Under the pieces are notes generated by a model, which made no database searches, had not been told where the DNA came from, and worked only from the letters and a program-made list of their open reading frames with translations. The translations under genes were made by a program, and so were the position numbers. DNA of 56,583 nucleotides from a virus: positions 1 through 56,583 of the IMG/VR virus record IMGVR_UViG_3300036785_000557; one strand, written 5' to 3'. Positions within the stretch are counted from its first letter, which is position 1, and each line of letters starts with the position of its first letter. Positions 1 through 56,583 of the stretch are shown here, piece by piece.

Positions 1-57
1 GATGGACAATGGCATGAGCGCGAGGGTACGTGCCGCGCTGAAGAAAGGATTTTTTGA
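1..57 (+). CDS. 3' end of YkgJ-like Cys-rich protein (duplicate of the end of 55983-56513)
   Basis: The reading frame ends at TGA 55-57 and encodes the last 18 residues of the Cys-rich protein whose full copy is at 55983-56513. It is partial only because the circular molecule was cut here; it is not a second gene. Confidence 0.85.
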   Translation, partial: DGQWHEREGTCRAEERIF

Positions 58-127
58 TGGGCTATCCGAGGAGGGATGACCATGAAATTGCAAACGGCAC
101 GGATATTCCGCCGTAATCTGCGTCTGC
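1..127. repeat. Terminal direct repeat, copy 1 (contig overlap)
   Basis: Bases 1-127 are identical to 56457-56583. An exact 127-base overlap is what a de Bruijn assembler with k=127 leaves when a circular molecule is written linearly, so it more likely marks circularity than a biological terminal repeat. It lies inside genes: the 3' end of the YkgJ-like gene and the start of the 48-residue membrane protein gene. Confidence 0.9.
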
Positions 128-228
128 TCATGCACCGCGCCATGGTGCTGACGTTGGGGGTGGCGGGGCTTATTCTATTTGCCGCCCTGGTGCTGGAGGC
201 ATGGCACGCGATACAGGTAGGCCAATGA
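82..228 (+). CDS. Small single-pass membrane protein (48 aa)
   Basis: Starts MKLQTARIFRRNLRLL with a strong GAGGAGGG ribosome site a few bases upstream. A basic N-terminal part is followed by a hydrophobic segment of about 20 residues (roughly 21-40), predicting one membrane span with N-in topology. It follows the YkgJ-like gene by 24 bp and its TGA overlaps the ATG of the next gene (ATGA), so translation is probably coupled. Function unknown; size and position are typical of small phage early membrane proteins. Confidence 0.65.
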   Translation: MKLQTARIFRRNLRLLMHRAMVLTLGVAGLILFAALVLEAWHAIQVGQ

Positions 229-428
229 GGCAGTGGCGTGACGGCGAATTATACCGGCTGGAAGTGGACCGCGTGCGGGTCCGCATCATGCGTTTTATTG
301 ATACCCACTGGATTCACCTGGAGCACCCCGATGACGACACGGTGCGCAATGACTTGCAGCGATTGCTGAAGCTGGAGATCCGGCGCTTCGATCATGCCAT
401 GTCGGTCTGGTTTCGGTCTTACAGATAG
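225..428 (+). CDS. Hypothetical charged protein (67 aa)
   Basis: Start chosen at the ATG of the ATGA overlap with the upstream gene; an ATG 24 bp earlier would also be open. The product starts MRQWRDGELYRLEVDRV, is rich in Arg, His and Asp, and has no membrane segment or motif I recognise. Part of the rightward early operon. Confidence 0.6.
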   Translation: MRQWRDGELYRLEVDRVRVRIMRFIDTHWIHLEHPDDDTVRNDLQRLLKLEIRRFDHAMSVWFRSYR

Positions 429-446
429 ATTTTGAGGATATTTTCA

Positions 447-710
447 GTGGCTAAAGAATTTTTGACGGTAAACGAATATCTGGACATCATCGGCTGGACC
501 AAGCCAGCGCTTTCCGAGCGCCTAGATGTTGGCTTGCGCATTATCCTGCGCTGGGCAAATGGCCAGAATGATACCCCTGTGGTGGTGCTGGAATGGCTGG
601 ACACGCTGGCAACGGTGCATCTGGCCAATAAGAAGCCCGTGGGCTGGGGTGGGCTGCGTTTAGCCCCTGCACCCGACAATTTTGCTGGAGGGGCATACAG
701 CCGTGGCTGA
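447..710 (+). CDS. Cro/C1-type helix-turn-helix protein (87 aa)
   Basis: GTG start at 447 is preceded by TGAGG at a spacing of 9; an upstream TTG at 432 overlaps that ribosome site and is less likely. Residues 5-50 read like a compact HTH (EYLDIIGWTKPALSERLDVG then LRIILRWANGQ), the layout of phage and plasmid XRE-like DNA-binding domains. Probably a small transcription regulator in the early operon; target unknown. The 3' end overlaps the next start by 8 bp. Confidence 0.6.
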   Translation: MAKEFLTVNEYLDIIGWTKPALSERLDVGLRIILRWANGQNDTPVVVLEWLDTLATVHLANKKPVGWGGLRLAPAPDNFAGGAYSRG

Positions 711-966
711 CGTGCCAGAGCGCATACGTTTTGAGGACTTGGTGTTTGCGGACGAACATGGCGTGCTGTTGCCGACCATACGGCCGGTGATGGTCAGGCG
801 GTCACCCTACGGGGTGTTGCATTTTCAGATAGACAAGGTGGGCAACGGGCAGGATCTTTGGATTACGGTTCGCGCGCCGGGACAGCTTGTTTTGGGAGCT
901 GGCCTGAATCAGCCATGGGAGAAGCTGCATCCGTTGCTTGGATCAATTTTAAAGGACAAATTATGA
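703..966 (+). CDS. Hypothetical protein (87 aa)
   Basis: GTG start at 703 with a GGAGGGG ribosome site about 10 bases upstream, overlapping the end of the HTH gene by 8 bp. The product starts MADVPERIRFEDLVFADEHG and looks like a small soluble alpha/beta protein with no motif I recognise. Its TGA overlaps the following ATG. Confidence 0.55.
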   Translation: MADVPERIRFEDLVFADEHGVLLPTIRPVMVRRSPYGVLHFQIDKVGNGQDLWITVRAPGQLVLGAGLNQPWEKLHPLLGSILKDKL

Positions 967-1181
967 GCGGACAAACTGACAACGTGATGTTGAAATCTAT
1001 TTTGGAAATTGAAAAATTGCACGCTGAAACTGTGAAATTGCAGGCCGAGACGGTGCGTATTAACCAGGAGATTAAGGCGCATCCTTGGTTGCCGGTTGTG
1101 CTGGTATTTTTGCCAGCCATACTTGGCAGTGCGGGCATCGGCGGCGGGATTGTCGCACTATTCATCGCGTATCACAAATAA
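963..1181 (+). CDS. Small coiled-coil and C-terminal membrane-anchor protein (72 aa)
   Basis: ATG at 963 lies in an ATGA overlap. Residues 8-40 form a heptad-like helix (LEIEKLHAETVKLQAETVRI), followed by a hydrophobic C-terminal span ending in FIAYHK. The protein at 53441-53626 has the same plan and near-identical ends (WLPxxx, LGSxGxxGxI, AxHK), so the two are paralogues. Likely tail-anchored in the inner membrane; role unknown. Holin-like or exclusion functions are possible, but two such genes in an early operon argue against a simple holin. Confidence 0.65.
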   Translation: MSGQTDNVMLKSILEIEKLHAETVKLQAETVRINQEIKAHPWLPVVLVFLPAILGSAGIGGGIVALFIAYHK

Positions 1182-1182
1182 C

Positions 1183-1383
1183 ATGGCACTTGGTCCTGGA
1201 AAATATGACCATCTGGCAACGCATGTGCGCGAGCAAGCAAAAGCGCGGGGTGTGATCTTGCTTGTTGTTGATGGTGAACACGGGATGGGCTTTTCAGTCC
1301 AAACCGATCTTGAAGTGCTGGTGGAGCTGCCCGGAATCTTACGGCGGCTTGCTGATAAAATCGAATCAGACATCGGAGGTTAG
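1183..1383 (+). CDS. Hypothetical protein (66 aa), last gene of the rightward early operon
   Basis: ATG at 1183 follows the previous stop by 1 base. The product starts MALGPGKYDHLATHVREQAK, then has a short beta-rich part (VILLVVDGEHGMGFSVQ) and a helical end (GILRRLADKIESDI). I recognise it only as the type of small conserved phage protein seen in proteobacterial prophages. It ends 5 bp from the convergent initiator gene; no terminator is evident between them. Confidence 0.6.
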   Translation: MALGPGKYDHLATHVREQAKARGVILLVVDGEHGMGFSVQTDLEVLVELPGILRRLADKIESDIGG

Positions 1384-1388
1384 GCTGG

Positions 1389-2522
1389 TCATAGCCAATT
1401 GGCCTTCAGGGCGGGGGTGAAATAGGCCAGCCCGCCCGGCGTTTTATAACCCGGCTTGGCGCAGATCCGGCGCAATTCCGGCAAGAGATATTCCTTCCAC
1501 GGCTGGCCTTTTTCATCGCACAGCCCCGCCCGCGCCCACTCTACCAGCACATTCCAATCGCCCCGAGGCTCATTCGGATCTAGCCCGGTGATTTCGCAAA
1601 TATCCAACGCAAAGCGGTCTAAAAAGCTGCCATTCACTTCGGGGTGCATCGAGCCGTCTTCGGCCGCGCTCATCTTTTCGGCCAGCGGTTGCCATGCCTC
1701 TGGCGGCGCGCTGGCGGCAATCTTGAAGCCCCGGCCGTTGACGTGCCCCTGCGTGATTTCGGCTGAGGAGAGGCCGGGCAATAATTCATCGAGCCAGCGC
1801 TTGTGCTTCAGCCAGCGTTCGGGATCTGGAATGTATTCTACGAGCGTGGTTTTGGTGAGAAGGCCCACAGCGACCATGATGTCCTCGTGGGAGATCTCTT
1901 TGAGCGCGCCGGGGTAGAGTTTTGAGGCTGCATCCTTGCCGATTTTGCGCATCGCGCCGTTCTCTGTCCGGCGAGCTGGATACGCTGCCCAAAATTCTTC
2001 AAAGCGCTCATCGCGCGAAGAATCACTGTTACTATTCTTTGTATATTCTTTACTATTAGGGTGCAATTGACTGCGTTTTTTTGTCGTCAGTTGCACCCCC
2101 CCTGTTGCAGATTGCACCCTCCCCCCCGGTTTCGGTGTCGTCAATTGCACCCCCTTTTCGTCATCTTGTGCAGTCAATTGCACCCCTACAGGCAATTCAC
2201 CGCTTGCCATTTCAGCCTCCCGTTCTTCACCTGGGGCCTGTTCAAGATCCTCTTTGTTGACGCTGGGCATGTGCAAATAATACCTGGAGGTCATCATGCG
2301 GCGCGGCTGGATGGCAATAATTTCCCGCTTTTCCAGCTCTTTCAAAACGGCCTGGACGGTACGCCGGGTAAGCCCCGTGTCTTCAGCAATCCGGTCTAGC
2401 GATGGCCAGCATCGGGCAACCGAATCGCAGCGATGGGCTAAATTGGCGAGAATGGCTTTTTCCGAGCCGGAGAGTTTTTCGAGCGAATAAGCCCATTCGA
2501 CACATTGCCAGCTCATTGCCAA
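1389..2522 (-). CDS. Winged-helix replication initiator protein (O-like) with iterons in its gene
   Basis: 377 residues. Residues 15-75 form a winged HTH (LSGSEKAILANLAHR, then LTRRTVQAVLKELEKREII) as in phage replication and DnaT/O-like initiators. A low-complexity linker (about 110-165) repeats GVQLT because the DNA carries iterons there. The C-terminal part has FWAAYPARR and PDPERWLKHKRW, a combination I associate with phage replication proteins. It overlaps the helicase gene by 10 bp, so initiator and helicase are co-translated. By analogy with lambda O, it probably binds the repeats in its own gene, opens the origin and recruits the phage helicase. Function inferred from domain, neighbour and iterons. 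Confidence 0.8.
   Translation of the reverse strand: MAMSWQCVEWAYSLEKLSGSEKAILANLAHRCDSVARCWPSLDRIAEDTGLTRRTVQAVLKELEKREIIAIQPRRMMTSRYYLHMPSVNKEDLEQAPGEEREAEMASGELPVGVQLTAQDDEKGVQLTTPKPGGRVQSATGGVQLTTKKRSQLHPNSKEYTKNSNSDSSRDERFEEFWAAYPARRTENGAMRKIGKDAASKLYPGALKEISHEDIMVAVGLLTKTTLVEYIPDPERWLKHKRWLDELLPGLSSAEITQGHVNGRGFKIAASAPPEAWQPLAEKMSAAEDGSMHPEVNGSFLDRFALDICEITGLDPNEPRGDWNVLVEWARAGLCDEKGQPWKEYLLPELRRICAKPGYKTPGGLAYFTPALKANWL
2059..2186. repeat. Iteron array inside the initiator gene (core GTCAATTGCACCCC)
   Basis: On the + strand GTCAATTGCACCCC is exact at 2140-2153 and 2173-2186. GTCAGTTGCACCCC, with one change, is at 2086-2099, a weaker version (GCAGATTGCACCCT) is at 2107-2120, and an inverted copy GGGTGCAATTGAC is at 2059-2071. 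The exact core recurs three times at 45.9 kb. Repeats inside an initiator's own coding sequence are the arrangement of lambdoid origins. Confidence 0.8.
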
Positions 2523-3985
2523 AATCCTTCCTGTGGATTGTCCTGGTGTGTGATTTCATGGAAGCTTGTGGTGGGGCCATTGAAGGCCAGATATTCGGTG
2601 CCGGGCTCATCATCGCGCACCTTGGCAAAGATGATTTCCGCCTTGCCCGCCGCCTGTTTACGAAGCTCTTGCCATTGGCTGGCCTTGTTGGCGTTATATT
2701 CGGCCGGCCGATTTGGCGTGGCCGGTGGCGGCACATTTCCGAGGTAATATTCCTCACGGTAAATAAACATGACCGCTTCCGCGTCCTGCTCAATTTCGCC
2801 GGATTGTCGCAGATCCTCCATCGTGGGCCGCTTATCCTCGCGTGCCTCAATGCGTTTGAGCTGGGCCAGCGCCAGAATCGGGATGCCCATATCCTTCGCC
2901 AGCCGCTTCAAGCCATTTGAGACCTGCCCGACGCCCCATGTCGGCCCCATACGGGTGGTGGCCACGTCCTGCCCGACAATGTGCAGATGATCCACGATCA
3001 GGAGCCCCAGCCCGTGCTTGCGCATGGCGGTGCGGGCCTTCAGGGCGATTTGCTGGATGTTGACGCCGCTCTGGTCATCTATCGTCATGGGCAGGTTGAG
3101 AAGCCGCGTGCGGGCTTCCAGGATGCGCTGTGCCTGGGCTTCATTCCACGCCCCTTGGCGGATGACTTTCTGCGGCAAACCCGCCAGCCATGCCAGCGCG
3201 CGCCGCCCGAGCTGCGGGGCCTGCATCTCCAAGCTGACAAGACACACACCAACGCCGGTTTCTGCCACGTTGATGCCGATTTCCAGCCCGAGGGCAGTTT
3301 TACCCATGCCCGGCCGGGCCGCCAGAATATACACTGCCCCGCCTTCCAGCCCGCCGAGACGCCGATCCATGGATTTGAATCCGGTGTTGATGGACAGGGA
3401 ATTCCCGGCCGCCGTGCGTTCGCCGGCTGTGACGGCTTTATCCACCGCATCGAGGAGGCTCATAGGTTTGGAGCTGGTGGGCAATAATGTGCGCTCAAGA
3501 TCCTTGATCCCCTTCAGCACCAGCTCACGCGGCGCTGTGTCGGTGGTTTGCGCCTTGATTGCCATCTCCGCCGCCGCGTCAATCACCGACCGGCGGACCC
3601 ACATTTCATAAATGACCGAGGCGTAATCACGGGCGTTTGAAACCCCGACCATGGCCCCGAGGAGCTGCGCCAGATACGGCGGGCCGCCGACTTCAGCCAG
3701 TTTGCCATTCAGCTCGAATTCACTGCGCAGCGTCACCGCATCAGCGGTTTGCCCCAGCACGCAGCGGCGTTGAATGGCGGCGTAAATCGCGCCATGCACG
3801 GGATCTGCAAAATGTTCGGGAGCAAGAAAATCGCCTACGCGGTCATAGGCTTTGTTATTGGCGAGCAGGGTTCCGAGGAGTGCCTGTTCGGCGTGGGTGT
3901 TTGATGGTGGGGGGCCGTCATTTGCGGCGGCCGGTGGTGAAATATCATCATCAAATAGCGGCGGTAAGCGTGAAGTATTCGCCAT
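2513..3985 (-). CDS. dnaB: DnaB-type replicative DNA helicase
   Basis: 490 residues. The N-terminal domain (about 28-170) matches the DnaB primase-interaction domain (HAEQALLGTLL). The RecA-like domain has Walker A ARPGMGKTA at about 223-231, Walker B LLIVDHLH at about 328-335 and LALAQLKR at about 371-378. Start chosen at ATG 3985, with AGGTG upstream; an in-frame extension to 4063 reads through a palindrome and looks non-coding. It would unwind the fork for phage or plasmid replication, loaded by the overlapping initiator. DnaB homologues average about 470 residues, so this is full length. Confidence 0.93.
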   Translation of the reverse strand: MANTSRLPPLFDDDISPPAAANDGPPPSNTHAEQALLGTLLANNKAYDRVGDFLAPEHFADPVHGAIYAAIQRRCVLGQTADAVTLRSEFELNGKLAEVGGPPYLAQLLGAMVGVSNARDYASVIYEMWVRRSVIDAAAEMAIKAQTTDTAPRELVLKGIKDLERTLLPTSSKPMSLLDAVDKAVTAGERTAAGNSLSINTGFKSMDRRLGGLEGGAVYILAARPGMGKTALGLEIGINVAETGVGVCLVSLEMQAPQLGRRALAWLAGLPQKVIRQGAWNEAQAQRILEARTRLLNLPMTIDDQSGVNIQQIALKARTAMRKHGLGLLIVDHLHIVGQDVATTRMGPTWGVGQVSNGLKRLAKDMGIPILALAQLKRIEAREDKRPTMEDLRQSGEIEQDAEAVMFIYREEYYLGNVPPPATPNRPAEYNANKASQWQELRKQAAGKAEIIFAKVRDDEPGTEYLAFNGPTTSFHEITHQDNPQEGFWQ

Positions 3986-4030
3986 AACATCACACCTGAA
4001 CGGTTGACGGTACGGACTGATTTCGATAAC

Positions 4031-4061
4031 GGTGAGATAAAGAAATTTAAAATTTCTCACC
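4031..4061. promoter_or_regulatory. Nested AT-rich palindrome in the helicase leader
   Basis: Outer arms GGTGAGA (4031-4037) and TCTCACC (4055-4061) enclose an inner perfect inverted repeat GAAATTT (4042-4048) and AAATTTC (4050-4056). It sits 46-76 bp upstream of the helicase start. An operator or a leader-RNA hairpin are both possible. Confidence 0.55.
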
Positions 4062-4091
4062 ATTGTTCGGGTCTCGTCCGACCGATGGTTA

Positions 4092-4125
4092 AGCCCCAGT
4101 GTTAGAAGCGCTGGGGCTTTTTCTT
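4092..4125 (+). terminator. Terminator-like hairpin facing against the flanking genes
   Basis: AGCCCCAG (4092-4099) pairs with CTGGGGCT (4111-4118) and is followed on the + strand by TTTTTCTT. Both neighbouring genes run leftward, where the stem is followed by TTAACC, so it fits termination of a rightward transcript best. It may be read as a simple stem in the helicase mRNA leader instead. Confidence 0.45.
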
Positions 4126-4134
4126 ATGCCTGTT

Positions 4135-4587
4135 TTACGCGGACGACAAGCGATGATGTGACTCGCTCGCCGGCCGGTAACAGAGTTCACAATGCTCTTT
4201 GCACATGGATTTCCCCGGTTCGCTGGGCACATCACAATATATGGTGGTTGGTCTTAGTTCCAGTACATAGCTGCATGGTTCAATAGATGTGCGGCGTATG
4301 GTTGGTGCCGATAAATCAGCATTGCGCATGATACGAATTCTCTCCTGTTCTTCGGCCCGTGCATCGCGCAACAAAGCAGATTGTCGTTTTGTGATCCGCT
4401 TGCCGATGTAATCACCGGACGTAACCAAGCGGCGTTGGCGTAGATGCATCCGTTCCACTTTGCCGGAAACAGCATATTTTGTGATGCCAAGCCGTGAACC
4501 GATTTTGACGTAAGTGTCGCCTTTGGCCAAGCCGCGCATTAAAATCTCTACTTTGTCATCTGTCCATTGAAATTTTTCCTCACGCAT
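4135..4587 (-). CDS. gcrA: GcrA-like cell-cycle regulator
   Basis: 150 residues; ATG at 4587 with GGAGG at a spacing of 5 (a GTG 12 bp upstream lies in that ribosome site). The N-terminal part WTDDKVEILMRGLAKGDTY then ITKYAVSGKVERMHL matches the GcrA HTH layout (WTDE...AVIGKVHRLGL). The C-terminal part has YCDVPSEPGKSMCKEHC then YRPAS, as in the Cys-rich end of GcrA. In Caulobacter, GcrA works with sigma70 RNA polymerase at promoters methylated by CcrM. A phage copy could steer host cell-cycle promoters or time phage transcription by GANTC methylation. The middle linker is shorter than in host GcrA. Confidence 0.72.
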   Translation of the reverse strand: MREEKFQWTDDKVEILMRGLAKGDTYVKIGSRLGITKYAVSGKVERMHLRQRRLVTSGDYIGKRITKRQSALLRDARAEEQERIRIMRNADLSAPTIRRTSIEPCSYVLELRPTTIYCDVPSEPGKSMCKEHCELCYRPASESHHRLSSA

Positions 4588-4600
4588 TATCTCCTCCACC

Positions 4601-5380
4601 TTATTTTCGGACAGCTAGTTTGGTTTCCAGCACCCATTCCACCCCATCGACTACGGCGCTTGGCACGCCGGTTTTCTTGTTTTTGGAGACATCCATAACC
4701 GCCTTCAACACTTCCAGATTCGGCATCATGTACTCGCGCGGGATTTTCTTCGGGTCCACGATCTTCACCACCCATTTCCCGCGCAGGCTGGACATGCCCC
4801 CCAGATCCCCGCGCACCTGACTTTGCTGCCCGACCGGCGCTGCCGCTTCGGCCGCCGCGTCCATGGCGTCCTGCTCGGCCTGGAGTGCGAGCATAGGGTC
4901 GCTCGCCCGGCCCGCCAGCGCGATCTCTGCCTCGCGCGCCGCCCGCGCCGCCGCCGCCTGGGCCGCTTCCTGGGCTTGCCGGAGCTTGACCTTGGCGTAG
5001 GCATCCATCGGCCTCAGAAGATCGTCTATGGCCGCCCGGATCGGCCCGGCCAGCTCGGCATTCAGCACGGCATCGACAATCCGGCCGCCATGCAAGAATG
5101 GTTCTTTGGCGAGGGTATGCACACTGGCCGGCTTGCCATGGTAGGCTTCCAGCACGGTTTTGAGCTGCGCCACCTGTTCGGTGGCCGCGCCCTGATCCTC
5201 ATCATCTGCGATGCCGTGCGGGTGTGTGGCCTTCCAGTTCTCGGCCGCCGCCACCAGCGCCGCCTGTTCGGTAAACAGATGGGCATATGTGTCGCGCAAC
5301 CGCGCGGCTAGGGTCTCAAGATCAATGATTTCCTTGGGATCAAACGGTTGAAGGTTGTGCCCCTTGGCTGGCTCAGACAT
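4601..5380 (-). CDS. Conserved phage protein with coiled coil (259 aa)
   Basis: ATG at 5380 with GAGGTG upstream. The centre (about 130-190) is a long Ala/Glu/Arg-rich helix, predicted coiled coil. The C-terminal part begins VRGDLGGMSSLRGKWVVKIV and continues PKKIPREYM, a motif I remember from phage proteins encoded beside recombination and replication genes; no biochemical role is known to me. It sits between the GcrA-like gene and small genes in the leftward early operon. Confidence 0.65.
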   Translation of the reverse strand: MSEPAKGHNLQPFDPKEIIDLETLAARLRDTYAHLFTEQAALVAAAENWKATHPHGIADDEDQGAATEQVAQLKTVLEAYHGKPASVHTLAKEPFLHGGRIVDAVLNAELAGPIRAAIDDLLRPMDAYAKVKLRQAQEAAQAAAARAAREAEIALAGRASDPMLALQAEQDAMDAAAEAAAPVGQQSQVRGDLGGMSSLRGKWVVKIVDPKKIPREYMMPNLEVLKAVMDVSKNKKTGVPSAVVDGVEWVLETKLAVRK

Positions 5381-5388
5381 GACACACC

Positions 5389-5709
5389 TCAGTAATGAAA
5401 TTCTGGTTCGGTTTCAGGTTCCTGGATGCCACAGGCTCCGCCCGGTACATGCATTCCGGGTTCGGGCTGTTGCTCCGCTCTACCCTCCTCCTGGGTTCTC
5501 ATCCGGGCTTCAGCATCAAAAACCGCCTGTTCGAGCTGCCAGACAATATCCTCACTCATCGGCATTATCATACCGCCTCGCCCGGCATCGACGATCCGGC
5601 CGACAAGTTGGAATGCCTCATCTCTGGCGCGCAGCACTTCATTCTCACGGCGCAGCACGCGGATCTCATCGGCGGCGCGGCGCAGGTAATGCTTCACGAG
5701 GTCTTCCAT
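5389..5709 (-). CDS. Hypothetical helical protein (106 aa)
   Basis: ATG at 5709 with AGGAGA at a good spacing. Residues 1-35 (YLRRAADEIRVLRRENEVLR) are a charged helix likely to form a coiled coil; the C-terminal third is Glu/Pro/Gln-rich and probably disordered. No known family recognised. Confidence 0.55.
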   Translation of the reverse strand: MEDLVKHYLRRAADEIRVLRRENEVLRARDEAFQLVGRIVDAGRGGMIMPMSEDIVWQLEQAVFDAEARMRTQEEGRAEQQPEPGMHVPGGACGIQEPETEPEFHY

Positions 5710-5718
5710 GGAATTCTC

Positions 5719-6072
5719 CTAAACAAAGATTAGAGGGGGTACGGGAATCTCGCCCTGATGCGGACGCCATAAATGAAGGCAGTGGGGGTGAATGTTGATG
5801 TGATCGGTAGGCGGTACGTGAAGCTGCATGGCGGTTTCATCGTCTTTGAAAAATAGCCGCTTCACGAAGTCCATTTCCGCCCATGTCGGCGTGCGGTTTA
5901 CAAGTGATACCGAGACGTGATCCCAGCCGTCGCCGTTGCTCGCAATGACCCGTAAATCTTTGCCGCTGGGCAGGTAACGGATAAGGAATGTGCCACCAAA
6001 AGCATAGCCGAGACCACCAAAACGCGTTTCCCCCTTAAACCTGTATTGATCCAGGATTCGTAGATCTCTCAT
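5719..6072 (-). CDS. DUF7694-like phage protein (117 aa)
   Basis: The stretch WDHVSVSLVNRTPTWAEMDF, followed by VKRLFFKDDETAMQLH and INIHPHCLHLWRP, resembles the conserved core of DUF7694, a small family common in phages and prophages. Function unknown. The start at 6072, with AGGGAA upstream, overlaps the end of the upstream gene by 38 bp, consistent with dense packing. Confidence 0.65.
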   Translation of the reverse strand: MRDLRILDQYRFKGETRFGGLGYAFGGTFLIRYLPSGKDLRVIASNGDGWDHVSVSLVNRTPTWAEMDFVKRLFFKDDETAMQLHVPPTDHINIHPHCLHLWRPHQGEIPVPPLIFV

Positions 6073-6367
6073 GCTTTTCCCTTGCTATTTCCCTGCGGAT
6101 TTCAACCTCAACCGCCAGCACTGTGCTGAATTCCGGTTCATTGTCAAAGGGACGCTCGGCCAGGGTGGCAGCAATGTCGGCCGCCACATGCAATCCGCGC
6201 AAATAAGCCGCATCGGCCTTTTCCTTGGCGTACTCCATCACCGCCAGCCCGATGGCTTCCAGCCGCTTATCCGGCGGGGCCGAGATGCTTATGCGCGAGA
6301 TCCGGTCTCCCAGAATTTCCACCGGCCCAACCGGCAATTTGAGGCCGCCCATTACCCGAGTAACCAT
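6035..6367 (-). CDS. Hypothetical protein (110 aa)
   Basis: Starts MVTRVMGGLKLPVGPVEILG, then a helical section (RLEAIGLAVMEYAKEKADAA). Overlaps both neighbours (16 bp upstream, 38 bp downstream). No motif recognised. Confidence 0.5.
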   Translation of the reverse strand: MVTRVMGGLKLPVGPVEILGDRISRISISAPPDKRLEAIGLAVMEYAKEKADAAYLRGLHVAADIAATLAERPFDNEPEFSTVLAVEVEIRREIAREKHERSTNPGSIQV

Positions 6368-6564
6368 TCATCATCGGTGGGGATGCCACAGGCTATGTCG
6401 ATTTCCGCCTGGACGGCCAGCTCCGCCATGCTTGGCTCATGCTCCACACGCGGCGCGCGTGGCATGGCTTCAGCCTCACCATGATGTTTGGCAATGGCGT
6501 GCATCGAAAAATTACTGAAAGTCGCAAAGCGTTTTCCGCACTTGCTACACCGGAGCCGTTTCAT
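6352..6564 (-). CDS. Small C2H2 zinc-finger protein (70 aa)
   Basis: Residues 5-28 read LRCSKCGKRFATFSNFSMHA then IAKHH: a C-x2-C-x12-H-x4/5-H pattern of a classical C2H2 finger. The remainder is acidic with no fold signal. Likely binds nucleic acid or a protein partner. Its start overlaps the upstream stop by 4 bp (ATGA). A second phage protein with a C2H2-like end is at 8464-8895. Confidence 0.6.
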   Translation of the reverse strand: MKRLRCSKCGKRFATFSNFSMHAIAKHHGEAEAMPRAPRVEHEPSMAELAVQAEIDIACGIPTDDEWLLG

Positions 6565-6827
6565 GGCCGATGCCCCAACTCGATGATACTTATCTCACTG
6601 ACATTCGCCACGCAGTTCTCAGTCATCTTATCCAAAACTTCGACCATATATGCTTTGTGATCCTCGCCAACGGCCATTATTGATACGGTTAGCACGACGA
6701 TGGTAAGTGTTAATTCCATAGCAACCAGCGCGTCTGACGAATCGAACCCAAGCTCTTGGGTGCAATTCAGGAATTCACGGGCGGTTTTGCACGCCAGACT
6801 GTGTATGGCTTCATGCTGCGTCATCAC
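6561..6827 (-). CDS. Hypothetical protein with hydrophobic centre (88 aa)
   Basis: Starts MMTQHEAIHSLACKTAREFL; a segment about 35-53 (ALVAMELTLTIVVLTVSIMA) is hydrophobic enough for a membrane helix, but is Glu-interrupted and could be buried in a helical dimer. No family recognised. Confidence 0.5.
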   Translation of the reverse strand: MMTQHEAIHSLACKTAREFLNCTQELGFDSSDALVAMELTLTIVVLTVSIMAVGEDHKAYMVEVLDKMTENCVANVSEISIIELGHRP

Positions 6828-6828
6828 C

Positions 6829-7173
6829 TCACCCCCCTATGGGTTTCATTAGCCGGCGGTTCACTTTTTCCTTTGGCCGCGCGCGTGGATCTAGCGGGTC
6901 ATTCTCGCGGTAATGGGCGTATCGCGCGAGCAGGTAATCATATTCGTCTTTTCTGATTTTTCGGCCCCAGAGCCAGATGTTTTGTAATTTGTCCGGGAAC
7001 GTCTTGTTGTCATCTACCTCACCATCCCTGACAGGTTCGCCATTGATGATACCACTGAAATTTCCGTCATCATCCTGGATGATCTGGGCGGCACTTTCTA
7101 CGGCACCACGCGTCAGTCTTAAAGCGTAAAACCCTGGCACCGGACTATCGGACTCGGTGCGGGGCCGGGGCAT
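6829..7173 (-). CDS. Hypothetical protein (114 aa)
   Basis: ATG at 7173 overlaps the upstream TGA (TGATG), supporting coupling; a GTG one codon earlier is possible. Contains NGEPVRDGEVDDNKTFPDKL then WLWGRKIRKDEYDYLLARYA, a pattern I have seen in phage proteins of unknown role. Confidence 0.55.
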   Translation of the reverse strand: MPRPRTESDSPVPGFYALRLTRGAVESAAQIIQDDDGNFSGIINGEPVRDGEVDDNKTFPDKLQNIWLWGRKIRKDEYDYLLARYAHYRENDPLDPRARPKEKVNRRLMKPIGG

Positions 7174-7415
7174 CACAACAACTCTGGCTGGTCAGACAAA
7201 AGCCTGCGGCAAATGGCATCGACTTCACGCTCTTGCTCTTTGCAATCGGCAAGTGTGCCGCGTGACCGGGTGTGAAAATATAGCTGCTGACTGATCCTCA
7301 GTGCCCTTACGATTTTGGCAAAATCCAACAATGTCATCTCATGCTCACTCATTGTGTATGCCGCCGCGTTAATATGGGAGCAATGATAAAAGCCGACCAC
7401 CAAGGCGCTACGCAT
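7173..7415 (-). CDS. Hypothetical protein, first gene of the leftward early operon (80 aa)
   Basis: The conserved-looking part is MTLLDFAKIVRALRISQQLY then REVDAICRRLLSDQPELL, a small helical phage family. The start is uncertain: ATG 7415 has AAAGG upstream, whereas ATG 7352 (MSEHEMTLL) gives a more family-like N-terminus. The divergent control region lies directly upstream. Confidence 0.55.
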   Translation of the reverse strand: MRSALVVGFYHCSHINAAAYTMSEHEMTLLDFAKIVRALRISQQLYFHTRSRGTLADCKEQEREVDAICRRLLSDQPELL

Positions 7416-7656
7416 TTCCGCGTGCCTTTCACATGTCGATTGAACATCAAGTCATTATCCATTGAAAAATCTACAAAAGTCGATTTGACAATGTAAAGCC
7501 ATACGCGTGACTGTTACAGCTAATCCGGCACTTTATGCTATTAAATTTGCGGGCGCATGTAGCGGCAGAATTTCAAAATTGTAAAGCATTATTTTGACGT
7601 TCGTTTGACGTTATTTTGCTGTTGATTCGGCACGCTCTTAGGCATAGGCGATTCCG
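7416..7656. promoter_or_regulatory. Divergent control region between early operons
   Basis: 241 AT-rich bases between a leftward operon and the rightward Cro-like gene. TTTGACGTT occurs twice 11 bp apart (7593-7601 and 7604-7612), TGTAAAGC recurs at about 7493 and 7580, and GTCGATT occurs at 7435 and 7480. These are candidate operators for the Cro-like protein. A perfect TTGACA is at 7485-7490, but I see no convincing -10 at the right distance. Confidence 0.6.
7454..7483 (-). promoter_or_regulatory. Candidate leftward sigma70 promoter
   Basis: On the minus strand, TCGACT (7483-7478) and GATAAT (7459-7454) are separated by 18 bp and point at the 7173-7415 gene. Matches to the consensus are 4/6 and 5/6. 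Confidence 0.4.
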
Positions 7657-7854
7657 ATGCAACTCCATGATTGGGTGAAAACTGACGAACGGAGCCAAGA
7701 TGAGATGGCCGCGTTTGTTGGCGTGCATTACACGACTTTTTCACGCTGGGTGCATGGCAAAAGTATTCCCTCAAAGCGCCATGCGCGTAAGCTCCGCGAG
7801 CTGACACACAACAAGGTCACCCTGATAGATTTTCACCAGACACACAGCGCGTGA
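7657..7854 (+). CDS. Cro-like HTH repressor (65 aa)
   Basis: Starts MQLHDWVKTDERSQDEMAAF; VGVHYTTFSRWVHGKSIPS forms the recognition helix region, and the tail KVTLIDFHQTH is usual for YdaS/Cro-type proteins. It is the first gene right of the divergent control region, the usual seat of a Cro-like switch protein. No full-length CI-type repressor with a peptidase domain was found nearby. Confidence 0.7.
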   Translation: MQLHDWVKTDERSQDEMAAFVGVHYTTFSRWVHGKSIPSKRHARKLRELTHNKVTLIDFHQTHSA

Positions 7855-7879
7855 CCGACTCTCGTAAAGGAACGAGTCA

Positions 7880-8467
7880 ATGCCTGAAGACTTTCAATCT
7901 AGTAATGTGACGGATGCGACGATCCGGGACTTCTATAAAAAAGCCGTTTCCGCCAAACAAGAGATGGAGCAAATTTCCGAGGCGCTGAAGTCCGCCACCG
8001 GGCGGTATCGTGTCATTCTGAAAGGCGCAAAAGCGGCCGGCATAGATCCAGACGACATCGTGTACGCGGTAAAGGTCCGGCACATGGATCGCGGCGATTT
8101 GGTCCGCCAGGAGCGCGGTAAAGCCCGCGTAATGCGTATCACCGGCCTGTGGCCAAAGATCCAAACCGAGCTGTTCTCCACCGACGCACCGACCACGGGC
8201 GCGCGCGAGGATGACACTATCGAGGTGGCTTACGATAATGGCCACCGCTGCGGCGTGACCGGCGAGCAGCGCGCGATCAACCCTTATTCCCCTGGCAGCG
8301 AGCAGTGGGCGGAATTTGATCGCGGGTGGTCCGTAGGCCAGGAAAAATTCACGCCTGCCAAGGGCGCCAAGGCCAAGGGCGTGAAGAAGGGTAAGGCCAA
8401 TCTGAAGCTGGTGGCCGATCCCACTGATATGCCCACTGACAGCGCGGTGGAACCGCTGTTCTCATGA
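7880..8467 (+). CDS. Phage protein with Rmf-like C-terminal motif (195 aa)
   Basis: ATG at 7880 after AAGGAACGAG. The N-terminal half is a helical region (DFYKKAVSAKQEMEQISEAL). Around residues 120-155, GHRCGVTGEQRAINPYSPGS then WAEFDRGWSVGQEK resembles ribosome modulation factor (GxxAGxxGxxxxxxPYxxxx...WxxGW). Rmf dimerises 100S ribosomes in starving bacteria; whether this protein touches ribosomes is a guess. A Lys/Ala-rich tail follows. Overlaps the next gene by 4 bp. Confidence 0.6.
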   Translation: MPEDFQSSNVTDATIRDFYKKAVSAKQEMEQISEALKSATGRYRVILKGAKAAGIDPDDIVYAVKVRHMDRGDLVRQERGKARVMRITGLWPKIQTELFSTDAPTTGAREDDTIEVAYDNGHRCGVTGEQRAINPYSPGSEQWAEFDRGWSVGQEKFTPAKGAKAKGVKKGKANLKLVADPTDMPTDSAVEPLFS

Positions 8468-8895
8468 AATTCACCTATTCAGAATCGGTCGCCATGGAGA
8501 CCTATGCGTGCTGCAATTGCGGCATGTTATTCTCCATGACGGCTGATTTTGTGCAGCGGCGGCGGCAGAATCACGACAGCTTTTACTGCCCGCAAGGTCA
8601 TGGCCAGGTCTTTTCCGGTGACAGCGAAAAAGAGAAGCTTCAGCGTGAGGTAAACCGGCTGAAACAGGACGCCGCCCGACTGGAAGATCTGACGATAGCG
8701 GCGCAGCGGCGGGCAAATACTGCGGAGGAGGAAGCGCGCCGCGCCCGCAAAGAAAAAGCCCGCATCGAGAAGCGTATCCACGCTGGCATATGTCCGGATT
8801 GCAATCGCAGTTTCGTCAATGTTGCGCGTCACATGACCACAAAACACGGCCTGAAATGCGATGAGCCACCTAAGCTAGCGTTGGTGAAGTCATGA
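8464..8895 (+). CDS. Zinc-ribbon, coiled-coil and C2H2 finger protein (143 aa)
   Basis: Residues 16-47 hold CCNCGM then FYCPQGH (zinc-ribbon-like); 55-105 is a long Arg/Glu-rich coiled coil; the end CPDCNRSFVNVARHMTTKHG is a C2H2-like finger. The architecture is known to me from phage genomes without a defined role. Gene overlaps on both sides (ATGA) place it in one operon with RusA and RecT, so a DNA-binding function in recombination or regulation is plausible. Confidence 0.65.
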   Translation: MKFTYSESVAMETYACCNCGMLFSMTADFVQRRRQNHDSFYCPQGHGQVFSGDSEKEKLQREVNRLKQDAARLEDLTIAAQRRANTAEEEARRARKEKARIEKRIHAGICPDCNRSFVNVARHMTTKHGLKCDEPPKLALVKS

Positions 8896-9509
8896 CCGGC
8901 GAGCTAATCCACTACGATGCCATGTGCCACGCTATCGCCGCTGCTTATGAGGTCGATGAAGTGAAGGACATTCGGGACAAGGCCCTCGCTCTGGAAATGT
9001 ATGCCCGACAAGCCGGAAACATAGATGCCGAAAGCCAAGCGTGTAAAATTCGGCTACGTGCCGAGCGCCGCTGTGCACAACTGATACGAGAACGAGAAAT
9101 GGCCAGGGGCACGCGCGGCCAATTAGCCGGCCGCGAGGCTTCTGGCGGTCGCGTCATCCGACCGCCAGAAGACCAACCAAAAACACTGGCTGAAATGAAC
9201 ATAAGCAAGGATCAATCGGCTAATTGGCAAAAGCTTGCCAATATTCCCGAGGCGGAATTTGAAGCTGCATTAGCCGAGAGTGAGCGGCCCACCACCAACG
9301 GCATAATTGCAAAATTTGAGCAACGGCCTAAGAGCAAGACGAATGAACAATCTCTGTGGTTATGGGGCCGTCTTTTAGATTTTGAGCGTGACGGCCTGCT
9401 CAAAATGTCTCAGTCTGAAATGTTGGCCGAAATGTCGCCTCACATGAGGGAAACTATAATTCGCCTTGCGCCCTGTGTGGCCGCTTGGCTTTTGGAGTTT
9501 GTGCCATGA
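8892..9509 (+). CDS. Conserved phage/plasmid protein (205 aa)
   Basis: Starts MTGELIHYDAMCHAIAAAYE followed by VDEVKDIRDKALALEMYARQ, a signature of a widespread phage/prophage family of unknown function. The middle carries a basic Gly-rich patch (ARGTRGQLAGREASGGR) and a region like ParB/HTH-associated proteins (DQSANWQKLANIPEAEFEAA). Possibly DNA binding. It overlaps its neighbours by 4 bp on each side. Confidence 0.6.
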   Translation: MTGELIHYDAMCHAIAAAYEVDEVKDIRDKALALEMYARQAGNIDAESQACKIRLRAERRCAQLIREREMARGTRGQLAGREASGGRVIRPPEDQPKTLAEMNISKDQSANWQKLANIPEAEFEAALAESERPTTNGIIAKFEQRPKSKTNEQSLWLWGRLLDFERDGLLKMSQSEMLAEMSPHMRETIIRLAPCVAAWLLEFVP

Positions 9510-9955
9510 CTGATGCGGAAGAATTAAGATCCATCGTGGTTATGATTATAGAAGATCATTCTGAGGTGATTAGAATGAGTCCTGATTGGATTGCCACTCA
9601 GGCGATGCAGGACATGAAGTTTGAGCGAGTAACACACCCTCTCGTTTACAGCGGATGCCATGCTCAACTTCAGCAAATCGCCCGTGAGAAATTACGCCGT
9701 AGATTTGATCTTACAGCGGATGATGCACCAACGCAGACCGAAATGTTTAGCGATGTCATCCAGCTCCGCTACCCCAAACACCACGCGCCCGGTGAAAACC
9801 CGGAATACGTTTATCGGGATTATATGACGGACGATGATATTGCTTTCAATGTCGCCCGAATGCGCGCCGTTGGCCGTGCGCTTTTGAAGCATGCTGACGC
9901 CTTGGAGCTATGGGGTCGTGAGAGGCGTTCTAGCGAGCCAAACGAATCAGCATGA
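9506..9955 (+). CDS. Hypothetical protein (149 aa)
   Basis: ATG at 9506 overlaps the upstream TGA. Helical, acidic; the middle part TQTEMFSDVIQLRYPKH is reminiscent of phage proteins found just before RusA. No enzyme motif seen. Its stop overlaps the RusA start. Confidence 0.5.
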   Translation: MTDAEELRSIVVMIIEDHSEVIRMSPDWIATQAMQDMKFERVTHPLVYSGCHAQLQQIAREKLRRRFDLTADDAPTQTEMFSDVIQLRYPKHHAPGENPEYVYRDYMTDDDIAFNVARMRAVGRALLKHADALELWGRERRSSEPNESA

Positions 9956-10416
9956 ACGCTCCGGTCGAAATCCGCTTTACCGTGCCCGGCAACCCAGTGC
10001 CCAAGGGCCGGGCACGGTCGCGGATCGTCACGGCTAAAGACGGCCGCCAATTTGTGACCCATTATACGCCGCCAAAAACCGAGAGCGAAGAAGCGGTGAT
10101 TCGATATTACGCCAGCCAGGAGATGGCCGGGCGCGAGCTTATGTCCGGCCCGCTGGCAATCCATATTTGCGTGTATCGCGCTATACCAGCGAGTTGGAGT
10201 CACAAGAAAATCAGGCTCGCAGATGCCGGTGAGCTGTTCCCGGTCATCAAGCCCGATTACGACAATTACGCAAAGATGCAGGATGCGCTTAACAAAGTCA
10301 TCTGGAATGACGACGCGCAAATTGTCGATGCCCACATTTACAAGCGCTATTCTAGCCGCCCTCGTATTTCCGTCATCGTCAAACAGAAGCTCTCACCTGG
10401 AGGTCTCAATGTCTGA
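9952..10416 (+). CDS. rusA: RusA-type Holliday junction resolvase
   Basis: 154 residues. The family signature is clear: KPDYDNYAKMQDALN at 100-114 and WNDDAQIVD at 118-126, giving the acidic residues (D102, D104, D120/D121) that bind metal in RusA. The N-terminal part VPGNPVPKGRARSR is also typical. It cuts four-way junctions made during recombination or replication. It directly precedes recT, overlapping by 8 bp, forming a recombination pair. Confidence 0.88.
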   Translation: MNAPVEIRFTVPGNPVPKGRARSRIVTAKDGRQFVTHYTPPKTESEEAVIRYYASQEMAGRELMSGPLAIHICVYRAIPASWSHKKIRLADAGELFPVIKPDYDNYAKMQDALNKVIWNDDAQIVDAHIYKRYSSRPRISVIVKQKLSPGGLNV

Positions 10417-12235
10417 AGAAACCAAAACACCCGCGCCTACCCGCGCTCAGTTCAAACCGCTCAACAAGGTGGATAATCTTGCTGAGTTGTTCAAACATCC
10501 AGATTTCAAAAACCGCATCGCCTCGGCCGCGCCCAAGCACTTCAACGCCGAGCGATTGTTGCGCACGATGGTTCTGGCCACCCAGAAGACGCCCAAGCTG
10601 CTGGAGGTAAGCCCGATGCAGATGCTTGGCGCGTGCATCACGCTGGCCGCGCTCGGCCTGGAGCCGAATACGCCGCTACAGCACGCCCATCTGATCCCGT
10701 TCGAGGTGAATAAGTACAATCCCACCACCCGGAAATTTGAGCATGTCAGAACGGATGTGCAGGTGATTATCGGGTATCAGGGCTACTTGGATCTGATCTA
10801 TCGCTCTGGCATGGTCGAGAGCGTGCATTGCGATGTCTATTACCGCGATGAGGAAGAATCAGGCGCATTCTCGTATGAGCATGGGTCAAAACAGCATCTC
10901 ACCCATAAGCCCAACGGCAAGATCCGGCCGCCCGAGGAGGAACCGGCCGGCGCGTATATGTACGCCACGCTGAAGGGTGGCGGTGAAGTGTTTGAGGTCA
11001 TGCCGGCCGCTAAAATCCATCTCATCCGGTCACGCAGCCAGGGCTTCCGGGCGGCCATGCGCGCCCATGACAACGCCATCCAGGACAACAAAGACCCGCT
11101 GAAGGATAAGCGCTACACTGAAGCGCCCTGGATCAAAGATCCAGAGTCCATGTGGCGCAAAACACCGCTGCGCGCGGGCCAAAAATGGCTTCCCAAGAGC
11201 ATTGAGCTGGCGGCAGCGGTTGCGGCCGATGAACGGCCAATCGACTTCTCCCAGATCACCAGCGGCGATATGGTGCTGGAGGGTACATTTGTCGTGGAGG
11301 ATGACACCGTGCCCGGCGAGGAAGCGCCCGTTACCACCGCCGCCAATACGCCTGCGCAGGCCCGTGAGGCGGTTGCGGAGAAGCCCCGGCAGACCCGGAC
11401 CACAAAATCCGCCAAAGAGGCCCCAGCGGCGGAAAAATCAGCCCCAGCGCCCGCGTCAGATGATGCTGTCACTTACCCGCTGTTCAACCCGTTTGGTGAG
11501 AGCGATGATGGGCCATTCGGCCCGGCTACAGATCCGGTGGAGTTCGCCAAGGATTTCCGGCAGAGCTGGAATACCACCCTGCCAGAGCATAAGCAGGCGA
11601 TGATGGAGGCGAATGCCAATTCCGTCACCGAGGCGATGAATCGTGATCCCGAGGCCAACACCATCCTTCAGGTGTTCGTCATCGAGATGGCCCCGAAGCC
11701 GGCCGCGCCTGACAAGGAAATCATCGAAATTTTTCCCGAGGAGAAATACGAAATTTCCCGCGTAAAAACACCTAAAGGCTCTTGGGATGTTATCGACTGG
11801 ACCAACAAAGCCAAGGCTCTCATGTCCATGTTGACCGATGTGGCGCAGTTTGGCACGTTTTACGAGGTGAATGCCGCCACGATCAAAGCGCTGCCCAGCA
11901 CGGCCCGCACTATCCTGGACAACTATCGTGAAGATCGTTTCCGCACACTGTCCGGCGGTGAGACCCAGGATGATGATATGCCAGGGTATGACGATGTTCC
12001 CCTGCCGGGCGAGGAGGATAACCCACCGGCCGAGAAAGACGAATGGCAGGAGATGCACGACAAATTTGCGGGCGATTTTACCAAGGCGGAAAGCCTGGGG
12101 GCGCTGAGCGAGATTGCCCGTAATGCGGCTGTGAAGGTGCAGCTCCGCAAGCTACAGGAGACGCGGCCGGATCTGGCGGATAGCCTAAACCAGAGATACC
12201 GGGCGCGTGAAACCGAGCTGCGTGGGCAGTCTTAA
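10409..12235 (+). CDS. recT: RecT single-strand annealing protein with long C-terminal extension
   Basis: 608 residues; ATG 10409 has GGAGG upstream. Residues 25-280 are RecT: ERLLRTMVLATQKTPKLLE, MLGACITLAALGLEPNTPL, DVQVIIGYQGYLDLIYRSGM and WIKDPESMWRKTPLRAGQKW. It would anneal complementary single strands. RecT is usually 270-350 residues; here about 290 extra residues follow an Ala/Pro/Lys-rich linker (360-400), including a region rich in acidic residues and a helical end. No RecE-like exonuclease or SSB gene is visible nearby, so the extension may carry a partner-binding function. Ends tail to tail with the holin candidate (4 bp overlap). Confidence 0.9.
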   Translation: MSEETKTPAPTRAQFKPLNKVDNLAELFKHPDFKNRIASAAPKHFNAERLLRTMVLATQKTPKLLEVSPMQMLGACITLAALGLEPNTPLQHAHLIPFEVNKYNPTTRKFEHVRTDVQVIIGYQGYLDLIYRSGMVESVHCDVYYRDEEESGAFSYEHGSKQHLTHKPNGKIRPPEEEPAGAYMYATLKGGGEVFEVMPAAKIHLIRSRSQGFRAAMRAHDNAIQDNKDPLKDKRYTEAPWIKDPESMWRKTPLRAGQKWLPKSIELAAAVAADERPIDFSQITSGDMVLEGTFVVEDDTVPGEEAPVTTAANTPAQAREAVAEKPRQTRTTKSAKEAPAAEKSAPAPASDDAVTYPLFNPFGESDDGPFGPATDPVEFAKDFRQSWNTTLPEHKQAMMEANANSVTEAMNRDPEANTILQVFVIEMAPKPAAPDKEIIEIFPEEKYEISRVKTPKGSWDVIDWTNKAKALMSMLTDVAQFGTFYEVNAATIKALPSTARTILDNYREDRFRTLSGGETQDDDMPGYDDVPLPGEEDNPPAEKDEWQEMHDKFAGDFTKAESLGALSEIARNAAVKVQLRKLQETRPDLADSLNQRYRARETELRGQS

Positions 12236-12447
12236 GGTGTGGGTGGCGCAGGGATCGCGGCGGTTGGCGGCGGCGGAAATTTGCCGCTGATAATCCGCTG
12301 CCCGACAAAATAGACGATCACCGTTAAGGCTGTAACGACATCGGGCGGCAGGCGAATATTCCAGAAAGTCAGCACATAGTTGATGATGATGACGATAGCG
12401 CCGGCAAGGATGCCTCCGCCACCAGATGCCAGTGTGGTGCTGTTCAT
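12232..12447 (-). CDS. Holin candidate (71 aa)
   Basis: Two hydrophobic segments, about 10-31 (GGILAGAIVIIINYVLTFW) and 37-53 (VVTALTVIVYFVGQRI), separated by a short turn, with a Pro-rich C-terminus. Small size, two spans and position at the end of the late block fit a class II holin. No endolysin gene is next to it, which weakens the call. Confidence 0.55.
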   Translation of the reverse strand: MNSTTLASGGGGILAGAIVIIINYVLTFWNIRLPPDVVTALTVIVYFVGQRIISGKFPPPPTAAIPAPPTP

Positions 12448-12448
12448 T

Positions 12449-13099
12449 TTATGCCATCCATTTGAAGAAATAGGGTGCGCCTACAGTTGCTCCGTAAACA
12501 TATATCTGTTCGACATCGCAAACGGTGCCGTTCACATAATATAACCCGCCAATAGCGATCTGCATCCCGCTTGTCACACCGCCAAAGAACGGATCTGCAC
12601 CGCCATAGCGGTCGGAGGGGTCATTTCTGATCGTGACCCATGGGGCAAAAACATACCCCAGACCAGGATCATCTATCACGATGGAGGTAACCACGCCGGC
12701 CGTCAGGACGCAGTGCGCTTGAGCGGGGCGCGCGGGCGTTTGACCGACAAAAAAGGTGGGTGATGCATAGCCCGGCAAACCCGCGCCACCCGGTCCAGCC
12801 CCGACTTGCTGCGAATATTGCTGCCCGCCCTGAAATTCGATGAGGGGAGGTGCTGTGAAGCCCTTCCCCCCATTGATGATGTTCACAGCGGACACAACCC
12901 CGCCCGTGATGACCGCCACAGCCCGCGCACTACCAAACTCAAGCCACAAGACCGCCGTTGACGTGTTTTGAAACACGTAATGGCTGCGCGAGAGCGGAAT
13001 AGGGCTGACGATCTGCGATGCTGTGGCGCTGGCAATCGTACCATCGAGCCGGTAGGAAAGGTCCGGTGATTGCTGCCCCCTCGATCCGATGAGATACAT
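12449..13099 (-). CDS. Virion-associated protein with GGxGY repeats (216 aa)
   Basis: Contains two copies of the repeat seen in other structural proteins of this phage: VVSAVNIINGGKGFTAPPLI near 70-90 and VVTSIVIDDPGLGYVFAPWV near 135-155. The rest is beta-rich (YYVNGTVCDVEQIYVYGATV). Located after the tail fibre genes in the late operon, so probably a tail or fibre component. Confidence 0.6.
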   Translation of the reverse strand: MYLIGSRGQQSPDLSYRLDGTIASATASQIVSPIPLSRSHYVFQNTSTAVLWLEFGSARAVAVITGGVVSAVNIINGGKGFTAPPLIEFQGGQQYSQQVGAGPGGAGLPGYASPTFFVGQTPARPAQAHCVLTAGVVTSIVIDDPGLGYVFAPWVTIRNDPSDRYGGADPFFGGVTSGMQIAIGGLYYVNGTVCDVEQIYVYGATVGAPYFFKWMA

Positions 13100-13110
13100 T
13101 TCGATTTTCC

Positions 13111-14292
13111 TTAGTTAAATTCCTCAACGATGACGATGCCGGGCTGTCCTGGTTGTCCTGCGATGGCGGGCTGTGTATTAACTGAGATGACGCCACCCAC
13201 GCCGGAGCCGTACCCGGTCCCGCCTGAGCCAGATGTTTGCGCTACGGTGGCGAGTATAATCCCTCCAGAGCCTAGTGCTGATGACCCACCCATGCCGCTG
13301 AGTAGTTGTCCCGCGCCTGTTCCTCCTGCCATGCCCACGCTGCCCCTATTGCCCGTTATACCTATAATCAGGATTCCTCCTGAAACTGTGCAGGCCGCAG
13401 GGGGCGGCGCCTGTCCTCCGACGAAGGCAAAACTTGTCTGTGCAACGGCTGTGCCTTGTGTGCTGGGAGGCCCGCCAGGGCAGGATACGAGACTGCCGAA
13501 AGATGAAATGCCGCCCGTGCCGCCCGGATTAGCTCCGGCTGCGCCTGCTGTGCCGCCCGCGCCTGCTGTCACGGTTACGCCGGAGAAGCCGGAGGTTAGC
13601 AGGTATTTGACGTATGATCCGCCCGATGATCCGCCTGAAGCACATATTTGCGTTGCGGTCGTAGCTGGACAGCCACTACCACCACCACCGCCTGCCTGGG
13701 CTTCTACTATGACGCTATTCGTGCCTGTGTCTGCTGTGTAAGTGCCACCCGTGCTGGTGCAGCCGGAAGCACAAAACGTCTGTATTCCGATCAAGCCGTG
13801 TCCCGGATAAAATGTGCCAGAGGCACCAAGCGCAAGCGTGTTGCCGCTGAGCGTGACTGTGCCGGTTGTCGAAAGCGTGGTCGCATGAACCGCTGCCGGT
13901 GTTGTGGCACCAATCGTGGTTCCGTTGATTGCGCCGCCAGATAAGGCAATCGTTGGTATCGTGACTGTGTTTGTAAATGTCGGAGAATTAATAGGCGCAT
14001 AAATTGCCGCCGCCCCCGCCGTGGTCAAAAGCGTTCCCGAGGTCGGGAGGGTTACGGTCGTGGTGCCCGTCACCGTGAACGTTGTCGAAAACGAGCCAGA
14101 GAAGGTGAGAGCGCCACCAACGCTGACTGGCGAATTGAATAGGTTGGTAATGGATGCGGTTTGCGCCGACGCGCCATTACACTTGATCTCAGAAAGATTG
14201 GATTGTGCTTGTAAAGGACCGAAACATTGTGCTGATGTTGAGGCTGGGGCGAGTCCTAGCAAGATAATGAGAGCCTTTAAGAGATGTACCAT
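13111..14292 (-). CDS. Tail fibre-like protein with signal peptide and Gly-rich C-terminus (393 aa)
   Basis: Begins with a convincing signal sequence (LLKALIILLGLAPASTSA, then Q), unusual for a phage fibre. Residues 40-160 are Thr/Ser/Gly-rich repeats like trimeric fibre shafts; from about 195 the chain is Gly-rich (GGGGGSG, GGTAGAAGANPGGTGG) and ends QPGQPGIVIVEEFN, the pattern of phage glycine-rich adhesin domains. Probably receptor binding. Overlaps the preceding spike gene by 16 bp; ribosome site GGGAG. Confidence 0.6.
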   Translation of the reverse strand: MVHLLKALIILLGLAPASTSAQCFGPLQAQSNLSEIKCNGASAQTASITNLFNSPVSVGGALTFSGSFSTTFTVTGTTTVTLPTSGTLLTTAGAAAIYAPINSPTFTNTVTIPTIALSGGAINGTTIGATTPAAVHATTLSTTGTVTLSGNTLALGASGTFYPGHGLIGIQTFCASGCTSTGGTYTADTGTNSVIVEAQAGGGGGSGCPATTATQICASGGSSGGSYVKYLLTSGFSGVTVTAGAGGTAGAAGANPGGTGGISSFGSLVSCPGGPPSTQGTAVAQTSFAFVGGQAPPPAACTVSGGILIIGITGNRGSVGMAGGTGAGQLLSGMGGSSALGSGGIILATVAQTSGSGGTGYGSGVGGVISVNTQPAIAGQPGQPGIVIVEEFN

Positions 14293-14960
14293 TTTGCACT
14301 CCCGACAAATGTAAATGTGTTGTTGCCGCCGGATACGATGGTCACAGGAGCATTAGCCGCCAAAGTTTCTATGGCCGCGCTCGATGGGGGATAACAGAGA
14401 AGATTATTCGCACCTCTGTTTAGCACCTTTATGCTGGTGCCAATCGGCAAGGCATTACCGGATAAATTATGGACCGGGAGCAAGACGCCGGTTCCTGCTG
14501 CTACAATCGTCACCACATTGATGTTTGTAGCCAGAAGAAGGGCCGTCGCTTGGTTTGTCCCTGTTGCAGTTAAACCTGTTGCCGATGACTCTGATAAGAT
14601 GCCGCCGATCACCACGTCAGATTCTAGGTTGGCAATTTGGGTAGCGGTCAGCGTTGTAAAAGTGCCTGCTCCGGTAGCTGTGGGAAGTAAAATGCGGACC
14701 CACTGTCCGATGAAAGTGCCATATGGCGTTATATAATTGTAATTGTCATCAAGGTGCGTTCCCAAGGGATTCCAGTAGAAGAATCCACCATTTCCATCGT
14801 TGACAACCGCGATACCTGCCAACATCACCGTCATGCCCGGAAGGCCAGTGATCGTCCGAAGCTGTGATGCGACGGCACCGCCCTGTATAAATGTGTTCAG
14901 GTTATCGGCAGATGCTACACCCTGGCCTTGGATGAACACATTTAATGCGGGTACGGTCAC
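14277..14960 (-). CDS. Short tail spike/adaptor protein (227 aa), paralogue of the next spike
   Basis: The first 100 residues (FIQGQGVASADNLNTFIQGG, QLRTITGLPGMTVMLAGIAV, FFYWNP) parallel those of the 541-residue spike at 14957-16582, so both share the same virion-attachment domain. The rest is a short beta-rich domain without the pectate-lyase-type motif. Overlaps the upstream spike gene by 4 bp. Confidence 0.65.
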   Translation of the reverse strand: MTVPALNVFIQGQGVASADNLNTFIQGGAVASQLRTITGLPGMTVMLAGIAVVNDGNGGFFYWNPLGTHLDDNYNYITPYGTFIGQWVRILLPTATGAGTFTTLTATQIANLESDVVIGGILSESSATGLTATGTNQATALLLATNINVVTIVAAGTGVLLPVHNLSGNALPIGTSIKVLNRGANNLLCYPPSSAAIETLAANAPVTIVSGGNNTFTFVGSAKWYIS

Positions 14961-16582
14961 GACGATCCTCCACCAACGGTATTCCCCGTGCCTAGATTAC
15001 TCACATTGGTCGTGTTGCCGTTGTACGCATTGGACTGTACGTTCGTCAGGGACGACTGAGCGTTTAGCAGGATGCCGGTGGCCAGACGCTCGAACGTATT
15101 TCCTGAAATCATATTGGCAAGATTGTTCGGGTTTGATCCAATATCTACGCCAAACGCATTCGTGGTTGTGCCGGGGCCAATAAAGGTATTTCCCGTGATG
15201 ACGGTAATCTCATTTGTTGAGATAAAAAAGCCGGCTGCCCCGGTGCCACCGCTTTGTCCGACATACACGAGATTATTTGACAAATTCACGGGACCGCAAG
15301 GCGTCAAACAACGGATGCCATAGTTGGCGCAATTAAATTGGCTATTAACCACGGATAATTCAGCCAGATTTCCTCCGCCCGCTGGAATGTCAACGCCTAT
15401 ATTGCCCCCGGTAAAATTACATCCGGTGATGGATAGACCTTGGATTTGCGTTCCATAGGTTATGCCGGTTCCGATGCTCGTAAAATTAGAATTTGTAAAG
15501 TTGTAGACGACACCAACGGCCGTTGACGTACCCACAATGCCAACACCAAAACCATCGGAAACAAATCCGCCGCCGAATGGACCATGACTATAGCAGTTGA
15601 TATTCTCGAAATTGATTTGAGAAACCGAGTTAATTTGAATGCATTGTTTCCAGTAATTGGTTCCAAAATAGGTATCGTTTCCATAGAACGATAAATTGCT
15701 TAGCAGATTTAATGAGCCGCTGGTTGCATTTGGGAGGTTGGTATCCGTCTGATTTAAGGTAAGCCCGGTGTAGAGCCCTAATCCGCCACCTCTAATCGAC
15801 ATGTCGCAGATCATGCTGGTATTATAAAGGCCGACATAGTTGATGGTGAGGCCATTGCTCGCAGGGAAATTGAGTGTGGAAATATCAATGCCATCGCCTA
15901 CCATGCTGAATGCCCATTCGCCGCCTGGGAATGTCAGAGTGATCGGTGAATTGCAGAGGTAATTGCCTGCCGCTATGCGTGCTTGTTGTATGCTGTTCAT
16001 ACAATAAGTCAGCGTATTCTGAATCGCTATGGTGTCATCCGTAACTCCATCACCCTTGGCCCCAAACCATTTCACAGAAATCGGGAAACTTTGCGTTTCG
16101 CGGTGGTATCTATGATTGGCAGCGTCGATAATGATGGTGCCGCCATTATCGGCGCTGGTAATATCGGTTGGGTTGTAAACGAACATGCCTTCGCCGCCGT
16201 CAGCCAGCGTGTAATATCCTTCTACCCAGACAACAGGCACGGCACCACCGCCGAAGAATGCACGTAATGATGCGATATTGGTAATGGCCACAACGCCAGT
16301 CTGTGAGATATTTAATCGTAACCAAGCCCCCGGCACACCCGGCTGCGGCACAATGACCGTGGCGCCATCATCGGGGCCAAGGGCCGTCGCATTCCAATAA
16401 AATGGGCCAGCGCCACCATCGCCGGGCGCCACATAGCCACGAATAAACACCTGCATACCCGTGACGCCGATCAGCGCCCGGAGCTGCACCACATTGTCAC
16501 AGGTTTGTTCAAACGTGTTGAGCTGATCGCCGGATACGACACCTTGACCTTGGATATATCGCGTGAGTTGCGGCGCGGTCAT
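14957..16582 (-). CDS. Tail spike, right-handed beta-helix (541 aa)
   Basis: N-terminal anchor (1-100) with YIQGQGVVSGDQLNTFEQTC. At 173-188 FGAKGDGVTDDTIAIQ is the hallmark of pectate-lyase-type beta-helix tail spikes; from about 200 onward Asn/Gly/Ile-rich rungs (NLSNNLVYVG, ITGNTFIGPG, MISGNTFERL) continue to the end. It likely binds or degrades a host surface polysaccharide. Ribosome site AGGAG overlaps the end of a 30-codon ORF. Confidence 0.82.
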   Translation of the reverse strand: MTAPQLTRYIQGQGVVSGDQLNTFEQTCDNVVQLRALIGVTGMQVFIRGYVAPGDGGAGPFYWNATALGPDDGATVIVPQPGVPGAWLRLNISQTGVVAITNIASLRAFFGGGAVPVVWVEGYYTLADGGEGMFVYNPTDITSADNGGTIIIDAANHRYHRETQSFPISVKWFGAKGDGVTDDTIAIQNTLTYCMNSIQQARIAAGNYLCNSPITLTFPGGEWAFSMVGDGIDISTLNFPASNGLTINYVGLYNTSMICDMSIRGGGLGLYTGLTLNQTDTNLPNATSGSLNLLSNLSFYGNDTYFGTNYWKQCIQINSVSQINFENINCYSHGPFGGGFVSDGFGVGIVGTSTAVGVVYNFTNSNFTSIGTGITYGTQIQGLSITGCNFTGGNIGVDIPAGGGNLAELSVVNSQFNCANYGIRCLTPCGPVNLSNNLVYVGQSGGTGAAGFFISTNEITVITGNTFIGPGTTTNAFGVDIGSNPNNLANMISGNTFERLATGILLNAQSSLTNVQSNAYNGNTTNVSNLGTGNTVGGGSS

Positions 16583-16585
16583 GCA

Positions 16586-16678
16586 TTATCTCCTGATCGG
16601 CGGGCGTGGGGATTTAATCGGCCACCAGCTCGGCCACACCGGCATGGGCACCCAGCGGAAGGGTGGCCCTGTCCACAT
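16586..16678 (-). CDS. Possible Trp/Pro-rich 30-residue peptide
   Basis: An open frame starting [16 protein letters not shown] exactly fills the gap between its neighbours: its ATG overlaps the upstream TGA (TGATG), and its last codons hold the ribosome site of the tail spike. Five Trp and nine Pro in 30 residues is an extreme composition. It may be a true tiny gene or only a coupling device. Confidence 0.35.
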   Translation of the reverse strand: MWTGPPFRWVPMPVWPSWWPIKSPRPPIRR

Positions 16679-16842
16679 CACCTGTAACCCCGACGCTTTG
16701 ATGCACGCTTGCGCTTGCCGCCCGTGCGCCGGGCATTGGATAGTGCGGCGGCGACGGCCTGTTTCTGCGGCCGGCCGGAATTGACCATCTCCCGGATGTT
16801 CTCGCTGATCGTGGCGCGGTCAGAACCGGATTTTAGGGGCAT
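16678..16842 (-). CDS. Small basic conserved phage protein (54 aa)
   Basis: Reads [20 protein letters not shown] then [19 protein letters not shown], with a Lys/Arg-rich end. The [20 protein letters not shown]...QAVAAAL pattern is one I recognise as a small protein found in the structural regions of many phages, function unknown. Confidence 0.7.
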
Positions 16843-16851
16843 GTTTTCCCC

Positions 16852-17046
16852 CTATTTCCGGCCGTAGGAGCGCGTTGTGCGGGCTGGCGAGCGCAATTTG
16901 GGCGATAAAGCCGCCCGCGAGAGCGCGGAATAAGGGGATGCCTGGACGGTCTCTACCGGCCTCGCGGTAGCGCGAGCATTGGCCAGTGCCGTTGGGGCAC
17001 CGGGACCGCCTAAAACCTCACCCAAGGGGCGCGCGACGATGGCCAT
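16852..17046 (-). CDS. Hypothetical protein (64 aa)
   Basis: ATG 17046 has AGGAGA upstream and follows the previous stop by 2 bp. Starts MAIVARPLGEVLGGPGAPTA; Ala/Ser/Arg-rich, probably disordered. A longer frame to 17190 exists but would overlap the upstream gene. Confidence 0.5.
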   Translation of the reverse strand: MAIVARPLGEVLGGPGAPTALANARATARPVETVQASPYSALSRAALSPKLRSPARTTRSYGRK

Positions 17047-17048
17047 GG

Positions 17049-17561
17049 TCAGTCTCCTTTCATGGGTTTGCCCCGGTATTCCAGAACAGCCACCGGGAAG
17101 ATGAACAGCAAAGCGTAAACCACCAGCACCACCACGCTTATGGGCGTGCTTTGGTGAAGCGCGGACAGCGCCAGAAAGAAACCACCACACAGGGTCAGCA
17201 AGAGGATCAGGCGCACCGCCAGGAGGCTTGCAATGGCCTGGAAGACCCCGAGCGCCGCCCCGATCACGGACGCCGCTACGGCGCTCTTACCGGCTTGATT
17301 GGCCTGTTGCCGGTTTTTCTCAAGCGTTTCCCGGATTTCCAACATCATCGCCGGCATCTCCCCAGAAGGGGGCGGCAATGCTGCCGTTGGCAGCGAGGCT
17401 ATGTGATCCGCTAAAAGATCCGCTATCCGGTTGGATAACCGGGCCTCCAGTTCGTCCATTGCTTGGGTCAAATTGACTTTCGGGAAGTCGAGGACGGCCG
17501 CGCTTCTTGCCGGTTTTTTGTCCGGGATTTTCCGTACTGACAGCCGTTCCGTGGTTCCCAT
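17049..17561 (-). CDS. Membrane protein (170 aa)
   Basis: The C-terminal half has three hydrophobic segments (VIGAALGVFQAIASLLA; LILLLTLCGGFFLALSAL; ISVVVLVVYALLFIFPVAVL), preceded by a helical region (LEARLSNRIADLLADHIASL). It may be an alternative holin or a late membrane protein. The first 240 bp overlap another frame (17320-17793), so the true start may be further in, for example MDELEARL at 17459, or it may be fused by frameshifting. Confidence 0.55.
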   Translation of the reverse strand: MGTTERLSVRKIPDKKPARSAAVLDFPKVNLTQAMDELEARLSNRIADLLADHIASLPTAALPPPSGEMPAMMLEIRETLEKNRQQANQAGKSAVAASVIGAALGVFQAIASLLAVRLILLLTLCGGFFLALSALHQSTPISVVVLVVYALLFIFPVAVLEYRGKPMKGD

Positions 17562-17793
17562 TCAGCATCTCCTCGAAATCGCTCGGCTTTTCCGGCGGCG
17601 GCGGGATGATTTTAACCTTTGACTCTAAAAACTTTGTGCATGTGGCTACGAGTTTCAGACGTTCCTCAAAACTCACAGCGGGCGTCTTGATGACCTTGCC
17701 ATCGTCATCGGTTATTTCCCGCACGCTGGCCTTCGCTTCAGTGAGAAGCACGGTAAGCAGGCTCTCGATGCCATCCAACAGAGGATCTGACAC
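17320..17793 (-). CDS. Hypothetical protein with AT-hook-like motif (157 aa)
   Basis: GTG 17793 with AAGGAAA upstream is preferred to the longer ATG at 17829. Residues 1-70 are helical (MSDPLLDGIESLLTVLLTEA). Around residue 100, KKRGRPRLP is a good AT-hook, supporting this frame through about base 17490. The following 45 residues are Gly/Ser-rich and lie wholly over the membrane protein frame. It may end in overlap or shift +1 into that frame. Confidence 0.5.
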   Translation of the reverse strand: MSDPLLDGIESLLTVLLTEAKASVREITDDDGKVIKTPAVSFEERLKLVATCTKFLESKVKIIPPPPEKPSDFEEMLNGNHGTAVSTENPGQKTGKKRGRPRLPESQFDPSNGRTGGPVIQPDSGSFSGSHSLAANGSIAAPFWGDAGDDVGNPGNA

Positions 17794-17855
17794 TACAATT
17801 TCCTTTATCACGCAGCTTTTACGCCTCAATTAGCGAGGCGGGTAGAAAAATCTTG

Positions 17856-20201
17856 CTAACGCTCGTGCTGCTGCGCTGTTTCCGCCGTGGCTGCGCCGAG
17901 CGCCGCTGTCAGAGGGGTAGCCATGGAAGCGCGGGCAGGCAGTGGAATCGCATCGCCTTTCAAAAGCGATAGAGCCTTCTCTGGATCTGTGGCGAGACGC
18001 ACAATCTCCTCATTCACCGCCGCGTTTTGGAGCGGATTGAGTTTTTTAACCAAATGCAGAGCTGACGCCAACGCGCCCCGATGATTGCCAGTAGCCGCAT
18101 CTATTACCCCCCGCACGGCATGAACCGCGTCATCCATACCATGTTCTACATCCTCCCCCTGCCGCCCGGCCGTTGCAGAGCCGCCAAGGATTGACTGCTT
18201 GGCACCGTAAATGTCGCGCTCCCCCTGTACCGCACTCAAAAAATCATCGAGCTTTTTCTTGTTGTCGAAAATTGGCATAAGCCGCCGCCGCGCCCATAGA
18301 GCCGTCTCATCCTCCGTAAGATCGCGGACAGCGGATGAAACCACACCGCGCTTTGAAAGCGCATCTATATAAGCCTGCGCTGCGCCGATCTTATAATGTT
18401 GCTGTTCAGCCGGCGACATCTCCTCGAAAATCTTCTTAACGTCTTCAGGGTGTGAATCCATAATCTTACTACCTTGGATCATGGCCCCCAGACTCGCTGC
18501 CGGCCCGGCCCATGCTTCGCGGGCGGCCTTATAAGCCGGATTGATACGGTCAACCTCGTTGAGTAGTGCCACCCTTAATCCTTCTATTGTTCTAAGGTGT
18601 GCATCCCATTTGATTTGCCCGGTCAGCGTGTCGCGCTTGGCTTCTATCATCGCGTCCAAACCTTTTTTGGCCGCATCCAAGAGCCTCATATTCGGTGTGC
18701 CGGAGATAATCGGATCTCCTTTTTCATCCACGCCTGTAACCGCGTAATCCATCGGCTTAAAAGGAATATATTGGGCGTCCGATTCATTCTTCATAATCTC
18801 CAAGCCCTGCTTGACGCCTTCAAGCACGTTGGAATTCTTCAGCAAAACGGCAATATGCGGACTCCAAATCCCGCGTACCCCGCTGGCATCGGCGGCCACC
18901 GCTTGCTGCAACCGGGTAAGGATTTCCGCATGGCGAGCCTCGACATCCTTTAAGGCGGCCTGTGCGCTATCAACCCCAGCTTTTGCGGCTGACACCTCTC
19001 GCATGGCAGCATCATTTGCACCCATATTGCTTACAGAGGTGCTGACCCTGGTGTTAAGTTTATCGACCGCTTGCGTCAGCGTGTTTTTGGCGTTGTCTAA
19101 AGCTGCCGCTGCGGCTTTTTTAGCCTGCGACACCTGCTCAAATGCCGGCTTAAATTGATCTTCCATCGGCGATAGAATGTTTGGGTTCATCGCCTCCGCA
19201 TAGAGCGGCGCTGACGATTCTATTTGGCTGTCCTTGAGCGCGTCATGGACATCACGACTTGTTTCCGGTGAATCAAACGCCGTCCGTGCTGCGGCCACAA
19301 GACGGTCCTTGACGGCCGTAAGCCTGCCGGCAACTTTGTTTGTGCCAAAGTTATATTCAAGAATCGCATCGCCAGCGCCTAGACCGCGTGCCGCCGCACC
19401 CACCGCGCCGCGTACTTTCCGGCCACCAGCTTCCAGAAGCGATGTTGGCACGCCGAGCGCGTGATTGGTTGTGACGGCCTTAATGATGTCATCTACTTTA
19501 GCCCCGCCCGCCTTCTCATCTTGGGCGACTTTTACCATAAGTTTGCGTGTCGCTTCAGATTTTATGAAATCGGGCTTGTTGCGTGCAGCCCATTTGCCGA
19601 AGCCAGATTTAACGATACCCAAACCTTCAGCGCCCGCCCCAAACGCCTCACTGGCGGCAACATTGATGCCCGTTTCAAAGCCTTTTGCTTTCCAATAGTC
19701 TGCGCCGGTCTTATTCGGGTCTATCGGTTGCTCCACACCGGCCACGCCGCCAATGCGCGCCGCTTGCAGCCCTTTACCGACCAATGTAGCGGCTGGTGCC
19801 ATCTCCCCTTCTGGTGCAATGGCGGCGGCCGGTAACGCCCCGGCCACCTCGCCCACGCCGGTTGCGATTGGGTGTGCGGCGCTGTACGGCGCTTCCTGTT
19901 GCGCGACCGTGGCTAAGCGTTTGGCCGCATCGGCGGACAGAAACCCACCAACACGCCGATCAATTCCACCGGCTGGGCCATAGAGATCACCGATGGCGGA
20001 AAGTCCCTTGCCGGCGAGCTGTTCCGTGCCCAGCACTGCCCGGCCAATACCAGCGCTTGCACCCTCTGCCGCTGATTTCAGTGTACTCGGCGGCGGGTGC
20101 GCAGCGGCATAGGTCTTCATCACCTTACCGATGACATCCTGGCCGGTGCCATTCGGAAAAACATGCTTGACGCCATCGGCACTGACTGCGGTGATGGTCA
20201 T
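17856..20201 (-). CDS. Large internal virion/ejection-type protein (781 aa)
   Basis: Starts MTITAVSADGVKHVFPNGTG. Ala/Gly-rich, with helical blocks and coiled coils around 355-450 (KKAAAAALDNAKNTLTQAVD). No catalytic motif found; no lysozyme or transglycosylase signature is visible. Size, Ala-richness and position between the tail hub side and spikes fit the DNA-ejection proteins of podoviruses. Overlaps the next ejection-type gene by 4 bp. Confidence 0.65.
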   Translation of the reverse strand: MTITAVSADGVKHVFPNGTGQDVIGKVMKTYAAAHPPPSTLKSAAEGASAGIGRAVLGTEQLAGKGLSAIGDLYGPAGGIDRRVGGFLSADAAKRLATVAQQEAPYSAAHPIATGVGEVAGALPAAAIAPEGEMAPAATLVGKGLQAARIGGVAGVEQPIDPNKTGADYWKAKGFETGINVAASEAFGAGAEGLGIVKSGFGKWAARNKPDFIKSEATRKLMVKVAQDEKAGGAKVDDIIKAVTTNHALGVPTSLLEAGGRKVRGAVGAAARGLGAGDAILEYNFGTNKVAGRLTAVKDRLVAAARTAFDSPETSRDVHDALKDSQIESSAPLYAEAMNPNILSPMEDQFKPAFEQVSQAKKAAAAALDNAKNTLTQAVDKLNTRVSTSVSNMGANDAAMREVSAAKAGVDSAQAALKDVEARHAEILTRLQQAVAADASGVRGIWSPHIAVLLKNSNVLEGVKQGLEIMKNESDAQYIPFKPMDYAVTGVDEKGDPIISGTPNMRLLDAAKKGLDAMIEAKRDTLTGQIKWDAHLRTIEGLRVALLNEVDRINPAYKAAREAWAGPAASLGAMIQGSKIMDSHPEDVKKIFEEMSPAEQQHYKIGAAQAYIDALSKRGVVSSAVRDLTEDETALWARRRLMPIFDNKKKLDDFLSAVQGERDIYGAKQSILGGSATAGRQGEDVEHGMDDAVHAVRGVIDAATGNHRGALASALHLVKKLNPLQNAAVNEEIVRLATDPEKALSLLKGDAIPLPARASMATPLTAALGAATAETAQQHER

Positions 20202-22141
20202 TGGATAGGATTCCCATTCGCATCATAATTGATCGTGGTGTTGCCTGCATTTGATCCAGCGGTGGAATCGCCCCCAGAATCATCGGCCGGGGCCGCGCTG
20301 GGATCAGCAACCGCTGGCGGGGTAGAGGCAGCGGCGTCTGCCGCTGCCGAAGTCACACTTGGCGTTGCAATGGGAACGGCGGCGTTTAGTGCGGCGGGCG
20401 GTGCGATTGGCTGAATGGTTTGCAAGAGAGCTTGCGTAGGGGCATCCAAGTATCTGGATGAAAAATCATCCAATCCCGTGCCTGCCTCATATTGCTTCTG
20501 CAACCCAGCAAGTTGGCCCGCTGCAAGCCCCTCCCAGGTTTGTATCGCCTGGGTAAACTGAGCCGGAGACATCGCTTTGTTAATCAGGTCATCAGCACTT
20601 GTACGATCAGCCAAGGCACCCGGCCCGCCCGTAATTGCTTTAACAAGTTCATCTGCCACAAAACCCTTAGCAGCATTGAAATTTGTCATCTGCGGGTCGC
20701 CAAATTGTGCAGAGAGTTGGTTTGACAAAGAATTGACCGCCTGCACATCGTTGTTTTGCAGCGCCATGCCGAGTTTTTTCAAAACATCGAGATGCTGCAT
20801 GAGAACATTATACGATATGACGGATTTGGATTGTGAGCCTTTATCATACGCGAGAACCGTTGCGGCTTTACCTAAGTAATTGGTCACGTCATAATCTGGG
20901 TTAATTTTCATGACCATTTGCATAACCGCAGTATTTCCAGATGAACCCATTGCGCCCGCTGTTGCCGCTGGCAAACGATAAGTAGCGATTAACTGCCCCT
21001 TGTCATAAGCCGGCGGATCAACGTTACGGAGTTCCCCCAAGGGTGAATCTGGGGCTGGATTGGCACCAAGTCCCTTGCCAGGGGTTGGCCCCATTAACCC
21101 AGCATCTATAGACGCCTTAACCGCATTGTATTGATCTTGCTTCGCCGGGGCGAGTGGCCCCGTGAATCGAGTTACTTCTTTATTGATACCCGACATATCG
21201 CCTAAAACTAAATTCCTCATAAAGTTATTTGATACGCCGGTAACAGGATTTGGGATGTCACCAGGATCTTGCGTGCTGCCTGAATTGGAAATTTGTTGGC
21301 TAAAGATCCCTGCCATCGCGTGGTTTTTATCATCTTGCCACTGCGATTTCTTGGACGGGTCAGCCGGTTCTGGATGTGCTTTCATCCATGCCTGGGCTTT
21401 ATTTTCCGAATCCTGATATTGAACACCAGCCGCCGCCTGTTGCGCCGCATTGGCTCCAGCACCGGCCCGCTTGGCGGCGAGTTCAGCGGCGAAAAGCACA
21501 CCCTGGCTTTTAATAACGCCCAGCATAACGTCGTCTTTCAGCGCCGTGGCGGTAGTGGTCATAGCGGTGGTTAGTTCCTGAATGTCATCCTTATGCGCCG
21601 TGATTGCTTCTTTATATGCCTCAGTCTCATATTTTTGCAGGTTAATCGCATTCGTGGTTTCAGCTTTCCATGTTGCCATCGCAGCGTTGGCCGCGTCGGT
21701 ATCGCCCTGCTTGTGGGCATTCATCACGCCGGCCGCCGCGTTCAATGCATTGGTCATCGACCCACGCGTGAGCAAAGAGCCAAGCGTGGCAATTATCATC
21801 GCAGACGAACCCCACGCCTCCACCGGATTATATTGCTTGGTCTGCGGGGCTGGCGGCGGAACATACGGTACGGGTGGTTGTGGTGTATTTTCTGGGCTAA
21901 GTTTAGTGCGGATCTGATCCTGTAAAAAACGAAGATATTGGTGCATATCCGTAAAGTCGTCTGTGGCGGCCGATGTGGGCGGCACGGCTGACGTTGGTGT
22001 GGCCGGTACAGGCGGTGCTTTAGGAATGGGCGTTATTGTTGCAGGTGCCCCAGCCCCCGCTGGCTTTGTAAGAACCGCACTGGCAGGGGCATTTTTAGGG
22101 CCGATTGCTACGGCCAGCGGCGATGGATTGTTCAGGGCCAT
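20198..22141 (-). CDS. Internal virion/ejection-type protein (647 aa)
   Basis: The N-terminal 110 residues are Pro/Ala-rich. A short hydrophobic part (SSAMIIATLGSLLTRGSMTN) precedes long helical regions (ATWKAETTNAINLQKYETEA), and an Ala/Asp/Pro-rich tail follows. Similar composition and order of genes as podoviral ejection proteins. No enzyme motif. Overlaps the 781-residue protein gene. Confidence 0.6.
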   Translation of the reverse strand: MALNNPSPLAVAIGPKNAPASAVLTKPAGAGAPATITPIPKAPPVPATPTSAVPPTSAATDDFTDMHQYLRFLQDQIRTKLSPENTPQPPVPYVPPPAPQTKQYNPVEAWGSSAMIIATLGSLLTRGSMTNALNAAAGVMNAHKQGDTDAANAAMATWKAETTNAINLQKYETEAYKEAITAHKDDIQELTTAMTTTATALKDDVMLGVIKSQGVLFAAELAAKRAGAGANAAQQAAAGVQYQDSENKAQAWMKAHPEPADPSKKSQWQDDKNHAMAGIFSQQISNSGSTQDPGDIPNPVTGVSNNFMRNLVLGDMSGINKEVTRFTGPLAPAKQDQYNAVKASIDAGLMGPTPGKGLGANPAPDSPLGELRNVDPPAYDKGQLIATYRLPAATAGAMGSSGNTAVMQMVMKINPDYDVTNYLGKAATVLAYDKGSQSKSVISYNVLMQHLDVLKKLGMALQNNDVQAVNSLSNQLSAQFGDPQMTNFNAAKGFVADELVKAITGGPGALADRTSADDLINKAMSPAQFTQAIQTWEGLAAGQLAGLQKQYEAGTGLDDFSSRYLDAPTQALLQTIQPIAPPAALNAAVPIATPSVTSAAADAAASTPPAVADPSAAPADDSGGDSTAGSNAGNTTINYDANGNPIQ

Positions 22142-22150
22142 AATCGTGTC

Positions 22151-23362
22151 CTATGCATTGGCGCTGGCGAGATCGCTGGCTGCACCAGCGGTCGGGGTGG
22201 CGGCTGGCGCACTGGCGTTGCCTGGAATCATGGCGGTGGCAAAATTACCAATCGCAGTTCCGAGGTTGTTATCCTTCTGCAAATTCTCATTCATGATGTC
22301 GGCATAGAGCTGCGTGCCAAACTCGTTCTCGCTGATGCCGGTTTGGAGGAGCTGCGTGGCCAAATTCGTCGCCTGGGTCACGCCAGCCATTTGCGCCGCC
22401 GCGATGTCCTGCGCCTCGGCTGAGGAACCTGACATGCCCATGGACGCGTATTGGCTGCGGATGGACGCCTGGGCGGCGGCTGTAGCCTGATTAATGGCCG
22501 CTTGCGCGCCGGGCGGCAGCGTGCCGCTCGACAGATAATTTTGAAGTATCTGACCTTGCTGCGTGTCCTGCGCCGCCGCCGTGTTGAGCTGGTTCTCGCC
22601 CTTCACCGGCTGATTGCCCTTCAGCGCATCCATGAGCAGGCCAGCACCGGACAGCAATGTCCTTGGACCACCGATGTCCGCAAGCCAGCCACCACCCCCG
22701 GCCGCCGCTGCGCCCGCCCCTGTGGCATAGCCCGCCGGAGCTGCAACAGCACCACTACCTTCCAGAGCTGTGGCCAATGCCGGATTGGAAACAACGCCGC
22801 CGGCTAAGCTTTCGGTTGTACCAATCCCAACATCCGCGCCCAGAGCGTTGATGCCACCGCCGATAAGTGTGTTACTGCCGATAGCATTACCGAGGAGCGT
22901 GCCTGTTCCGGCGGTGCCAAGACCGGAGGTGGCCGCACCAATCCCAACATCCGCGCCTAACGCGTTGATCCCGGCGCCGACAAGCGTATCAGCACCGATG
23001 TAGTTACCGAGGGCCGTACCCGTTCCAGCTAAACTACCACCCGCCGCTTCAGTCGCCGCTGCACCCGCCGCCCCCGCTGCCGCCGCGCCGTATAATTCCG
23101 CACCGCCATAGGCTATGGAGGCTGCTTCAACACCCGAAAGCGCGGATTTTTCCCAGCTTTTTCCCTCAATCTTTTGGCCGGCTGCTTCACCCAAACCAGC
23201 GCCAACGGCCGCACCCGCCGGACCACCCACAAGAAAACCACCTACCCCACCAACAACGGCAGTGACATCTGGCACAACCTGTTTCAGCGAAAACATATTG
23301 CCGAGAGATTTACTTGGATGGGTGAAAAGCCCCTTGCTCCCGCCGAGTGACAGACCGTTCAT
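22151..23362 (-). CDS. Ejection-type protein with internal duplication (403 aa)
   Basis: Residues 30-80 are Gly/Ala-rich and hydrophobic (VVGGVGGFLVGGPAGAAVGA), probably membrane active. Residues about 110-190 contain two copies of a unit ending INALGADVGIG. The C-terminal half, with LSSGTLPPGAQAAINQATAA, QYASMGMSGSSAEAQDIAAA and FGTQLYADIMNENL, resembles a phage structural family found among podoviral ejection proteins. Likely part of the inner core delivered into the cell with DNA. Confidence 0.65.
   Translation of the reverse strand: MNGLSLGGSKGLFTHPSKSLGNMFSLKQVVPDVTAVVGGVGGFLVGGPAGAAVGAGLGEAAGQKIEGKSWEKSALSGVEAASIAYGGAELYGAAAAGAAGAAATEAAGGSLAGTGTALGNYIGADTLVGAGINALGADVGIGAATSGLGTAGTGTLLGNAIGSNTLIGGGINALGADVGIGTTESLAGGVVSNPALATALEGSGAVAAPAGYATGAGAAAAGGGGWLADIGGPRTLLSGAGLLMDALKGNQPVKGENQLNTAAAQDTQQGQILQNYLSSGTLPPGAQAAINQATAAAQASIRSQYASMGMSGSSAEAQDIAAAQMAGVTQATNLATQLLQTGISENEFGTQLYADIMNENLQKDNNLGTAIGNFATAMIPGNASAPAATPTAGAASDLASANA
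22821..23026. repeat. Tandem duplication in an ejection protein gene
   Basis: Two similar 89-bp units, 22821-22909 and 22938-23026 (period 117 bp), both starting CCAATCCCAACATCCGCGCC. They encode the repeated Gly/Ala-rich segment with NALGADVGIG and diverge mainly at silent or conservative sites. Confidence 0.7.
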
Positions 23363-23790
23363 AGCCCTTCCTCCGCATCAAAATTATAGGATTGCACTTT
23401 GGTATGCGGCCCTAACCGGCGGGCGATGACGGCAAAATCATGCTCCGTGAGAGAGCCAATTGTGAAGCGAAAAGCCCCGATCCGGTCACGCCACAACATC
23501 ATCTCACGGATCAGCGCAATAACCTCCCAGACGGGGCCAAACACCCATTGTTCATGCACCCACGGCCGGGGCTCGAAATGCGTCATGTCGATGTTGGCGC
23601 AACCAAACGCGTGATCCGTGCGAATCAGGAGGACGTTCATATTATCCACGTTTTCAACGCACACGTCATACATGCCCTGAAGGTCCATATATGGCAGCGC
23701 TTTACGGAAAGCGTGTTCCGCCTGCATTTTGCACTCATCAAGATCTGCTACAGTCATGCGCCGGACACGATGATGTGGTGCGATGAACAT
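23359..23790 (-). CDS. Hypothetical protein, possible GNAT-like fold (143 aa)
   Basis: Starts MFIAPHHRVRRMTVADLDEC; the pattern of strand, helix and a central VLLIRTDHAFGCANIDMTHF strand pair recalls acetyltransferase-like proteins seen among podovirus structural genes. I see no clear acetyl-CoA loop (R/Q-x-x-G-x-G/A), so catalysis is doubtful. It overlaps the ejection protein gene start by 4 bp. Confidence 0.5.
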   Translation of the reverse strand: MFIAPHHRVRRMTVADLDECKMQAEHAFRKALPYMDLQGMYDVCVENVDNMNVLLIRTDHAFGCANIDMTHFEPRPWVHEQWVFGPVWEVIALIREMMLWRDRIGAFRFTIGSLTEHDFAVIARRLGPHTKVQSYNFDAEEGL

Positions 23791-23799
23791 ATTCGCCTC

Positions 23800-24378
23800 C
23801 TAAATCCCCAATGCTTGACGGCAAGAATTGTGATCCTGGATGTGTAAAAATAGCCAGTGTTCCAGCTCACTCGGACTATCGAAATTCAACGACTCCTGAT
23901 CGCTCCCTGGCAAATTCAGGGCATTAAGCATGTCTTGATGGGTTTGCTGGTGCCATGTGAACCATTGGTCCAGAGCATTCTCCGGTATCGGATCAAGCGG
24001 ATAGACCGTGAGATTCTGATAATTTACCGTGGCCTGCGCAAAGGCGCCGCTGCCGCCACCGCCGATAATTGCCACAGCCGGGGCTGAGAAGTAACCGAGC
24101 CCCGGATTGATGATGCTGATTGTGATTTGACCCGATGCCGATAGGGCGGCCGTGGCGGTGGCTTGTGTGCCAGGAATGCCATTCGGCGCGCTGATTTGCA
24201 CCGTGGGCGCAGACGTATAACCCGTGCCCTGGGCCAGCACCGCGATGGATTTTACCACACTGCTCTGCCGCTTGATGGCATTGCGGATCTCATCATGGTC
24301 CACCTTGTTGGCAAGACTCCAGACCGCCCGTTCTTCAACGGTTCGCGGCACATTCCAGAGGTTTGCCGTGGTGACCAT
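23800..24378 (-). CDS. Virion protein carrying two GGxGY repeats (192 aa)
   Basis: Residues 1-40 and 125-192 look like one small helical protein (WFTWHQQTHQDMLNALNLPG; LEHWLFLHIQDHNSCRQALG). Between them lie two beta repeats (IAVLAQGTGYTSAPTVQISA; ISIINPGLGYFSAPAVAIIG) of the type found in three other virion proteins, as if inserted. Probably a tail-associated component. Confidence 0.6.
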   Translation of the reverse strand: MVTTANLWNVPRTVEERAVWSLANKVDHDEIRNAIKRQSSVVKSIAVLAQGTGYTSAPTVQISAPNGIPGTQATATAALSASGQITISIINPGLGYFSAPAVAIIGGGGSGAFAQATVNYQNLTVYPLDPIPENALDQWFTWHQQTHQDMLNALNLPGSDQESLNFDSPSELEHWLFLHIQDHNSCRQALGI

Positions 24379-24642
24379 TTACTTTTTCAACTTCCGAGAA
24401 ATGGGCAACGCGCTTGGGATCAGTGAGAACGGATCACCGTTATGCTCCGGCATGGGGTTATGACCCCAGCGATCCCCATCCGCCGATGGTTTCCAATGAT
24501 ATTCATGCCCATCACCGCCGCACACTTCATCTGCCTTGGGATAATAGGTGCCCGAGGGCGCATGAACGGCCAGACCGTCAGGATTTTCACCCTTGGCCAC
24601 CAAGCCCGGAAAGTCGATGTTTTTACCTGCTACATTTGCCAT
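24379..24642 (-). CDS. Hypothetical protein (87 aa)
   Basis: Starts MANVAGKNIDFPGLVAKGEN. Contains a His/Trp/Asp-rich middle (GGDGHEYHWKPSADGDRWGH). Encoded between the tail hub and the repeat protein; likely a small structural protein. Confidence 0.5.
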   Translation of the reverse strand: MANVAGKNIDFPGLVAKGENPDGLAVHAPSGTYYPKADEVCGGDGHEYHWKPSADGDRWGHNPMPEHNGDPFSLIPSALPISRKLKK

Positions 24643-24645
24643 AAC

Positions 24646-27201
24646 TTAGCTCCTTTGATTCGGTATTTCTTCGACTATCCCCGACACCTCAAGCCCAGGT
24701 GACCCCATTGCATGTGTCGAAAGCACATAGGACAATCCTAGATAGTTCAAAGTGATGTCCTCGGCGGTTGTTGAGAGCGTCAGCCCCAAGAACATACCCG
24801 CGCCGTCATTCAGACCATACGAAAATACGGGATACCCTATCGTGTACGCATTGGCCAAGGAAAAGGTCATTGGCTCACCATCGTTGAGCGGATAAGAGCC
24901 CGCTTCCGTGTCCAAACTCACAGTCATCGGGATAGGCGCACCGCGCGTCCCGAGGTTCTGCGCCGTTATCGTCGTGGTCCAGACCTGCTTCACGAGATAG
25001 GGCACGCCGGCCCCAAATAACTTGGTGGAAAGCGTGCTGGTGATGGCGCTGCTTGGCGTCTGGAACATCTGGTAGAGATGAGTGCCATCCGTGCCCCAGG
25101 CTGAAAGGTCCGAATTGATCTCCTGCGTGCCAATAAACGTCATTTTTGGCGATTGCGAGGCCACGCACCACCCCTGCTCATCCCACACGATCATTTTATT
25201 GGCCATAGTCAGGGTGACGGGGTTCTGCATGGTCAAAAGCAGCAAATAATACTTTCCTCCAAAAATGTTGGCAGCGGCCGATGACGGGCGCAGGCCACCG
25301 TTCACCGGGAAAACTGCGTTGGTGAACAGTGGGTCGAGATCCTTGGAGATTTTTGTCGCAGCGCCGCCATAGAGCGCGTACACGCCAAGCGCGTTGGCAA
25401 ACACGATGGCACGGCCAAAGTCCTGCACGCTGTCCCGCCATGGTGTGCCCACCTGCGGGTCGGTGTTCTGGTACTGGAATGTGGTGGTGGGCGGATTTCC
25501 GGCCGTATTCACGCCGGAGATGATGGCCACCGAAGAATCACCAAACGGGTAGAGATAACCGTTGCTCTGCCGCAAGTTGGTATAGGTCTGGCGCAGGAAA
25601 CGGTCGGATGAAACATAGATCAACCCACCATCCGAGGTGGCAAAATCACTGATCGAACCGGGTGCCGACACCAGGATTTTGTTGTTGTTGTTTTTTGATG
25701 GCGGTGAGTTTGGCGGCGTCCAAGGCGCTGCGATAAACACCCGCGATTGGAACGTCTCAATGGCGATGCCCGATACGCCGTAAGGCATGAGGCTGACAGT
25801 GGCCGAGGCAGAGCGGTTGATGGCCGATTCCACGATCACCGATGGCGCGGTAAAATAGCCGCTACCGGGGTTCGTGATCGTGACACTGCTAATCGAGGTC
25901 GGTGTTAGCGTGGCAATTGCCCCCGCGCCCGTGCCGCCACCGCCGGTTAGGGTGACGACTGGCGGGGCTGTATAGCCAGACCCGGCGTTGGTGATGGTGT
26001 ACGAGGCCACCGCGCCGTTGGCGATGGTGGCGGTCGCCGTGGCAGTCACGCCGCCCGCCTGTGGTGCTGCAATTGCCACGGTCGGGGCCGAGGTGTAGCC
26101 GGAACCCCCACCCCCCGCGATGCTGGATATGGACGTGGGGGCCAAATTGGCGGTCGCGGTCGCGTTTGTGCCGCCGCCGCCGGTTATGGTCAGCACGGGG
26201 GCCAGCGTATAGCCAGTGCCGCCATTTATGACGGATATGGACCCGATGGTGCCTGGATTCAGTTCGGCTGTTGCGGAGGCCCCAGATCCGCCGCCGCCGG
26301 TAAATGAGACAATTGGTGCCGAGACATAGCCACTGCCTGGATTAGTCAGGGTCACGCTGACGACTTGGCCGCCGGAGATGTTCGCCGTGCCCGAGGCCCC
26401 GGTGCCAATCAGCGCCGCGAAGTTGACGGCCGGCGGGCTGGTATAACCCGAGCCGCCACCCGTGATGACGATGGTGGAAACGCCGGTTGATTGCACATTG
26501 GCGGAAAGCAGCGCTTGGTTATCGGTGCCGCCGCCGGAAAACCCCAGCGTCACACTGTCATTGATCTGGTAGCCCAACCCTGGGTTTGCCACCGCGAGGC
26601 TCACCACTGAACCATTCACCACCTGCGGCACCAGCACGATGCCCGAGCCGGAGCCACCAATAACCTGGATATTTGGTGCGCCTGTATATCCGGTGCCGCC
26701 ATCCGTGATCGTCACGATGGGTGAGATGCCACCGGCTGTGTAAAGAATTGCGCCGTCCCAAACAAAATAAGCGTTCTGGTTGTGGTTGTTGCCAATGAGA
26801 AGATATTGACTGCCCCATTGCGCACAAGCCGGGAGACTTCCACCAGAAAGCATAAAAGTGCCGGGCGCGTTGCTGATAATGGTACTGGCACCTGTCACCG
26901 TGTTGATCTGAACAGCCGTGCCATCGTTGTAGAAAACGGCAACATAATTTGAGCCGTTGATATTGTAGAAGAAGAAAAACACTATGGTTTTTCCAATAGG
27001 TGCGGTCCAAAGCGGGGATGCCACATCCCATAGGGTGCGCAGATTTCCCTCGCCCACCAAAATCCAATTCTCGGAATAGAAGAATTGCTGATCGCGGATG
27101 GCGATACGGCTGGCGGACAGGTTCATGCCCGCGAAGGGGAACATCACCGCTTGCTGGAGGCCCGGTGGTAACCCTAGATCATCACCTTGTCTCCTGGCCA
27201 T
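24646..27201 (-). CDS. Tail hub / packaged-DNA stabilisation protein (P22 gp10-like) with a GGxGY repeat array (851 aa)
   Basis: N-terminal part LPPGLQQAVMFPFAGMNLSA, FYSENWILVGEGNLRTLWDV and KTIVFFFFYNINGSNYVAVF matches the gp10-type tail hub. The C-terminal part (RVFIAAPWTPPNSPPS..., SVAIISGVNTAG, YGGAATKISKDLDPLF) continues the beta-propeller-like hub. Residues about 160-455 are an inserted array of about eight repeats of some 35 residues (GGxGYTxxPxVxxxGGGGxGAxATA). Gp10 homologues are usually about 470-550 residues, so the array explains the excess. Confidence 0.75.
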   Translation of the reverse strand: MARRQGDDLGLPPGLQQAVMFPFAGMNLSASRIAIRDQQFFYSENWILVGEGNLRTLWDVASPLWTAPIGKTIVFFFFYNINGSNYVAVFYNDGTAVQINTVTGASTIISNAPGTFMLSGGSLPACAQWGSQYLLIGNNHNQNAYFVWDGAILYTAGGISPIVTITDGGTGYTGAPNIQVIGGSGSGIVLVPQVVNGSVVSLAVANPGLGYQINDSVTLGFSGGGTDNQALLSANVQSTGVSTIVITGGGSGYTSPPAVNFAALIGTGASGTANISGGQVVSVTLTNPGSGYVSAPIVSFTGGGGSGASATAELNPGTIGSISVINGGTGYTLAPVLTITGGGGTNATATANLAPTSISSIAGGGGSGYTSAPTVAIAAPQAGGVTATATATIANGAVASYTITNAGSGYTAPPVVTLTGGGGTGAGAIATLTPTSISSVTITNPGSGYFTAPSVIVESAINRSASATVSLMPYGVSGIAIETFQSRVFIAAPWTPPNSPPSKNNNNKILVSAPGSISDFATSDGGLIYVSSDRFLRQTYTNLRQSNGYLYPFGDSSVAIISGVNTAGNPPTTTFQYQNTDPQVGTPWRDSVQDFGRAIVFANALGVYALYGGAATKISKDLDPLFTNAVFPVNGGLRPSSAAANIFGGKYYLLLLTMQNPVTLTMANKMIVWDEQGWCVASQSPKMTFIGTQEINSDLSAWGTDGTHLYQMFQTPSSAITSTLSTKLFGAGVPYLVKQVWTTTITAQNLGTRGAPIPMTVSLDTEAGSYPLNDGEPMTFSLANAYTIGYPVFSYGLNDGAGMFLGLTLSTTAEDITLNYLGLSYVLSTHAMGSPGLEVSGIVEEIPNQRS

Positions 27202-27204
27202 GGA

Positions 27205-27867
27205 TCATGGCCCCCCAGCCGGCGTTTTTGCTGTTGCATTCAGCTTCGCTTGCAGCCCGGAAAGCGTTGGCGTGCTGCGGGCGAGAGCGCGCATGTTGGG
27301 GAGCGAGTCATTCCAGATCACTTGCCCGCCCGGTGCCACCAGCTCGTTTTTGTCATTCCAATCTGGCGCGGTTGCCGGGTTTGCATACTGCGATTGCTTA
27401 GAGAAAGTCAGATCGTATGGCGTTTTCCAGGTATCAGGATAGTGCATCTGCCCATCATTTGGATCTACCGCGCCCTTGGCGCGCGGATCGCCGGATTGCA
27501 GCGCCTTCCAGAAGCCGCGCATGTCATAATCAGGCTGTGCCTGGGTTGGATCAAACGGCACCTTATTATCAGCCACCCATGTTCTGAATTTCTGTTCTTC
27601 CTGCGGCTGGAGCTGGGTTTGGTAATTGCTTGCACCGGGCTTCACCCATGCCTGATTGCGCGCGTAAATTTGCTGCGGCGTGTATTCTCCGCCTTCACTC
27701 CCATAATAGGGCTGTGCTTGCGCCTGGGGCTGCGGTACGGGAGTCGCGGCGGCTGGCGTACCCGTCATCTCTCTGTGAGCCTGCAAGAGTTGCGGCAGTA
27801 AAGCCACGGCCGGATCTTTCGGTGTGTTGACGAGATACGTCAGGAGACTGGTGAGGTGGTCGCTCAT
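27205..27867 (-). CDS. Conserved phage structural protein (220 aa)
   Basis: ATG 27867 overlaps the upstream TGA (TGATG). The core YDMRGFWKALQSGDPRAKGA then MHYPDTWKTPYDLTFSKQSQ, followed by Gly/Trp-containing strands, is a module I recognise from many tailed phages, where it accompanies tail or connector genes. The N-terminal part is Pro/Gln-rich. Confidence 0.65.
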   Translation of the reverse strand: MSDHLTSLLTYLVNTPKDPAVALLPQLLQAHREMTGTPAAATPVPQPQAQAQPYYGSEGGEYTPQQIYARNQAWVKPGASNYQTQLQPQEEQKFRTWVADNKVPFDPTQAQPDYDMRGFWKALQSGDPRAKGAVDPNDGQMHYPDTWKTPYDLTFSKQSQYANPATAPDWNDKNELVAPGGQVIWNDSLPNMRALARSTPTLSGLQAKLNATAKTPAGGP

Positions 27868-28613
27868 CAGTACGCGTACCATTGGGCCACGCGGCCATGG
27901 TCGGTCGCAGAGCGCCCACGGCGCAGGGTGGTCATGAACAGATCCAGATACATCTCCGCGAGCTGCGGCCTCATCGTGGAGAGGTAGGAGAGATATGCCG
28001 AGTAATATTTTACAGCGTTCTCAAATGGGTGCGGGATCGCATCATAATCTGAGTCCGACACAAGCGGCGATGGCGAGCAACTGCACTGCCATTCCATCTC
28101 CTCGACCGTGCTGGGCACTGGCCACAACCAAACATTGGCGTTCGCGCCATCGCCGTCCGTCGCCCATTTCAGCGGGAAACTCGACACCAAATAATTGTAC
28201 GAGCGCGCATGGGCCTGAAGATCTTCCCACGGCATATATTCCATCGCCGGCCGCATGGAGCCCCAGGAAATCGCCATCGAGGTCACATCAAGCACATGGT
28301 CAATCCCGGCGTTTGCATTCTGGATCTGCGCCAGCGCCATCGAAAATGGGTATTTTTCCTGGTTGATGATGGTCTGAAACGGCGTGACCGGCGCGGACCC
28401 TGGCGTGCCGCCGCCCGGCACCATGATACCCGCCTGCGCAGCGTTTCCGAACGGCGAAAGGCCGGTGGCCAGGAGACTGATACAGCCGGTTTGGTAAGCC
28501 ACCTGCCGCCGCCCCTCATTGATCCAGCGGGTGAGCTGCGGAACGGAAATCAGCAAGCCCAAATTGTCGTGCAGGAGCGTCTGTGAATCATTGATATACC
28601 AGGAAAGCTGCAC
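27867..28613 (-). CDS. Head-tail adaptor protein (248 aa)
   Basis: Begins LSWYINDSQTLLHDNLGLLI then LTRWINEGRRQVAYQTGCIS, the helical start of phage adaptor/connector proteins. The end RPQLAEMYLDLFMTTLRRGR and position between capsid and tail hub support a P22 gp4-like role joining portal and hub. The first gene after a terminator, so it may have its own promoter or depend on read-through. Confidence 0.65.
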   Translation of the reverse strand: MQLSWYINDSQTLLHDNLGLLISVPQLTRWINEGRRQVAYQTGCISLLATGLSPFGNAAQAGIMVPGGGTPGSAPVTPFQTIINQEKYPFSMALAQIQNANAGIDHVLDVTSMAISWGSMRPAMEYMPWEDLQAHARSYNYLVSSFPLKWATDGDGANANVWLWPVPSTVEEMEWQCSCSPSPLVSDSDYDAIPHPFENAVKYYSAYLSYLSTMRPQLAEMYLDLFMTTLRRGRSATDHGRVAQWYAY

Positions 28614-28637
28614 GGCGCTGACCTCCTACGACTCTCC

Positions 28638-28676
28638 AAAATAAAACCCGGCGCCCGATAGTCTGAGCGCCGGGCT
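28638..28676 (-). terminator. Intrinsic terminator inside the late operon
   Basis: On the minus strand CCCGGCGC (28674-28667) pairs with GCGCCGGG (28654-28647) around a 12-nt loop and is followed by TTTTATTTT. An 8-bp GC-rich stem with a U tract is a strong rho-independent terminator. It lies between the post-capsid gene and the adaptor, so it would set high capsid and lower tail expression. Confidence 0.85.
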
Positions 28677-28695
28677 ATGTGGTTTCAAAGACCGC

Positions 28696-29772
28696 TTACT
28701 GCGGGTTCAGATAGTTCGTGTCTGTGACGCCGCCCATCGTGAGCGTCACCACGGCGGCGGTGGTTACGATGCCATTGCCACCAAGGATTTGAATTGTCCC
28801 AGCCGTGGGCACGGCCTCGTATGACCCGCCATCGAGGACATTGCCACCGACCAAAATCCCGCCCGCCGCCGATGTGGGCGCCACGATTTGTGATAGGCGC
28901 GGCCGTGGAAAACCTACCTGCGAGGACGGATTGATATAGGCCGACACGCCAGCGGTAAGCAGCGGTGCTGCCGAGATCGTTACCGCGCCAGCGGCGGCCG
29001 TATAACCCGCGCCTGCCGTGGTGACGGCGTAGCCGGTAACCGCGTCATTCATGATCGCGGTTGCGGCAGCGCCCGTGCCCCCGCCACCCGAGATCGTGAG
29101 AACGGGAACAGCGCCGCCTGCGGTCGGCGTGCCATGGTTATTACAAAGAACCGCCGTGACGGTGCCAAGCCCGGTCAGGCTGGCCACGGCAATGGCATTC
29201 GCGCCCGTGCTATCGCGCGGATCGTTAATCAGCGTCACCTGCGGCGGGAAGGTATAGCCCGCCCCCTGGTCAATGAGGGTGATGGCGGTGACCGCACCAG
29301 CGGTGATCGTCGCAAAGGCCGTTGCCTGGACGCCGGGCGACGGCGGGGCCTGGATCACCACTTCCGGTGGGAATTGGTAATTTGAACCGCCTGAAGGCAG
29401 AGCGATGGTGCTTACCACCTGCCCGAGAATGGCCGTCCATGTTGAGTTACCGGCCGAGGCAACGACAAGCGGCGGCGTGGTGTAGCCCGTGCCTGCGGCG
29501 GTCAGAAGCGCCGCGACGGCGCAGCCGGACGTGTTGGCAAGCCGGGTGTTCACGCCATCGCAATACCAGAAGGCATTGGCATTCGGCGTGGAGGTCGGCC
29601 GCCAGATGTTGCCGATGAAGTCAAAAGATTGGATGTTGGTATATTTGCCAAGGATGGCACGATACCAGTTCGCGGGCGGCAACCAAGCCTGACCAGCTTC
29701 CAAAGCCACCAGATTCGAGCCGAGCGTGCCGAGGTTATTTGCAACCCCAGGACCACCAAAACGAGTAGGCAT
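28696..29772 (-). CDS. Virion protein with GGxGY-type repeats (358 aa)
   Basis: After an N-terminal part (MPTRFGGPGVANNLGTLGSN) most of residues 75-290 are beta repeats (LTAAGTGYTTPPLVVASAGN; ITLIDQGAGYTFPPQVTLIN; GGGGTGAAATAIMND). Immediately downstream of the major capsid protein and before the terminator, so possibly a capsid decoration or head fibre protein. Exact role unknown. Confidence 0.6.
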   Translation of the reverse strand: MPTRFGGPGVANNLGTLGSNLVALEAGQAWLPPANWYRAILGKYTNIQSFDFIGNIWRPTSTPNANAFWYCDGVNTRLANTSGCAVAALLTAAGTGYTTPPLVVASAGNSTWTAILGQVVSTIALPSGGSNYQFPPEVVIQAPPSPGVQATAFATITAGAVTAITLIDQGAGYTFPPQVTLINDPRDSTGANAIAVASLTGLGTVTAVLCNNHGTPTAGGAVPVLTISGGGGTGAAATAIMNDAVTGYAVTTAGAGYTAAAGAVTISAAPLLTAGVSAYINPSSQVGFPRPRLSQIVAPTSAAGGILVGGNVLDGGSYEAVPTAGTIQILGGNGIVTTAAVVTLTMGGVTDTNYLNPQ

Positions 29773-29789
29773 TTACTGCGTCTTTCCTG

Positions 29790-30854
29790 TTACAGAACAG
29801 CCGGAGGCCCGGCGACATTCGGCCATGCCGGCGCGGCAAGGCCCGTGATGTGCGCGCCAGATGAAGGCTTGGCGCAAACCAGATTAAGCGCGGTGAGCAA
29901 CACGCCGATGGAGGCGAGCTGGCCGAGCGGGATCAGAGATTCAAAGCCGGTGAAGATGAAGGGCGCGGCTTCAGACACGTACATGGCGAGGTAGCGCGAA
30001 TTGATCGCGTACATCTCACCGCGCGGGCACCACGGATCTGGGAAGATCGGCGTGTTCAACACCTGGATGGCGCGGAAGCCGGAATTCACCACATCGCCCT
30101 TGCCATAGCGCGAGCGCGGGTTGGTCATGAATTGCTCCAGACCCATGAAATCAGTCATGAGTGTGGCCCAATCGGCGGGGTTCATCACCGCAAAATCGGC
30201 ATCCTCGCCGCCGGCCCCGGTCATCACGCGCGTCAGGGTGATGGCCATGCCACCACGGGACGCCACCTGCCCGACACCGCCGGAATTCGGATAATACTGG
30301 CCCTGCCAGAAGGCGTTGGTTTTGGCGATGCCGCCGTAAGAGGCAACATTGGTGCCGTTATCGTAGGCCCCGAGGAGCGAATCCAGCGCATTCGGATTGT
30401 TGGTGTTGTTGGTATAGAGCGCCTGCGCCAACGCCTGTTTGATGACGATTGCCGCGTCCGCCGTCACCGCGCGGAGTTTCGGAATAATCACCTCGGAGGA
30501 TTGTACGATGGCTTCCAGGTTGAAGAAGCCAATCGGCACCATGCCGATTTTGAGGTTGAAGGTCGCATTTTGAATAGCGGCCTGATCCTCGGGCATCGGG
30601 AAGTCGCCCGCGAAGCTACCCCAGTTGAAGGAGGTGAAGGACGATCCCTGCGTGGGGATGGTGATCTGCGACACACCACCGCGCGCGGCTTGCGCATTGG
30701 CGAGGAGCAAGGAGAGCAACGGATGGCTCTGGTAGATCTGGACAAACAACGAAGGAACAACGGCGCGGCGCGTGATGTTCTGGAGTTGCTGACCTAGTGC
30801 CCCAGTTGGGGTAAGGCCGCCAGACAGGCCAGCCGTAAAGGTGGTTTGGGACAC
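29790..30854 (-). CDS. Major capsid protein (354 aa)
   Basis: Position after the scaffold-like gene, length and sequence fit a capsid protein: LGQQLQNITRRAVVPSLFVQ, LEAIVQSSEVIIPKLRAV, YDNGTNVASYGGIAKTNAFW, FMGLEQFMTNPRSRYGKGD and a beta-rich end with FPDPWCPRGEMYAINSRYLA. Presumably HK97-fold, although no motif proves the fold. It would form the icosahedral shell together with the portal. Confidence 0.8.
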   Translation of the reverse strand: MSQTTFTAGLSGGLTPTGALGQQLQNITRRAVVPSLFVQIYQSHPLLSLLLANAQAARGGVSQITIPTQGSSFTSFNWGSFAGDFPMPEDQAAIQNATFNLKIGMVPIGFFNLEAIVQSSEVIIPKLRAVTADAAIVIKQALAQALYTNNTNNPNALDSLLGAYDNGTNVASYGGIAKTNAFWQGQYYPNSGGVGQVASRGGMAITLTRVMTGAGGEDADFAVMNPADWATLMTDFMGLEQFMTNPRSRYGKGDVVNSGFRAIQVLNTPIFPDPWCPRGEMYAINSRYLAMYVSEAAPFIFTGFESLIPLGQLASIGVLLTALNLVCAKPSSGAHITGLAAPAWPNVAGPPAVL

Positions 30855-30888
30855 GTTACTCTCCTCTAGCCTCTAAGCGAACGTCGCG

Positions 30889-31485
30889 TTACGCGGCGTC
30901 TTCATTCATAATTTGGGCAGTCATCTTGTCCTGCCACGCGACTGGATCTCGATGCAGTTCCGCAATACTCTCGTCCGAACCGCTGGTGTCGCCAGTGCCA
31001 AACAGATTCATTTTCTGCGGCAGATATCCGTTGCCTTTGAGCGGCGCGGGCGGCTTCGGAAGCGTTTCGATGAAGGCTGGTGCTGCCAACGCAGGATCGG
31101 CGGTGCCCTTCTCCGTCATGAAGGCGATGAATTTTTCCTTGGTCTCGCCTGTGAAGCCGCGTGCGGTTGCGATGCGATCAACGTCCGCCTGCAAACCGCC
31201 AAGCGCCTTCTCATTTTGCGAGGCAAGCTGTTGCGCGTCGTAGGTTTCCTGAAGTTTTTTCAGGGCGGCGCGTGTTTCCTCCAACTCGGACTTCATCGGC
31301 GCAAGAAGCTTCTCGCCTTGGTCGATGACGGGGAAGTTGAGTTTTGGATCAAGCTTCTTCAGGCGGCGCTGGATGTCGAGACCATCCTCGCCGGACGTGA
31401 GCTTGTCCAATAACGAATAGGCAGTGCGCAGAGCGGCCAGTTCGGACGCGGGAATCTGCTCAATCTCATCTGGTTTCCCGGCCAT
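30889..31485 (-). CDS. Capsid scaffold-like protein (198 aa)
   Basis: Acidic and helical, with a predicted coiled coil around residues 65-105 (LEETRAALKKLQETYDAQQL). The C-terminal part contains helices ending QDKMTAQIMNEDAA. Directly upstream of the capsid gene. These are the usual marks of a phage scaffold; no protease motif is visible. Confidence 0.65.
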   Translation of the reverse strand: MAGKPDEIEQIPASELAALRTAYSLLDKLTSGEDGLDIQRRLKKLDPKLNFPVIDQGEKLLAPMKSELEETRAALKKLQETYDAQQLASQNEKALGGLQADVDRIATARGFTGETKEKFIAFMTEKGTADPALAAPAFIETLPKPPAPLKGNGYLPQKMNLFGTGDTSGSDESIAELHRDPVAWQDKMTAQIMNEDAA

Positions 31486-31487
31486 GA

Positions 31488-31667
31488 TTATGTACCGTTC
31501 GTGGAGTTACCGACATGCGGAATCGCCATGCCGGTATTACGCGTGCCGTTCGGCATTCCTGCCGGTGTCGCGCCAATAGCGGTGGTGTCGAATGGCACCA
31601 CCTTCTGAATCGGTTCCTTGCCCTCGGCAGGAACGGTGTTGACGTATGGGCCTGGACCTTTAGCCAT
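31488..31667 (-). CDS. Small hypothetical structural-region protein (59 aa)
   Basis: Starts MAKGPGPYVNTVPAEGKEPI with GAGGAG upstream, ends 2 bp before the scaffold start. Gly/Pro/Asn-rich, probably extended or disordered. Not similar to anything I recognise. Confidence 0.6.
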   Translation of the reverse strand: MAKGPGPYVNTVPAEGKEPIQKVVPFDTTAIGATPAGMPNGTRNTGMAIPHVGNSTNGT

Positions 31668-31682
31668 CTTCAGACTCCTCGA

Positions 31683-32201
31683 TTAAGCCGCTTCTTGATC
31701 TGGACCGGGGCCGCCACCGGGCGGTCCTGGCGGTGGCGCCGCTGGCGGCGGCGGTGTCATTGCCGGCGGCGCATTCGGTGGCGCTTGCGCCATCTGCGCG
31801 AGCTGCGCGTGCGGTTGCTGTTGGGCTACCTGCTGGGCGGCCATGCGAAGCTGCTGGATCTGCTGTTGATCGGCGCCCACACCCGTATCTGGAATGTGCT
31901 TGGCGAGCTGACCAACTGTCTTTAGCAGATCGTTATGAAAATCTGATCCCATCGGGATGGCGGGCAACGCGGTCTGGATCAGCAATAACGCTGTTCGGAC
32001 CTTTGCAATGGCCGCCAATGTGTTTCCGGGATTGCCTTGCGGGCCTGCTACTCCACCCGTGCCGGGTGGCGCGGCCATCATGCTTGGCGGTAAGGGGGCC
32101 GGGCCAGCCGGACCCCCTGGACCTGGACCGGCAGGGACTCCACCACCACTCCGCATGAGCGCGGCGAGTTGCGGGGGGACTTGGCCCTGCGCGGCTGACA
32201 T
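31683..32201 (-). CDS. Pro/Gln/Ala-rich structural-region protein (172 aa)
   Basis: Central helical part (KVRTALLLIQTALPAIPMGS, LLKTVGQLAKHIPD) flanked by Gly/Pro-rich ends and a QQQ-rich helix. Similar proteins lie between portal and scaffold in podovirus-like phages. Its ATG overlaps the stop of the 12-codon mini-gene (TAATG). Confidence 0.6.
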   Translation of the reverse strand: MSAAQGQVPPQLAALMRSGGGVPAGPGPGGPAGPAPLPPSMMAAPPGTGGVAGPQGNPGNTLAAIAKVRTALLLIQTALPAIPMGSDFHNDLLKTVGQLAKHIPDTGVGADQQQIQQLRMAAQQVAQQQPHAQLAQMAQAPPNAPPAMTPPPPAAPPPGPPGGGPGPDQEAA

Positions 32202-32239
32202 TACTTGCGGCCCTTACGGTGCCCTTTGCGACGTGCCAT
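32201..32239 (-). CDS. Mini-gene 1: basic 12-residue peptide MARRKGHRKGRK
   Basis: ATG at 32239 follows GAGGAGG with ideal 5-base spacing; the TAA overlaps the next ATG (TAATG). A second mini-gene 55 bp upstream encodes MKRKGHRKGRK. In the nine shared codons (RKGHRKGRK) the two copies differ at five positions, all synonymous third bases, which indicates selection on the peptide. Eight of 12 residues are Lys, Arg or His; it could bind DNA, RNA or an acidic protein during packaging. No known family. Confidence 0.72.
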   Translation of the reverse strand: MARRKGHRKGRK

Positions 32240-32294
32240 CGAATCCTCCTCGGATTAAATTATTGCGGGAAAGGCGAAACAGTCTCAGGGACCG

Positions 32295-32330
32295 TTACTT
32301 ACGGCCCTTGCGGTGACCCTTACGTTTCAT
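32295..32330 (-). CDS. Mini-gene 2: basic 11-residue peptide MKRKGHRKGRK
   Basis: ATG at 32330 is preceded by GGAG at a spacing of 7. Same C-terminal nine residues as mini-gene 1, encoded with different synonymous codons. It is the first open frame after the portal stop, separated from it by 155 noncoding bases that hold a near-palindrome (32442-32460) and a weak TTGACT promoter element. Confidence 0.65.
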   Translation of the reverse strand: MKRKGHRKGRK

Positions 32331-32485
32331 GACACAGCTCCACTTGGGTTGTGGGGAGTCCGGGCAACCCGGTCCCTTTGTGTTTCGCCCATATCGGCGT
32401 CCGAGACTCGTATTCCCAAATCGGCAAAAAAGTCAATTAAATTGGAATATTATTCTCCAACATGACTCTCATCGCAATTATTTTT

Positions 32486-34366
32486 CTAAGTTTTTACGAG
32501 TTTTGGTCCCGATGGCGGGCCGCCCGCCCCTGGCTTTTGCTGCTGTGCCTGGGCTTGCGCCGCCGCCTGCGCCGCCTGTGCCTGCGCGGCTTGCGCAATC
32601 ATCGCCTTCACCTCGGCCTCGTGCGCGTCAGCCACAATTTCATCGACATTCTGCGGGTTAATCATCTCGATAAATTGCTCTGGCGAGATCGCACCCGCCT
32701 TCTTCAGCACCAGCGCCTTCTGTATGCCCTCATCGCCAAAGGCCGGGCTGGCACTATGGCTGTCCACCATGACGCGGATGGTCTGCGGCAGATCGTGCAT
32801 TTTGAATTGCACAGGGCGCATCCCATCGGCCGGCGGCACCAGCGTCGGATCATCCGGGATACCCGCCGCTTCATCCGAGGCGGGCGGCATGTACCAGCCG
32901 ACCAGCGTATCAATGCTCTTGGCCCGCAAGAGATCTGTAACAATGGCGGCAGATTTTTGAATCGCGCGCTCGATGCGGATGGCTTTTTGCTTGAAGCGTG
33001 GCGTGGCGTTTTTAGTCATCTGCTCCGCCTGCCCTGCCGTGCGTACCGAGCCCGACGCCATGCCCTGCAATGTTGGCGTCATGCCGGTCATCACATCGAA
33101 CATGCGCTCAGATTCCTTCAGGCTCTCATACAGCCCCGGCGGCAAGGTCGGTGCCAACATCACGGGCGGTTTAGCGGTGATGTCATTCTCATACAGCCAG
33201 CCGCCCGGCTTGGTCAGCTTGGACTTCTTCTGTTGCGTCATCGTCGTGCCACCCTGGAACCATGCGGGCGGATCTTCCTGAAGGCGCAGGAGCCGGTTGA
33301 TGCCGTTGACGCGTTTATTTACTGAAGATTGCAGCAAAGCAAGATTTGCTATTTCACTGCGGCCCCAGAAATAGCCGGCCAAACGGTTGGGGCAAAACTC
33401 CACGAAAGGCTGCTTGAAGGCCAGCGGATTGCCCTCATCCGGCGCGCGGTGAAATGTCTTATTGTTCGGGTCGAGCATGTCAGCCCAGATATTCATGCGC
33501 TGCTCCCGGCCAAAGATGATGACGTTGCCGACCAACTGAAGCGTCGTCCACTCCCGCCGGCCTTCATCGTCCTGGCGCGCGTCATCCTTGATCCACAGCT
33601 CGTCCACGCGGATGAGATCGGTGATAACCTTGGGGTCGAAGCTCGGGTACGGCCCGGCCAGCCATTGCACCATGCCGTTGGGGGTCTGCGGATTGGCGCT
33701 GCCGATGCCACCCTGCCCCTGGTACGGCTGGAAGCCACCCAGAATTACCTGCTTGAGTAAAGCGGCCTGATCCGGCGAATCAGCGCTGCGGGTCTGCGTG
33801 GCAAACCCCATCGCGCGCTTGTAGATCTTCTCTTTATCGGGATGGTCGCGGATCAGGAGCTTGAATTGGTCGGTGGTGATGTAGGTTGAATGGGTGAAAG
33901 CCTCCTGCTCATCGAGCGTTTGCAGATCCGGCCGGTACACCCCCATGAATTCCGGCATCACCAGCACGGGTTCAAGCCCGTTCACAGACCAGAGGTGCTT
34001 GATGAAGGTTTTGCCCAGCACCAGGGACCAGCGCGTGGCCTCCTCATACTGCGTATCCAGATCGCAGGCCCGCGATTGCTCCAGCACTTCATCGGCCGCC
34101 GCCGCGCCCTTGGCGCGCTCCACCTTACTGCCGCCATACCGGAATTTGACCTTGAATCGGAGGTCCACCGAGCTGCATAGGAACGATGTCATGTCCTCTA
34201 TGGCGTCGAATGTTTTGTTGAAAATTTCAGCATCGCCTTGCTCGTTCCCGACGAGGTAGAGATTGCGGAAAAAGGCCGATTTTTGCAGCCGGTCCATACG
34301 GTCGGACGTGCAGATGTTGGCGATCTCGCCGCACCACTCCTCCATGCCACGATCTGGAATAATCAT
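32486..34366 (-). CDS. Portal protein (626 aa)
   Basis: Large protein directly after the terminase region: TFDAIEDMTSFLCSSVDLRF, TRWSLVLGKTFIKHLWSVNG, FVEFCPNRLAGYFWGRSEIA and NGINRLLRLQEDPPAWFQGG are portal-like, and the C-terminus is a Gln/Ala-rich helix as in the portal barrel/tail. It would form the dodecameric ring for DNA packaging. Longer than siphovirus portals (about 400-500) and within the range of podoviral ones. Confidence 0.85.
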   Translation of the reverse strand: MIIPDRGMEEWCGEIANICTSDRMDRLQKSAFFRNLYLVGNEQGDAEIFNKTFDAIEDMTSFLCSSVDLRFKVKFRYGGSKVERAKGAAAADEVLEQSRACDLDTQYEEATRWSLVLGKTFIKHLWSVNGLEPVLVMPEFMGVYRPDLQTLDEQEAFTHSTYITTDQFKLLIRDHPDKEKIYKRAMGFATQTRSADSPDQAALLKQVILGGFQPYQGQGGIGSANPQTPNGMVQWLAGPYPSFDPKVITDLIRVDELWIKDDARQDDEGRREWTTLQLVGNVIIFGREQRMNIWADMLDPNNKTFHRAPDEGNPLAFKQPFVEFCPNRLAGYFWGRSEIANLALLQSSVNKRVNGINRLLRLQEDPPAWFQGGTTMTQQKKSKLTKPGGWLYENDITAKPPVMLAPTLPPGLYESLKESERMFDVMTGMTPTLQGMASGSVRTAGQAEQMTKNATPRFKQKAIRIERAIQKSAAIVTDLLRAKSIDTLVGWYMPPASDEAAGIPDDPTLVPPADGMRPVQFKMHDLPQTIRVMVDSHSASPAFGDEGIQKALVLKKAGAISPEQFIEMINPQNVDEIVADAHEAEVKAMIAQAAQAQAAQAAAQAQAQQQKPGAGGPPSGPKLVKT

Positions 34367-34896
34367 GAGATCACATTCCCTTTCGCATCACGAGAATTGA
34401 GCAATGTCACGTTGGGCCGTGTGCGCGGCGCCTGCACCATGGCAATCGGGTCGGGCACGCTGGGGTCTTTCATGGCGGCAAACGCCCCCATCCCGGTCGG
34501 CGTGCGCGCCATCGCGGCGAGTTGGCGCATCCGCTGCTGGATGGGGTTCATGCGGCCGGCACCAGGGCCAAGCTTGCCAGTAAACATGTTGTCGGCCGCT
34601 TGCTGAAGGTCCGGGCGAAGGTTCGGCGCCATGGTGGCCCCCTGGCGGCCATCGGATTTCAGATCCGTGAGGCCGTGATCGGCCATGGTGATGTCCGCCG
34701 CGATGTCCATGGCTTTGACCGCCGGGTTTGCCCCAACAACGGACGGCGCGCGGCCCGCCGCAAGGTCAAATTCCCGATGTTCCTTTTGCGTGCCGCACTG
34801 CGGACAGGGTTCATCGGGCACAGCGGCCGATGGCGCGAAGAAATGGTACTTGTTGCCGCACTCCAGGCAGCGGCATGTGATTTTGAATTTACTCAT
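34363..34896 (-). CDS. Zinc-ribbon structural-region protein (177 aa)
   Basis: Residues 8-38 contain two Cys pairs, CRCLECGNKYHFF then CPQCG, a zinc ribbon like those of FmdB-type proteins. The remainder is Met/Pro/Arg-rich (RMNPIQQRMRQLAAMARTPT). It overlaps the portal gene by 4 bp. Similar proteins precede portals in related podoviruses; role unknown. Confidence 0.6.
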   Translation of the reverse strand: MSKFKITCRCLECGNKYHFFAPSAAVPDEPCPQCGTQKEHREFDLAAGRAPSVVGANPAVKAMDIAADITMADHGLTDLKSDGRQGATMAPNLRPDLQQAADNMFTGKLGPGAGRMNPIQQRMRQLAAMARTPTGMGAFAAMKDPSVPDPIAMVQAPRTRPNVTLLNSRDAKGNVIS

Positions 34897-34900
34897 GGCT

Positions 34901-35284
34901 TCACCAGAAGGCTCCCATGCGCGGGTTCGCGCGCCAAAATTTGGGTTTCATGCTGATCTCGGCACGGGTGATCGGATCTACCCACGACATCCATGGCTTC
35001 CATGAAAAACCAATGCGCTTGCGCGTGCTATACCACATTGCCAGCACACCGGGGGTGGTTTCGTCCTCGCTTATCATCACCGGAGACCCATTGAATGGTC
35101 CCTCGCCTGTCCCGGCGTTGGCCATATCAAGCGGTTCATAATCAAAGACTTCCGGTTTTTCGGTGGTGTTACCTTGTCCTTCCTCTTGTCCCTCATCATC
35201 GGGATCATAGAGCGGTGGCAGGGGGCGTGGCTCTCCGCCGATCAAATTCAGCGCCTCGGCTGTCTGTCTTGCATGTCGCGGCAT
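34901..35284 (-). CDS. Hypothetical protein (127 aa)
   Basis: Acidic, Pro-rich N-terminal half; the C-terminal half MWYSTRKRIGFSWKPWMSWV then DPITRAEISMKPKFW is Trp-rich and probably folded. Lies between terminase and the zinc-ribbon gene. No family recognised. Confidence 0.5.
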   Translation of the reverse strand: MPRHARQTAEALNLIGGEPRPLPPLYDPDDEGQEEGQGNTTEKPEVFDYEPLDMANAGTGEGPFNGSPVMISEDETTPGVLAMWYSTRKRIGFSWKPWMSWVDPITRAEISMKPKFWRANPRMGAFW

Positions 35285-35294
35285 CGTTTTTCTC

Positions 35295-37145
35295 CTAAGC
35301 TAAACCCCTATCCGATAGATATTGGTTGGGTTCCGGCTCATCGACGGGGGCGTTAAGCATGGTGAAAATCTTAGCGTTCAGGATCTCGGATATTTTAGCT
35401 TCCAGATGATCGGGCGTGACCATCACACGGTTGTAGGTAAGGCCCTGGGAGATCAAATTCGGGCGAAACCACTGCTTCCAGGCGACATCGGCCAGCGCAG
35501 CGGCGAACACGCGGTCATCATGCAGGCCGGAGGGTGCGCCGATCTCCCCGCCATCCTGCACCACGGCCATCATTTCCTTCAGGCAAGGCACCGAATGCAC
35601 CGCGAGCTGCGAGGTGATGAGGGAATCACGCAGGCCGGAGAGCATCGTCCACTTGCTGCGGTGCGTGGTCTCCCAGTTATAGGCGTAGCCCGGCCCCATA
35701 GAGTCCGGCCGGTGGTAGAGATACCAGCGCATGGTCTCCAGATAGTCCGACGCGCCGTCATGCCCGATGGCCTTCTGATATTCCTCAGAACGGAGCTGTT
35801 CACGAAGCGATTTCAGCTCATTCATCACCGCATGACCAGGCCCCCCGATCTCCAGGTTCACCATGCAGTTCTTGTAATAGCCCGCCATATACGCCAGCAC
35901 CCAGGCCACTTGCCGCGTGTCGCATTTATTGTCGGCATATTCCGCCACCTGCACCATTTTATCCGCGAAGCACCGGAACACGCTGATGCAGTGCCGGTCG
36001 TTATTGTCGTTGCGGCCGAATGCGGGGTCTGCGCCGATCACGTATTGCGCGCCATCCGCCGGTTCGGTCCAAACACGCAGCTCCACCTCGGCCACGCGCC
36101 GTGCATCGTCAATCCACTCCATTTTGGAGGCTTTGAAATCATTCCCGAGGTAGAATTTGAAGCCCATGAAGGGCACTTCGCGGGCCACCTCAATGAGATC
36201 TGCCACATTGCGGGTCTGGAAAAAGCTGTAGCCGGTCTGAATGAAGGCATCATTCTCAGTCCACGGCTGGCTTTCATCCAGACTTTCGGCCGTGGTGGCT
36301 TTGCTGCTTTCACGCCAGCGATACCACGCCAATTGTTCGGCCGAAATCTTGTGATTGTAGAGGTCTTTGACGGCCTCGATGCGCTCTTGCTCGCGCGGGG
36401 TTGGGTGCGCGGCGCCGAACACCTTGAAACGCGGGTCGCGGCGCGAGATGGCGTTCTGCGGCTTGGCCCACCAGCCGACAAAGATGCGGCCACGGGTGAA
36501 AATATCCTCGCCGGCATCCTCCCACATCCGCATCCAGTGATTCATGCCGTGCGCGGTGGACTCGAACAGGTAAAGCCGGTCGGGATTATGCTCGGAAAGG
36601 GTCTCCATGAAGGATTGCAGGCCCTCGGCCCGCCCGTATTTGGAAACCTCGGTGAGCAACGCCACGGTGTAGGCGCGAGATTCACCCCATGTCGTCTTGC
36701 TCTTGCCCGCCACCAGGAAATCCAGGCGCGAGCCATTGGAAAATTGCATGTATTTCGAGTTTGACGCGGTAATGGTGAAGGCTTTGCCAAAATACTGGGT
36801 CGGAAAACTGTCCATGTAGCGCGTCAGAATGTCGCGGAACACGTCGCGGTTGGGATCGTTATCGACCACCAGCGCGCCAAAGATCCGGGGATGCACGGCC
36901 AGCCAGAACAGCAAGATGGCCAAGGTAACGGTGGTCACGCCGAGCTGCCGGGATTTCAGAATATAAAAAACGTGGACACCATTGGTCAGGCTGGTGCCCA
37001 CGTAATTCAAAACCCGGCTCTGACTGTCCCATAAGACCAGCTTGGAGCCCCGCTCATCGGTCGAAGGGGCTTCTTTCGAGACAATCCGCAAATTGTCTAT
37101 GAAGTTTGAGAATAGCGGCAACCATTTTTGCAGCTTACCCGCCAA
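35295..37145 (-). CDS. terL: Terminase large subunit (616 aa)
   Basis: ATPase: KSRQLGVTT at 64-72 is a variant Walker A, and VALLTEVSKYG at about 161-171 the Walker B/catalytic Glu region. Nuclease: VIGADPAFG (metal Asp) and LHDDRVFAAALADVAW near the end. It cuts and pumps DNA into the capsid through the portal. It overlaps the J-domain gene by 11 bp. No classical small terminase is obvious; candidates are the two genes upstream of the J-domain protein. Confidence 0.9.
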   Translation of the reverse strand: MAGKLQKWLPLFSNFIDNLRIVSKEAPSTDERGSKLVLWDSQSRVLNYVGTSLTNGVHVFYILKSRQLGVTTVTLAILLFWLAVHPRIFGALVVDNDPNRDVFRDILTRYMDSFPTQYFGKAFTITASNSKYMQFSNGSRLDFLVAGKSKTTWGESRAYTVALLTEVSKYGRAEGLQSFMETLSEHNPDRLYLFESTAHGMNHWMRMWEDAGEDIFTRGRIFVGWWAKPQNAISRRDPRFKVFGAAHPTPREQERIEAVKDLYNHKISAEQLAWYRWRESSKATTAESLDESQPWTENDAFIQTGYSFFQTRNVADLIEVAREVPFMGFKFYLGNDFKASKMEWIDDARRVAEVELRVWTEPADGAQYVIGADPAFGRNDNNDRHCISVFRCFADKMVQVAEYADNKCDTRQVAWVLAYMAGYYKNCMVNLEIGGPGHAVMNELKSLREQLRSEEYQKAIGHDGASDYLETMRWYLYHRPDSMGPGYAYNWETTHRSKWTMLSGLRDSLITSQLAVHSVPCLKEMMAVVQDGGEIGAPSGLHDDRVFAAALADVAWKQWFRPNLISQGLTYNRVMVTPDHLEAKISEILNAKIFTMLNAPVDEPEPNQYLSDRGLA

Positions 37146-37803
37146 GGAAATTCCCTCTTAATATCGAATCAACCAATGACATCACAGGAGGGGGTGGGTG
37201 TGTCTTAGCGCGTTCCACCTCAAATTCATATTCCATTAAAATTTCAATGGCTTTGTCGGCGGCTTTGAGGTTGCGATCCTGAAAAGCGATCTGCTCCGCG
37301 CAACTCGTGATGCGCCCCGCGATCATCGCCTCCAGCAAATTTGGCTCATCGGATTTATGGCGGCGCTTGAACCGACGCACGAGCCGCTGATTCACAGCCC
37401 GTATGCGCTCGATGTTGGTTTTGTTATCGCGCGCAGACTGCTTATATTTTTCCAGACTATACTTCATCCGAGACACAAGATTGAATGACGTGATGAAATC
37501 AACGCCAGAATTCTTGGCGATGTCGGCCATCACCTCATCAAGCGCGGTTGAGACCAGATTCATGGCCTCGGCAAAGGCATTGTCGGGGGATTTCTCGCTG
37601 CAATCGCCTGTGGCATCGTACTTTGCCCGGCGCTCTGCATCGCCCAGAATATCATGCGCCAACTTCACCAGAGCAAAGCTTTCCGCGCTGCCGGTCTCCT
37701 GATTATCCGGGTGCGCCTTCTTCGCTTTACTGCGATAAGCACGGTGGATGGCCGCCTTATCGGCGGTCTTTGGTACGTCTAAAATCTCATATAAGTCCTT
37801 CAT
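37135..37803 (-). CDS. J-domain (DnaJ-like) co-chaperone protein (222 aa)
   Basis: Residues 1-68 are a J domain: LYEILDVPKTADKAAIHRAY, the HPD tripeptide at 31-33, then LAHDILGDAERRAKYD. The other 150 residues are helical and basic (RLVRRFKRRHKSD) without zinc fingers, so it is a class C J protein. J domains stimulate Hsp70 (DnaK). Overlapping terL, it might recruit host DnaK for terminase or capsid assembly (inference), or replace a small terminase partner. Confidence 0.8.
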   Translation of the reverse strand: MKDLYEILDVPKTADKAAIHRAYRSKAKKAHPDNQETGSAESFALVKLAHDILGDAERRAKYDATGDCSEKSPDNAFAEAMNLVSTALDEVMADIAKNSGVDFITSFNLVSRMKYSLEKYKQSARDNKTNIERIRAVNQRLVRRFKRRHKSDEPNLLEAMIAGRITSCAEQIAFQDRNLKAADKAIEILMEYEFEVERAKTHPPPPVMSLVDSILRGNFLGG

Positions 37804-38113
37804 CCTGCATCCTTCTGATCGTGCTATCCTCTGTAATTTCCAGCTTCACGCGCTCACCAACGAAGGCCGGCACAAGCACGTTTGGGATGCGCGGATGCCA
37901 AATATCCCAGTCGCAGCTACTCGATTCATCGTCATCCCAGACCACGATGGCGAAGCCGGCGATGGGGTTTGCCAAATTCTCGCACATGAATTTCACACGG
38001 CGCGTGATGAAATCCGGCCGGTTCAGCTCATCCGGCTGGTGCAGACACACCACCCACAACGCGGACCCGTGCGGCTTGTACCGACGAATGCGCGTGCGGG
38101 CGATCTGGCTCAT
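37787..38113 (-). CDS. Hypothetical protein (108 aa)
   Basis: Starts MSQIARTRIRRYKPHGSALW; beta-rich with FAIVVWDDDESSSCDWDIWH. Overlaps the J-domain gene by 17 bp and the upstream gene by 4 bp. No family recognised. Confidence 0.5.
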   Translation of the reverse strand: MSQIARTRIRRYKPHGSALWVVCLHQPDELNRPDFITRRVKFMCENLANPIAGFAIVVWDDDESSSCDWDIWHPRIPNVLVPAFVGERVKLEITEDSTIRRMQDEGLI

Positions 38114-38466
38114 TGCGAGAATCGAGGGCCGTTGGGCGCAGGAGAAATGATCGGCATTTGCGAAGTGGCCCGCTCCACCTCTTTCTGCATGATCTGTTGG
38201 CCCCTCACATTCTGCCGGGCATCGCCGGCCATGAAGCGCTCCAGATCAAGCATCTGCGTAAACAGAATACCGTGCGCCGGGACCAACGCCGTCACGCCAA
38301 AATCATCCTTGAATTCCTCGGTGACCGGCTTCTCATCGTCGGATGCCTCGTGCCAGAGTTGGCGCTTCTGCAATTTACCGAAGGTCACCAGGGCATCGCC
38401 CAGCAAATTGTAGCGCAGGAACAAAGTCTCCCCGATGCCCTGCATTACTGCTTTCACTAAATACAT
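38110..38466 (-). CDS. Hypothetical protein (118 aa)
   Basis: Starts MYLVKAVMQGIGETLFLRYN, mixed alpha/beta, with a helical C-terminus (QQIMQKEVERATSQ). Lies three bases after the recombinase gene in the same leftward unit. Could be a small terminase-like or morphogenesis protein; no evidence either way. Confidence 0.5.
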   Translation of the reverse strand: MYLVKAVMQGIGETLFLRYNLLGDALVTFGKLQKRQLWHEASDDEKPVTEEFKDDFGVTALVPAHGILFTQMLDLERFMAGDARQNVRGQQIMQKEVERATSQMPIISPAPNGPRFSQ

Positions 38467-38469
38467 CTT

Positions 38470-39108
38470 TCATTCTCCCACTTGTGATTCCAACTCCACT
38501 TCCGGTGCCCTGGCGGAAACGATCTCCCCCAGGATACGCAACACCGTGCTGTGGCCGGTGCCGGTGGCCTTATGCACGGCCCACGGTTTGGCCCCGCCCA
38601 CCAGCATTGACCGCACCAGCTCGTACCGTTCGGGATCGGCTACCTCGATACGCTTAGGCCCTGGCAGCTTGCCCTGGGCTTTGGCCCGCGCCATCCCCGC
38701 CTTCACCCGGTCACGGATCAGTGACCGCTCAAACTCCGCAAACACCCCGATCATCTGGAACATCGCGCGCCCGGCCGGCGTGGTGGTATCGACGTTCTGC
38801 TGGTGCAGGTAGAGATTGACACTGGCCGCATCCAAATCCGCGAGCATCTGAAGCAGGTTCATCACGCTGCGCGCCAGACGATCAACACTCCAGCACATCA
38901 CCACGTCAAACTTTCCTTGTGCTGCTGCTTTCAACATTTGATGCAAGCCCGGCCGAGACCCCCGATCCTTGGCCCCCGAGATCCCGTGATCCGAATATTC
39001 CTTCACAATTTTCCAGCCGCGATGGGCGGCAACGGCGCGCAATTCGCGCTCCTGGTTGAGACATGTCTGATCGTTTGTGCTGACCCGGCTATAGATTGCG
39101 ACCCGCAT
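38470..39108 (-). CDS. Serine recombinase, resolvase/invertase type (212 aa)
   Basis: MRVAIYSRVSTNDQ places the catalytic Ser at position 10; SVDRLARS at 74-81 holds the conserved Arg residues; LIRDRVKAGMARAKAQGKLP is the E-helix end; and a C-terminal HTH (WAVHKATGTGHSTVLRILGE) completes the small resolvase plan (about 185-210 residues). It may resolve replicon multimers or invert a segment. It is the only DNA recombinase besides RusA/RecT, and no tyrosine integrase is present, so plasmid dimer resolution is the favoured role. Large serine integrases are twice as long. Confidence 0.88.
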   Translation of the reverse strand: MRVAIYSRVSTNDQTCLNQERELRAVAAHRGWKIVKEYSDHGISGAKDRGSRPGLHQMLKAAAQGKFDVVMCWSVDRLARSVMNLLQMLADLDAASVNLYLHQQNVDTTTPAGRAMFQMIGVFAEFERSLIRDRVKAGMARAKAQGKLPGPKRIEVADPERYELVRSMLVGGAKPWAVHKATGTGHSTVLRILGEIVSARAPEVELESQVGE

Positions 39109-39446
39109 TAGCCGATTTCACCGATCTTGCCCGGCCGCATAGGACTCTCGCCGCCCAAATGCTCCGTGGCGTAGCGGTGCTGGTAATGGCCCTTCACATT
39201 CATGTTGAGCGCCTTGCCCACGCTCGGCGCGCGCTTCACATCCTCATGAACGGTTTTCGGCACGCCGGAATAAATCGAGGTTTTGCCGCTGGCCCAGGCC
39301 ACATACAGTTCTTTTTTGGCCTCGTCATAGCCGATGGCATCCACTTGCGAGCTTTGCACCTTCTCCATCTGCGCGCCGGTCTGGCTCTTGGTGGCTGACG
39401 CTTGCGTTGGTCCTTGTTGGCCTAAAGGCTGGGTATTTCCGACCAT
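39108..39446 (-). CDS. KTSC-domain protein (112 aa)
   Basis: Residues 28-98 match KTSC: VQSSQVDAIGYDEAKKELYV then FASGKT-like ASGKTSIYSGVPKTVHEDV and YQHRY. KTSC domains occur alone in phages and prophages and fused to lysyl-tRNA synthetases; role unknown. First gene of the leftward late block, with GGGAGAG before ATG 39446. Its stop overlaps the recombinase start (TAATG). Confidence 0.75.
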   Translation of the reverse strand: MVGNTQPLGQQGPTQASATKSQTGAQMEKVQSSQVDAIGYDEAKKELYVAWASGKTSIYSGVPKTVHEDVKRAPSVGKALNMNVKGHYQHRYATEHLGGESPMRPGKIGEIG

Positions 39447-39475
39447 GTTTCTCTCCCGTTGAGGTCATCGTAAAT

Positions 39476-39516
39476 GGGTAGTGGCCTATCTACCCTCATC
39501 GGCGATGAGTATGCAA
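39476..39516 (-). promoter_or_regulatory. Candidate late promoter with operator palindrome
   Basis: On the minus strand TTGCAT (39516-39511) and TAGATA (39492-39487) are 18 bp apart. The spacer contains the palindrome CTCATCG-g-CGATGAG (39495-39509), and GGGTAG/CTACCC (39476-39481, 39490-39495) forms a second inverted repeat. An operator between -35 and -10 would allow tight repression. The -10 match is weak. Confidence 0.45.
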
Positions 39517-39571
39517 CACCATTCAAGATGAGTTGAGTCACATTTTTTCAATTTTTTACCTATTGCATTGT

Positions 39572-39610
39572 TATACTGCGATGTGATTAGTGGTTACCAC
39601 CAGCAACCAC
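39572..39610 (+). promoter_or_regulatory. Candidate par-operon promoter and operator
   Basis: TATACT (39572-39577) is a good -10 in an AT-rich stretch. Just downstream GTGGTT (39590-39595) and AACCAC (39605-39610) form an inverted repeat with a 9-bp spacer, 12 bp before the wHTH gene. It is a likely autoregulation or centromere site for the module. Confidence 0.45.
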
Positions 39611-39622
39611 GAGAGAGGATCT

Positions 39623-39862
39623 ATGACTTTAGCGACAAAACCCACCACCCCTGCCCCGCCGATCATCTGGTTGCGCCGCCAAGCCGTGGCGGCGGAGCTG
39701 ACTGAGCGCGGCTTTCCCATCAAAGCCGCCACACTCGCGTTCAAAGCCAGCCGTGGCGGCGGCCCGCCGTTCAGAAGGTTCGGTAACAAGGTCTTTTATG
39801 ACCTGACCGAAGCGCTGGCTTGGGCGAGAGCCCAGACGGTGGACGTGACACCGAAGCCGTAG
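39623..39862 (+). CDS. Excisionase-like winged-helix DNA-binding protein (79 aa)
   Basis: ATG 39623 with AGAGGA upstream is preferred to 39590. WLRRQAVAAELTERGFPIKA then TLAFKASRGGGPPFRRFGNK and VFYDLTEALAWARAQ follow the MerR/Xis-like fold that recognises DNA with a helix and wing. In plasmids such genes often sit just before parA, as here, and act as operon regulators. A role as excisionase is unlikely without an integrase. Confidence 0.7.
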   Translation: MTLATKPTTPAPPIIWLRRQAVAAELTERGFPIKAATLAFKASRGGGPPFRRFGNKVFYDLTEALAWARAQTVDVTPKP

Positions 39863-39910
39863 CCCCTTGCCTAGAATCTTCCTTTATTGCTAGGCGTAAA
39901 TCGGTAAACC

Positions 39911-40588
39911 ATGAAAGCACCCAAAAGCATGAAAACAATAGTGATCGCCTCACAGAAGGGCGGTAGCGCCAAAACCACGCTAACCGCCCTCCTCTCCGTG
40001 GCGGTGGAACAAGCCGGCGATGGCCCGGCCTGGATCATCGACACCGACTACCAGGGCACTCTGGCCCGCTGGCATGAACGCCGGGAGAGCGAGGTGCCGC
40101 AGCGTGCCCATATGCCGTGGCGGGATCTCCGGGCTGGGCTGGTAACCATCGCGGACAAGCACCGTGGCGCATATTGCTTCATCGACACCGCACCAACGGT
40201 CCAACACGACAACGCCGCAATCATCGACTTGGCCGATCTGGTTATCATTCCCGTACAGCCCTCGCCGCTTGATCTGTGGTCGGCCGCTGAAACCATTCAA
40301 ATGGTGAAAGACTTAAACAAGCCTTTCATGTTTGTCCTCACCAAATCCAATGCACGGGCCAACATCACAGCCCAGACCGTGGCGGCTTTATCGAACCATG
40401 GCCGGGTGGCCGCCAGCTTCATTGCTGACCGCGTGGGCTATGCGGTGGCCATGGCACGGGGCAATACCGCGCCGGAATTACAGCCAAATGGCGTGGCCGC
40501 CGACGAGGTTTCGCTACTTTGGAGTGAGATTAAAGCAACATTTACCCCAATCCGCAAAAGAGCAAAGGAAGTATTAACCCATGGCTAA
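39911..40588 (+). CDS. parA: ParA partition ATPase
   Basis: 225 residues. Deviant Walker A QKGGSAKTT at 15-23, DTDYQGT at 44-50 and Walker B CFIDTAPT at 89-96 define a small ParA of the type Ib kind, without N-terminal HTH. An internal ATG at 39929 (MKTIVIASQ) is an alternative start. It would bind nucleoid DNA and move the replicon through an adaptor, here the RHH protein of the next gene, with which it overlaps by 8 bp. This is strong evidence for plasmid-like maintenance. Confidence 0.9.
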   Translation: MKAPKSMKTIVIASQKGGSAKTTLTALLSVAVEQAGDGPAWIIDTDYQGTLARWHERRESEVPQRAHMPWRDLRAGLVTIADKHRGAYCFIDTAPTVQHDNAAIIDLADLVIIPVQPSPLDLWSAAETIQMVKDLNKPFMFVLTKSNARANITAQTVAALSNHGRVAASFIADRVGYAVAMARGNTAPELQPNGVAADEVSLLWSEIKATFTPIRKRAKEVLTHG

Positions 40589-40811
40589 GCTAGCCGACAT
40601 TGTTGGGAGCGGTGACCTCTCACCGCGTAGCCAGCGCACCAGCTCACTTCAGCGTGGCGAGGTGCCATCGGATACTCTGGTGCCGATGCAGTTCAAGATG
40701 ACCGAGGATTTTGCCACGTCCTTCCGTGTGGAAGCGACCAAACGCGGGCTGAAATACAATCAATTATTGAAAGAATGCTTCACTCTTTTCCTTAAAGAAT
40801 CAAAGAAATAA
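40581..40811 (+). CDS. Ribbon-helix-helix partition partner (ParB/ParG-like, 76 aa)
   Basis: The C-terminal part LVPMQFKMTEDFATSFRVEA then TKRGLKYNQLLKECFTLFLK is a ribbon-helix-helix with a beta strand (PMQFKM) and two helices. The N-terminal 30 residues are flexible and basic, as in ParG, where an Arg finger activates ParA (here SPRSQRTSSLQRG). Downstream overlap with parA supports the pair. Its binding site may be the inverted repeats at 39.5-39.6 kb. Confidence 0.75.
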   Translation: MAKLADIVGSGDLSPRSQRTSSLQRGEVPSDTLVPMQFKMTEDFATSFRVEATKRGLKYNQLLKECFTLFLKESKK

Positions 40812-40821
40812 AGGATCAAAT

Positions 40822-41112
40822 ATGGACGATCAGATGCCCGAATCCCGATTCGACATCAAATGGAAGGACGCGGGCAGGGAACCGCAATCCACACCCAACC
40901 CGGCGTACCCGAACGGTATAGATCTGGACGCCTCCAAGGGCGCGGCGGTGACATGCGTTGTCGCGCTACCGTACCCGGCGCAGCGGTGTGGTGCCTATGT
41001 CGTGGCGTGCCTCATTTGCGGGATCAAAGTCGCCTGCACCACCGCCGGCCGGGTGGATGATCCCCGTTCAATCCGCGTTGCCTGCCGGGGCCTAAGCGCC
41101 ACACCGAGCTGA
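40822..41112 (+). CDS. Conserved hypothetical protein (96 aa)
   Basis: AAGGATC precedes ATG 40822. Contains FDIKWKDAGREPQSTPNPAY, GIDLDASKGAAVTCVVALPY, RCGAYVVACLICGIKVACTT and AGRVDDPRSIRVACR, the complete pattern of a small Cys-containing protein common in alphaproteobacterial prophages and plasmids; function unknown, possibly metal binding (CLICG). Confidence 0.7.
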   Translation: MDDQMPESRFDIKWKDAGREPQSTPNPAYPNGIDLDASKGAAVTCVVALPYPAQRCGAYVVACLICGIKVACTTAGRVDDPRSIRVACRGLSATPS

Positions 41113-41161
41113 TATTTCTTTACTGCTTTACCGAATTATCTAAATCAACAAAGGACTCACC

Positions 41162-41368
41162 ATGACTGACAAGAAAACCCGCATCCTCCTCATCGCCATT
41201 GCCGGCGGCCTCTGGGCCAATGTGATGGTCTCCAGCATCAAACCCGCGCACGCGGATGACGACACCGACGCGGCGATCCAGCAAATGGCCAGCGACATCT
41301 CGGACATGCAGGGCGACATCAACGCCCTGGCCAACGGCACCTGCACCAACGGAAGACTCTGCAATTGA
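41162..41368 (+). CDS. Small exported or membrane-anchored protein (68 aa)
   Basis: KKTRILLIAIAGGLWANVMV is a basic-hydrophobic N-terminal signal, followed by KPAHADDD, a plausible signal-peptidase site after AHA. The mature part is an acidic helix (IQQMASDISDMQGDINAL) with a Cys pair at the end. Periplasmic or inner-membrane; role unknown. Confidence 0.6.
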   Translation: MTDKKTRILLIAIAGGLWANVMVSSIKPAHADDDTDAAIQQMASDISDMQGDINALANGTCTNGRLCN

Positions 41369-41631
41369 AGGCGGCGCGGCTGATTACCTGCCCGGTGTGC
41401 GGCGGGGCGGGGAAGATCAACCCCGACACACTCTCGCTGGGCGCGCGGTTCACGCTGGAGCGCAAGCGGCTGGATATGACGCAGGCCGAGCTTGCCGTGC
41501 AGATCAACATCGGCCGCGCACAGCTCGCCAATATCGAGGGCGACCGCTCAAAACCGGGCCTGGATGTGCTGATTAAGGCGGCCAAAGTGTTTGGCGTTAC
41601 AACAGACCATCTTTTGGGGATTTCATCATGA
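41365..41631 (+). CDS. XRE-family HTH regulator with N-terminal Cys pair (88 aa)
   Basis: TTG start at 41365 overlaps the upstream TGA; GGAAGA lies upstream. CPVCGGAGKI is a half zinc knuckle, followed by a full HTH (FTLERKRLDMTQAELAVQIN, then RAQLANIEGDRSKPGLDVLI). A possible repressor for the plasmid module or lysogeny. It lacks a C-terminal peptidase domain. Confidence 0.7.
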   Translation: MKAARLITCPVCGGAGKINPDTLSLGARFTLERKRLDMTQAELAVQINIGRAQLANIEGDRSKPGLDVLIKAAKVFGVTTDHLLGISS

Positions 41632-41816
41632 GCGACCAGATGCCGGCAACATTTACGCTCAATTTCTATGCGCCGGAGATGTTTCGTCTCCTGCTTAAGC
41701 TGGAAAGGCACTGCCGAGTCAAAAGCGTCACGCGCCGCCCGGTACACGCGGCCGAGGGTAAACTCATCCGCGAGCAGATCCAAGAGCTGCTGAAGGAAAT
41801 GGGTGCGGTGATTTAA
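41628..41816 (+). CDS. Hypothetical protein (62 aa)
   Basis: Starts MSDQMPATFTLNFYAPEMFR, then a basic helix; ATGA overlap with the regulator. The last codons lie in the palindrome 41803-41825. Confidence 0.5.
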   Translation: MSDQMPATFTLNFYAPEMFRLLLKLERHCRVKSVTRRPVHAAEGKLIREQIQELLKEMGAVI

Positions 41817-41825
41817 TCACCGCAC
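41803..41825. promoter_or_regulatory. Perfect 23-bp palindrome over a stop codon
   Basis: GTGCGGTGATT (41803-41813) and AATCACCGCAC (41815-41825) are perfect 11-bp arms around a single T. It covers the TAA of the upstream gene and lies 52 bp before the next one. No U tract follows, so an operator or mRNA-stabilising hairpin is more likely than a terminator. Confidence 0.7.
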
Positions 41826-41876
41826 TTAATCGAGACGGCAATTTAATCGTGACAGGGTTTTCGAGAGGGAAACACC

Positions 41877-42137
41877 ATGGAACCAGAGGGTTTTACACCA
41901 AAGGCGGAACATGTGGCGCTCTACAATGAGCTGATCGAAGTGGTGAAGCGGCACGCCGATCAGATCACGGCCATGGAAATCTTAGCCGTGGCGGCCAACT
42001 TTGTTGGCCAAATATCCGCGCTGCAAAACAAAAGCTTGATGGATGAGCAGATGATGCTGGATCTGATTATGTTCAACATCGAAGCCGGCAGCAAAGGTGC
42101 GATCCGCAAGATGAACCGGACGGAGGGCAACGCATGA
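41877..42137 (+). CDS. Hypothetical protein (86 aa)
   Basis: AGAGGG precedes ATG 41877. Helical and acidic (EHVALYNELIEVVKRHADQI; AVAANFVGQISALQNKSLMD). I recall related small proteins in phages of alphaproteobacteria. Overlaps the next gene by 4 bp. Confidence 0.55.
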   Translation: MEPEGFTPKAEHVALYNELIEVVKRHADQITAMEILAVAANFVGQISALQNKSLMDEQMMLDLIMFNIEAGSKGAIRKMNRTEGNA

Positions 42138-42361
42138 GCGAGTTTATCCCTCTTGTAGATATTCTATTGGAAATCGGAAAACATTTTGAACCGTATGGGA
42201 CTATGGCAGAATTTAGCCGGGAACACGGCGTTTCAGACGAATATATCCGGCTGATCGTCAGAGGGGAGCGAACCATCCCGAATTGGATGCTTGAGCATTT
42301 TGGATATGAGCGCATCGTCAGGTATCGAAGAATCGAGAAACCCCGAGGGAAGGGGCGATGA
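42134..42361 (+). CDS. Small HTH-like protein (75 aa)
   Basis: FEPYGTMAEFSREHGVSDEY then IRLIVRGERTIPNWMLEHFG follows the Cro-like helix pattern and ends in a basic tail. Likely DNA binding. ATGA overlaps on both sides. Confidence 0.6.
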   Translation: MSEFIPLVDILLEIGKHFEPYGTMAEFSREHGVSDEYIRLIVRGERTIPNWMLEHFGYERIVRYRRIEKPRGKGR

Positions 42362-42600
42362 CCGATAGATGGTTTGTCGAGTATCGGCTGGCCTGGATCA
42401 GAGAGAGTGTGCTGATCTTTGGCCAGATCAACCGCGAACACATCATGTTGAAATTCGGCGTCTCACAGCCACAAGTCTCACATGACGTTAAAATGGCGAT
42501 GTTCCGCTGGCCGGATCTCATGACCTACAACAAATCAAGCAAGCGGTATGAGCGCATTGGGCCGCCGCCGGCTAAGTTGACGGGCCATGAAAGAGCGTGA
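42358..42600 (+). CDS. HTH protein (80 aa)
   Basis: YRLAWIRESVLIFGQINREH then IMLKFGVSQPQVSHDVKMAM resembles the HTH that precedes WYL domains and also occurs alone in phages. Ribosome site GAAGGGG. Probably a regulator. Confidence 0.6.
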   Translation: MTDRWFVEYRLAWIRESVLIFGQINREHIMLKFGVSQPQVSHDVKMAMFRWPDLMTYNKSSKRYERIGPPPAKLTGHERA

Positions 42601-42958
42601 GGTCGTAACCCCACTGGGCTATTTCAGGACCGGCACCGAGGCGGCGCTGGCGCACGGGGTCTCGCGCCAAGCTGTCTCCCTGGCCATCCTCTCAAGCCGC
42701 AAGCATTGGTCATTCTACAGCGAGGAGCGGCCAGAGGATGTGCCACACATCCCGAGGATGCCGCCGCCCCCACCACCGCCGCCACGCCCTGGTACGCATT
42801 ACTGCCCCGGTGAGACCGCCGGTCTGAAGCTGTGCGGGCAGACCGCCAAATACGAGGAAGACGGCCGGTTCTATTGCTACCGGCATCTGCCATCGCGCAT
42901 CGCCGCCGTGAACGAGCGGTGGATGCTGAACCCGCCCAAGCGCCGCAAGCCCTTCTAA
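42587..42958 (+). CDS. Pro-rich HTH protein with Cys/His end (123 aa)
   Basis: The N-terminal part YFRTGTEAALAHGVSRQAVS is HTH-like; then a run of Pro, and HYCPGETAGLKLCGQTAKYE ending FYCYRHLPSR, a Cys/His set that could bind one zinc. Last gene of the rightward plasmid module; overlaps the preceding gene by 14 bp. Confidence 0.55.
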   Translation: MKEREVVTPLGYFRTGTEAALAHGVSRQAVSLAILSSRKHWSFYSEERPEDVPHIPRMPPPPPPPPRPGTHYCPGETAGLKLCGQTAKYEEDGRFYCYRHLPSRIAAVNERWMLNPPKRRKPF

Positions 42959-42993
42959 AGCCTCTTTTTTTTATGGGACAAAACTCCGGGTAA

Positions 42994-43614
42994 TTATGGC
43001 CCGTGATTTTGCTTGACAGGGTTTTGCCCCATCGCTTGCTGGAGTCGCGCCAACGCAGCATCGAGTCCGCTGGGCGGTTTTTCCTTTAAGATAAATACAG
43101 GGATGGTTGGTGACCGTTTGCCGGTATCGCTAGGCGGCGTGCGGGAAAGGTCGCCATGTTCGGCCCGGTCGGGCAGGGGATTGTTGAGCCGGTAGGCGTT
43201 GGTGAGCTGCACCACGCGGTCAGCCCAGACATGCCGGTTCAATGCCGCGCTCCAGATCTTGCCCTGCACGCGTGTCATACGCCGGACCCGCTCGATGAGG
43301 CCCGCCCGCTCCAGCCGGTCGAGCGCGGTCTGCGCCGTGGAGCGCGCGACATTGGCGGCGGCGGCGATGCTGGCAATGGAAGGATCAAGCCGACCGCTCA
43401 CGACATTGTGAAACTTGGTCACCAGGGCGCGCAGCACGGCCAGGGCAGGGCGGCCCAGCTCGCCGCCGTGGCGGCCCCGCCGCTTGGTGCGCTGATCCAT
43501 TTCCTCGGCTAAACGCAGGATTTTGCCGCGCTGGCCCCGGTTTAGAGGGCGAAAATGAGTCAAATAGACGCTGCCACCACGGCAACCACGCTGCGAAATC
43601 GTCTCGTAATTCAT
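42994..43614 (-). CDS. Winged-helix plasmid replication-like protein (206 aa)
   Basis: ATG 43614 with GAGAGG is preferred to 43665. FRPLNRGQRGKILRLAEEMD is followed by a wHTH: LDPSIASIAAAANVARSTAQ, TALDRLERAGLIERVRR. Such a layout (basic N-terminal region, wHTH, Pro-rich tail) is typical of Rep-like proteins on alphaproteobacterial plasmids and cryptic prophages. It could be the initiator for the plasmid state, while the 1389-2522 gene serves the lytic state; a plain regulator is an alternative. Confidence 0.6.
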   Translation of the reverse strand: MNYETISQRGCRGGSVYLTHFRPLNRGQRGKILRLAEEMDQRTKRRGRHGGELGRPALAVLRALVTKFHNVVSGRLDPSIASIAAAANVARSTAQTALDRLERAGLIERVRRMTRVQGKIWSAALNRHVWADRVVQLTNAYRLNNPLPDRAEHGDLSRTPPSDTGKRSPTIPVFILKEKPPSGLDAALARLQQAMGQNPVKQNHGP

Positions 43615-44006
43615 AGCCTGCCTCTCCAAAAGCAAGCCGCAGGGCAGGGGGCACGCAGCGCGCAAGCGCCCTCAACGCGGAAAGTAACTATTCCCACTTG
43701 ACGAGGCGGTAGAGATGCAGGAAAAACAAACCACCACAGAGTGTTTTCCTGATCTTTAGCCGATATGCTGCCCCGCCTTGTGCGGGGTTTGCTGTTTCTG
43801 GGGTTGAAACTCCATTGAAATGCCACACACCAGGGCGAATCCCTGGCGCGTTTGCCATTCCTGCCATCACAAACGGCCCATGTCGAGTTGATTTTACGGC
43901 ATTCACGCCCGCCGGCCGGGGGCAAATCGGGGCGCTTGACGAAGATGTGACTGGTGCAGGGCAGGGGATTACATTACAACTATGCAATCAACCAAGGAGT
44001 CTCCCC
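43615..44006. other. Noncoding divergent region with three hairpins
   Basis: 392 bp between the Rep-like gene (leftward) and a rightward operon. CCCCGC-cttgt-GCGGGG (43771-43787) followed by TTTGCTGTTT is terminator-like in the rightward direction. TGGGGTT/AACTCCA (about 43799-43814) and CCAGGG-cgaat-CCCTGG (43830-43846) follow. No ORF with a ribosome site was found. May hold the rep promoter and a short structured RNA. Confidence 0.45.
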
Positions 44007-44168
44007 ATGCCGGACGCCTATGATACCGTGATTGCCGACCTCACCAAGCGCCGCGAGGACATTGATACCGTCATCCGCTTGCTGCGCATGATGAAGGCGA
44101 TGAGCAACACGATGGCCGCCATCCCGATGCCCGCGCCATCGCCGGGGCGCGAATTCGAGAGCGTCTAA
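44007..44168 (+). CDS. Small helical protein (53 aa)
   Basis: AAGGAG precedes ATG 44007. Starts MPDAYDTVIADLTKRREDID, a charged amphipathic helix, then a Met/Pro-rich end. Dimeric coiled coil likely. Function unknown. Confidence 0.6.
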   Translation: MPDAYDTVIADLTKRREDIDTVIRLLRMMKAMSNTMAAIPMPAPSPGREFESV

Positions 44169-44172
44169 GCCG

Positions 44173-44565
44173 ATGGTGGCCTATAATTTCCAGGCGCGGT
44201 TTGCACCGGATATTACCTCCGGCAAGAAGTGCCAGACCATCCGCGCCAACGGCAAGCGCCGGCACGCCCGGCCCGGCGAGACCGTGCAGCTCTACACCGG
44301 GCTACGCAGCCACGACTGCAAGCTGCTCAGACTTGGCATCTGCCTATCAGTGGAACCATGCCACATCACCAGCAATGATATTTTACTGAGCGGGCGGCCG
44401 GTCCAAAAGCTTGACGACTTTGCCCAAGCGGATGGCTTCACCGACTTTGCCGCCATGCAGGCGTGGTTTAAGGAAATGCATGGTTTACCGTTTGAGGGCG
44501 TTTTAATTAAATGGATACTCATGGGTGACTTACCCCCGGCGCGGCGTGAGCCTCATGCGCTTTGA
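44173..44565 (+). CDS. ASCH-domain protein (130 aa)
   Basis: VAYNFQARFAPDITSGKKCQ then TIRANGKRRHARPGETVQLY has the G-x-K-x-x-T-I-R signature of ASCH domains, beta-barrel modules related to PUA and thought to act on RNA or modified nucleotides. Similar small ASCH proteins occur in many phages. It overlaps the next gene by 11 bp. Confidence 0.72.
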   Translation: MVAYNFQARFAPDITSGKKCQTIRANGKRRHARPGETVQLYTGLRSHDCKLLRLGICLSVEPCHITSNDILLSGRPVQKLDDFAQADGFTDFAAMQAWFKEMHGLPFEGVLIKWILMGDLPPARREPHAL

Positions 44566-45046
44566 AACGATAGCGCAGGTTGAGTGGGCGGTGGCCATGA
44601 TGATCGTGCGCGAGGCGCTGCGTCTGGGGCACAACATCACCGTCTGGGATGCCGAGATCAACCGCACAGAGATCAACCATGCGACCGATGAGGCGGCGAT
44701 CCTGGAGATGTTCTGGCGGCAGGACCAAAGCCTGTTGACCATCTACGCCGCACACGGCGCTGAAATCGGGACAATCTGGCTGTCCATCGGGGGCCGCGAT
44801 CTGACGGCCATTATCCGAATCATGCAAACCAAGGTCAGTGATGAGCTGCGCGCCGTGCTCATGCCGGCGGCAAGCATGTTGGAGGGTTGCGATCCTTCGC
44901 GGCGCGAGCCTTACACGCGTGGCCTGCATTTCGGCCTGACGCGTGACCGGCGGGATGCTATCATGATGGGCCGGCGCTGGAGTGCGGCGCGGCGCTACCG
45001 TTGTGAAACGCCACCACCAGGAGATGACCTATGTTCATCGCTGTAA
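44555..45046 (+). CDS. Hypothetical protein (163 aa)
   Basis: ATG 44555 (MRFETIAQVEWAVAMMIVRE) is preferred; GTG 44525 is possible. Mixed alpha/beta (ITVWDAEINRTEINHATDEA; AEIGTIWLSIGGRDL) with an Arg-rich end. Its last 16 bp overlap the next gene. No family recognised. Confidence 0.5.
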   Translation: MRFETIAQVEWAVAMMIVREALRLGHNITVWDAEINRTEINHATDEAAILEMFWRQDQSLLTIYAAHGAEIGTIWLSIGGRDLTAIIRIMQTKVSDELRAVLMPAASMLEGCDPSRREPYTRGLHFGLTRDRRDAIMMGRRWSAARRYRCETPPPGDDLCSSL

Positions 45047-45213
45047 ATCTGCCCGATGGCACCCAGATCTACGTCAACCCGGATACCGTGACGTGGTTCC
45101 AACCCCAGATCGACCAAGCGCTGCATAGCGTGCTGCATTTCACGGACGGCACCGAGCTGACCGTGGCGCAGATCCCGGCCCAAATTATGGCCCTGATCCC
45201 GAGCGGCCCCTGA
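45031..45213 (+). CDS. Small beta-rich protein (60 aa)
   Basis: GGAGATGACC precedes ATG 45031. MFIAVNLPDGTQIYVNPDTV then LHFTDGTELTVAQ has the strand layout of FlbD-like small proteins. Role unknown. Last gene before the large noncoding region. Confidence 0.55.
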   Translation: MFIAVNLPDGTQIYVNPDTVTWFQPQIDQALHSVLHFTDGTELTVAQIPAQIMALIPSGP

Positions 45214-45218
45214 CACAT

Positions 45219-45240
45219 AAAAAAACCCCAGCCGGGGGGC
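45219..45240 (-). terminator. Possible leftward terminator
   Basis: On the minus strand CCCC-ggct-GGGG is followed by seven T. Only four GC pairs, so weak. It would end a leftward transcript coming through the origin region, which would be noncoding. Confidence 0.4.
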
Positions 45241-45395
45241 AGGGGGGTTAGGTGACTGGCTAAGCCTATTATTTTCCGGGTGCCAGAACCATTCGAGGGC
45301 GTTGCAATCAAGCATCGTTGGACGGAGAGGGAACGGGATCTCTCACAGCCCTGGCCTCATCAAGCTACGAGGTGCCGGCCGGGACTGTCAACCAC

Positions 45396-45404
45396 TTATC
45401 CACA
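45396..45404 (+). promoter_or_regulatory. Perfect DnaA box TTATCCACA
   Basis: Exact match to the DnaA consensus TTATNCACA, 493 bp from the first iteron in the same noncoding region. Host DnaA binding would help origin opening, as in many iteron plasmids. Confidence 0.75.
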
Positions 45405-45484
45405 GGCCCAACGACGATGGGGGCCAACCCCCCGTTCATAAGGATCAGCCCCCATCAATCACCATGTTTACCACCGGACCCCTC

Positions 45485-45512
45485 CGATGAGTAACCCTGC
45501 ATTAGCTCATCG
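45485..45512. promoter_or_regulatory. CGATGAG/CTCATCG inverted repeat
   Basis: CGATGAG (45485-45491) and CTCATCG (45506-45512) are 14 bp apart. The same 7-mer forms the operator-like palindrome at 39495-39509. Further GATGAG copies at 45356-45361 (inverted) and 45538-45543. Confidence 0.45.
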
Positions 45513-45525
45513 CAAATGGGTCCGT

Positions 45526-45553
45526 CAAGCTAATTAAGATGAGCTTGCTTTTT
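45526..45553 (+). terminator. Hairpin with U tract in the origin region
   Basis: CAAGCT (45526-45531) pairs with AGCTTG (45542-45547), followed by CTTTTT. Six-bp stem, 10-base loop; may stop rightward transcription before the iterons. Confidence 0.45.
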
Positions 45554-45896
45554 CAACCCCATCGGGCGTAGCCTTCCGCCGTTATGTTTACCACCCTCGC
45601 CTCCGACAACCAGCGCCTCGATAGCCTACGTGGTGACACGTACCCAGGGACAAGCAAGCGCGCCTGACAGGCCAATCCCTGAGAGATCCGCTGACAATCG
45701 GTAGTCCGGAGAGCAAAGACAGAGGGTCCAGACCATCCTTCTCCGCCCGCAACATCTGGGAGAAGGGGGGTTTGGGGGGTTATGGGTAGAAACCTCTCCA
45801 CGAATACTTCCTCCTCTCCATCTGTCATAGCCGGCTCCATCAAGCCGACCCGCACGATGCTTCAGGCGCTCGCATTCCTCCAGAGACCCACACGCA

Positions 45897-45993
45897 GTCA
45901 ATTGCACCCCTGGTACTGATAATCACAGAACCATGCAGTCAATTGCACCCCCTACCACCCAAAACACCCATATGATGTCGTCAATTGCACCCC
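45897..45993 (+). repeat. Iteron array in the noncoding region (three exact copies)
   Basis: GTCAATTGCACCCC is exact at 45897-45910, 45938-45951 and 45980-45993. Start-to-start distances are 41 and 42 bp, four helical turns, so bound proteins would face the same side. The sequence is identical to the copies inside the initiator gene at 2.1 kb. Confidence 0.85.
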
Positions 45994-46363
45994 CCATCGC
46001 GCACGGATACAAGGTGGTAGAGCGGAGCGGTCGCATCCAACTCGTGCAAAAAATGCAAGAGTTCGGCTGGTCACCTTCTCCTCGTGCCCCACCAAAACAC
46101 CTCCTTCCCCCAGACCCGTCACAGGCGCGAAAACGCCCCGCCTTCAAAGCACTATCACTAGGGTTCCAAAAATTTCCCGCGAAATAATGGGATGGGGAGG
46201 ATTTTTTTTTCATCATAGATTGTCCCAGCCGGCGGAATTCGGGGTAGTTTTGCCAAGGCCGGGCGGCGCAGGCAGGCAGTGGCAGGCAGTACACTACCAC
46301 CCCCCCCCGCCACCCAATGAAAACAGGGGCTTAGGGTGCAGAGTCGTGCATCGCTATTCATCT

Positions 46364-46467
46364 CAATTGCGATGGGCGCGGCTTGTTAGTGTGTCACGCA
46401 TAACCCATTGAAATGTCACGCGCGGATTGCGCACGCATCGGGCAATAACGGGCAGCAATTGCGATGG
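46364..46467. repeat. Two further pairs of direct repeats
   Basis: CAATTGCGATGG occurs at 46364-46375 and 46456-46467; TGTCACGC at 46392-46399 and 46414-46421 (22 bp, two helical turns). They lie just past the 3' end of the DUF1376-like gene. Confidence 0.5.
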
Positions 46468-46565
46468 ATGGCAGCACATCCGGCCGCGCCACATTGCACA
46501 CCAGGGAAGCACCGCCACACCAGGAGTCGCCACGGCGCCGGGCTGATAGTGACTCCGGCAATGGT

Positions 46566-47117
46566 TCATTCGTCACGTAACAGCGCATAGGCTTTGCTCT
46601 CGTGACTTGTGGCTTGCCGCTCTCGTGTGGTGCGTCCGATGTCGGCCAGCTCTCGCGGTGGCAGGGGTGCGCGTGGATTGACATAGGGGGCTTTGGTGAC
46701 TGGCCTAGCGTGCCGTGTTGCTGGCGTGGCGACATCGTGCAAATTCTTTTCGGCTTCAGCTATAGCTGCGAGTTTTTGCCTATGCAGCGTACCAGCCCGG
46801 CCGCGCATTCCCTTGTCACGCATGGTTGCGGCATATTTGGCGCGTTTGGCTGCAAGGGCTTGATATCGGCTGGCAAGCAATGGCAGCAATGCCGCAATGG
46901 CTGGAGTCACCTCGCGTTTAATGTGAGTCCATTGGCTGGAATTCATGCGCGCAAGGGCAGACAATGCCATGTCATCCAATGCCTTAGCCGGACATTCAGC
47001 TTGCCAGTAAGAAACAGCGATGCACCATGCCGCGCGATACGCGGCGCCGGACATGAATTTAAGCGGCGGATGTCGGTCTATTATTTCCAGGGGGCAGGGA
47101 ATGCGGCCGGTTTTCAT
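46566..47117 (-). CDS. DUF1376-like replication-associated protein (183 aa)
   Basis: ATG 47117 is preferred because the native-looking chain starts MKTGRIPCPLEIIDRHPPLK; the frame is open to 47213. FMSGAAYRAAWCIAVSYWQA then ECPAKALDDMALSALARMNS and SQWTHIKREVTPAI resemble DUF1376, a domain of phage replication proteins. The C-terminal half is basic (RAKYAATMRDKGMRGRAGTL). Located beside the candidate origin. Confidence 0.6.
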   Translation of the reverse strand: MKTGRIPCPLEIIDRHPPLKFMSGAAYRAAWCIAVSYWQAECPAKALDDMALSALARMNSSQWTHIKREVTPAIAALLPLLASRYQALAAKRAKYAATMRDKGMRGRAGTLHRQKLAAIAEAEKNLHDVATPATRHARPVTKAPYVNPRAPLPPRELADIGRTTRERQATSHESKAYALLRDE

Positions 47118-47253
47118 GCTGCCATATATAGCACGCGTGCGCGCATATGGGCGCATGTGAGTAAAAATGGCTGTTTCCCTAGTGTTTTCCGGCCATGCTG
47201 CATTTATTTTCAAATAAAATGCTTTTTTTCGTATTTTGTTGGATTAATACGTG

Positions 47254-47282
47254 TTGACATGTTTTGAGAGATGTTGTTTAAG
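47254..47282 (+). promoter_or_regulatory. Main rightward early promoter
   Basis: TTGACA (47254-47259), 17-bp spacer, TTTAAG (47277-47282), in an AT-rich region after an imperfect AT palindrome (47200-47223). It heads the operon that runs through the contig junction to 1383. -35 match 6/6, -10 match 4/6. Confidence 0.65.
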
Positions 47283-47333
47283 CTTACTCATGGAAGCACG
47301 GCACTGGCCGGGCAGAACCAACGGAGAAACCGA

Positions 47334-47576
47334 ATGACTGACTACACACCGCGAGAAGTTAGCTCGAAAGATTTGGCAGTATTGAAAGCGGCGGATATTG
47401 CCGGAATGGATTATGCCAAGGTTATTGTTTGTGAAAAGAATTTTGCTTTAGTTTCTGCCGTTGGCGGGGCTGGTACTACTGACTTTCTAAACTGGCGCGA
47501 GACTTGGTATTTTAATGGTGACGTGTGGCAGATTCGTGAGCTTATGAAACCGCCGGTCGATCCAAGCGAAGCGTAA
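47334..47576 (+). CDS. Hypothetical protein (80 aa), first gene of the early operon
   Basis: ATG 47334 with CGGAGA upstream is preferred to TTG/ATG sites further 5'. MTDYTPREVSSKDLAVLKAA then TTDFLNWRETWYFNGDVWQI suggests a small mixed fold. First product made from the early promoter, so possibly host-directed. Confidence 0.6.
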   Translation: MTDYTPREVSSKDLAVLKAADIAGMDYAKVIVCEKNFALVSAVGGAGTTDFLNWRETWYFNGDVWQIRELMKPPVDPSEA

Positions 47577-47595
47577 TTCCAATATTTTTCTTAGT

Positions 47596-47660
47596 CAGGC
47601 TTTCGAGCCTGCCTTGGTGAAGCATTGGGCTTCTAGATGGCTGGAACGAATCAGCCGGAG
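47596..47660 (+). ncRNA. Three-hairpin leader RNA A (before the DUF932 gene)
   Basis: Hairpin 1 CAGGCT-ttcg-AGCCTG (47596-47611); hairpin 2 GAAGC-attgg-GCTTC (47619-47633); hairpin 3 GCTGG-aacgaa-TCAGC (47640-47655); then CGGAG and ATG 47669. Same order and the same AANNAA loop as leaders B and C, with different stem sequences. Confidence 0.6.
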
Positions 47661-47668
47661 TATATGCG

Positions 47669-48523
47669 ATGAGTTTTATAAACTCGCGGGGTAGGCTTGG
47701 GGCTTACACGCTGACAAATGACCAAATGCGGCATTATGCGCCGTCTATCTTTGCGGTGGACAAGCACACAAGCCGTTCTGAGCGTTACACGTACATTCCG
47801 ACGATTGAGATCGTTGATGGATTGCGCGCCAACGGTTTCGAGCCAACATTCGTGCGCCAAGGCAAGAGCCGGATTGAAGGTAAAGCCGAATTCACCAAGC
47901 ACATGATTCGCTTTCGGTGGCAGGGAGCAGAGTCGCAAACTGGTGTGCGCCGCGTTGGCGACGTGTTTCCAGAGGTGGCGTTGGTCAATTCACACGACGG
48001 CACAAGCTCATATCAGCTCAACGCCGCTCTTATGCGCCTTGTCTGCCTTAATGGGATGATGGTTTCAGATCGTCAATTCGCTTCCATCAAATTGCCGCAC
48101 AAGGGCGATGTTGTGAGCAAAGTCATTGAAGGCAGTTACGAAGTGATTGAAGAATCGCGTCGGGCTTTGCAGGTAGCGCGTGAATGGTCTGGCATCGAGC
48201 TTAAGCCGGAAGAATCGCGATTGCTTGCGGCGGCCGTGCATCAGGTACGGTTTGCGGATAGCGATGGTAATGTGGACACGCCCATACAGCCGGAGCAGTT
48301 ACTCGGCGTGCGCCGTCACGATGACCGGCCAAGTGATTTGTGGACAGTCTCAAATCGTATCCAGGAAAACGCGATACGCGGCGGATTGAGTGCGATGGGC
48401 CGCGATGCCTTAAACCGGCCGCGCATGACGACGACGCGCGAGGTACGCGGCATTGATGGCGACGTGAAGCTGAATAAGGCCATTTGGGAATTGACGGAAA
48501 GAATGGCGGCGCTAAAAAGCTAA
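47669..48523 (+). CDS. DUF932-like phage/plasmid protein (284 aa)
   Basis: HYAPSIFAVDKHTSRSERYT, EIVDGLRANGFEPTFVRQGK, HMIRFRWQG, EVALVNSHDGTSSYQLNAAL and MRLVCLNGMMVSD follow the DUF932 layout (YxxxPTxEVVxxLxxxGFxP...NSHDGTSAYxLxxGxFRLVCxNGL). The family is frequent on phages and plasmids and sits near replication or defence genes; function unknown. Full length, ending in a helical tail (VKLNKAIWELTERMAALKS). Confidence 0.85.
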   Translation: MSFINSRGRLGAYTLTNDQMRHYAPSIFAVDKHTSRSERYTYIPTIEIVDGLRANGFEPTFVRQGKSRIEGKAEFTKHMIRFRWQGAESQTGVRRVGDVFPEVALVNSHDGTSSYQLNAALMRLVCLNGMMVSDRQFASIKLPHKGDVVSKVIEGSYEVIEESRRALQVAREWSGIELKPEESRLLAAAVHQVRFADSDGNVDTPIQPEQLLGVRRHDDRPSDLWTVSNRIQENAIRGGLSAMGRDALNRPRMTTTREVRGIDGDVKLNKAIWELTERMAALKS

Positions 48524-48536
48524 GACGGCTTATGAC

Positions 48537-48613
48537 GGGTGGCGGCTTGCCTGCCACCCATGATAAACCGCCATTAGGTTTACAGTCTGGAATTAACCGG
48601 GCTGGCATTGGAG
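48537..48613 (+). ncRNA. Three-hairpin leader RNA B
   Basis: Hairpin 1 GGGTGGC...GCCACCC (48537-48559); hairpin 2 TAAACC-gccatta-GGTTTA (48564-48582); hairpin 3 TCTGG-aattaa-CCGGG (48586-48601, two G-U pairs); then TTGGAG and ATG 48622. Hairpin 3 ends 20 bases before the start, exactly as in leader C. Confidence 0.65.
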
Positions 48614-48621
48614 TAACCAAT

Positions 48622-48795
48622 ATGACTCGCAAAGATTTTTGCGCGATTGCCGAGACTGTGTGCCGTATGGCGATTGATGACACTGCCCGCGCGGCCGTGG
48701 CCAAGGGGCTGGCAGACAAATTTGCAACACTATATGCGCGGTTTGACTCCAAGCGCTTCATTGCCGCGTGCTGCGCCACGCCACGGGCGGTCTGA
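48622..48795 (+). CDS. Small conserved phage protein (57 aa)
   Basis: MTRKDFCAIAETVCRMAIDD then KFATLYARFDSKRFIAACCA is the pattern of a small helical protein frequent in phages (RFDxxRFxxAC). Function unknown. Preceded by leader RNA B. Confidence 0.65.
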   Translation: MTRKDFCAIAETVCRMAIDDTARAAVAKGLADKFATLYARFDSKRFIAACCATPRAV

Positions 48796-48887
48796 GCGGT
48801 GGAGGTGACGTGCAACGCCACAATGGCGGTTAGCGTGCTAGGCGGCTTTATTCTGGCTTGCCTGCGTATCTCAGGGAGACTTTAGAC

Positions 48888-49067
48888 ATGGCGAATCGAC
48901 GTGCGCGCGAAGCGCTGGCCTTATGGCGTGGGATTGATGCCCGGCTGAAGAATGCCGGGCTGGCAGTGGCGAATTTTGGCGAGATTAACGCCTTGTTCCG
49001 GTCACGAGTAACAGAGTTAGATTCGGCCGTGTTCGCCATTGTGGCGCGGCGCATGACGGGGGGCTGA
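48888..49067 (+). CDS. Small basic helical protein (59 aa)
   Basis: ATG 48888 with GGGAGA upstream. MANRRAREALALWRGIDARL then EINALFRSRVTELDSAVFAI. The 92-bp leader before it also contains hairpins (CGCCA-caa-TGGCG), but not the conserved hexaloop. Confidence 0.55.
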   Translation: MANRRAREALALWRGIDARLKNAGLAVANFGEINALFRSRVTELDSAVFAIVARRMTGG

Positions 49068-49068
49068 T

Positions 49069-49356
49069 ATGACCGATACACCAGTGATGAAAGGCTTGAT
49101 TGAGTCCGGCTTCATAGGCTTTGAAAAGAAGCCCGGACCAAAACGGCAAGTTAGCCCGGCCGAGCTGGAAGCATTGCGCGCATTCGCAGCGGCGCACGGC
49201 CGCCACTGGAAACACAAGCTGGCGAGCACGTATTGGTATAACGCGCGAATCTGGCGTGCTACCCCTGACGATAACGGCACGCATGGCACGGCCTTACATG
49301 GCTTGCGCAATGATCTGGGCAATGCATGGCTGGCCGGATTCAGGTTCCCAAAATAG
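49069..49356 (+). CDS. Hypothetical protein (95 aa)
   Basis: Begins MTDTPVMKGLIESGFIGFEK. RQVSPAELEALRAFAAAHGR then HWKHKLASTYWYNARIW suggests a small helical, perhaps DNA-binding fold. Follows the upstream stop by 1 base. Confidence 0.55.
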   Translation: MTDTPVMKGLIESGFIGFEKKPGPKRQVSPAELEALRAFAAAHGRHWKHKLASTYWYNARIWRATPDDNGTHGTALHGLRNDLGNAWLAGFRFPK

Positions 49357-49366
49357 CACGCTATCA

Positions 49367-49389
49367 GATGCACAACGGGCTTGTGCATC
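49367..49389 (+). ncRNA. Hairpin in an early-gene leader
   Basis: GATGCACA (49367-49374) and TGTGCATC (49382-49389) form a perfect 8-bp stem with a 7-base loop, 33 bp before ATG 49423. No U tract, so probably a 5' UTR structure. Confidence 0.5.
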
Positions 49390-49422
49390 GCATAGATTGC
49401 TGATTTTTACAGAGGACTCACG

Positions 49423-49731
49423 ATGTCAAACAAACATTCCGCGCGCTATTGCGTTACCTACGGCTTGTCAGGTTGCTATATGCCGGACTCGAATTCTGGC
49501 CCCCTGGAATTCTCCACGCGTAAAGAATTCGCGGCGTATATCCGGCATGAGCTGGAGTTTTACGATATGCCTGCGCGCCTATTTACTGAGGTAAATATTC
49601 GCAGGCTGTGGAGCGCGATTCAGCGGCATGGGTCTAGCGTCATGCATTTTAGCCTGGACCATGGCGGCAATACGTTGGGCTTCCATGGTCTGACTGAGGC
49701 TGAATTCTTGGCCGAGCAAGAGGAGGTTTAG
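49423..49731 (+). CDS. Hypothetical protein (102 aa)
   Basis: GAGGAC precedes the ATG. CVTYGLSGCYMPDSNSGPLE then FSTRKEFAAYIRHELEFYDM is a small alpha/beta protein; I recall similar phage proteins of unknown function. Confidence 0.55.
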   Translation: MSNKHSARYCVTYGLSGCYMPDSNSGPLEFSTRKEFAAYIRHELEFYDMPARLFTEVNIRRLWSAIQRHGSSVMHFSLDHGGNTLGFHGLTEAEFLAEQEEV

Positions 49732-49734
49732 ATC

Positions 49735-50061
49735 ATGCCTGTATTATTCAACGTCACGTATGACATCGTTACCCCTGAGTCGGCGCAATATGGAGACTAT
49801 GAGGAGTCCGGCTGGATAGCGCAGCACGTCACATTGCGCGAAGCGATTGCAGCGGTGTTTGAGACTCGGACTAGCCAAGTCTCTGGCGTGGAGTGCATCG
49901 AGGCAGACGAATGGCCTATATGCACGCCACGCTCTATCAAAGTGTGCAATGGCATGGAATTCCAGACTGGCGCGCAAGAGTCCCGCACTTTGCATATTCA
50001 GGACAGCGTGACTCCAGCATCGCGGCGTCGCATCGCCAAACTAATGGGCGTGCGGTCATGA
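49735..50061 (+). CDS. Hypothetical protein (108 aa)
   Basis: GAGGAGG precedes ATG 49735. FNVTYDIVTPESAQYGDYEE then SGWIAQHVTLREAIAAVFET is a family-like start seen in phage early regions. Its stop overlaps the next ATG. Confidence 0.55.
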   Translation: MPVLFNVTYDIVTPESAQYGDYEESGWIAQHVTLREAIAAVFETRTSQVSGVECIEADEWPICTPRSIKVCNGMEFQTGAQESRTLHIQDSVTPASRRRIAKLMGVRS

Positions 50062-50225
50062 GAAAGATAGCGCTTGGTTTTGGGGCTGGCTTCAGCGTGG
50101 CGCTAGTGCTGGTGGCGGTTTTGTTTTGGGCTGGAGATGGCTGGCGGTTTGGTATGGCATCGCGCGACATGTACGGCGTGATTTGCCAAGGGTTGAATAC
50201 GGTTTGGTATGGGAGTGCAGTTTGA
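50058..50225 (+). CDS. Small membrane protein (55 aa)
   Basis: MRKIALGFGAGFSVALVLVA then VLFWAG is a signal-anchor-like segment. The remainder is a short polar domain. ATGA and TGATG overlaps on both sides. Confidence 0.55.
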   Translation: MRKIALGFGAGFSVALVLVAVLFWAGDGWRFGMASRDMYGVICQGLNTVWYGSAV

Positions 50226-50413
50226 TGGCTAAGTATGTGGTGAAGCGCTTAGATGGTTCTGTGGTGCAGCGTGGCGATGAATTAGTATCGTTCCGTGGAG
50301 AGTATGAACCGTTTTATGGTTGCTGGCATCCTCGTAAAATTACCGTTGGCACCGATAACGCCATGCATCTGTATTACCCCAGTGTTTTTGACGTGACGAT
50401 TGAGGAGTCATAA
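50225..50413 (+). CDS. Hypothetical protein (62 aa)
   Basis: MAKYVVKRLDGSVVQRGDEL then VSFRGEYEPFYGCWHPRKIT is a compact beta-rich protein. ATG overlaps the upstream TGA, and its TAA overlaps the next ATG. Confidence 0.55.
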   Translation: MAKYVVKRLDGSVVQRGDELVSFRGEYEPFYGCWHPRKITVGTDNAMHLYYPSVFDVTIEES

Positions 50414-50634
50414 TGTTGCGTAACCCGTTACTGATTGCTGGTGTGTCTTTGTTGCTCGGTATGGCTGGCGGAAAAATTTCTACCGATTATCTGTCTGGCA
50501 TTGGCCGGTATCAGATTACGTCTAGCCATAACGTTACAACTTCGCTTGCATGGGTGGTGGATACCAAAACAGGCACAGTGCAATATTGCGTGGCAGAGCG
50601 CGGATGTTTCGCGGCTGACGCATCACCAAACTAA
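50413..50634 (+). CDS. Small exported or anchored protein (73 aa)
   Basis: LRNPLLIAGVSLLLGMAGGK is an N-terminal membrane segment. The rest (SLAWVVDTKTGTVQYCVAER, then GCFAAD) is beta-rich with two Cys, suited to the periplasm. Confidence 0.55.
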   Translation: MLRNPLLIAGVSLLLGMAGGKISTDYLSGIGRYQITSSHNVTTSLAWVVDTKTGTVQYCVAERGCFAADASPN

Positions 50635-50645
50635 GAGGACTCCCA

Positions 50646-51485
50646 ATGAAGACTAAAATTATTTATTATTGGTTCAATACGTCTGAGCCTGACGACAAAG
50701 AAGCCTACGCCAAACTTGTGCTGGCGGCCGGAGCCCAAAAAGGTGCTGGCAATGCCATGGTGGCTTGGGATGCTGGCAAGCACGGCTATAAGGCCGGGCT
50801 TCACGAATTCGATGTCGAGCTGGAAACCAAGCACATATTTGGCAATCAGTGGACCGGCATTGTCGAGGGCAAGAGCTTGCGCGTGTTTGACTGGGCAGAG
50901 AGCGCACGCGGTGAGGGCATTTTTAATGTCAAGATTCGCACGGGTCATTATCTGGTCATGACCGACGACATGCGCGAGATACGGCGCAATACGATGGTGT
51001 GCGGTTATTGTGGCGCGCAAGAACCGGCCGCCAAGGGTTATGTATTTTGCCCGCACTGCCTGGACTCCGAATATCTGACAGAGAAGGATTTACCTCTGAC
51101 TCGTATGGTTTGCGCGGCCGACTCGTTCGATAAGAATCGCAAGCCATTAAGCAAAGCCGAGTCCGGCCATTTGTTGCCGCTCTTTCGCAGCGCCCAAACG
51201 CACGGCAATACGGAGCGGGGCAAGGTGCGGATTGCTGCCAAGCGTGCGCGGGTCGAGGTGGATTATGCCAAGGCAATTAAAAACGCCACTGTAGAGCGGG
51301 ACGGCATGGTCTGGCTTATGGACAAGGGAATCAATACTGACAACGTGATTTACTACGGCCATACAGGCAAGTTTGGTTTCGGCTGGCGTAAAAAATTCTC
51401 ACTCACGGCCTGGGATGACATGCAAGAGGCCATGGGTGAACCGTTTCCGTTTCCGTACAAAGTTGAATATGAGGGGTCTAAATAA
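50646..51485 (+). CDS. Zinc-ribbon protein (279 aa)
   Basis: Residues 115-140 have CGYCGAQEP then FCPHC, a four-Cys zinc ribbon. Flanking parts: N-terminal beta-rich (KIIYYWFNTSEPDDKEAYAK), C-terminal FGFGWRKKFSLTAWDDM. No enzyme motif. Largest unknown protein of the early operon after the DUF932 protein. Confidence 0.6.
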   Translation: MKTKIIYYWFNTSEPDDKEAYAKLVLAAGAQKGAGNAMVAWDAGKHGYKAGLHEFDVELETKHIFGNQWTGIVEGKSLRVFDWAESARGEGIFNVKIRTGHYLVMTDDMREIRRNTMVCGYCGAQEPAAKGYVFCPHCLDSEYLTEKDLPLTRMVCAADSFDKNRKPLSKAESGHLLPLFRSAQTHGNTERGKVRIAAKRARVEVDYAKAIKNATVERDGMVWLMDKGINTDNVIYYGHTGKFGFGWRKKFSLTAWDDMQEAMGEPFPFPYKVEYEGSK

Positions 51486-51970
51486 TGTCTTACTGGGAAA
51501 TTGAGGTTACAGCGGCGGCGCTGGCTGACATTGAAACGGGCGATATGTCGCCATGCAAGCTTTACGCGTGGAATCTGGATGAGGCCAAGGAATTCGTGGA
51601 GGACATGCACGAGGGGATTGCTAATGGCTATGACTGGGAGCCGGATGTTAAAACGCGGGAAGGGGAGCCAACGTGCTACACGCTAGGCGACAAGGCAATA
51701 TTTATAATCGAGCGCGCTGGCATCGGGCCGAGTAAGCGGGCCTATGTCACAAGCGGCCGTAACGTGGTGCGCGCCAAACGCGGTTTTAATTCCGTCATGG
51801 CCTATGTTGATGAAATGGGCGATGTGCCTGGGTCTAATGAGTTGGACACATGGATGGCAGATTTGATTTGCGATTTGCACCATGCGGCGGCATCGCGCGG
51901 TTTAGATATGGAGGATATCATGCGCCGGGGCAAAAACCATTTTGATTGTGAAGGGCAGGGGTTCGAGTAA
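51485..51970 (+). CDS. Hypothetical protein (161 aa)
   Basis: TAATG overlap with the upstream gene. Acidic, mixed fold (DEAKEFVEDMHEGIANGYDW; DTWMADLICDLHHAAASRGL). No family recognised. Confidence 0.5.
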   Translation: MSYWEIEVTAAALADIETGDMSPCKLYAWNLDEAKEFVEDMHEGIANGYDWEPDVKTREGEPTCYTLGDKAIFIIERAGIGPSKRAYVTSGRNVVRAKRGFNSVMAYVDEMGDVPGSNELDTWMADLICDLHHAAASRGLDMEDIMRRGKNHFDCEGQGFE

Positions 51971-52365
51971 TGGCTGATACGAATGACGATCTGGTGGCGG
52001 CGCTGAAAGTCGCCAAGGCAGCGCGCGAGGAGTACGGCCGCACGGATAATCCGGGCGATTGCGAGGAGGCCACAACGGCGCTCTTTGATCTGGACCTGGG
52101 CGCGTTGATTGCCGCGCTACAGCCTCCCGCGCTGAAGCTGTTTTATATCCAATGCGAATGCGGCGGGGAGAATTATGATCTATTCGTCTGGGCAGAAACG
52201 GCGCTGAAGGCAGAGGAGCATTTTGTGGCCTATTACGATCTGGATATGGAAGACGCCACGAATCCGGATAATTATAAAACCAAAATCCGCGCGCTACCAA
52301 CGGCCGCACCTGACAAGGCCGGGGCAATCGGCTGGGATATTCTAAACGCAACGATGGAGTCGTAG
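51970..52365 (+). CDS. Hypothetical protein (131 aa)
   Basis: TAATG overlap with the upstream gene. LFYIQCECGGENYDLFVWAE is a Cys-containing beta hairpin; acidic overall. No family recognised. Confidence 0.5.
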   Translation: MADTNDDLVAALKVAKAAREEYGRTDNPGDCEEATTALFDLDLGALIAALQPPALKLFYIQCECGGENYDLFVWAETALKAEEHFVAYYDLDMEDATNPDNYKTKIRALPTAAPDKAGAIGWDILNATMES

Positions 52366-52368
52366 GGC

Positions 52369-52563
52369 ATGGCATATCGGTTTTGGGTGGTTATAACGGT
52401 ACTTTGGGAGGCGTGGCTGGCCATTCTTTATGTCGGCACATACCACCATCACAACCCCAAAGACGGGCAAGATTTGGCAATCTGTGCAGCAATTCCTTTG
52501 GGGTTTCTGGCATTCGGCCGCGCCATTAAATGGGTATTTGCGGCGGGGAACAAGCACACATAG
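52369..52563 (+). CDS. Small two-span membrane protein (64 aa)
   Basis: Hydrophobic segments about 5-25 (FWVVITVLWEAWLAILYVGT) and 42-58 (LAICAAIPLGFLAFGRAI) with a short loop containing His residues. Starts 3 bp after the preceding stop. Confidence 0.55.
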   Translation: MAYRFWVVITVLWEAWLAILYVGTYHHHNPKDGQDLAICAAIPLGFLAFGRAIKWVFAAGNKHT

Positions 52564-52578
52564 GGTTGCGTTTTATTG

Positions 52579-52648
52579 GCCGGGCTGGTAAGCCCGGCAT
52601 ATCAAGCGCAGGCTTGCGCGGCTGGAATGAACCGGCTGCACACTGGAG
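52579..52648 (+). ncRNA. Three-hairpin leader RNA C
   Basis: Hairpin 1 GCCGGGCT-ggta-AGCCCGGC (52579-52598); hairpin 2 GCGCA-ggct-TGCGC (52606-52619); hairpin 3 GCTGG-aatgaa-CCGGC (52621-52636, one G-U pair); then TGGAG and ATG 52657. Best-formed member of the family. Confidence 0.7.
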
Positions 52649-52656
52649 AAACCAAG

Positions 52657-53229
52657 ATGTTTACTGCAAATTTCGACTCCTATGTCATTTCCGGCGAGTC
52701 CATCGAATGCATGGTGGAGGGTTTCACTTGCCGCGCCACGCTGCACGATGATGATTGCGGCGATGCCCCGTGGGAACGGTCTGAGGGCCATGGCGAGGTG
52801 ACGGAGTGGACATCGCGCGACAAGCGGCCGGGCGAGCTGGTGCTGAATAAGGACCGGGGCTTGCATCGCTTCTATGATTTTGCCGGGGCCTGTGCCACGG
52901 CGCGGGCCGATGGCTGGGGCATGACCGGGGGCCGCTTGGAAGGCGAGAGCGCGCGGGCCTACGCCGCACGGGCCGCCCGGCACGATTACGAGGTGCTGAA
53001 GGCATGGTGCGACGACGAGTGGACCTATTACGGCGTGGCGGTCGAGGTCCGCAAAGGTGAGGTGAAATTGACCGGCAAATACAGCCATGCGTGCTGGGGC
53101 ATCGAGGGCAATTATCCGGGGGCCGATAATAGCTATCTGGCGGAAATGGCCTGCCAGCTCTTGCCGGAGGCGCTTGACGACGCCAAGCTGGTGCTGGCCG
53201 GGCTGTGCGCCTGTGGAGGGGAGGGGTAA
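52657..53229 (+). CDS. Conserved phage protein (190 aa)
   Basis: HDDDCGDAPWERSEGHGEVT, then DKRPGELVLNKDRG and RFYDFAGACATARADGWG, and CDDEWTYYGVAVEVRKGEV, WGIEGNYPGADNSYLAEMAC. I recognise this full pattern from many proteobacterial phages; no function is known to me. Expression is probably controlled by leader RNA C. Confidence 0.75.
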   Translation: MFTANFDSYVISGESIECMVEGFTCRATLHDDDCGDAPWERSEGHGEVTEWTSRDKRPGELVLNKDRGLHRFYDFAGACATARADGWGMTGGRLEGESARAYAARAARHDYEVLKAWCDDEWTYYGVAVEVRKGEVKLTGKYSHACWGIEGNYPGADNSYLAEMACQLLPEALDDAKLVLAGLCACGGEG

Positions 53230-53429
53230 TGAGTACGTTACAGAGTGAGGTTTTCGAGGCATTCCGGGCTATCGACGTGCCAGAGGAGAAGGCCATGAAA
53301 GCGGCAACGGCACTGAGTCGGCGCGATGATGATGTATCATCGCTTAAGTCTGACATGCGGGTGCTGAAGTGGAGCAACGCCGCGATTTTTGCGATGGTTT
53401 TGGCGCTGTTTGCCAAACAATTTATTTAG
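53229..53429 (+). CDS. Coiled-coil and C-terminal membrane-anchor protein (66 aa)
   Basis: EVFEAFRAIDVPEEKAMKAA then RRDDDVSSLKSDMRVLKWSN and a C-terminal span AAIFAMVLALFAKQF. DUF1640/CCDC90-like plan: helical stalk plus tail anchor. TAATG overlap with the upstream gene. Confidence 0.65.
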   Translation: MSTLQSEVFEAFRAIDVPEEKAMKAATALSRRDDDVSSLKSDMRVLKWSNAAIFAMVLALFAKQFI

Positions 53430-53440
53430 GTAAGAGTAAA

Positions 53441-53626
53441 ATGAGCGAAGAATCTGATATGTTGCATCGCAAGATGGATGCGGAAATTGCCAAATTATTG
53501 GCAGAGACGGCAAAACTCAACGCTGAAACTGGTACTATTCCGTGGTTGCCTCTCTTTACTACGGTGCTGGGCAGCACGGGCGTTATCGGCGCGATTATCG
53601 CGCTGGTGGTGGCCTTCCACAAGTAA
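53441..53626 (+). CDS. Small coiled-coil/membrane protein, paralogue of 963-1181 (61 aa)
   Basis: Helix MLHRKMDAEIAKLLAETAKL then a C-terminal span VLGSTGVIGAIIALVVAFHK. Shares the tail sequence plan with the 72-residue protein at 963-1181. Together with the preceding gene, two tail-anchored helical proteins are made in tandem. Confidence 0.65.
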   Translation: MSEESDMLHRKMDAEIAKLLAETAKLNAETGTIPWLPLFTTVLGSTGVIGAIIALVVAFHK

Positions 53627-53629
53627 AAG

Positions 53630-53707
53630 GCGCTTGACGCAGCGCGCGGAAAGATTGCAGACTTAGTGCAATAGTAGAACGGATAAGCCCCGGCAATAAG
53701 CCGGGGC
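53630..53707 (+). ncRNA. Structured leader RNA D
   Basis: Stems GCGCT/AGCGC (53630-53645), ATTGCA/TGCAAT (53654-53672) and GCCCCGGC-aataa-GCCGGGGC (53687-53707). The strongest hairpin is last and the AANNAA hexaloop is missing, so it is related in style only to leaders A-C. GGAAGG and ATG 53726 follow. Confidence 0.5.
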
Positions 53708-53725
53708 GGCTTTGGAAGGACCAAA

Positions 53726-53764
53726 ATGAAGCCGGACCAATACAGCAAAATCAAAGGCTTCTGA
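53726..53764 (+). CDS. 12-residue leader peptide MKPDQYSKIKGF
   Basis: ATG follows GGAAGG with good spacing and the TGA abuts the GTG of the next ORF. Its position after a structured leader suggests a leader peptide coupling translation to the downstream gene. Confidence 0.45.
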   Translation: MKPDQYSKIKGF

Positions 53765-53896
53765 GTGAAGTACGTGCTTTATCTCAACGATGCATGGCAT
53801 AGTGAGAATGAGAGCATGAAGGCAATTATGGCGGCGGTGAAAACCGCTCTCGCACTAAACTGGTGCGCCATGGTGCGGATTGAGAAACGTGGATAG
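53765..53896 (+). CDS. Small hypothetical protein (43 aa)
   Basis: GTG 53765 directly follows the leader-peptide stop; AAAGG is 7 bases upstream. MKYVLYLNDAWHSENESMKA then IMAAVKTALALNWCAMVRIE. Helical. No family recognised. Confidence 0.45.
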   Translation: MKYVLYLNDAWHSENESMKAIMAAVKTALALNWCAMVRIEKRG

Positions 53897-53939
53897 GACT
53901 TCCACGGACCCACTCGAATAAACAACCGGAGGGCAAAAA

Positions 53940-54221
53940 GTGTCTTTTTTCTCGAATGATATAATTGACCAAGTGGAGGCGGTGGCAAAAATTCGCTACC
54001 TGGGCCGCGACGATGCCAAGCTATGGAACGATAACCGGCGCGGGGCCGAGCTGCGCCTGCTATCGGGCTGGATGTGGACCGCCAAGGATGGCAGCGCCTA
54101 CCAGCAAGGGCTGAAGACTTATTCGGCGGCCATTCGCGATGCCCATTATGCCCTGGTGGCGAAAACCGCTGTGCCGGGTAAAAACGCCCGCACCACGCCC
54201 AAGCTTAGGATTGTCGCGTGA
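53940..54221 (+). CDS. Hypothetical protein (93 aa)
   Basis: GTG start with GGAGGG at a spacing of 7. IIDQVEAVAKIRYLGRDDAK then LLSGWMWTAKDGSAYQQGLK. Basic C-terminus. Overlaps the next start by 4 bp. Confidence 0.55.
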   Translation: MSFFSNDIIDQVEAVAKIRYLGRDDAKLWNDNRRGAELRLLSGWMWTAKDGSAYQQGLKTYSAAIRDAHYALVAKTAVPGKNARTTPKLRIVA

Positions 54222-54697
54222 GAGGCGCGATTGACCCGGCTACCCCGGAGCAGATTGCGATGTATGGTCACATTGCCGCCCGGCTACGCAAAGAGATGGA
54301 TACACGCGGCTGGAAAGTCGCGGACGTAAATCAAGCCATTGGGCGCGCTCTCACAAATAGCGCTGTTTACGTCTGGCTGGCCGCCAAGGGTGCGCCGGGT
54401 GCGGCAACGCGGGCCAAGCTATCGAAGGCGCTTAAAATTCCCGTCGCGGATTTAACGCCACGCGATGAAGCGAGCGGCGCTGTGATGGTACGAGCTGAAA
54501 AGGTGGTGCGCCGCCCGCGCGAGGATGAAGGCTATATTAAACCGCCCGCGCCGCGTGACGTGTTATCTTTTACGATTGATAATGAGGGCAACGCCCGCAT
54601 TCGGTGCGACGTGACACTTCCGGCTGTGAAGGGTGCGGCTATGTTGCAGATTCTGCTCAACGCTGGGATGGTTATTGAGGCTGACGATGTGGCATAG
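54218..54697 (+). CDS. HTH-domain protein with Pro-rich linker (159 aa)
   Basis: GTG start in a GTGA overlap. RLRKEMDTRGWKVADVNQAI then TNSAVYVWLAAKGAPGAATR, KLSKALKIPVADL is an XRE-like HTH. After a basic Pro linker a beta-rich domain (LSFTIDNEGNARIRCDVTLP) follows, possibly for dimerisation or ligand binding. Likely a regulator in the early operon. Confidence 0.65.
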   Translation: MRGAIDPATPEQIAMYGHIAARLRKEMDTRGWKVADVNQAIGRALTNSAVYVWLAAKGAPGAATRAKLSKALKIPVADLTPRDEASGAVMVRAEKVVRRPREDEGYIKPPAPRDVLSFTIDNEGNARIRCDVTLPAVKGAAMLQILLNAGMVIEADDVA

Positions 54698-54881
54698 CCC
54701 GGCCTATCTGACGGCCAAACTAACGGCTGATGCGTGCTTGCTTATTGCGGCGGGCATCATGCTTGCTCTCAATGTCATCCTACTATGGCGGGTGAAAATC
54801 CTAAACCGCCGCACACGAGAATTGTTGGCAGAGATCAAAATTATCAACAATGAGATCAATAAAAAGGCCAATTGGTCATGA
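54687..54881 (+). CDS. Small membrane protein with cytoplasmic coiled coil (64 aa)
   Basis: One span, ACLLIAAGIMLALNVILLWR, then a helix TRELLAEIKIINNEINKKAN. Topology is opposite to the tail-anchored proteins at 963 and 53441. ATG lies in an overlap with the upstream gene. Confidence 0.55.
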   Translation: MWHSPAYLTAKLTADACLLIAAGIMLALNVILLWRVKILNRRTRELLAEIKIINNEINKKANWS

Positions 54882-55510
54882 CGCGGGCGCCGCAATCTCT
54901 TTGTGAATTTTTGGCCGCCAAGGGTGGCTTGCGGGAATTCCGTGGTCAACGTGATACCACGGGGGCATCGGATTTGCGCGCTATCGGCGCACGGGACTGG
55001 CACCGCGCAGCACCTTTCCGGCCCAAACTTATGCGCGTGGATTCCGGCCTGTGCCCGGATGACGCCGCGCTGATAGCCTGGGAAGCGGGCTATTTTCCGG
55101 ATTGCGTAGAGCGGCCGGAGATCCAGGACTTGATCGACGCCATAGACCGCGAGCTGGGCGGCCGGCCGGTCTATACCCTGGATGACGAACACACCCTGTA
55201 TGAGCTGGAAATGGCCGCCTGGGAGCGCGAACAAACGATGGCCGCGTTTCGGGCATCGGCCGAGCCACTGCCGGGCCGGGTTATTCCCGTGGGGGCCGTG
55301 GCCATGGCGGGCATGGCGGGCGATGCCGCCTATCTGTACGCGGTGGCCTACGTGACAAAAAAGACTGGGCGCCACGGGGTAAATCTGTACGCCAAGGCAT
55401 TCCGGGCGGGTGAGATCAAGCACGCGTGGCACCATGTTTTCCCGAATGAGCAAGCCCGGCTTGACGCGGTGAATGCATTTTTTGCCGAGAACCTAGAAGG
55501 GGTGTTTTGA
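54878..55510 (+). CDS. Conserved hypothetical protein (210 aa)
   Basis: ATGA overlap start. LCEFLAAKGGLREFRGQRDT, RPKLMRVDSGLCPDDAALIA, WEAGYFPD and GRPVYTLDDEHTLYELEMAA. It reads like a family seen in acetic-acid-bacterial prophages; function unknown. The C-terminal part is beta/alpha with VAYVTKKTGRHGVNLYAKAF. Confidence 0.55.
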   Translation: MTRAPQSLCEFLAAKGGLREFRGQRDTTGASDLRAIGARDWHRAAPFRPKLMRVDSGLCPDDAALIAWEAGYFPDCVERPEIQDLIDAIDRELGGRPVYTLDDEHTLYELEMAAWEREQTMAAFRASAEPLPGRVIPVGAVAMAGMAGDAAYLYAVAYVTKKTGRHGVNLYAKAFRAGEIKHAWHHVFPNEQARLDAVNAFFAENLEGVF

Positions 55511-55821
55511 CGAATCTCAAATACATTCTTCTGGATAACGGAATCGCCGTGCCATGCCCAAGCCTGAAGGCGTGGTGTGACTGGTATGAGACGCATGACC
55601 GGGTAATCAGACAGGAGGTAATCGGCCGTTCGATGGTCTCCACGGTGTTTCTGGGCCTGGACCATAATTTCTATGACGATGGACCGCCGATATTGTTTGA
55701 GACCATGATTTTTGGCGGGCCGCGCGACCAATCGGGATGGCAGTATGCAACACAAGCCGACGCCTTAGAAGGCCACAACAAAGCCGTTGAATTAGTGACT
55801 GGACCACCTTTAAATGCTTGA
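55507..55821 (+). CDS. Conserved small phage protein (104 aa)
   Basis: TTG start at 55507 with AAGGGG upstream. YILLDNGIAVPCPSLKAWCD, STVFLGLDHNFYDDGPPILF, ETMIFGG and YATQADALEGHNKAVELV form the layout of a small phage family I recognise, function unknown. Confidence 0.7.
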   Translation: MTNLKYILLDNGIAVPCPSLKAWCDWYETHDRVIRQEVIGRSMVSTVFLGLDHNFYDDGPPILFETMIFGGPRDQSGWQYATQADALEGHNKAVELVTGPPLNA

Positions 55822-55993
55822 AACTGACTTCACCCTTACCCCGCCGCAAGAGCTGGAGGCCGCCCGTAGCGAGGCCCCGCCCGCGCAAGGCATGTTATTC
55901 GCGCCGTACCTGGACAGGCAGCGCAAAAAGGCCGCGCGCTATGTCGAGCCGAGCTTGATGGACTATCTGGCGGACAATCCCCGTGGAGCTTAA
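55814..55993 (+). CDS. Small hypothetical protein (59 aa)
   Basis: ATG 55814 overlaps the upstream gene by 8 bp and the stop overlaps the next start by 11 bp. MLETDFTLTPPQELEAARSE then QGMLFAPYLDRQRKKAARYV. The pattern QxxLFxP is common in small phage proteins. Confidence 0.55.
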   Translation: MLETDFTLTPPQELEAARSEAPPAQGMLFAPYLDRQRKKAARYVEPSLMDYLADNPRGA

Positions 55994-56513
55994 AATCACA
56001 ATGACGGAGGGCGAGCCTGCGCGTAAGTGTGGCGAATGTGGCCTGTGCTGCAAACTTTTGCCGGTTAAATCGCTTGGCAAGCCCGCCAACACACGATGCC
56101 AATTTCAGCGCATGAGCAAAGGCTGCACGATCTACGCCAAACGCCCGTTTGATTGCCAGACGTGGGCTTGCCGGTGGCTGGTGGACCCTGCCACAGCGGG
56201 TTTGCCCCGGCCGGACAGGAGCCATTATGTGGTGGACATCATGCCGGACTTTATCACGATAGATCAGCATGACGGAGCCGGGCCGGTGGATATTCCCGTG
56301 CTTCAGATTTGGGTAGATCCGGCGTATCCTGACGCGCACCGCACGCCGGCATTACGTGAGTACATGCAGCGCATGGCGGTTGAGGAGGGTATGGCGGCGC
56401 TGGTACGATGGGATTCTAAGAGGGCGGTGACGGTGTTTGCGCCATTCTTTTCGAGCGATGGACAATGGCATGAGCGCGAGGGTACGTGCCGCGCTGAAGA
56501 AAGGATTTTTTGA
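55983..56513 (+). CDS. YkgJ-like zinc/iron-chelating Cys-rich protein (176 aa)
   Basis: GTG 55983 (ATG 56001 is an alternative). CGECGLCCKLLPVKSLGKPA, then CQFQRMSKGCTIYAKRPFDC and QTWACRW give the eight-Cys pattern of the YkgJ/CxxCxxCC family, which binds zinc or iron. Full length for the family core, followed by about 100 residues of mixed fold. Role in phages unknown. Last gene before the contig junction. Confidence 0.78.
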   Translation: MELKITMTEGEPARKCGECGLCCKLLPVKSLGKPANTRCQFQRMSKGCTIYAKRPFDCQTWACRWLVDPATAGLPRPDRSHYVVDIMPDFITIDQHDGAGPVDIPVLQIWVDPAYPDAHRTPALREYMQRMAVEEGMAALVRWDSKRAVTVFAPFFSSDGQWHEREGTCRAEERIF

Positions 56514-56583
56514 TGGGCTATCCGAGGAGGGATGACCATGAAATTGCAAACGGCACGGATATTCCGCCGTAATCTGCGTCTGC
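56457..56583. repeat. Terminal direct repeat, copy 2
   Basis: Identical to 1-127; joining the two gives an uninterrupted early operon across the junction. Confidence 0.9.
56538..56583 (+). CDS. 5' end of the 48-residue membrane protein (duplicate of 82-228)
   Basis: The ATG with its GAGGAGGG ribosome site and the first 15 codons are repeated here; the gene is complete at the left end of the window. Confidence 0.85.
   Translation, partial: MKLQTARIFRRNLRL

Follow-up and report, generated by a model that had tools for sequence, protein, structure and literature searches.

Small basic packaging peptides are known from several virus groups, among them protein J of the microvirus phiX174, the adenovirus core peptide mu and baculovirus P6.9, and arginine-rich RNA-binding motifs are known from phage lambda N (with boxB) and BIV Tat (with TAR). 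The micro-genes described here, which lie in tailed phages and encode peptides of 9-23 residues, resemble the packaging peptides in that their products are short, very basic, poor in hydrophobic residues and encoded among structural genes, but phiX174 J, mu and P6.9 are longer and come from unrelated viruses, and the micro-gene peptides differ further in having arginines anchored to the stop codon, a hairpin after the gene and no evidence of a virion location. With lambda N and BIV Tat they share an Arg-rich peptide of similar length and a hairpin nearby, but they have neither a conserved hairpin loop or sequence nor an effector part. The succession of a promoter, a short ORF, a hairpin and then structural genes is that of the trp, his and tna attenuator leaders, from which the micro-genes are set apart by the lack of antiterminator complementarity, by favoured codons, by the presence of several copies, and by a hairpin that is weak in the clade of the window and has a T-rich tail in a minority of cases. 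Conserved small genes have been predicted in phages (Fremin et al. 2022, cited in PMC11323111), and the micro-genes are likewise small and conserved. No published description of the micro-genes themselves was found in open papers, a search that did not extend to the principal small-phage-gene catalogue.

The window, by which we mean the whole stretch of DNA analysed, is a viral record 56,583 bases long in which the capsid operon and its surroundings are organized as follows.

29790-30854, minus strand: major capsid protein (MCP; phrog_9953, E = 2.9e-19)
30889-31485, minus strand: scaffold-like acidic protein of 198 aa, pI 4.8, named from position and composition only
31683-32201, minus strand: Pro/Ala/Gly-rich protein of 172 aa (Pro-rich gene), whose counterpart in relatives comes immediately after the micro-genes
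32201-32239, minus strand: micro-gene 2, MARRKGHRKGRK, whose stop overlaps the next start (TAATG)
32245-32251, minus strand: GAGGAGG ribosome site of micro-gene 2, spacing 5
32278-32296, minus strand: hairpin following micro-gene 1, weak at -6.5 kcal/mol; most relatives have a much stronger hairpin there
32295-32330, minus strand: micro-gene 1, MKRKGHRKGRK, of a class kept in 74 of 75 representatives
32338-32341, minus strand: GGAG ribosome site of micro-gene 1, spacing 7
32409-32414, minus strand: weak -10-like AATACG, 16 nt after TTGACT
32431-32436, minus strand: -35-like TTGACT, an imperfect match in the window; relatives are enriched for TTGACA here
32486-34366, minus strand: portal protein (phrog_156; P22_portal below the cut-off)

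A sequence-only reading had pointed to the two tiny frames between the portal and Pro-rich genes, and the frames (both on the minus strand), their ribosome sites with the spacings given above and the TAATG overlap were all confirmed as written; in the order of transcription, the frame that it listed first (MARRKGHRKGRK) is the second. The promoter, the hairpin, the C-terminal arginine spacing and the linkage to the capsid operon were absent from that reading. The scaffold-like protein, which is acidic as are the MCP and the portal, had no PHROG or Pfam match. Also on the minus strand of the window, a CCGGG-TTG-CCCGG hairpin lies upstream of micro-gene 1 (32360-32372), Gly-rich repeat proteins matching phrog_701 and phrog_460 are encoded at 24646-27201 and 28696-29772, a DnaJ-like (J-domain-like) ORF with similar ORFs in L006 and L007 adjoins the terminase gene (37135-37803), and a DNA invertase-like gene occupies 38470-39108; a ParA-like gene is found on the plus strand (39911-40588).

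The nine codons shared by the twin copies differ, as had been noted, at five bases, every one of them a synonymous third position (P = 3.5e-4 for five random substitutions all being synonymous). A DNA-level repeat as the source of the twins was rejected, the flanks of the two copies being unlike. Only two other ORFs passed a relaxed scan of the 56.6-kb window, neither of the same type, and the twin arrangement is a trait of the window clade.

Relatives were gathered through their similarity to the portal and MCP, or were GenBank records encoding a related portal, the exceptions being L002 and L003, which entered through a peptide pattern (the L002 contig was also recovered by similarity). The resulting 140 regions upstream of the MCP gene gave 75 representatives sharing less than 90% nucleotide identity. 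A strict micro-ORF (ATG start, ribosome site of at least 4 nt, 9-20 aa, at least 42% Lys+Arg) was present in 66 of the 75 within a 550-nt zone at -1700 to -1150 of the MCP, whereas dinucleotide shuffles averaged 0.16 and never exceeded 2; strict matches in that zone numbered 81 in sense and one in antisense, and the zones on either side held five matches in 107 kb and two in 86 kb. Shuffles, antisense strand and flanking zones thus rule out chance ORFs. With criteria relaxed in position, length or start codon, a micro-ORF was found in 74 of the 75 representatives (one copy in 52, two in 20 and three in 2), the one without it, L154, being covered by only 1.6 kb of upstream sequence; six calls were removed by hand from the relaxed list as unlike the family, which makes the relaxed counts softer than the strict ones. 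A reverse scan of IMG/VR for DNA encoding RHKGRKGRK-stop returned 20 contigs, all with a portal relative and a micro-ORF nearby and all belonging to the same lineage and the same place, and DNA encoding KGHRKGRK-stop was found in two contigs with the same gene context. The micro-ORF is a general feature of an uncultivated tailed-phage lineage rather than of the window alone, and the search of related phages that the sequence-only reading had proposed recovered polybasic mini-frames kept at the same place.

No cultured carrier was found, the portal and MCP of the window matching only the metagenomic records MW202753 and MW202825, and a single MAG contig with a related MCP was identified among genome contigs. 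No such gene was seen upstream of the MCP in distant MCP relatives (among them Myxococcus phages Mx8 and Mx9, BUCT555 and a Bradyrhizobium phage), nor was any of this type seen in P22, in the epsilon15 head module or in the examined parts of phiEco32 and T7. Solved structures gave no sequence match to the MCP or portal of the window. In MW202753 (L009), antisense hypothetical genes (4740-4877 and 4874-5038) are annotated over both micro-genes, across 4740-5038.

Selection was assessed in 35 comparisons of close pairs (MCP at least 95% identical, micro-ORFs of the same length, at most 35% nucleotide difference), which are not mutually independent and whose nucleotide-difference limit favours similar pairs. 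Changes at third, first and second positions numbered 78, 15 and 16, and 65 of the changed codons were synonymous and 20 were not. Divergence of the ORF was 8.6%, against 44% and 39% in the ungapped flanks, whose values are inflated by indels; at wider divergence (MCP at least 80% identical, no nucleotide limit), pN/pS was 0.53. Fourfold sites diverged by 0.22 in the micro-ORFs and by 0.34 in the MCP of the same pairs, and since these sites are fairly free, the letters of the RNA are not what is chiefly conserved. The proposal that the peptide itself is selected was borne out, in that relatives keep the mini-frames and close relatives vary chiefly at third positions. Judging from these substitution patterns, it is near certain that the amino acids of the micro-gene peptides are under selection, and on such comparative evidence the micro-genes are genuine, if unannotated, protein-coding genes.

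The 98 micro-genes of the 74 representatives encode peptides of 9-23 aa (median 12) that consist of 33% Arg and 24% Lys (57% together) and carry a median net charge of +7, which meets the packaging-peptide criterion of a highly basic short product. Arginine occupies positions -2, -5 and -9 from the stop in 96, 74 and 85% of first copies, against an expectation of 34% at these positions when residues are shuffled within peptides, and in 100, 82 and 90% when a single peptide is taken per MCP cluster (<75% identity, n = 11). Lysine is the last residue before the stop in 65 of 74, variation in length falls at the N terminus, and the motif ends exactly at the stop. A composition-only reading, with residue order not kept, was dropped after these counts. 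The stop-anchored spacing of the arginines indicates that more than charge is conserved, and their fixed positions speak against a protamine that works by charge alone. An additional polybasic ORF, at most 27 aa long (MMKAKSKSTMRSTKNMARKHMKRKGRK), is present inside the capsid operon of L029, where it separates the Pro-rich gene from the small gene that comes next and has no evident hairpin.

The capsid unit opens with the micro-ORF as its first cistron, and a promoter-like element of the TTGACA type often precedes it: among 74 upstream regions, 33 contain TTGACA where 2.2 would be expected, and a two-hexamer promoter score of at least 10 is reached in 20 (1.7 expected). Next downstream of the micro-gene comes the Pro-rich gene, in most cases after a gap of 50-90 nt; the MCP is further away in five relatives (L024, L084, L100, L110 and L138), which have added DNA between the Pro-rich gene and the MCP. 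Of 71 representatives, 43 have the portal and MCP genes on different strands and 28, the window included, have them on the same one, and because the portal is so often on the other strand, the micro-gene belongs to the capsid unit and not to the portal. Ribosome-site energy is -7.4 for the micro-ORF against -4.0 for the next gene (p = 9e-20), CGT makes up 36% of the arginine codons of micro-genes against 14-16% in portal and MCP, rare arginine codons account for 2%, and 77 of the 98 micro-genes end in TAA.

Predicted RNA structure is strongest immediately beyond the stop codon that ends the first micro-ORF (mean z of -2.5 at position +10) and is weak elsewhere. The best stem-loops there have a median of -24.4 kcal/mol and a median start 5 nt after the stop, and 88% of them are at -10 kcal/mol or below. 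In clade L058-L147, the only one in which covariation was examined, 99.1% of cells in the stem are paired, 6 of 13 pairs have changed on both sides and the covariation score was reached by none of 500 shuffles, a figure that is less than a probability given that the rows are related. Across the lineage, neither the loops (compared by inspection) nor the stem sequences are conserved, and no known RNA family was found at the element. In the window clade (window, L004 and L013), copies persist with weak hairpins, or with a last stop at most 17 nt before the next start. A T-rich tail (at least 5 T of 8) follows 12 of the 64 strong hairpins (mean 2.95 against 2.05 further downstream).

Our preferred reading, to which we assign a probability of roughly 0.45, is that the peptide acts in trans during head assembly, being made in excess and binding DNA or acidic head proteins. 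Transcription would end in part at or near the hairpin, a partial termination that remains unproven with so few T-rich tails, and the peptide would as a result outnumber the capsid proteins on a molar basis. Its spaced arginines may then let it bind the packaged DNA, or the acidic surface of the scaffold, portal or shell, in a manner resembling that of unrelated small basic packaging peptides from other virus groups. Duplication, the persistence of copies in the window clade where the hairpin is weak, the extra ORF of L029 and the favoured codons all speak for a trans-acting product. A need for the peptide in building or filling the virus head is probable but unproven, there being no expression, virion or mutant data. 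The more specific proposal of a lineage-wide head-assembly or packaging factor of 9-23 residues, with its arginines spaced R-x3-R-x2-R-K from the stop, that would represent a protamine-like system in tailed phages is put forward only tentatively.

The anatomy of the locus together with the stop-anchored arginines favours instead a cis-acting leader, in which the nascent polybasic chain or the terminating ribosome would control read-through past the hairpin and the released peptide would be inert. The locus has the layout of an attenuator leader, with a short ORF that follows a promoter and precedes a hairpin and then an operon, weakly so in the window clade; the micro-ORF is the first cistron after the promoter-like element and always directly upstream of the Pro-rich gene, its residues keep their distances from the stop codon while the N terminus is free, and the hairpin begins where a terminating ribosome would lie over it. 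Pairing between the 5' arm of the hairpin and upstream RNA, however, shows no excess (mean z -0.23, sd 1.18), giving no sign of classical antiterminator pairing, the arginine codons are favoured rather than rare, 22 of the 74 representatives carry tandem copies, and polybasic frames occur in the window clade, where the hairpin is weak, and at the second site of L029, where none is evident. We regard such a leader as rather unlikely, but the present analyses, resting as they do on sequence comparison, do not decide between it and a trans-acting product.

Alternatively, the product might be an Arg-rich RNA-binding peptide that recognizes the hairpin on the transcript encoding it and thereby modulates how the capsid operon is transcribed or translated. 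Its arginine content, its size, which is that of known RNA-binding motifs, and the covariation of the adjoining hairpin in the clade tested are compatible with this idea, but the variability of loops and stems across the lineage, the weakness of the hairpin in the window clade and a peptide too short for a separate effector part leave it clearly improbable, though not ruled out. Short cationic peptides can be antimicrobial, a role that the sequence-only reading had entertained, but hydrophobic residues apart from Ala (9%) are too few for a good fit and the position is within the capsid operon, such that an antimicrobial or host-toxic peptide, like the chance ORFs contradicted above, deserves very little credence.

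In a diverse lineage, a gene present in 74 of the 75 phages compared has thus escaped notice through its extreme shortness, and comparison of the intergenic DNA around head genes can expose real genes of about ten codons. Should the peptide act in the head, it would constitute a minimal DNA- or capsid-binding module; should it act on the ribosome, it would be a switch of the capsid operon. If they do encode a head-assembly or packaging factor, the micro-genes would rank among the smallest conserved genes of a structural module.

Follow-up and report, generated by a model that had tools for sequence, protein, structure and literature searches.

Do the noncoding leaders in front of unrelated genes of one phage carry the same RNA element, and if so, at which level would it act? 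The question arises in the window (the whole stretch analysed, 56,583 nt, positions 1 to 56,583 of IMGVR_UViG_3300036785_000557), where an initial annotation described three successive hairpins, here called H1, H2 and H3, in the leaders before 47669, 48622 and 52657. By sequence comparison, several unrelated genes in a little-known phage group, which has no megablast similarity to named phages, have the same small predicted two-hairpin RNA directly before their start codons. The two hairpins are H3 and a Shine-Dalgarno hairpin, H4. A repeated hairpin RNA with many sequences and one pairing points to a shared RNA-level switch or translation-strength setting.

The leader element in the window

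The loops and stems of the three leaders are found where the annotation had placed them, and H1, H2 and H3 are present in all three (Table 1). The H3 hexaloops (AACGAA, AATTAA and AATGAA) were read correctly, but the stem has 7-8 bp rather than the claimed 5 bp, and H3 ends 11, 17 and 17 nt before start codons 47669, 48622 and 52657, not 20 bases before two of them. Hairpins with an AANNAA hexaloop and a stem of at least 7 bp occur exactly three times in the 56.6 kb, both strands scanned, against 0.55 expected from dinucleotide shuffles, a figure that is generous when taken alone because the loop type was picked after being seen.

Beyond these three leaders, the set includes two copies that the first reading did not list: leader 4 (53687-53725), found by the covariance model, and a degenerate, promoter-linked fifth copy (47296-47332). 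H4 is likewise an addition. All window copies lie within 47.3-53.7 kb, away from the virion genes, and the leaders precede non-structural genes. The H3 consensus is a 6-8 bp stem with the core CUGG...CCRG and a loop of 5-7 nt, followed after 3-6 nt by H4 (YGG-AGNNA-CCR, 3-5 bp), which lies between H3 and the AUG. The 5' arm of H4 is the Shine-Dalgarno GG, its 3' arm is the CC just upstream of AUG, and 0-5 nt separate the hairpin from the start codon. H4 is absent from leader 1; in leader 2 its stem is mostly paired in the predicted ensemble (unpaired probability ≤0.2). All copies found are in sense orientation, with H3 3-6 nt from the Shine-Dalgarno sequence.

Table 1. Predicted features of the five window leaders (H4, Shine-Dalgarno hairpin; the p values for H2 refer to H2 occurring in the spacer)
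Feature	Leader	Position	Strand	Description
H1	1	47596..47611	+	6 bp, p 0.018 at that position; window-specific accessory
H2	1	47619..47633	+	5 bp, p 0.046; predicted probability 0.05; alternative to extended H1
H3	1	47638..47657	+	TGGCTGG-AACGAA-TCAGCCG, 7 bp; covariance model R1 36.4 bits; before DUF932 gene 47669-48523
H1	2	48537..48559	+	9 bp, p 0.035
H2	2	48564..48582	+	6 bp, p 0.014; alternative to extended H1
H3	2	48583..48604	+	CAGTCTGG-AATTAA-CCGGGCTG, 8 bp; before 57-aa gene 48622
H4	2	48607..48621	+	AUUGG-AGUAA-CCAAU, adjoins AUG; pairs conserved
H1	3	52579..52598	+	8 bp, p 0.047; apical part of long interrupted hairpin
H2	3	52603..52616	+	5 bp, p 0.034; alternative to extended H1
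H3	3	52618..52639	+	GCGGCTGG-AATGAA-CCGGCTGC, 8 bp; before gene 52657-53229, phrog_11104
H4	3	52644..52654	+	UGG-AGAAA-CCA
H3	4	53687..53707	+	GCCCCGGC-AATAA-GCCGGGGC; R1 20.0 bits, E 0.0085
H4	4	53711..53725	+	UUUGG-AAGGA-CCAAA, adjoins AUG 53726
Sigma70-like promoter	5	47254..47282	+	TTGACA-17-TTTAAG; 10/12 matches, 1% of shuffles equal
H3, degenerate	5	47296..47313	+	GCACGGC-ACTG-GCCGGGC, one A.G mismatch; strict gene-start scan
H4	5	47322..47332	+	CGG-AGAAA-CCG, before ATG 47334

Relatives and covariation

Close relatives were found via major capsid protein alignment (82-98% identical), and three of them (G430, G433 and G427) hold 13 further copies, which with those of the window make 18 in four genomes. 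A covariance model built from the window only recovers leader 4 as well as copies in G427 and G430. The observation thus survives the refutation test set in the initial annotation, more members being found and the stems being kept in the relatives' leaders, and the view of a structured leader common to unrelated genes extends to related phages. In a strict scan, 14 of 452 gene starts in the four genomes matched, whereas shuffling the H3 region gave a mean of 1.65 and a maximum of 4; the same scan matched 3 of 966 starts when applied to more distant relatives, and the control loci gave 2 of 2637, which is background.

Across the 18 copies, 94.4% of 180 pair cells are paired (78.6 when shuffled) and 27 cells are changed on both sides (9.2 ± 2.1 when shuffled), statistics that kinship among copies inflates. 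The covariation score of 0.557 compares with 0.250 ± 0.028 for shuffles, none of 500 reaching it. It was obtained on copies aligned manually, guided by the structure and after removal of the spacers, because MAFFT misaligned the arms of the natural leaders; such an alignment is biased towards the structure assumed. Slid by one column, the score falls to 0.137 or less. These values bear out the earlier statement that stems differ while pairing is kept. In a 16-copy set, G.U accounts for 18 of 26 non-Watson-Crick cells (p 4e-9; 1e-5 without pair 3). Together, covariation and the predominance of G.U indicate pairing at the RNA level. H4 pairs 1-2 coincide with the Shine-Dalgarno motif and vary little, and the core letters G7, G8 and GGA are conserved beyond what pairing requires.

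Upstream hairpins and promoters

In leaders 1-3, H1 (6-9 bp) and H2 (5-6 bp) are probably real. Pairing in an extended H1 (p 0.002 in leader 3 when compared with shuffled flanks) uses the 5' arm of H2 as its 3' arm, and the two structures are therefore alternatives. Since the predicted probability of H2 is ≤0.05 in these leaders, three hairpins are not the predicted dominant fold there; they are in leader 4, which has other upstream hairpins. Long interrupted hairpins lie upstream in leaders 1-3 and of two G430 genes. The relatives have a promoter or an unrelated hairpin in place of H1 and H2, and the predicted H3-H4 pair is the conserved unit of their leaders, with H1 and H2 outside the core; the three-hairpin unit proposed as the conserved plan does not hold. 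A role of H1, H2 or H3 as intrinsic terminators was dropped, none of them appearing in the window terminator scan (GC-rich stem plus U run). A leader of the sister phage G403, outside the 18-copy count, suggestively carries H1, H2 and GCGC-AAUCAA-GCGC at matching spacings.

In several relatives a sigma70-like promoter precedes H3, with 6-9 nt between its -10 box and the hairpin, and the predicted transcript would therefore start at H3. Such promoters adjoin H3 in G430 and G433; roughly half of the relatives' copies show the adjacency clearly, and none of window leaders 1, 2 and 4 does. In G430, a separate palindrome, CATCGG.ATTG...CAAT.CCGATG, overlaps the promoters; promoter-overlapping palindromes occur in G430 and G433, and window leaders 1, 2 and 4 lack them.

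Searches beyond the close relatives

The match to a known phage RNA motif class suggested at first gained no support: at the gathering score, Rfam release 15 gave no family in the window and only two tRNAs in the relatives' searched loci, and up to E 5 the leader region gave nothing relevant and no Proteo-phage-1 family, a name not met in the literature searched. Two exact-pattern IMG/VR scans (H3 plus ribosome-binding site) returned 8 and 29 matches, mostly within coding frames and at about chance level by a back-of-envelope estimate. Relatives of the DUF932, 190-aa and 279-aa proteins showed no member leaders because their genes move between unrelated phages or plasmids. The model search of 299 Acetobacteraceae genomes gave one intergenic match (E 6e-4, chance expectation), and none of the early-region proteins was found in 397 genomes of that family. 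A terminase single-sequence search for relatives returned nothing, and an over-permissive descriptor returned background only. A match in Stenotrophomonas phage Bhz60 was dropped, its likeness being limited to the ribosome-binding site.

Proposed function and alternative explanations

We consider it probable that the element is a repeated cis-acting RNA leader module, marking the starts of a non-structural gene set in the window phage and its closest relatives. The computations show that the element recurs, where and in which orientation it lies, that it covaries as RNA and, for several relatives, that a predicted promoter adjoins it; control of translation or of the 5' end is what we infer from them. 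H4 would slow or gate ribosome binding, while H3 beside it may block upstream spread and shield the mRNA 5' end; through such gating and protection, translation and mRNA stability would be set alike for unrelated genes. H3 and H4 may also be the target of a common RNA-binding factor. In window leaders 1-3, extended-H1/H2 structures stand in the promoter's place, and for these, as for the other upstream hairpins of leader 4, a processing or switch role is speculative. More tentatively, H3 and the Shine-Dalgarno hairpin might be read by the ribosome itself or by a single RNA-binding factor, which would make this an RNA-level start-associated system, a translational regulon, with leaders 1-3 perhaps gated further by extended H1 versus H2.

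A special case of the preferred module, possible though doubtful, is shared control in trans: one RNA-binding protein or small RNA, of phage or host origin, would attach to H3/H4 and repress or activate the whole set in concert. The presence of the same element at several unrelated genes per genome and the core letters kept beyond pairing needs are in line with it, but no candidate RNA-binding protein was identified, and the sole small regulator common to the window (447-710), G430, G427 and G433 weakly matches a transcription-regulator family. H3, with H1 upstream, could instead be a signal for mRNA processing or stability at a promoter-made or endonuclease-cut 5' end, with no dedicated translation control, as several relatives, whose H3 begins at the predicted +1, and the likeness of the long interrupted hairpins to nuclease substrates would allow; we regard this as unlikely, for it leaves H4 on the Shine-Dalgarno sequence, with its fixed distance and covariation, unexplained.

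Inverted repeats ahead of gene starts in phages are commonly interpreted as DNA sites (PMC3203893), and H3 might be a double-stranded DNA target of a phage repressor or activator, as has been suggested for the ESAS inverted repeats. The G430 palindrome and the fairly conserved letters CUGG/CCRG fit such a site. Yet the G.U cells break DNA symmetry while leaving RNA pairing intact, the half-sites vary widely with compensation, the copies keep one orientation and a 3-6 nt spacing relative to the Shine-Dalgarno sequence, and H3 comes after the predicted +1, which makes a DNA site quite unlikely. That the leaders are ordinary ribosome-binding-site hairpins, alike by chance or simple duplication, is very improbable: G430 leaders 1799 and 56996 are indeed near-identical duplicates along with their genes, and the descriptor shows background in other DNA, but the excess in the strict scan over shuffles and control loci, and stem sequences that differ among copies with paired changes, argue against it.

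Relation to known start-associated systems

Among known elements, the SAS/ESAS of Cluster K mycobacteriophages come closest; the present element is a different-sequence variant of them with RNA covariation. In both, several unrelated non-structural genes per genome have a short element at their ribosome-binding site, a few nt before the start codon, and its ends are symmetric around a Shine-Dalgarno core (GGGATAGGAGCCC in Cluster K, YGG-AGNNA-CCR in the present phages). An upstream imperfect inverted repeat accompanies about half of the Cluster K SAS, and in Adephagia 7/7 ESAS hold a putative SigA-like promoter, resembling the promoters of the present relatives. The sequences, however, are unrelated: the 13-bp SAS GGGATAGGAGCCC (≤2 mismatches) has no match among the copies of alignment A9 (consensus YGGAGNNACCR). 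Copies number about 3-8 per genome here and 11-19 in Cluster K, and the hairpin follows the predicted +1, whereas the Cluster K repeat surrounds the promoter. The Cluster K authors found repeat departures without support for RNA pairing and preferred DNA-binding sites, whereas here the arms covary and G.U is common. What speaks against the module proposed above is that a role in translation has yet to be demonstrated for any known SAS/ESAS system.

Cluster EF Microbacterium phages have SAS/ESAS-like motifs, with GGGAAAGGACCCC at ribosome-binding sites and a linked, weakly conserved upstream element; that element is centred on GTAGAG, and the available part of the report mentions no covarying hairpin (PMC7302621). 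According to the same part, Cluster EG phages carry 18-bp inverted repeats in intergenic gaps, 14-22 bp before start codons (8-10 sites per genome), a position similar to that of H3; unlike H3, with its variable arms and 5-7 nt loop, their sequence is fixed (GATCAACCNNGGTTGATC), and the 2-nt centre leaves no room for such an RNA loop (PMC7302621).

Start-associated repeats in actinobacterial phages have been known since 2011, and recent papers still call their function ill-defined. Such tags are now seen in a phage group without megablast similarity to named phages, and 18 copies are usable for model building. Given the RNA-like covariation of its repeats, this group therefore offers a compact, directly testable case for the idea of RNA-level translation tags on unrelated phage genes.

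A two-hairpin RNA element at start codons

The noncoding leaders described by the initial annotation before genes 47669, 48622 and 52657 (leaders 1-3) were all found exactly where it placed them, and the genes that follow belong, as claimed, to different families (DUF932; phrog_19432, matched weakly by a 57-aa protein; phrog_11104). The hairpin near the start, H3, ends 11, 17 and 17 nt upstream of the start codons, which corrects the 20 bases given for two leaders. Across both strands of the whole window, a stem of 7 bp or more closes an AANNAA hexaloop only in these three H3 (0.55 expected). A covariance model built from the three H3-to-AUG stretches detected a fourth copy before gene 53726 (leader 4; 20 bits, E 0.0085, window-only model), with a perfect H3 stem and an intergenic gap of 99 nt (92, 98 and 93 nt for the other leaders). 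In this search for other members, the close relatives G427 and G430 were also matched at E 0.007-0.04, and G433 weakly. In leaders 2-4 and before gene 47334, a small hairpin, H4, lies between H3 and AUG; its 5' arm is the Shine-Dalgarno GG. The H3 before gene 47334 is degenerate, and the sigma70-like promoter there is a good one (TTGACA-17-TTTAAG). The frame that begins at leader 4 has 12 codons (MKPDQYSKIKGF) and ends in TGA, directly followed by an in-frame GTG start and a 43-aa frame.

The copies represent a two-hairpin RNA element of fixed geometry, conserved at start codons. With 18 distinct copies aligned on structure and the variable spacer cut out, 94.4% of 180 pair cells pair (78.6 shuffled), two-sided changes number 27 (9.2 ± 2.1 in shuffles) and the covariation score is 0.557 (0.250 ± 0.028; reached by 0 of 500 shuffles), the alignment being fitted by hand and including duplicates or orthologues, and the shuffles ignoring kinship. 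Of the seven H3 pairs, four have two-sided changes, as does one of the three H4 pairs, and sliding one arm by one column drops the score to 0.137 or less.

The upstream hairpins H1 and H2, also claimed initially, were recovered in all three leaders at near-constant spacing, ending 57-62 and 35-40 nt before the start, respectively. Both are moderately unlikely to arise by chance in leaders 1-3 (H1, p 0.018, 0.035 and 0.047; H2 within the spacer, p 0.046, 0.014 and 0.034); these values are optimistic, as thresholds were chosen after the hairpins were seen. An extended, interrupted form of H1 (0.07, 0.026 and 0.002 against shuffled flanks) uses the 5' arm of H2 as its own 3' arm, so the two are mutually exclusive; predicted folding prefers extended H1 in these leaders. 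Long interrupted hairpins without H3 (a basal stem, then a 1x1 or 2x2 mismatch, a 4-bp segment, a further mismatch and an apical stem of 8-10 bp) stand once in the window and twice in G430, where the two have a common basal UAACG-C-UUAA...UUAA-A-CGUUA and different apical stems.

Positions of the leader hairpins, their copies in relatives and associated features
Feature	Position	Detail
H3, leader 1	47638-47657	loop AACGAA
H3, leader 2	48583-48604	loop AATTAA
H3, leader 3	52618-52639	loop AATGAA
Fourth copy, leader 4	53687-53728	
H4, leader 2		AUUGG-AGUAA-CCAAU
H4, leader 3		UGG-AGAAA-CCA
H4, leader 4	between H3 and AUG	5 bp, UUUGG-AAGGA-CCAAA
H4, degenerate leader	before 47334	CGG-AGAAA-CCG
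12-codon and 43-aa frames, leader 4	53726-53896	TGA, then GTG start
Interrupted hairpin, window	49357-49422	
Interrupted hairpins, G430	before L191 16220, 16537	
DUF932 gene	47669-48523	
ParA-like and phrog_4 matches	39911-40588, 54260-54697	
Copies, G430 (IMGVR_UViG_3300032897_000006)	before 1293, 1799, 3186, 4038, 54372, 55734, 56996	
Copies, G433 (3300041809_000597)	before 13822, 15181, 17003, 17389	
Copies, G427 (3300032893_000290)	before 20196, 21687	plus one H3 identical to G430 3186 copy
Palindromes, G430 (L189-L191)	before 1293, 1799, 2912, 54372, 55734, 56996	CATCGG.ATTG...CAAT.CCGATG
Hairpin, L128	1501-1544	

Distribution and possible host

Megablast found no relatives of the phage among 50,697 phage records, and relatives reached via individual early genes were without the element. 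Capsid-protein alignment yielded 42 IMG/VR relatives, the nearest with 82-98% capsid identity, and the element is present in three of these that include the corresponding region. One leader of a more distant sister phage, G403, follows this plan with a 4-bp H3 and was left out of counts. When called gene starts were screened strictly for H4 plus a GG-closed H3, the four genomes gave 14 of 452 (mean 1.65, maximum 4 in 20 shuffles of the H3 region alone), with 3 of 966 in more distant clade members (shuffled 1.15) and 2 of 2637 in control loci (shuffled 2.25); the element is therefore restricted to the closest relatives, as far as tested. An intergenic hairpin in an Acetobacteraceae genome, L128 (GCGGGCGG-ACUGAA-CCGCCCGC, then GGGAGGAACCCCC-AUG), was rejected, its model match (E 6e-4) being at chance level for 299 genomes.

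A 190-aa gene occurs near both G430 contig ends (L189 1799, L191 16996) with a near-identical leader, and leader and gene were therefore duplicated together; a 51-aa gene is likewise present twice (L189 43, L191 14372).

The nearest relatives of the window DUF932 protein include acetic acid bacteria conjugative plasmids (57-59% identity) and one Acetobacteraceae contig, which hints that the host belongs to the Acetobacteraceae; at least 5000 plasmids carry DUF932 homologues. Acetobacteraceae homologues (L081, L125, L127) are preceded by a different leader, in which a hairpin of the UCAGCCG...CGGCUGA type comes before a small one (GAGC-AAAG-GGCUC in L081) that covers the Shine-Dalgarno sequence, a logic similar to that of the window leaders in a different sequence. 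A protein that looks like a ParA-like ATPase by its sequence and a weak repressor-family match (phrog_4) suggest a temperate or plasmid-like lifestyle.

Likeness to start-associated sequences

At ribosome-binding sites of Cluster K mycobacteriophages, GGGATAGGAGCCC is present in 11-19 copies, and roughly half of them have an upstream 17-bp inverted repeat whose departures, according to the authors, do not support RNA pairing (PMC3203893). In Adephagia, a putative SigA-like promoter lies within each of seven extended start-associated sequences (PMC11373665), and in Cluster EF Microbacterium phages GGGAAAGGACCCC is linked to an element upstream of it (PMC7302621). The present element resembles these motifs in its ends symmetric around a Shine-Dalgarno core, its upstream inverted repeat and, for several copies in the relatives, nearby promoters. 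Its sequence differs, and its departures do support RNA pairing, and it is therefore classed as a variant of the same general kind outside these start-associated sequences.

Predicted promoters, probable operators and possible function

Several G430 and G433 copies have sigma70-like promoters upstream (e.g., TTGACA-17-TACAAA, TTTACA-17-TATAAA, TTGACA-17-TATAGA; that at the 13822 copy judged by eye). The -10 box lies 6-9 nt upstream of H3, so the transcript is predicted to start at H3. In the promoter scan none stands out in window leaders 1, 2 and 4; in leaders 1-3, extended H1/H2 take the promoter's place. The palindromes overlapping the G430 promoters are probably DNA sites of a repressor and, with several per genome, likely operators of one repressor.

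That H3 itself is a DNA operator is one main rival reading, against which stands the G.U share of non-Watson-Crick cells (18 of 26 in the 16-copy set, against a chance share of 1 in 6; p 4e-9), as such pairs are tolerated by RNA and not by a symmetric DNA site. The other main rival is a processing signal. As an RNA element, the two-hairpin module would set or gate translation initiation, since part of the Shine-Dalgarno sequence is paired within H4, and H3 may also protect the mRNA 5' end, as it begins at the predicted +1 in relatives. The most interesting option is the possibility of a shared trans-acting factor.
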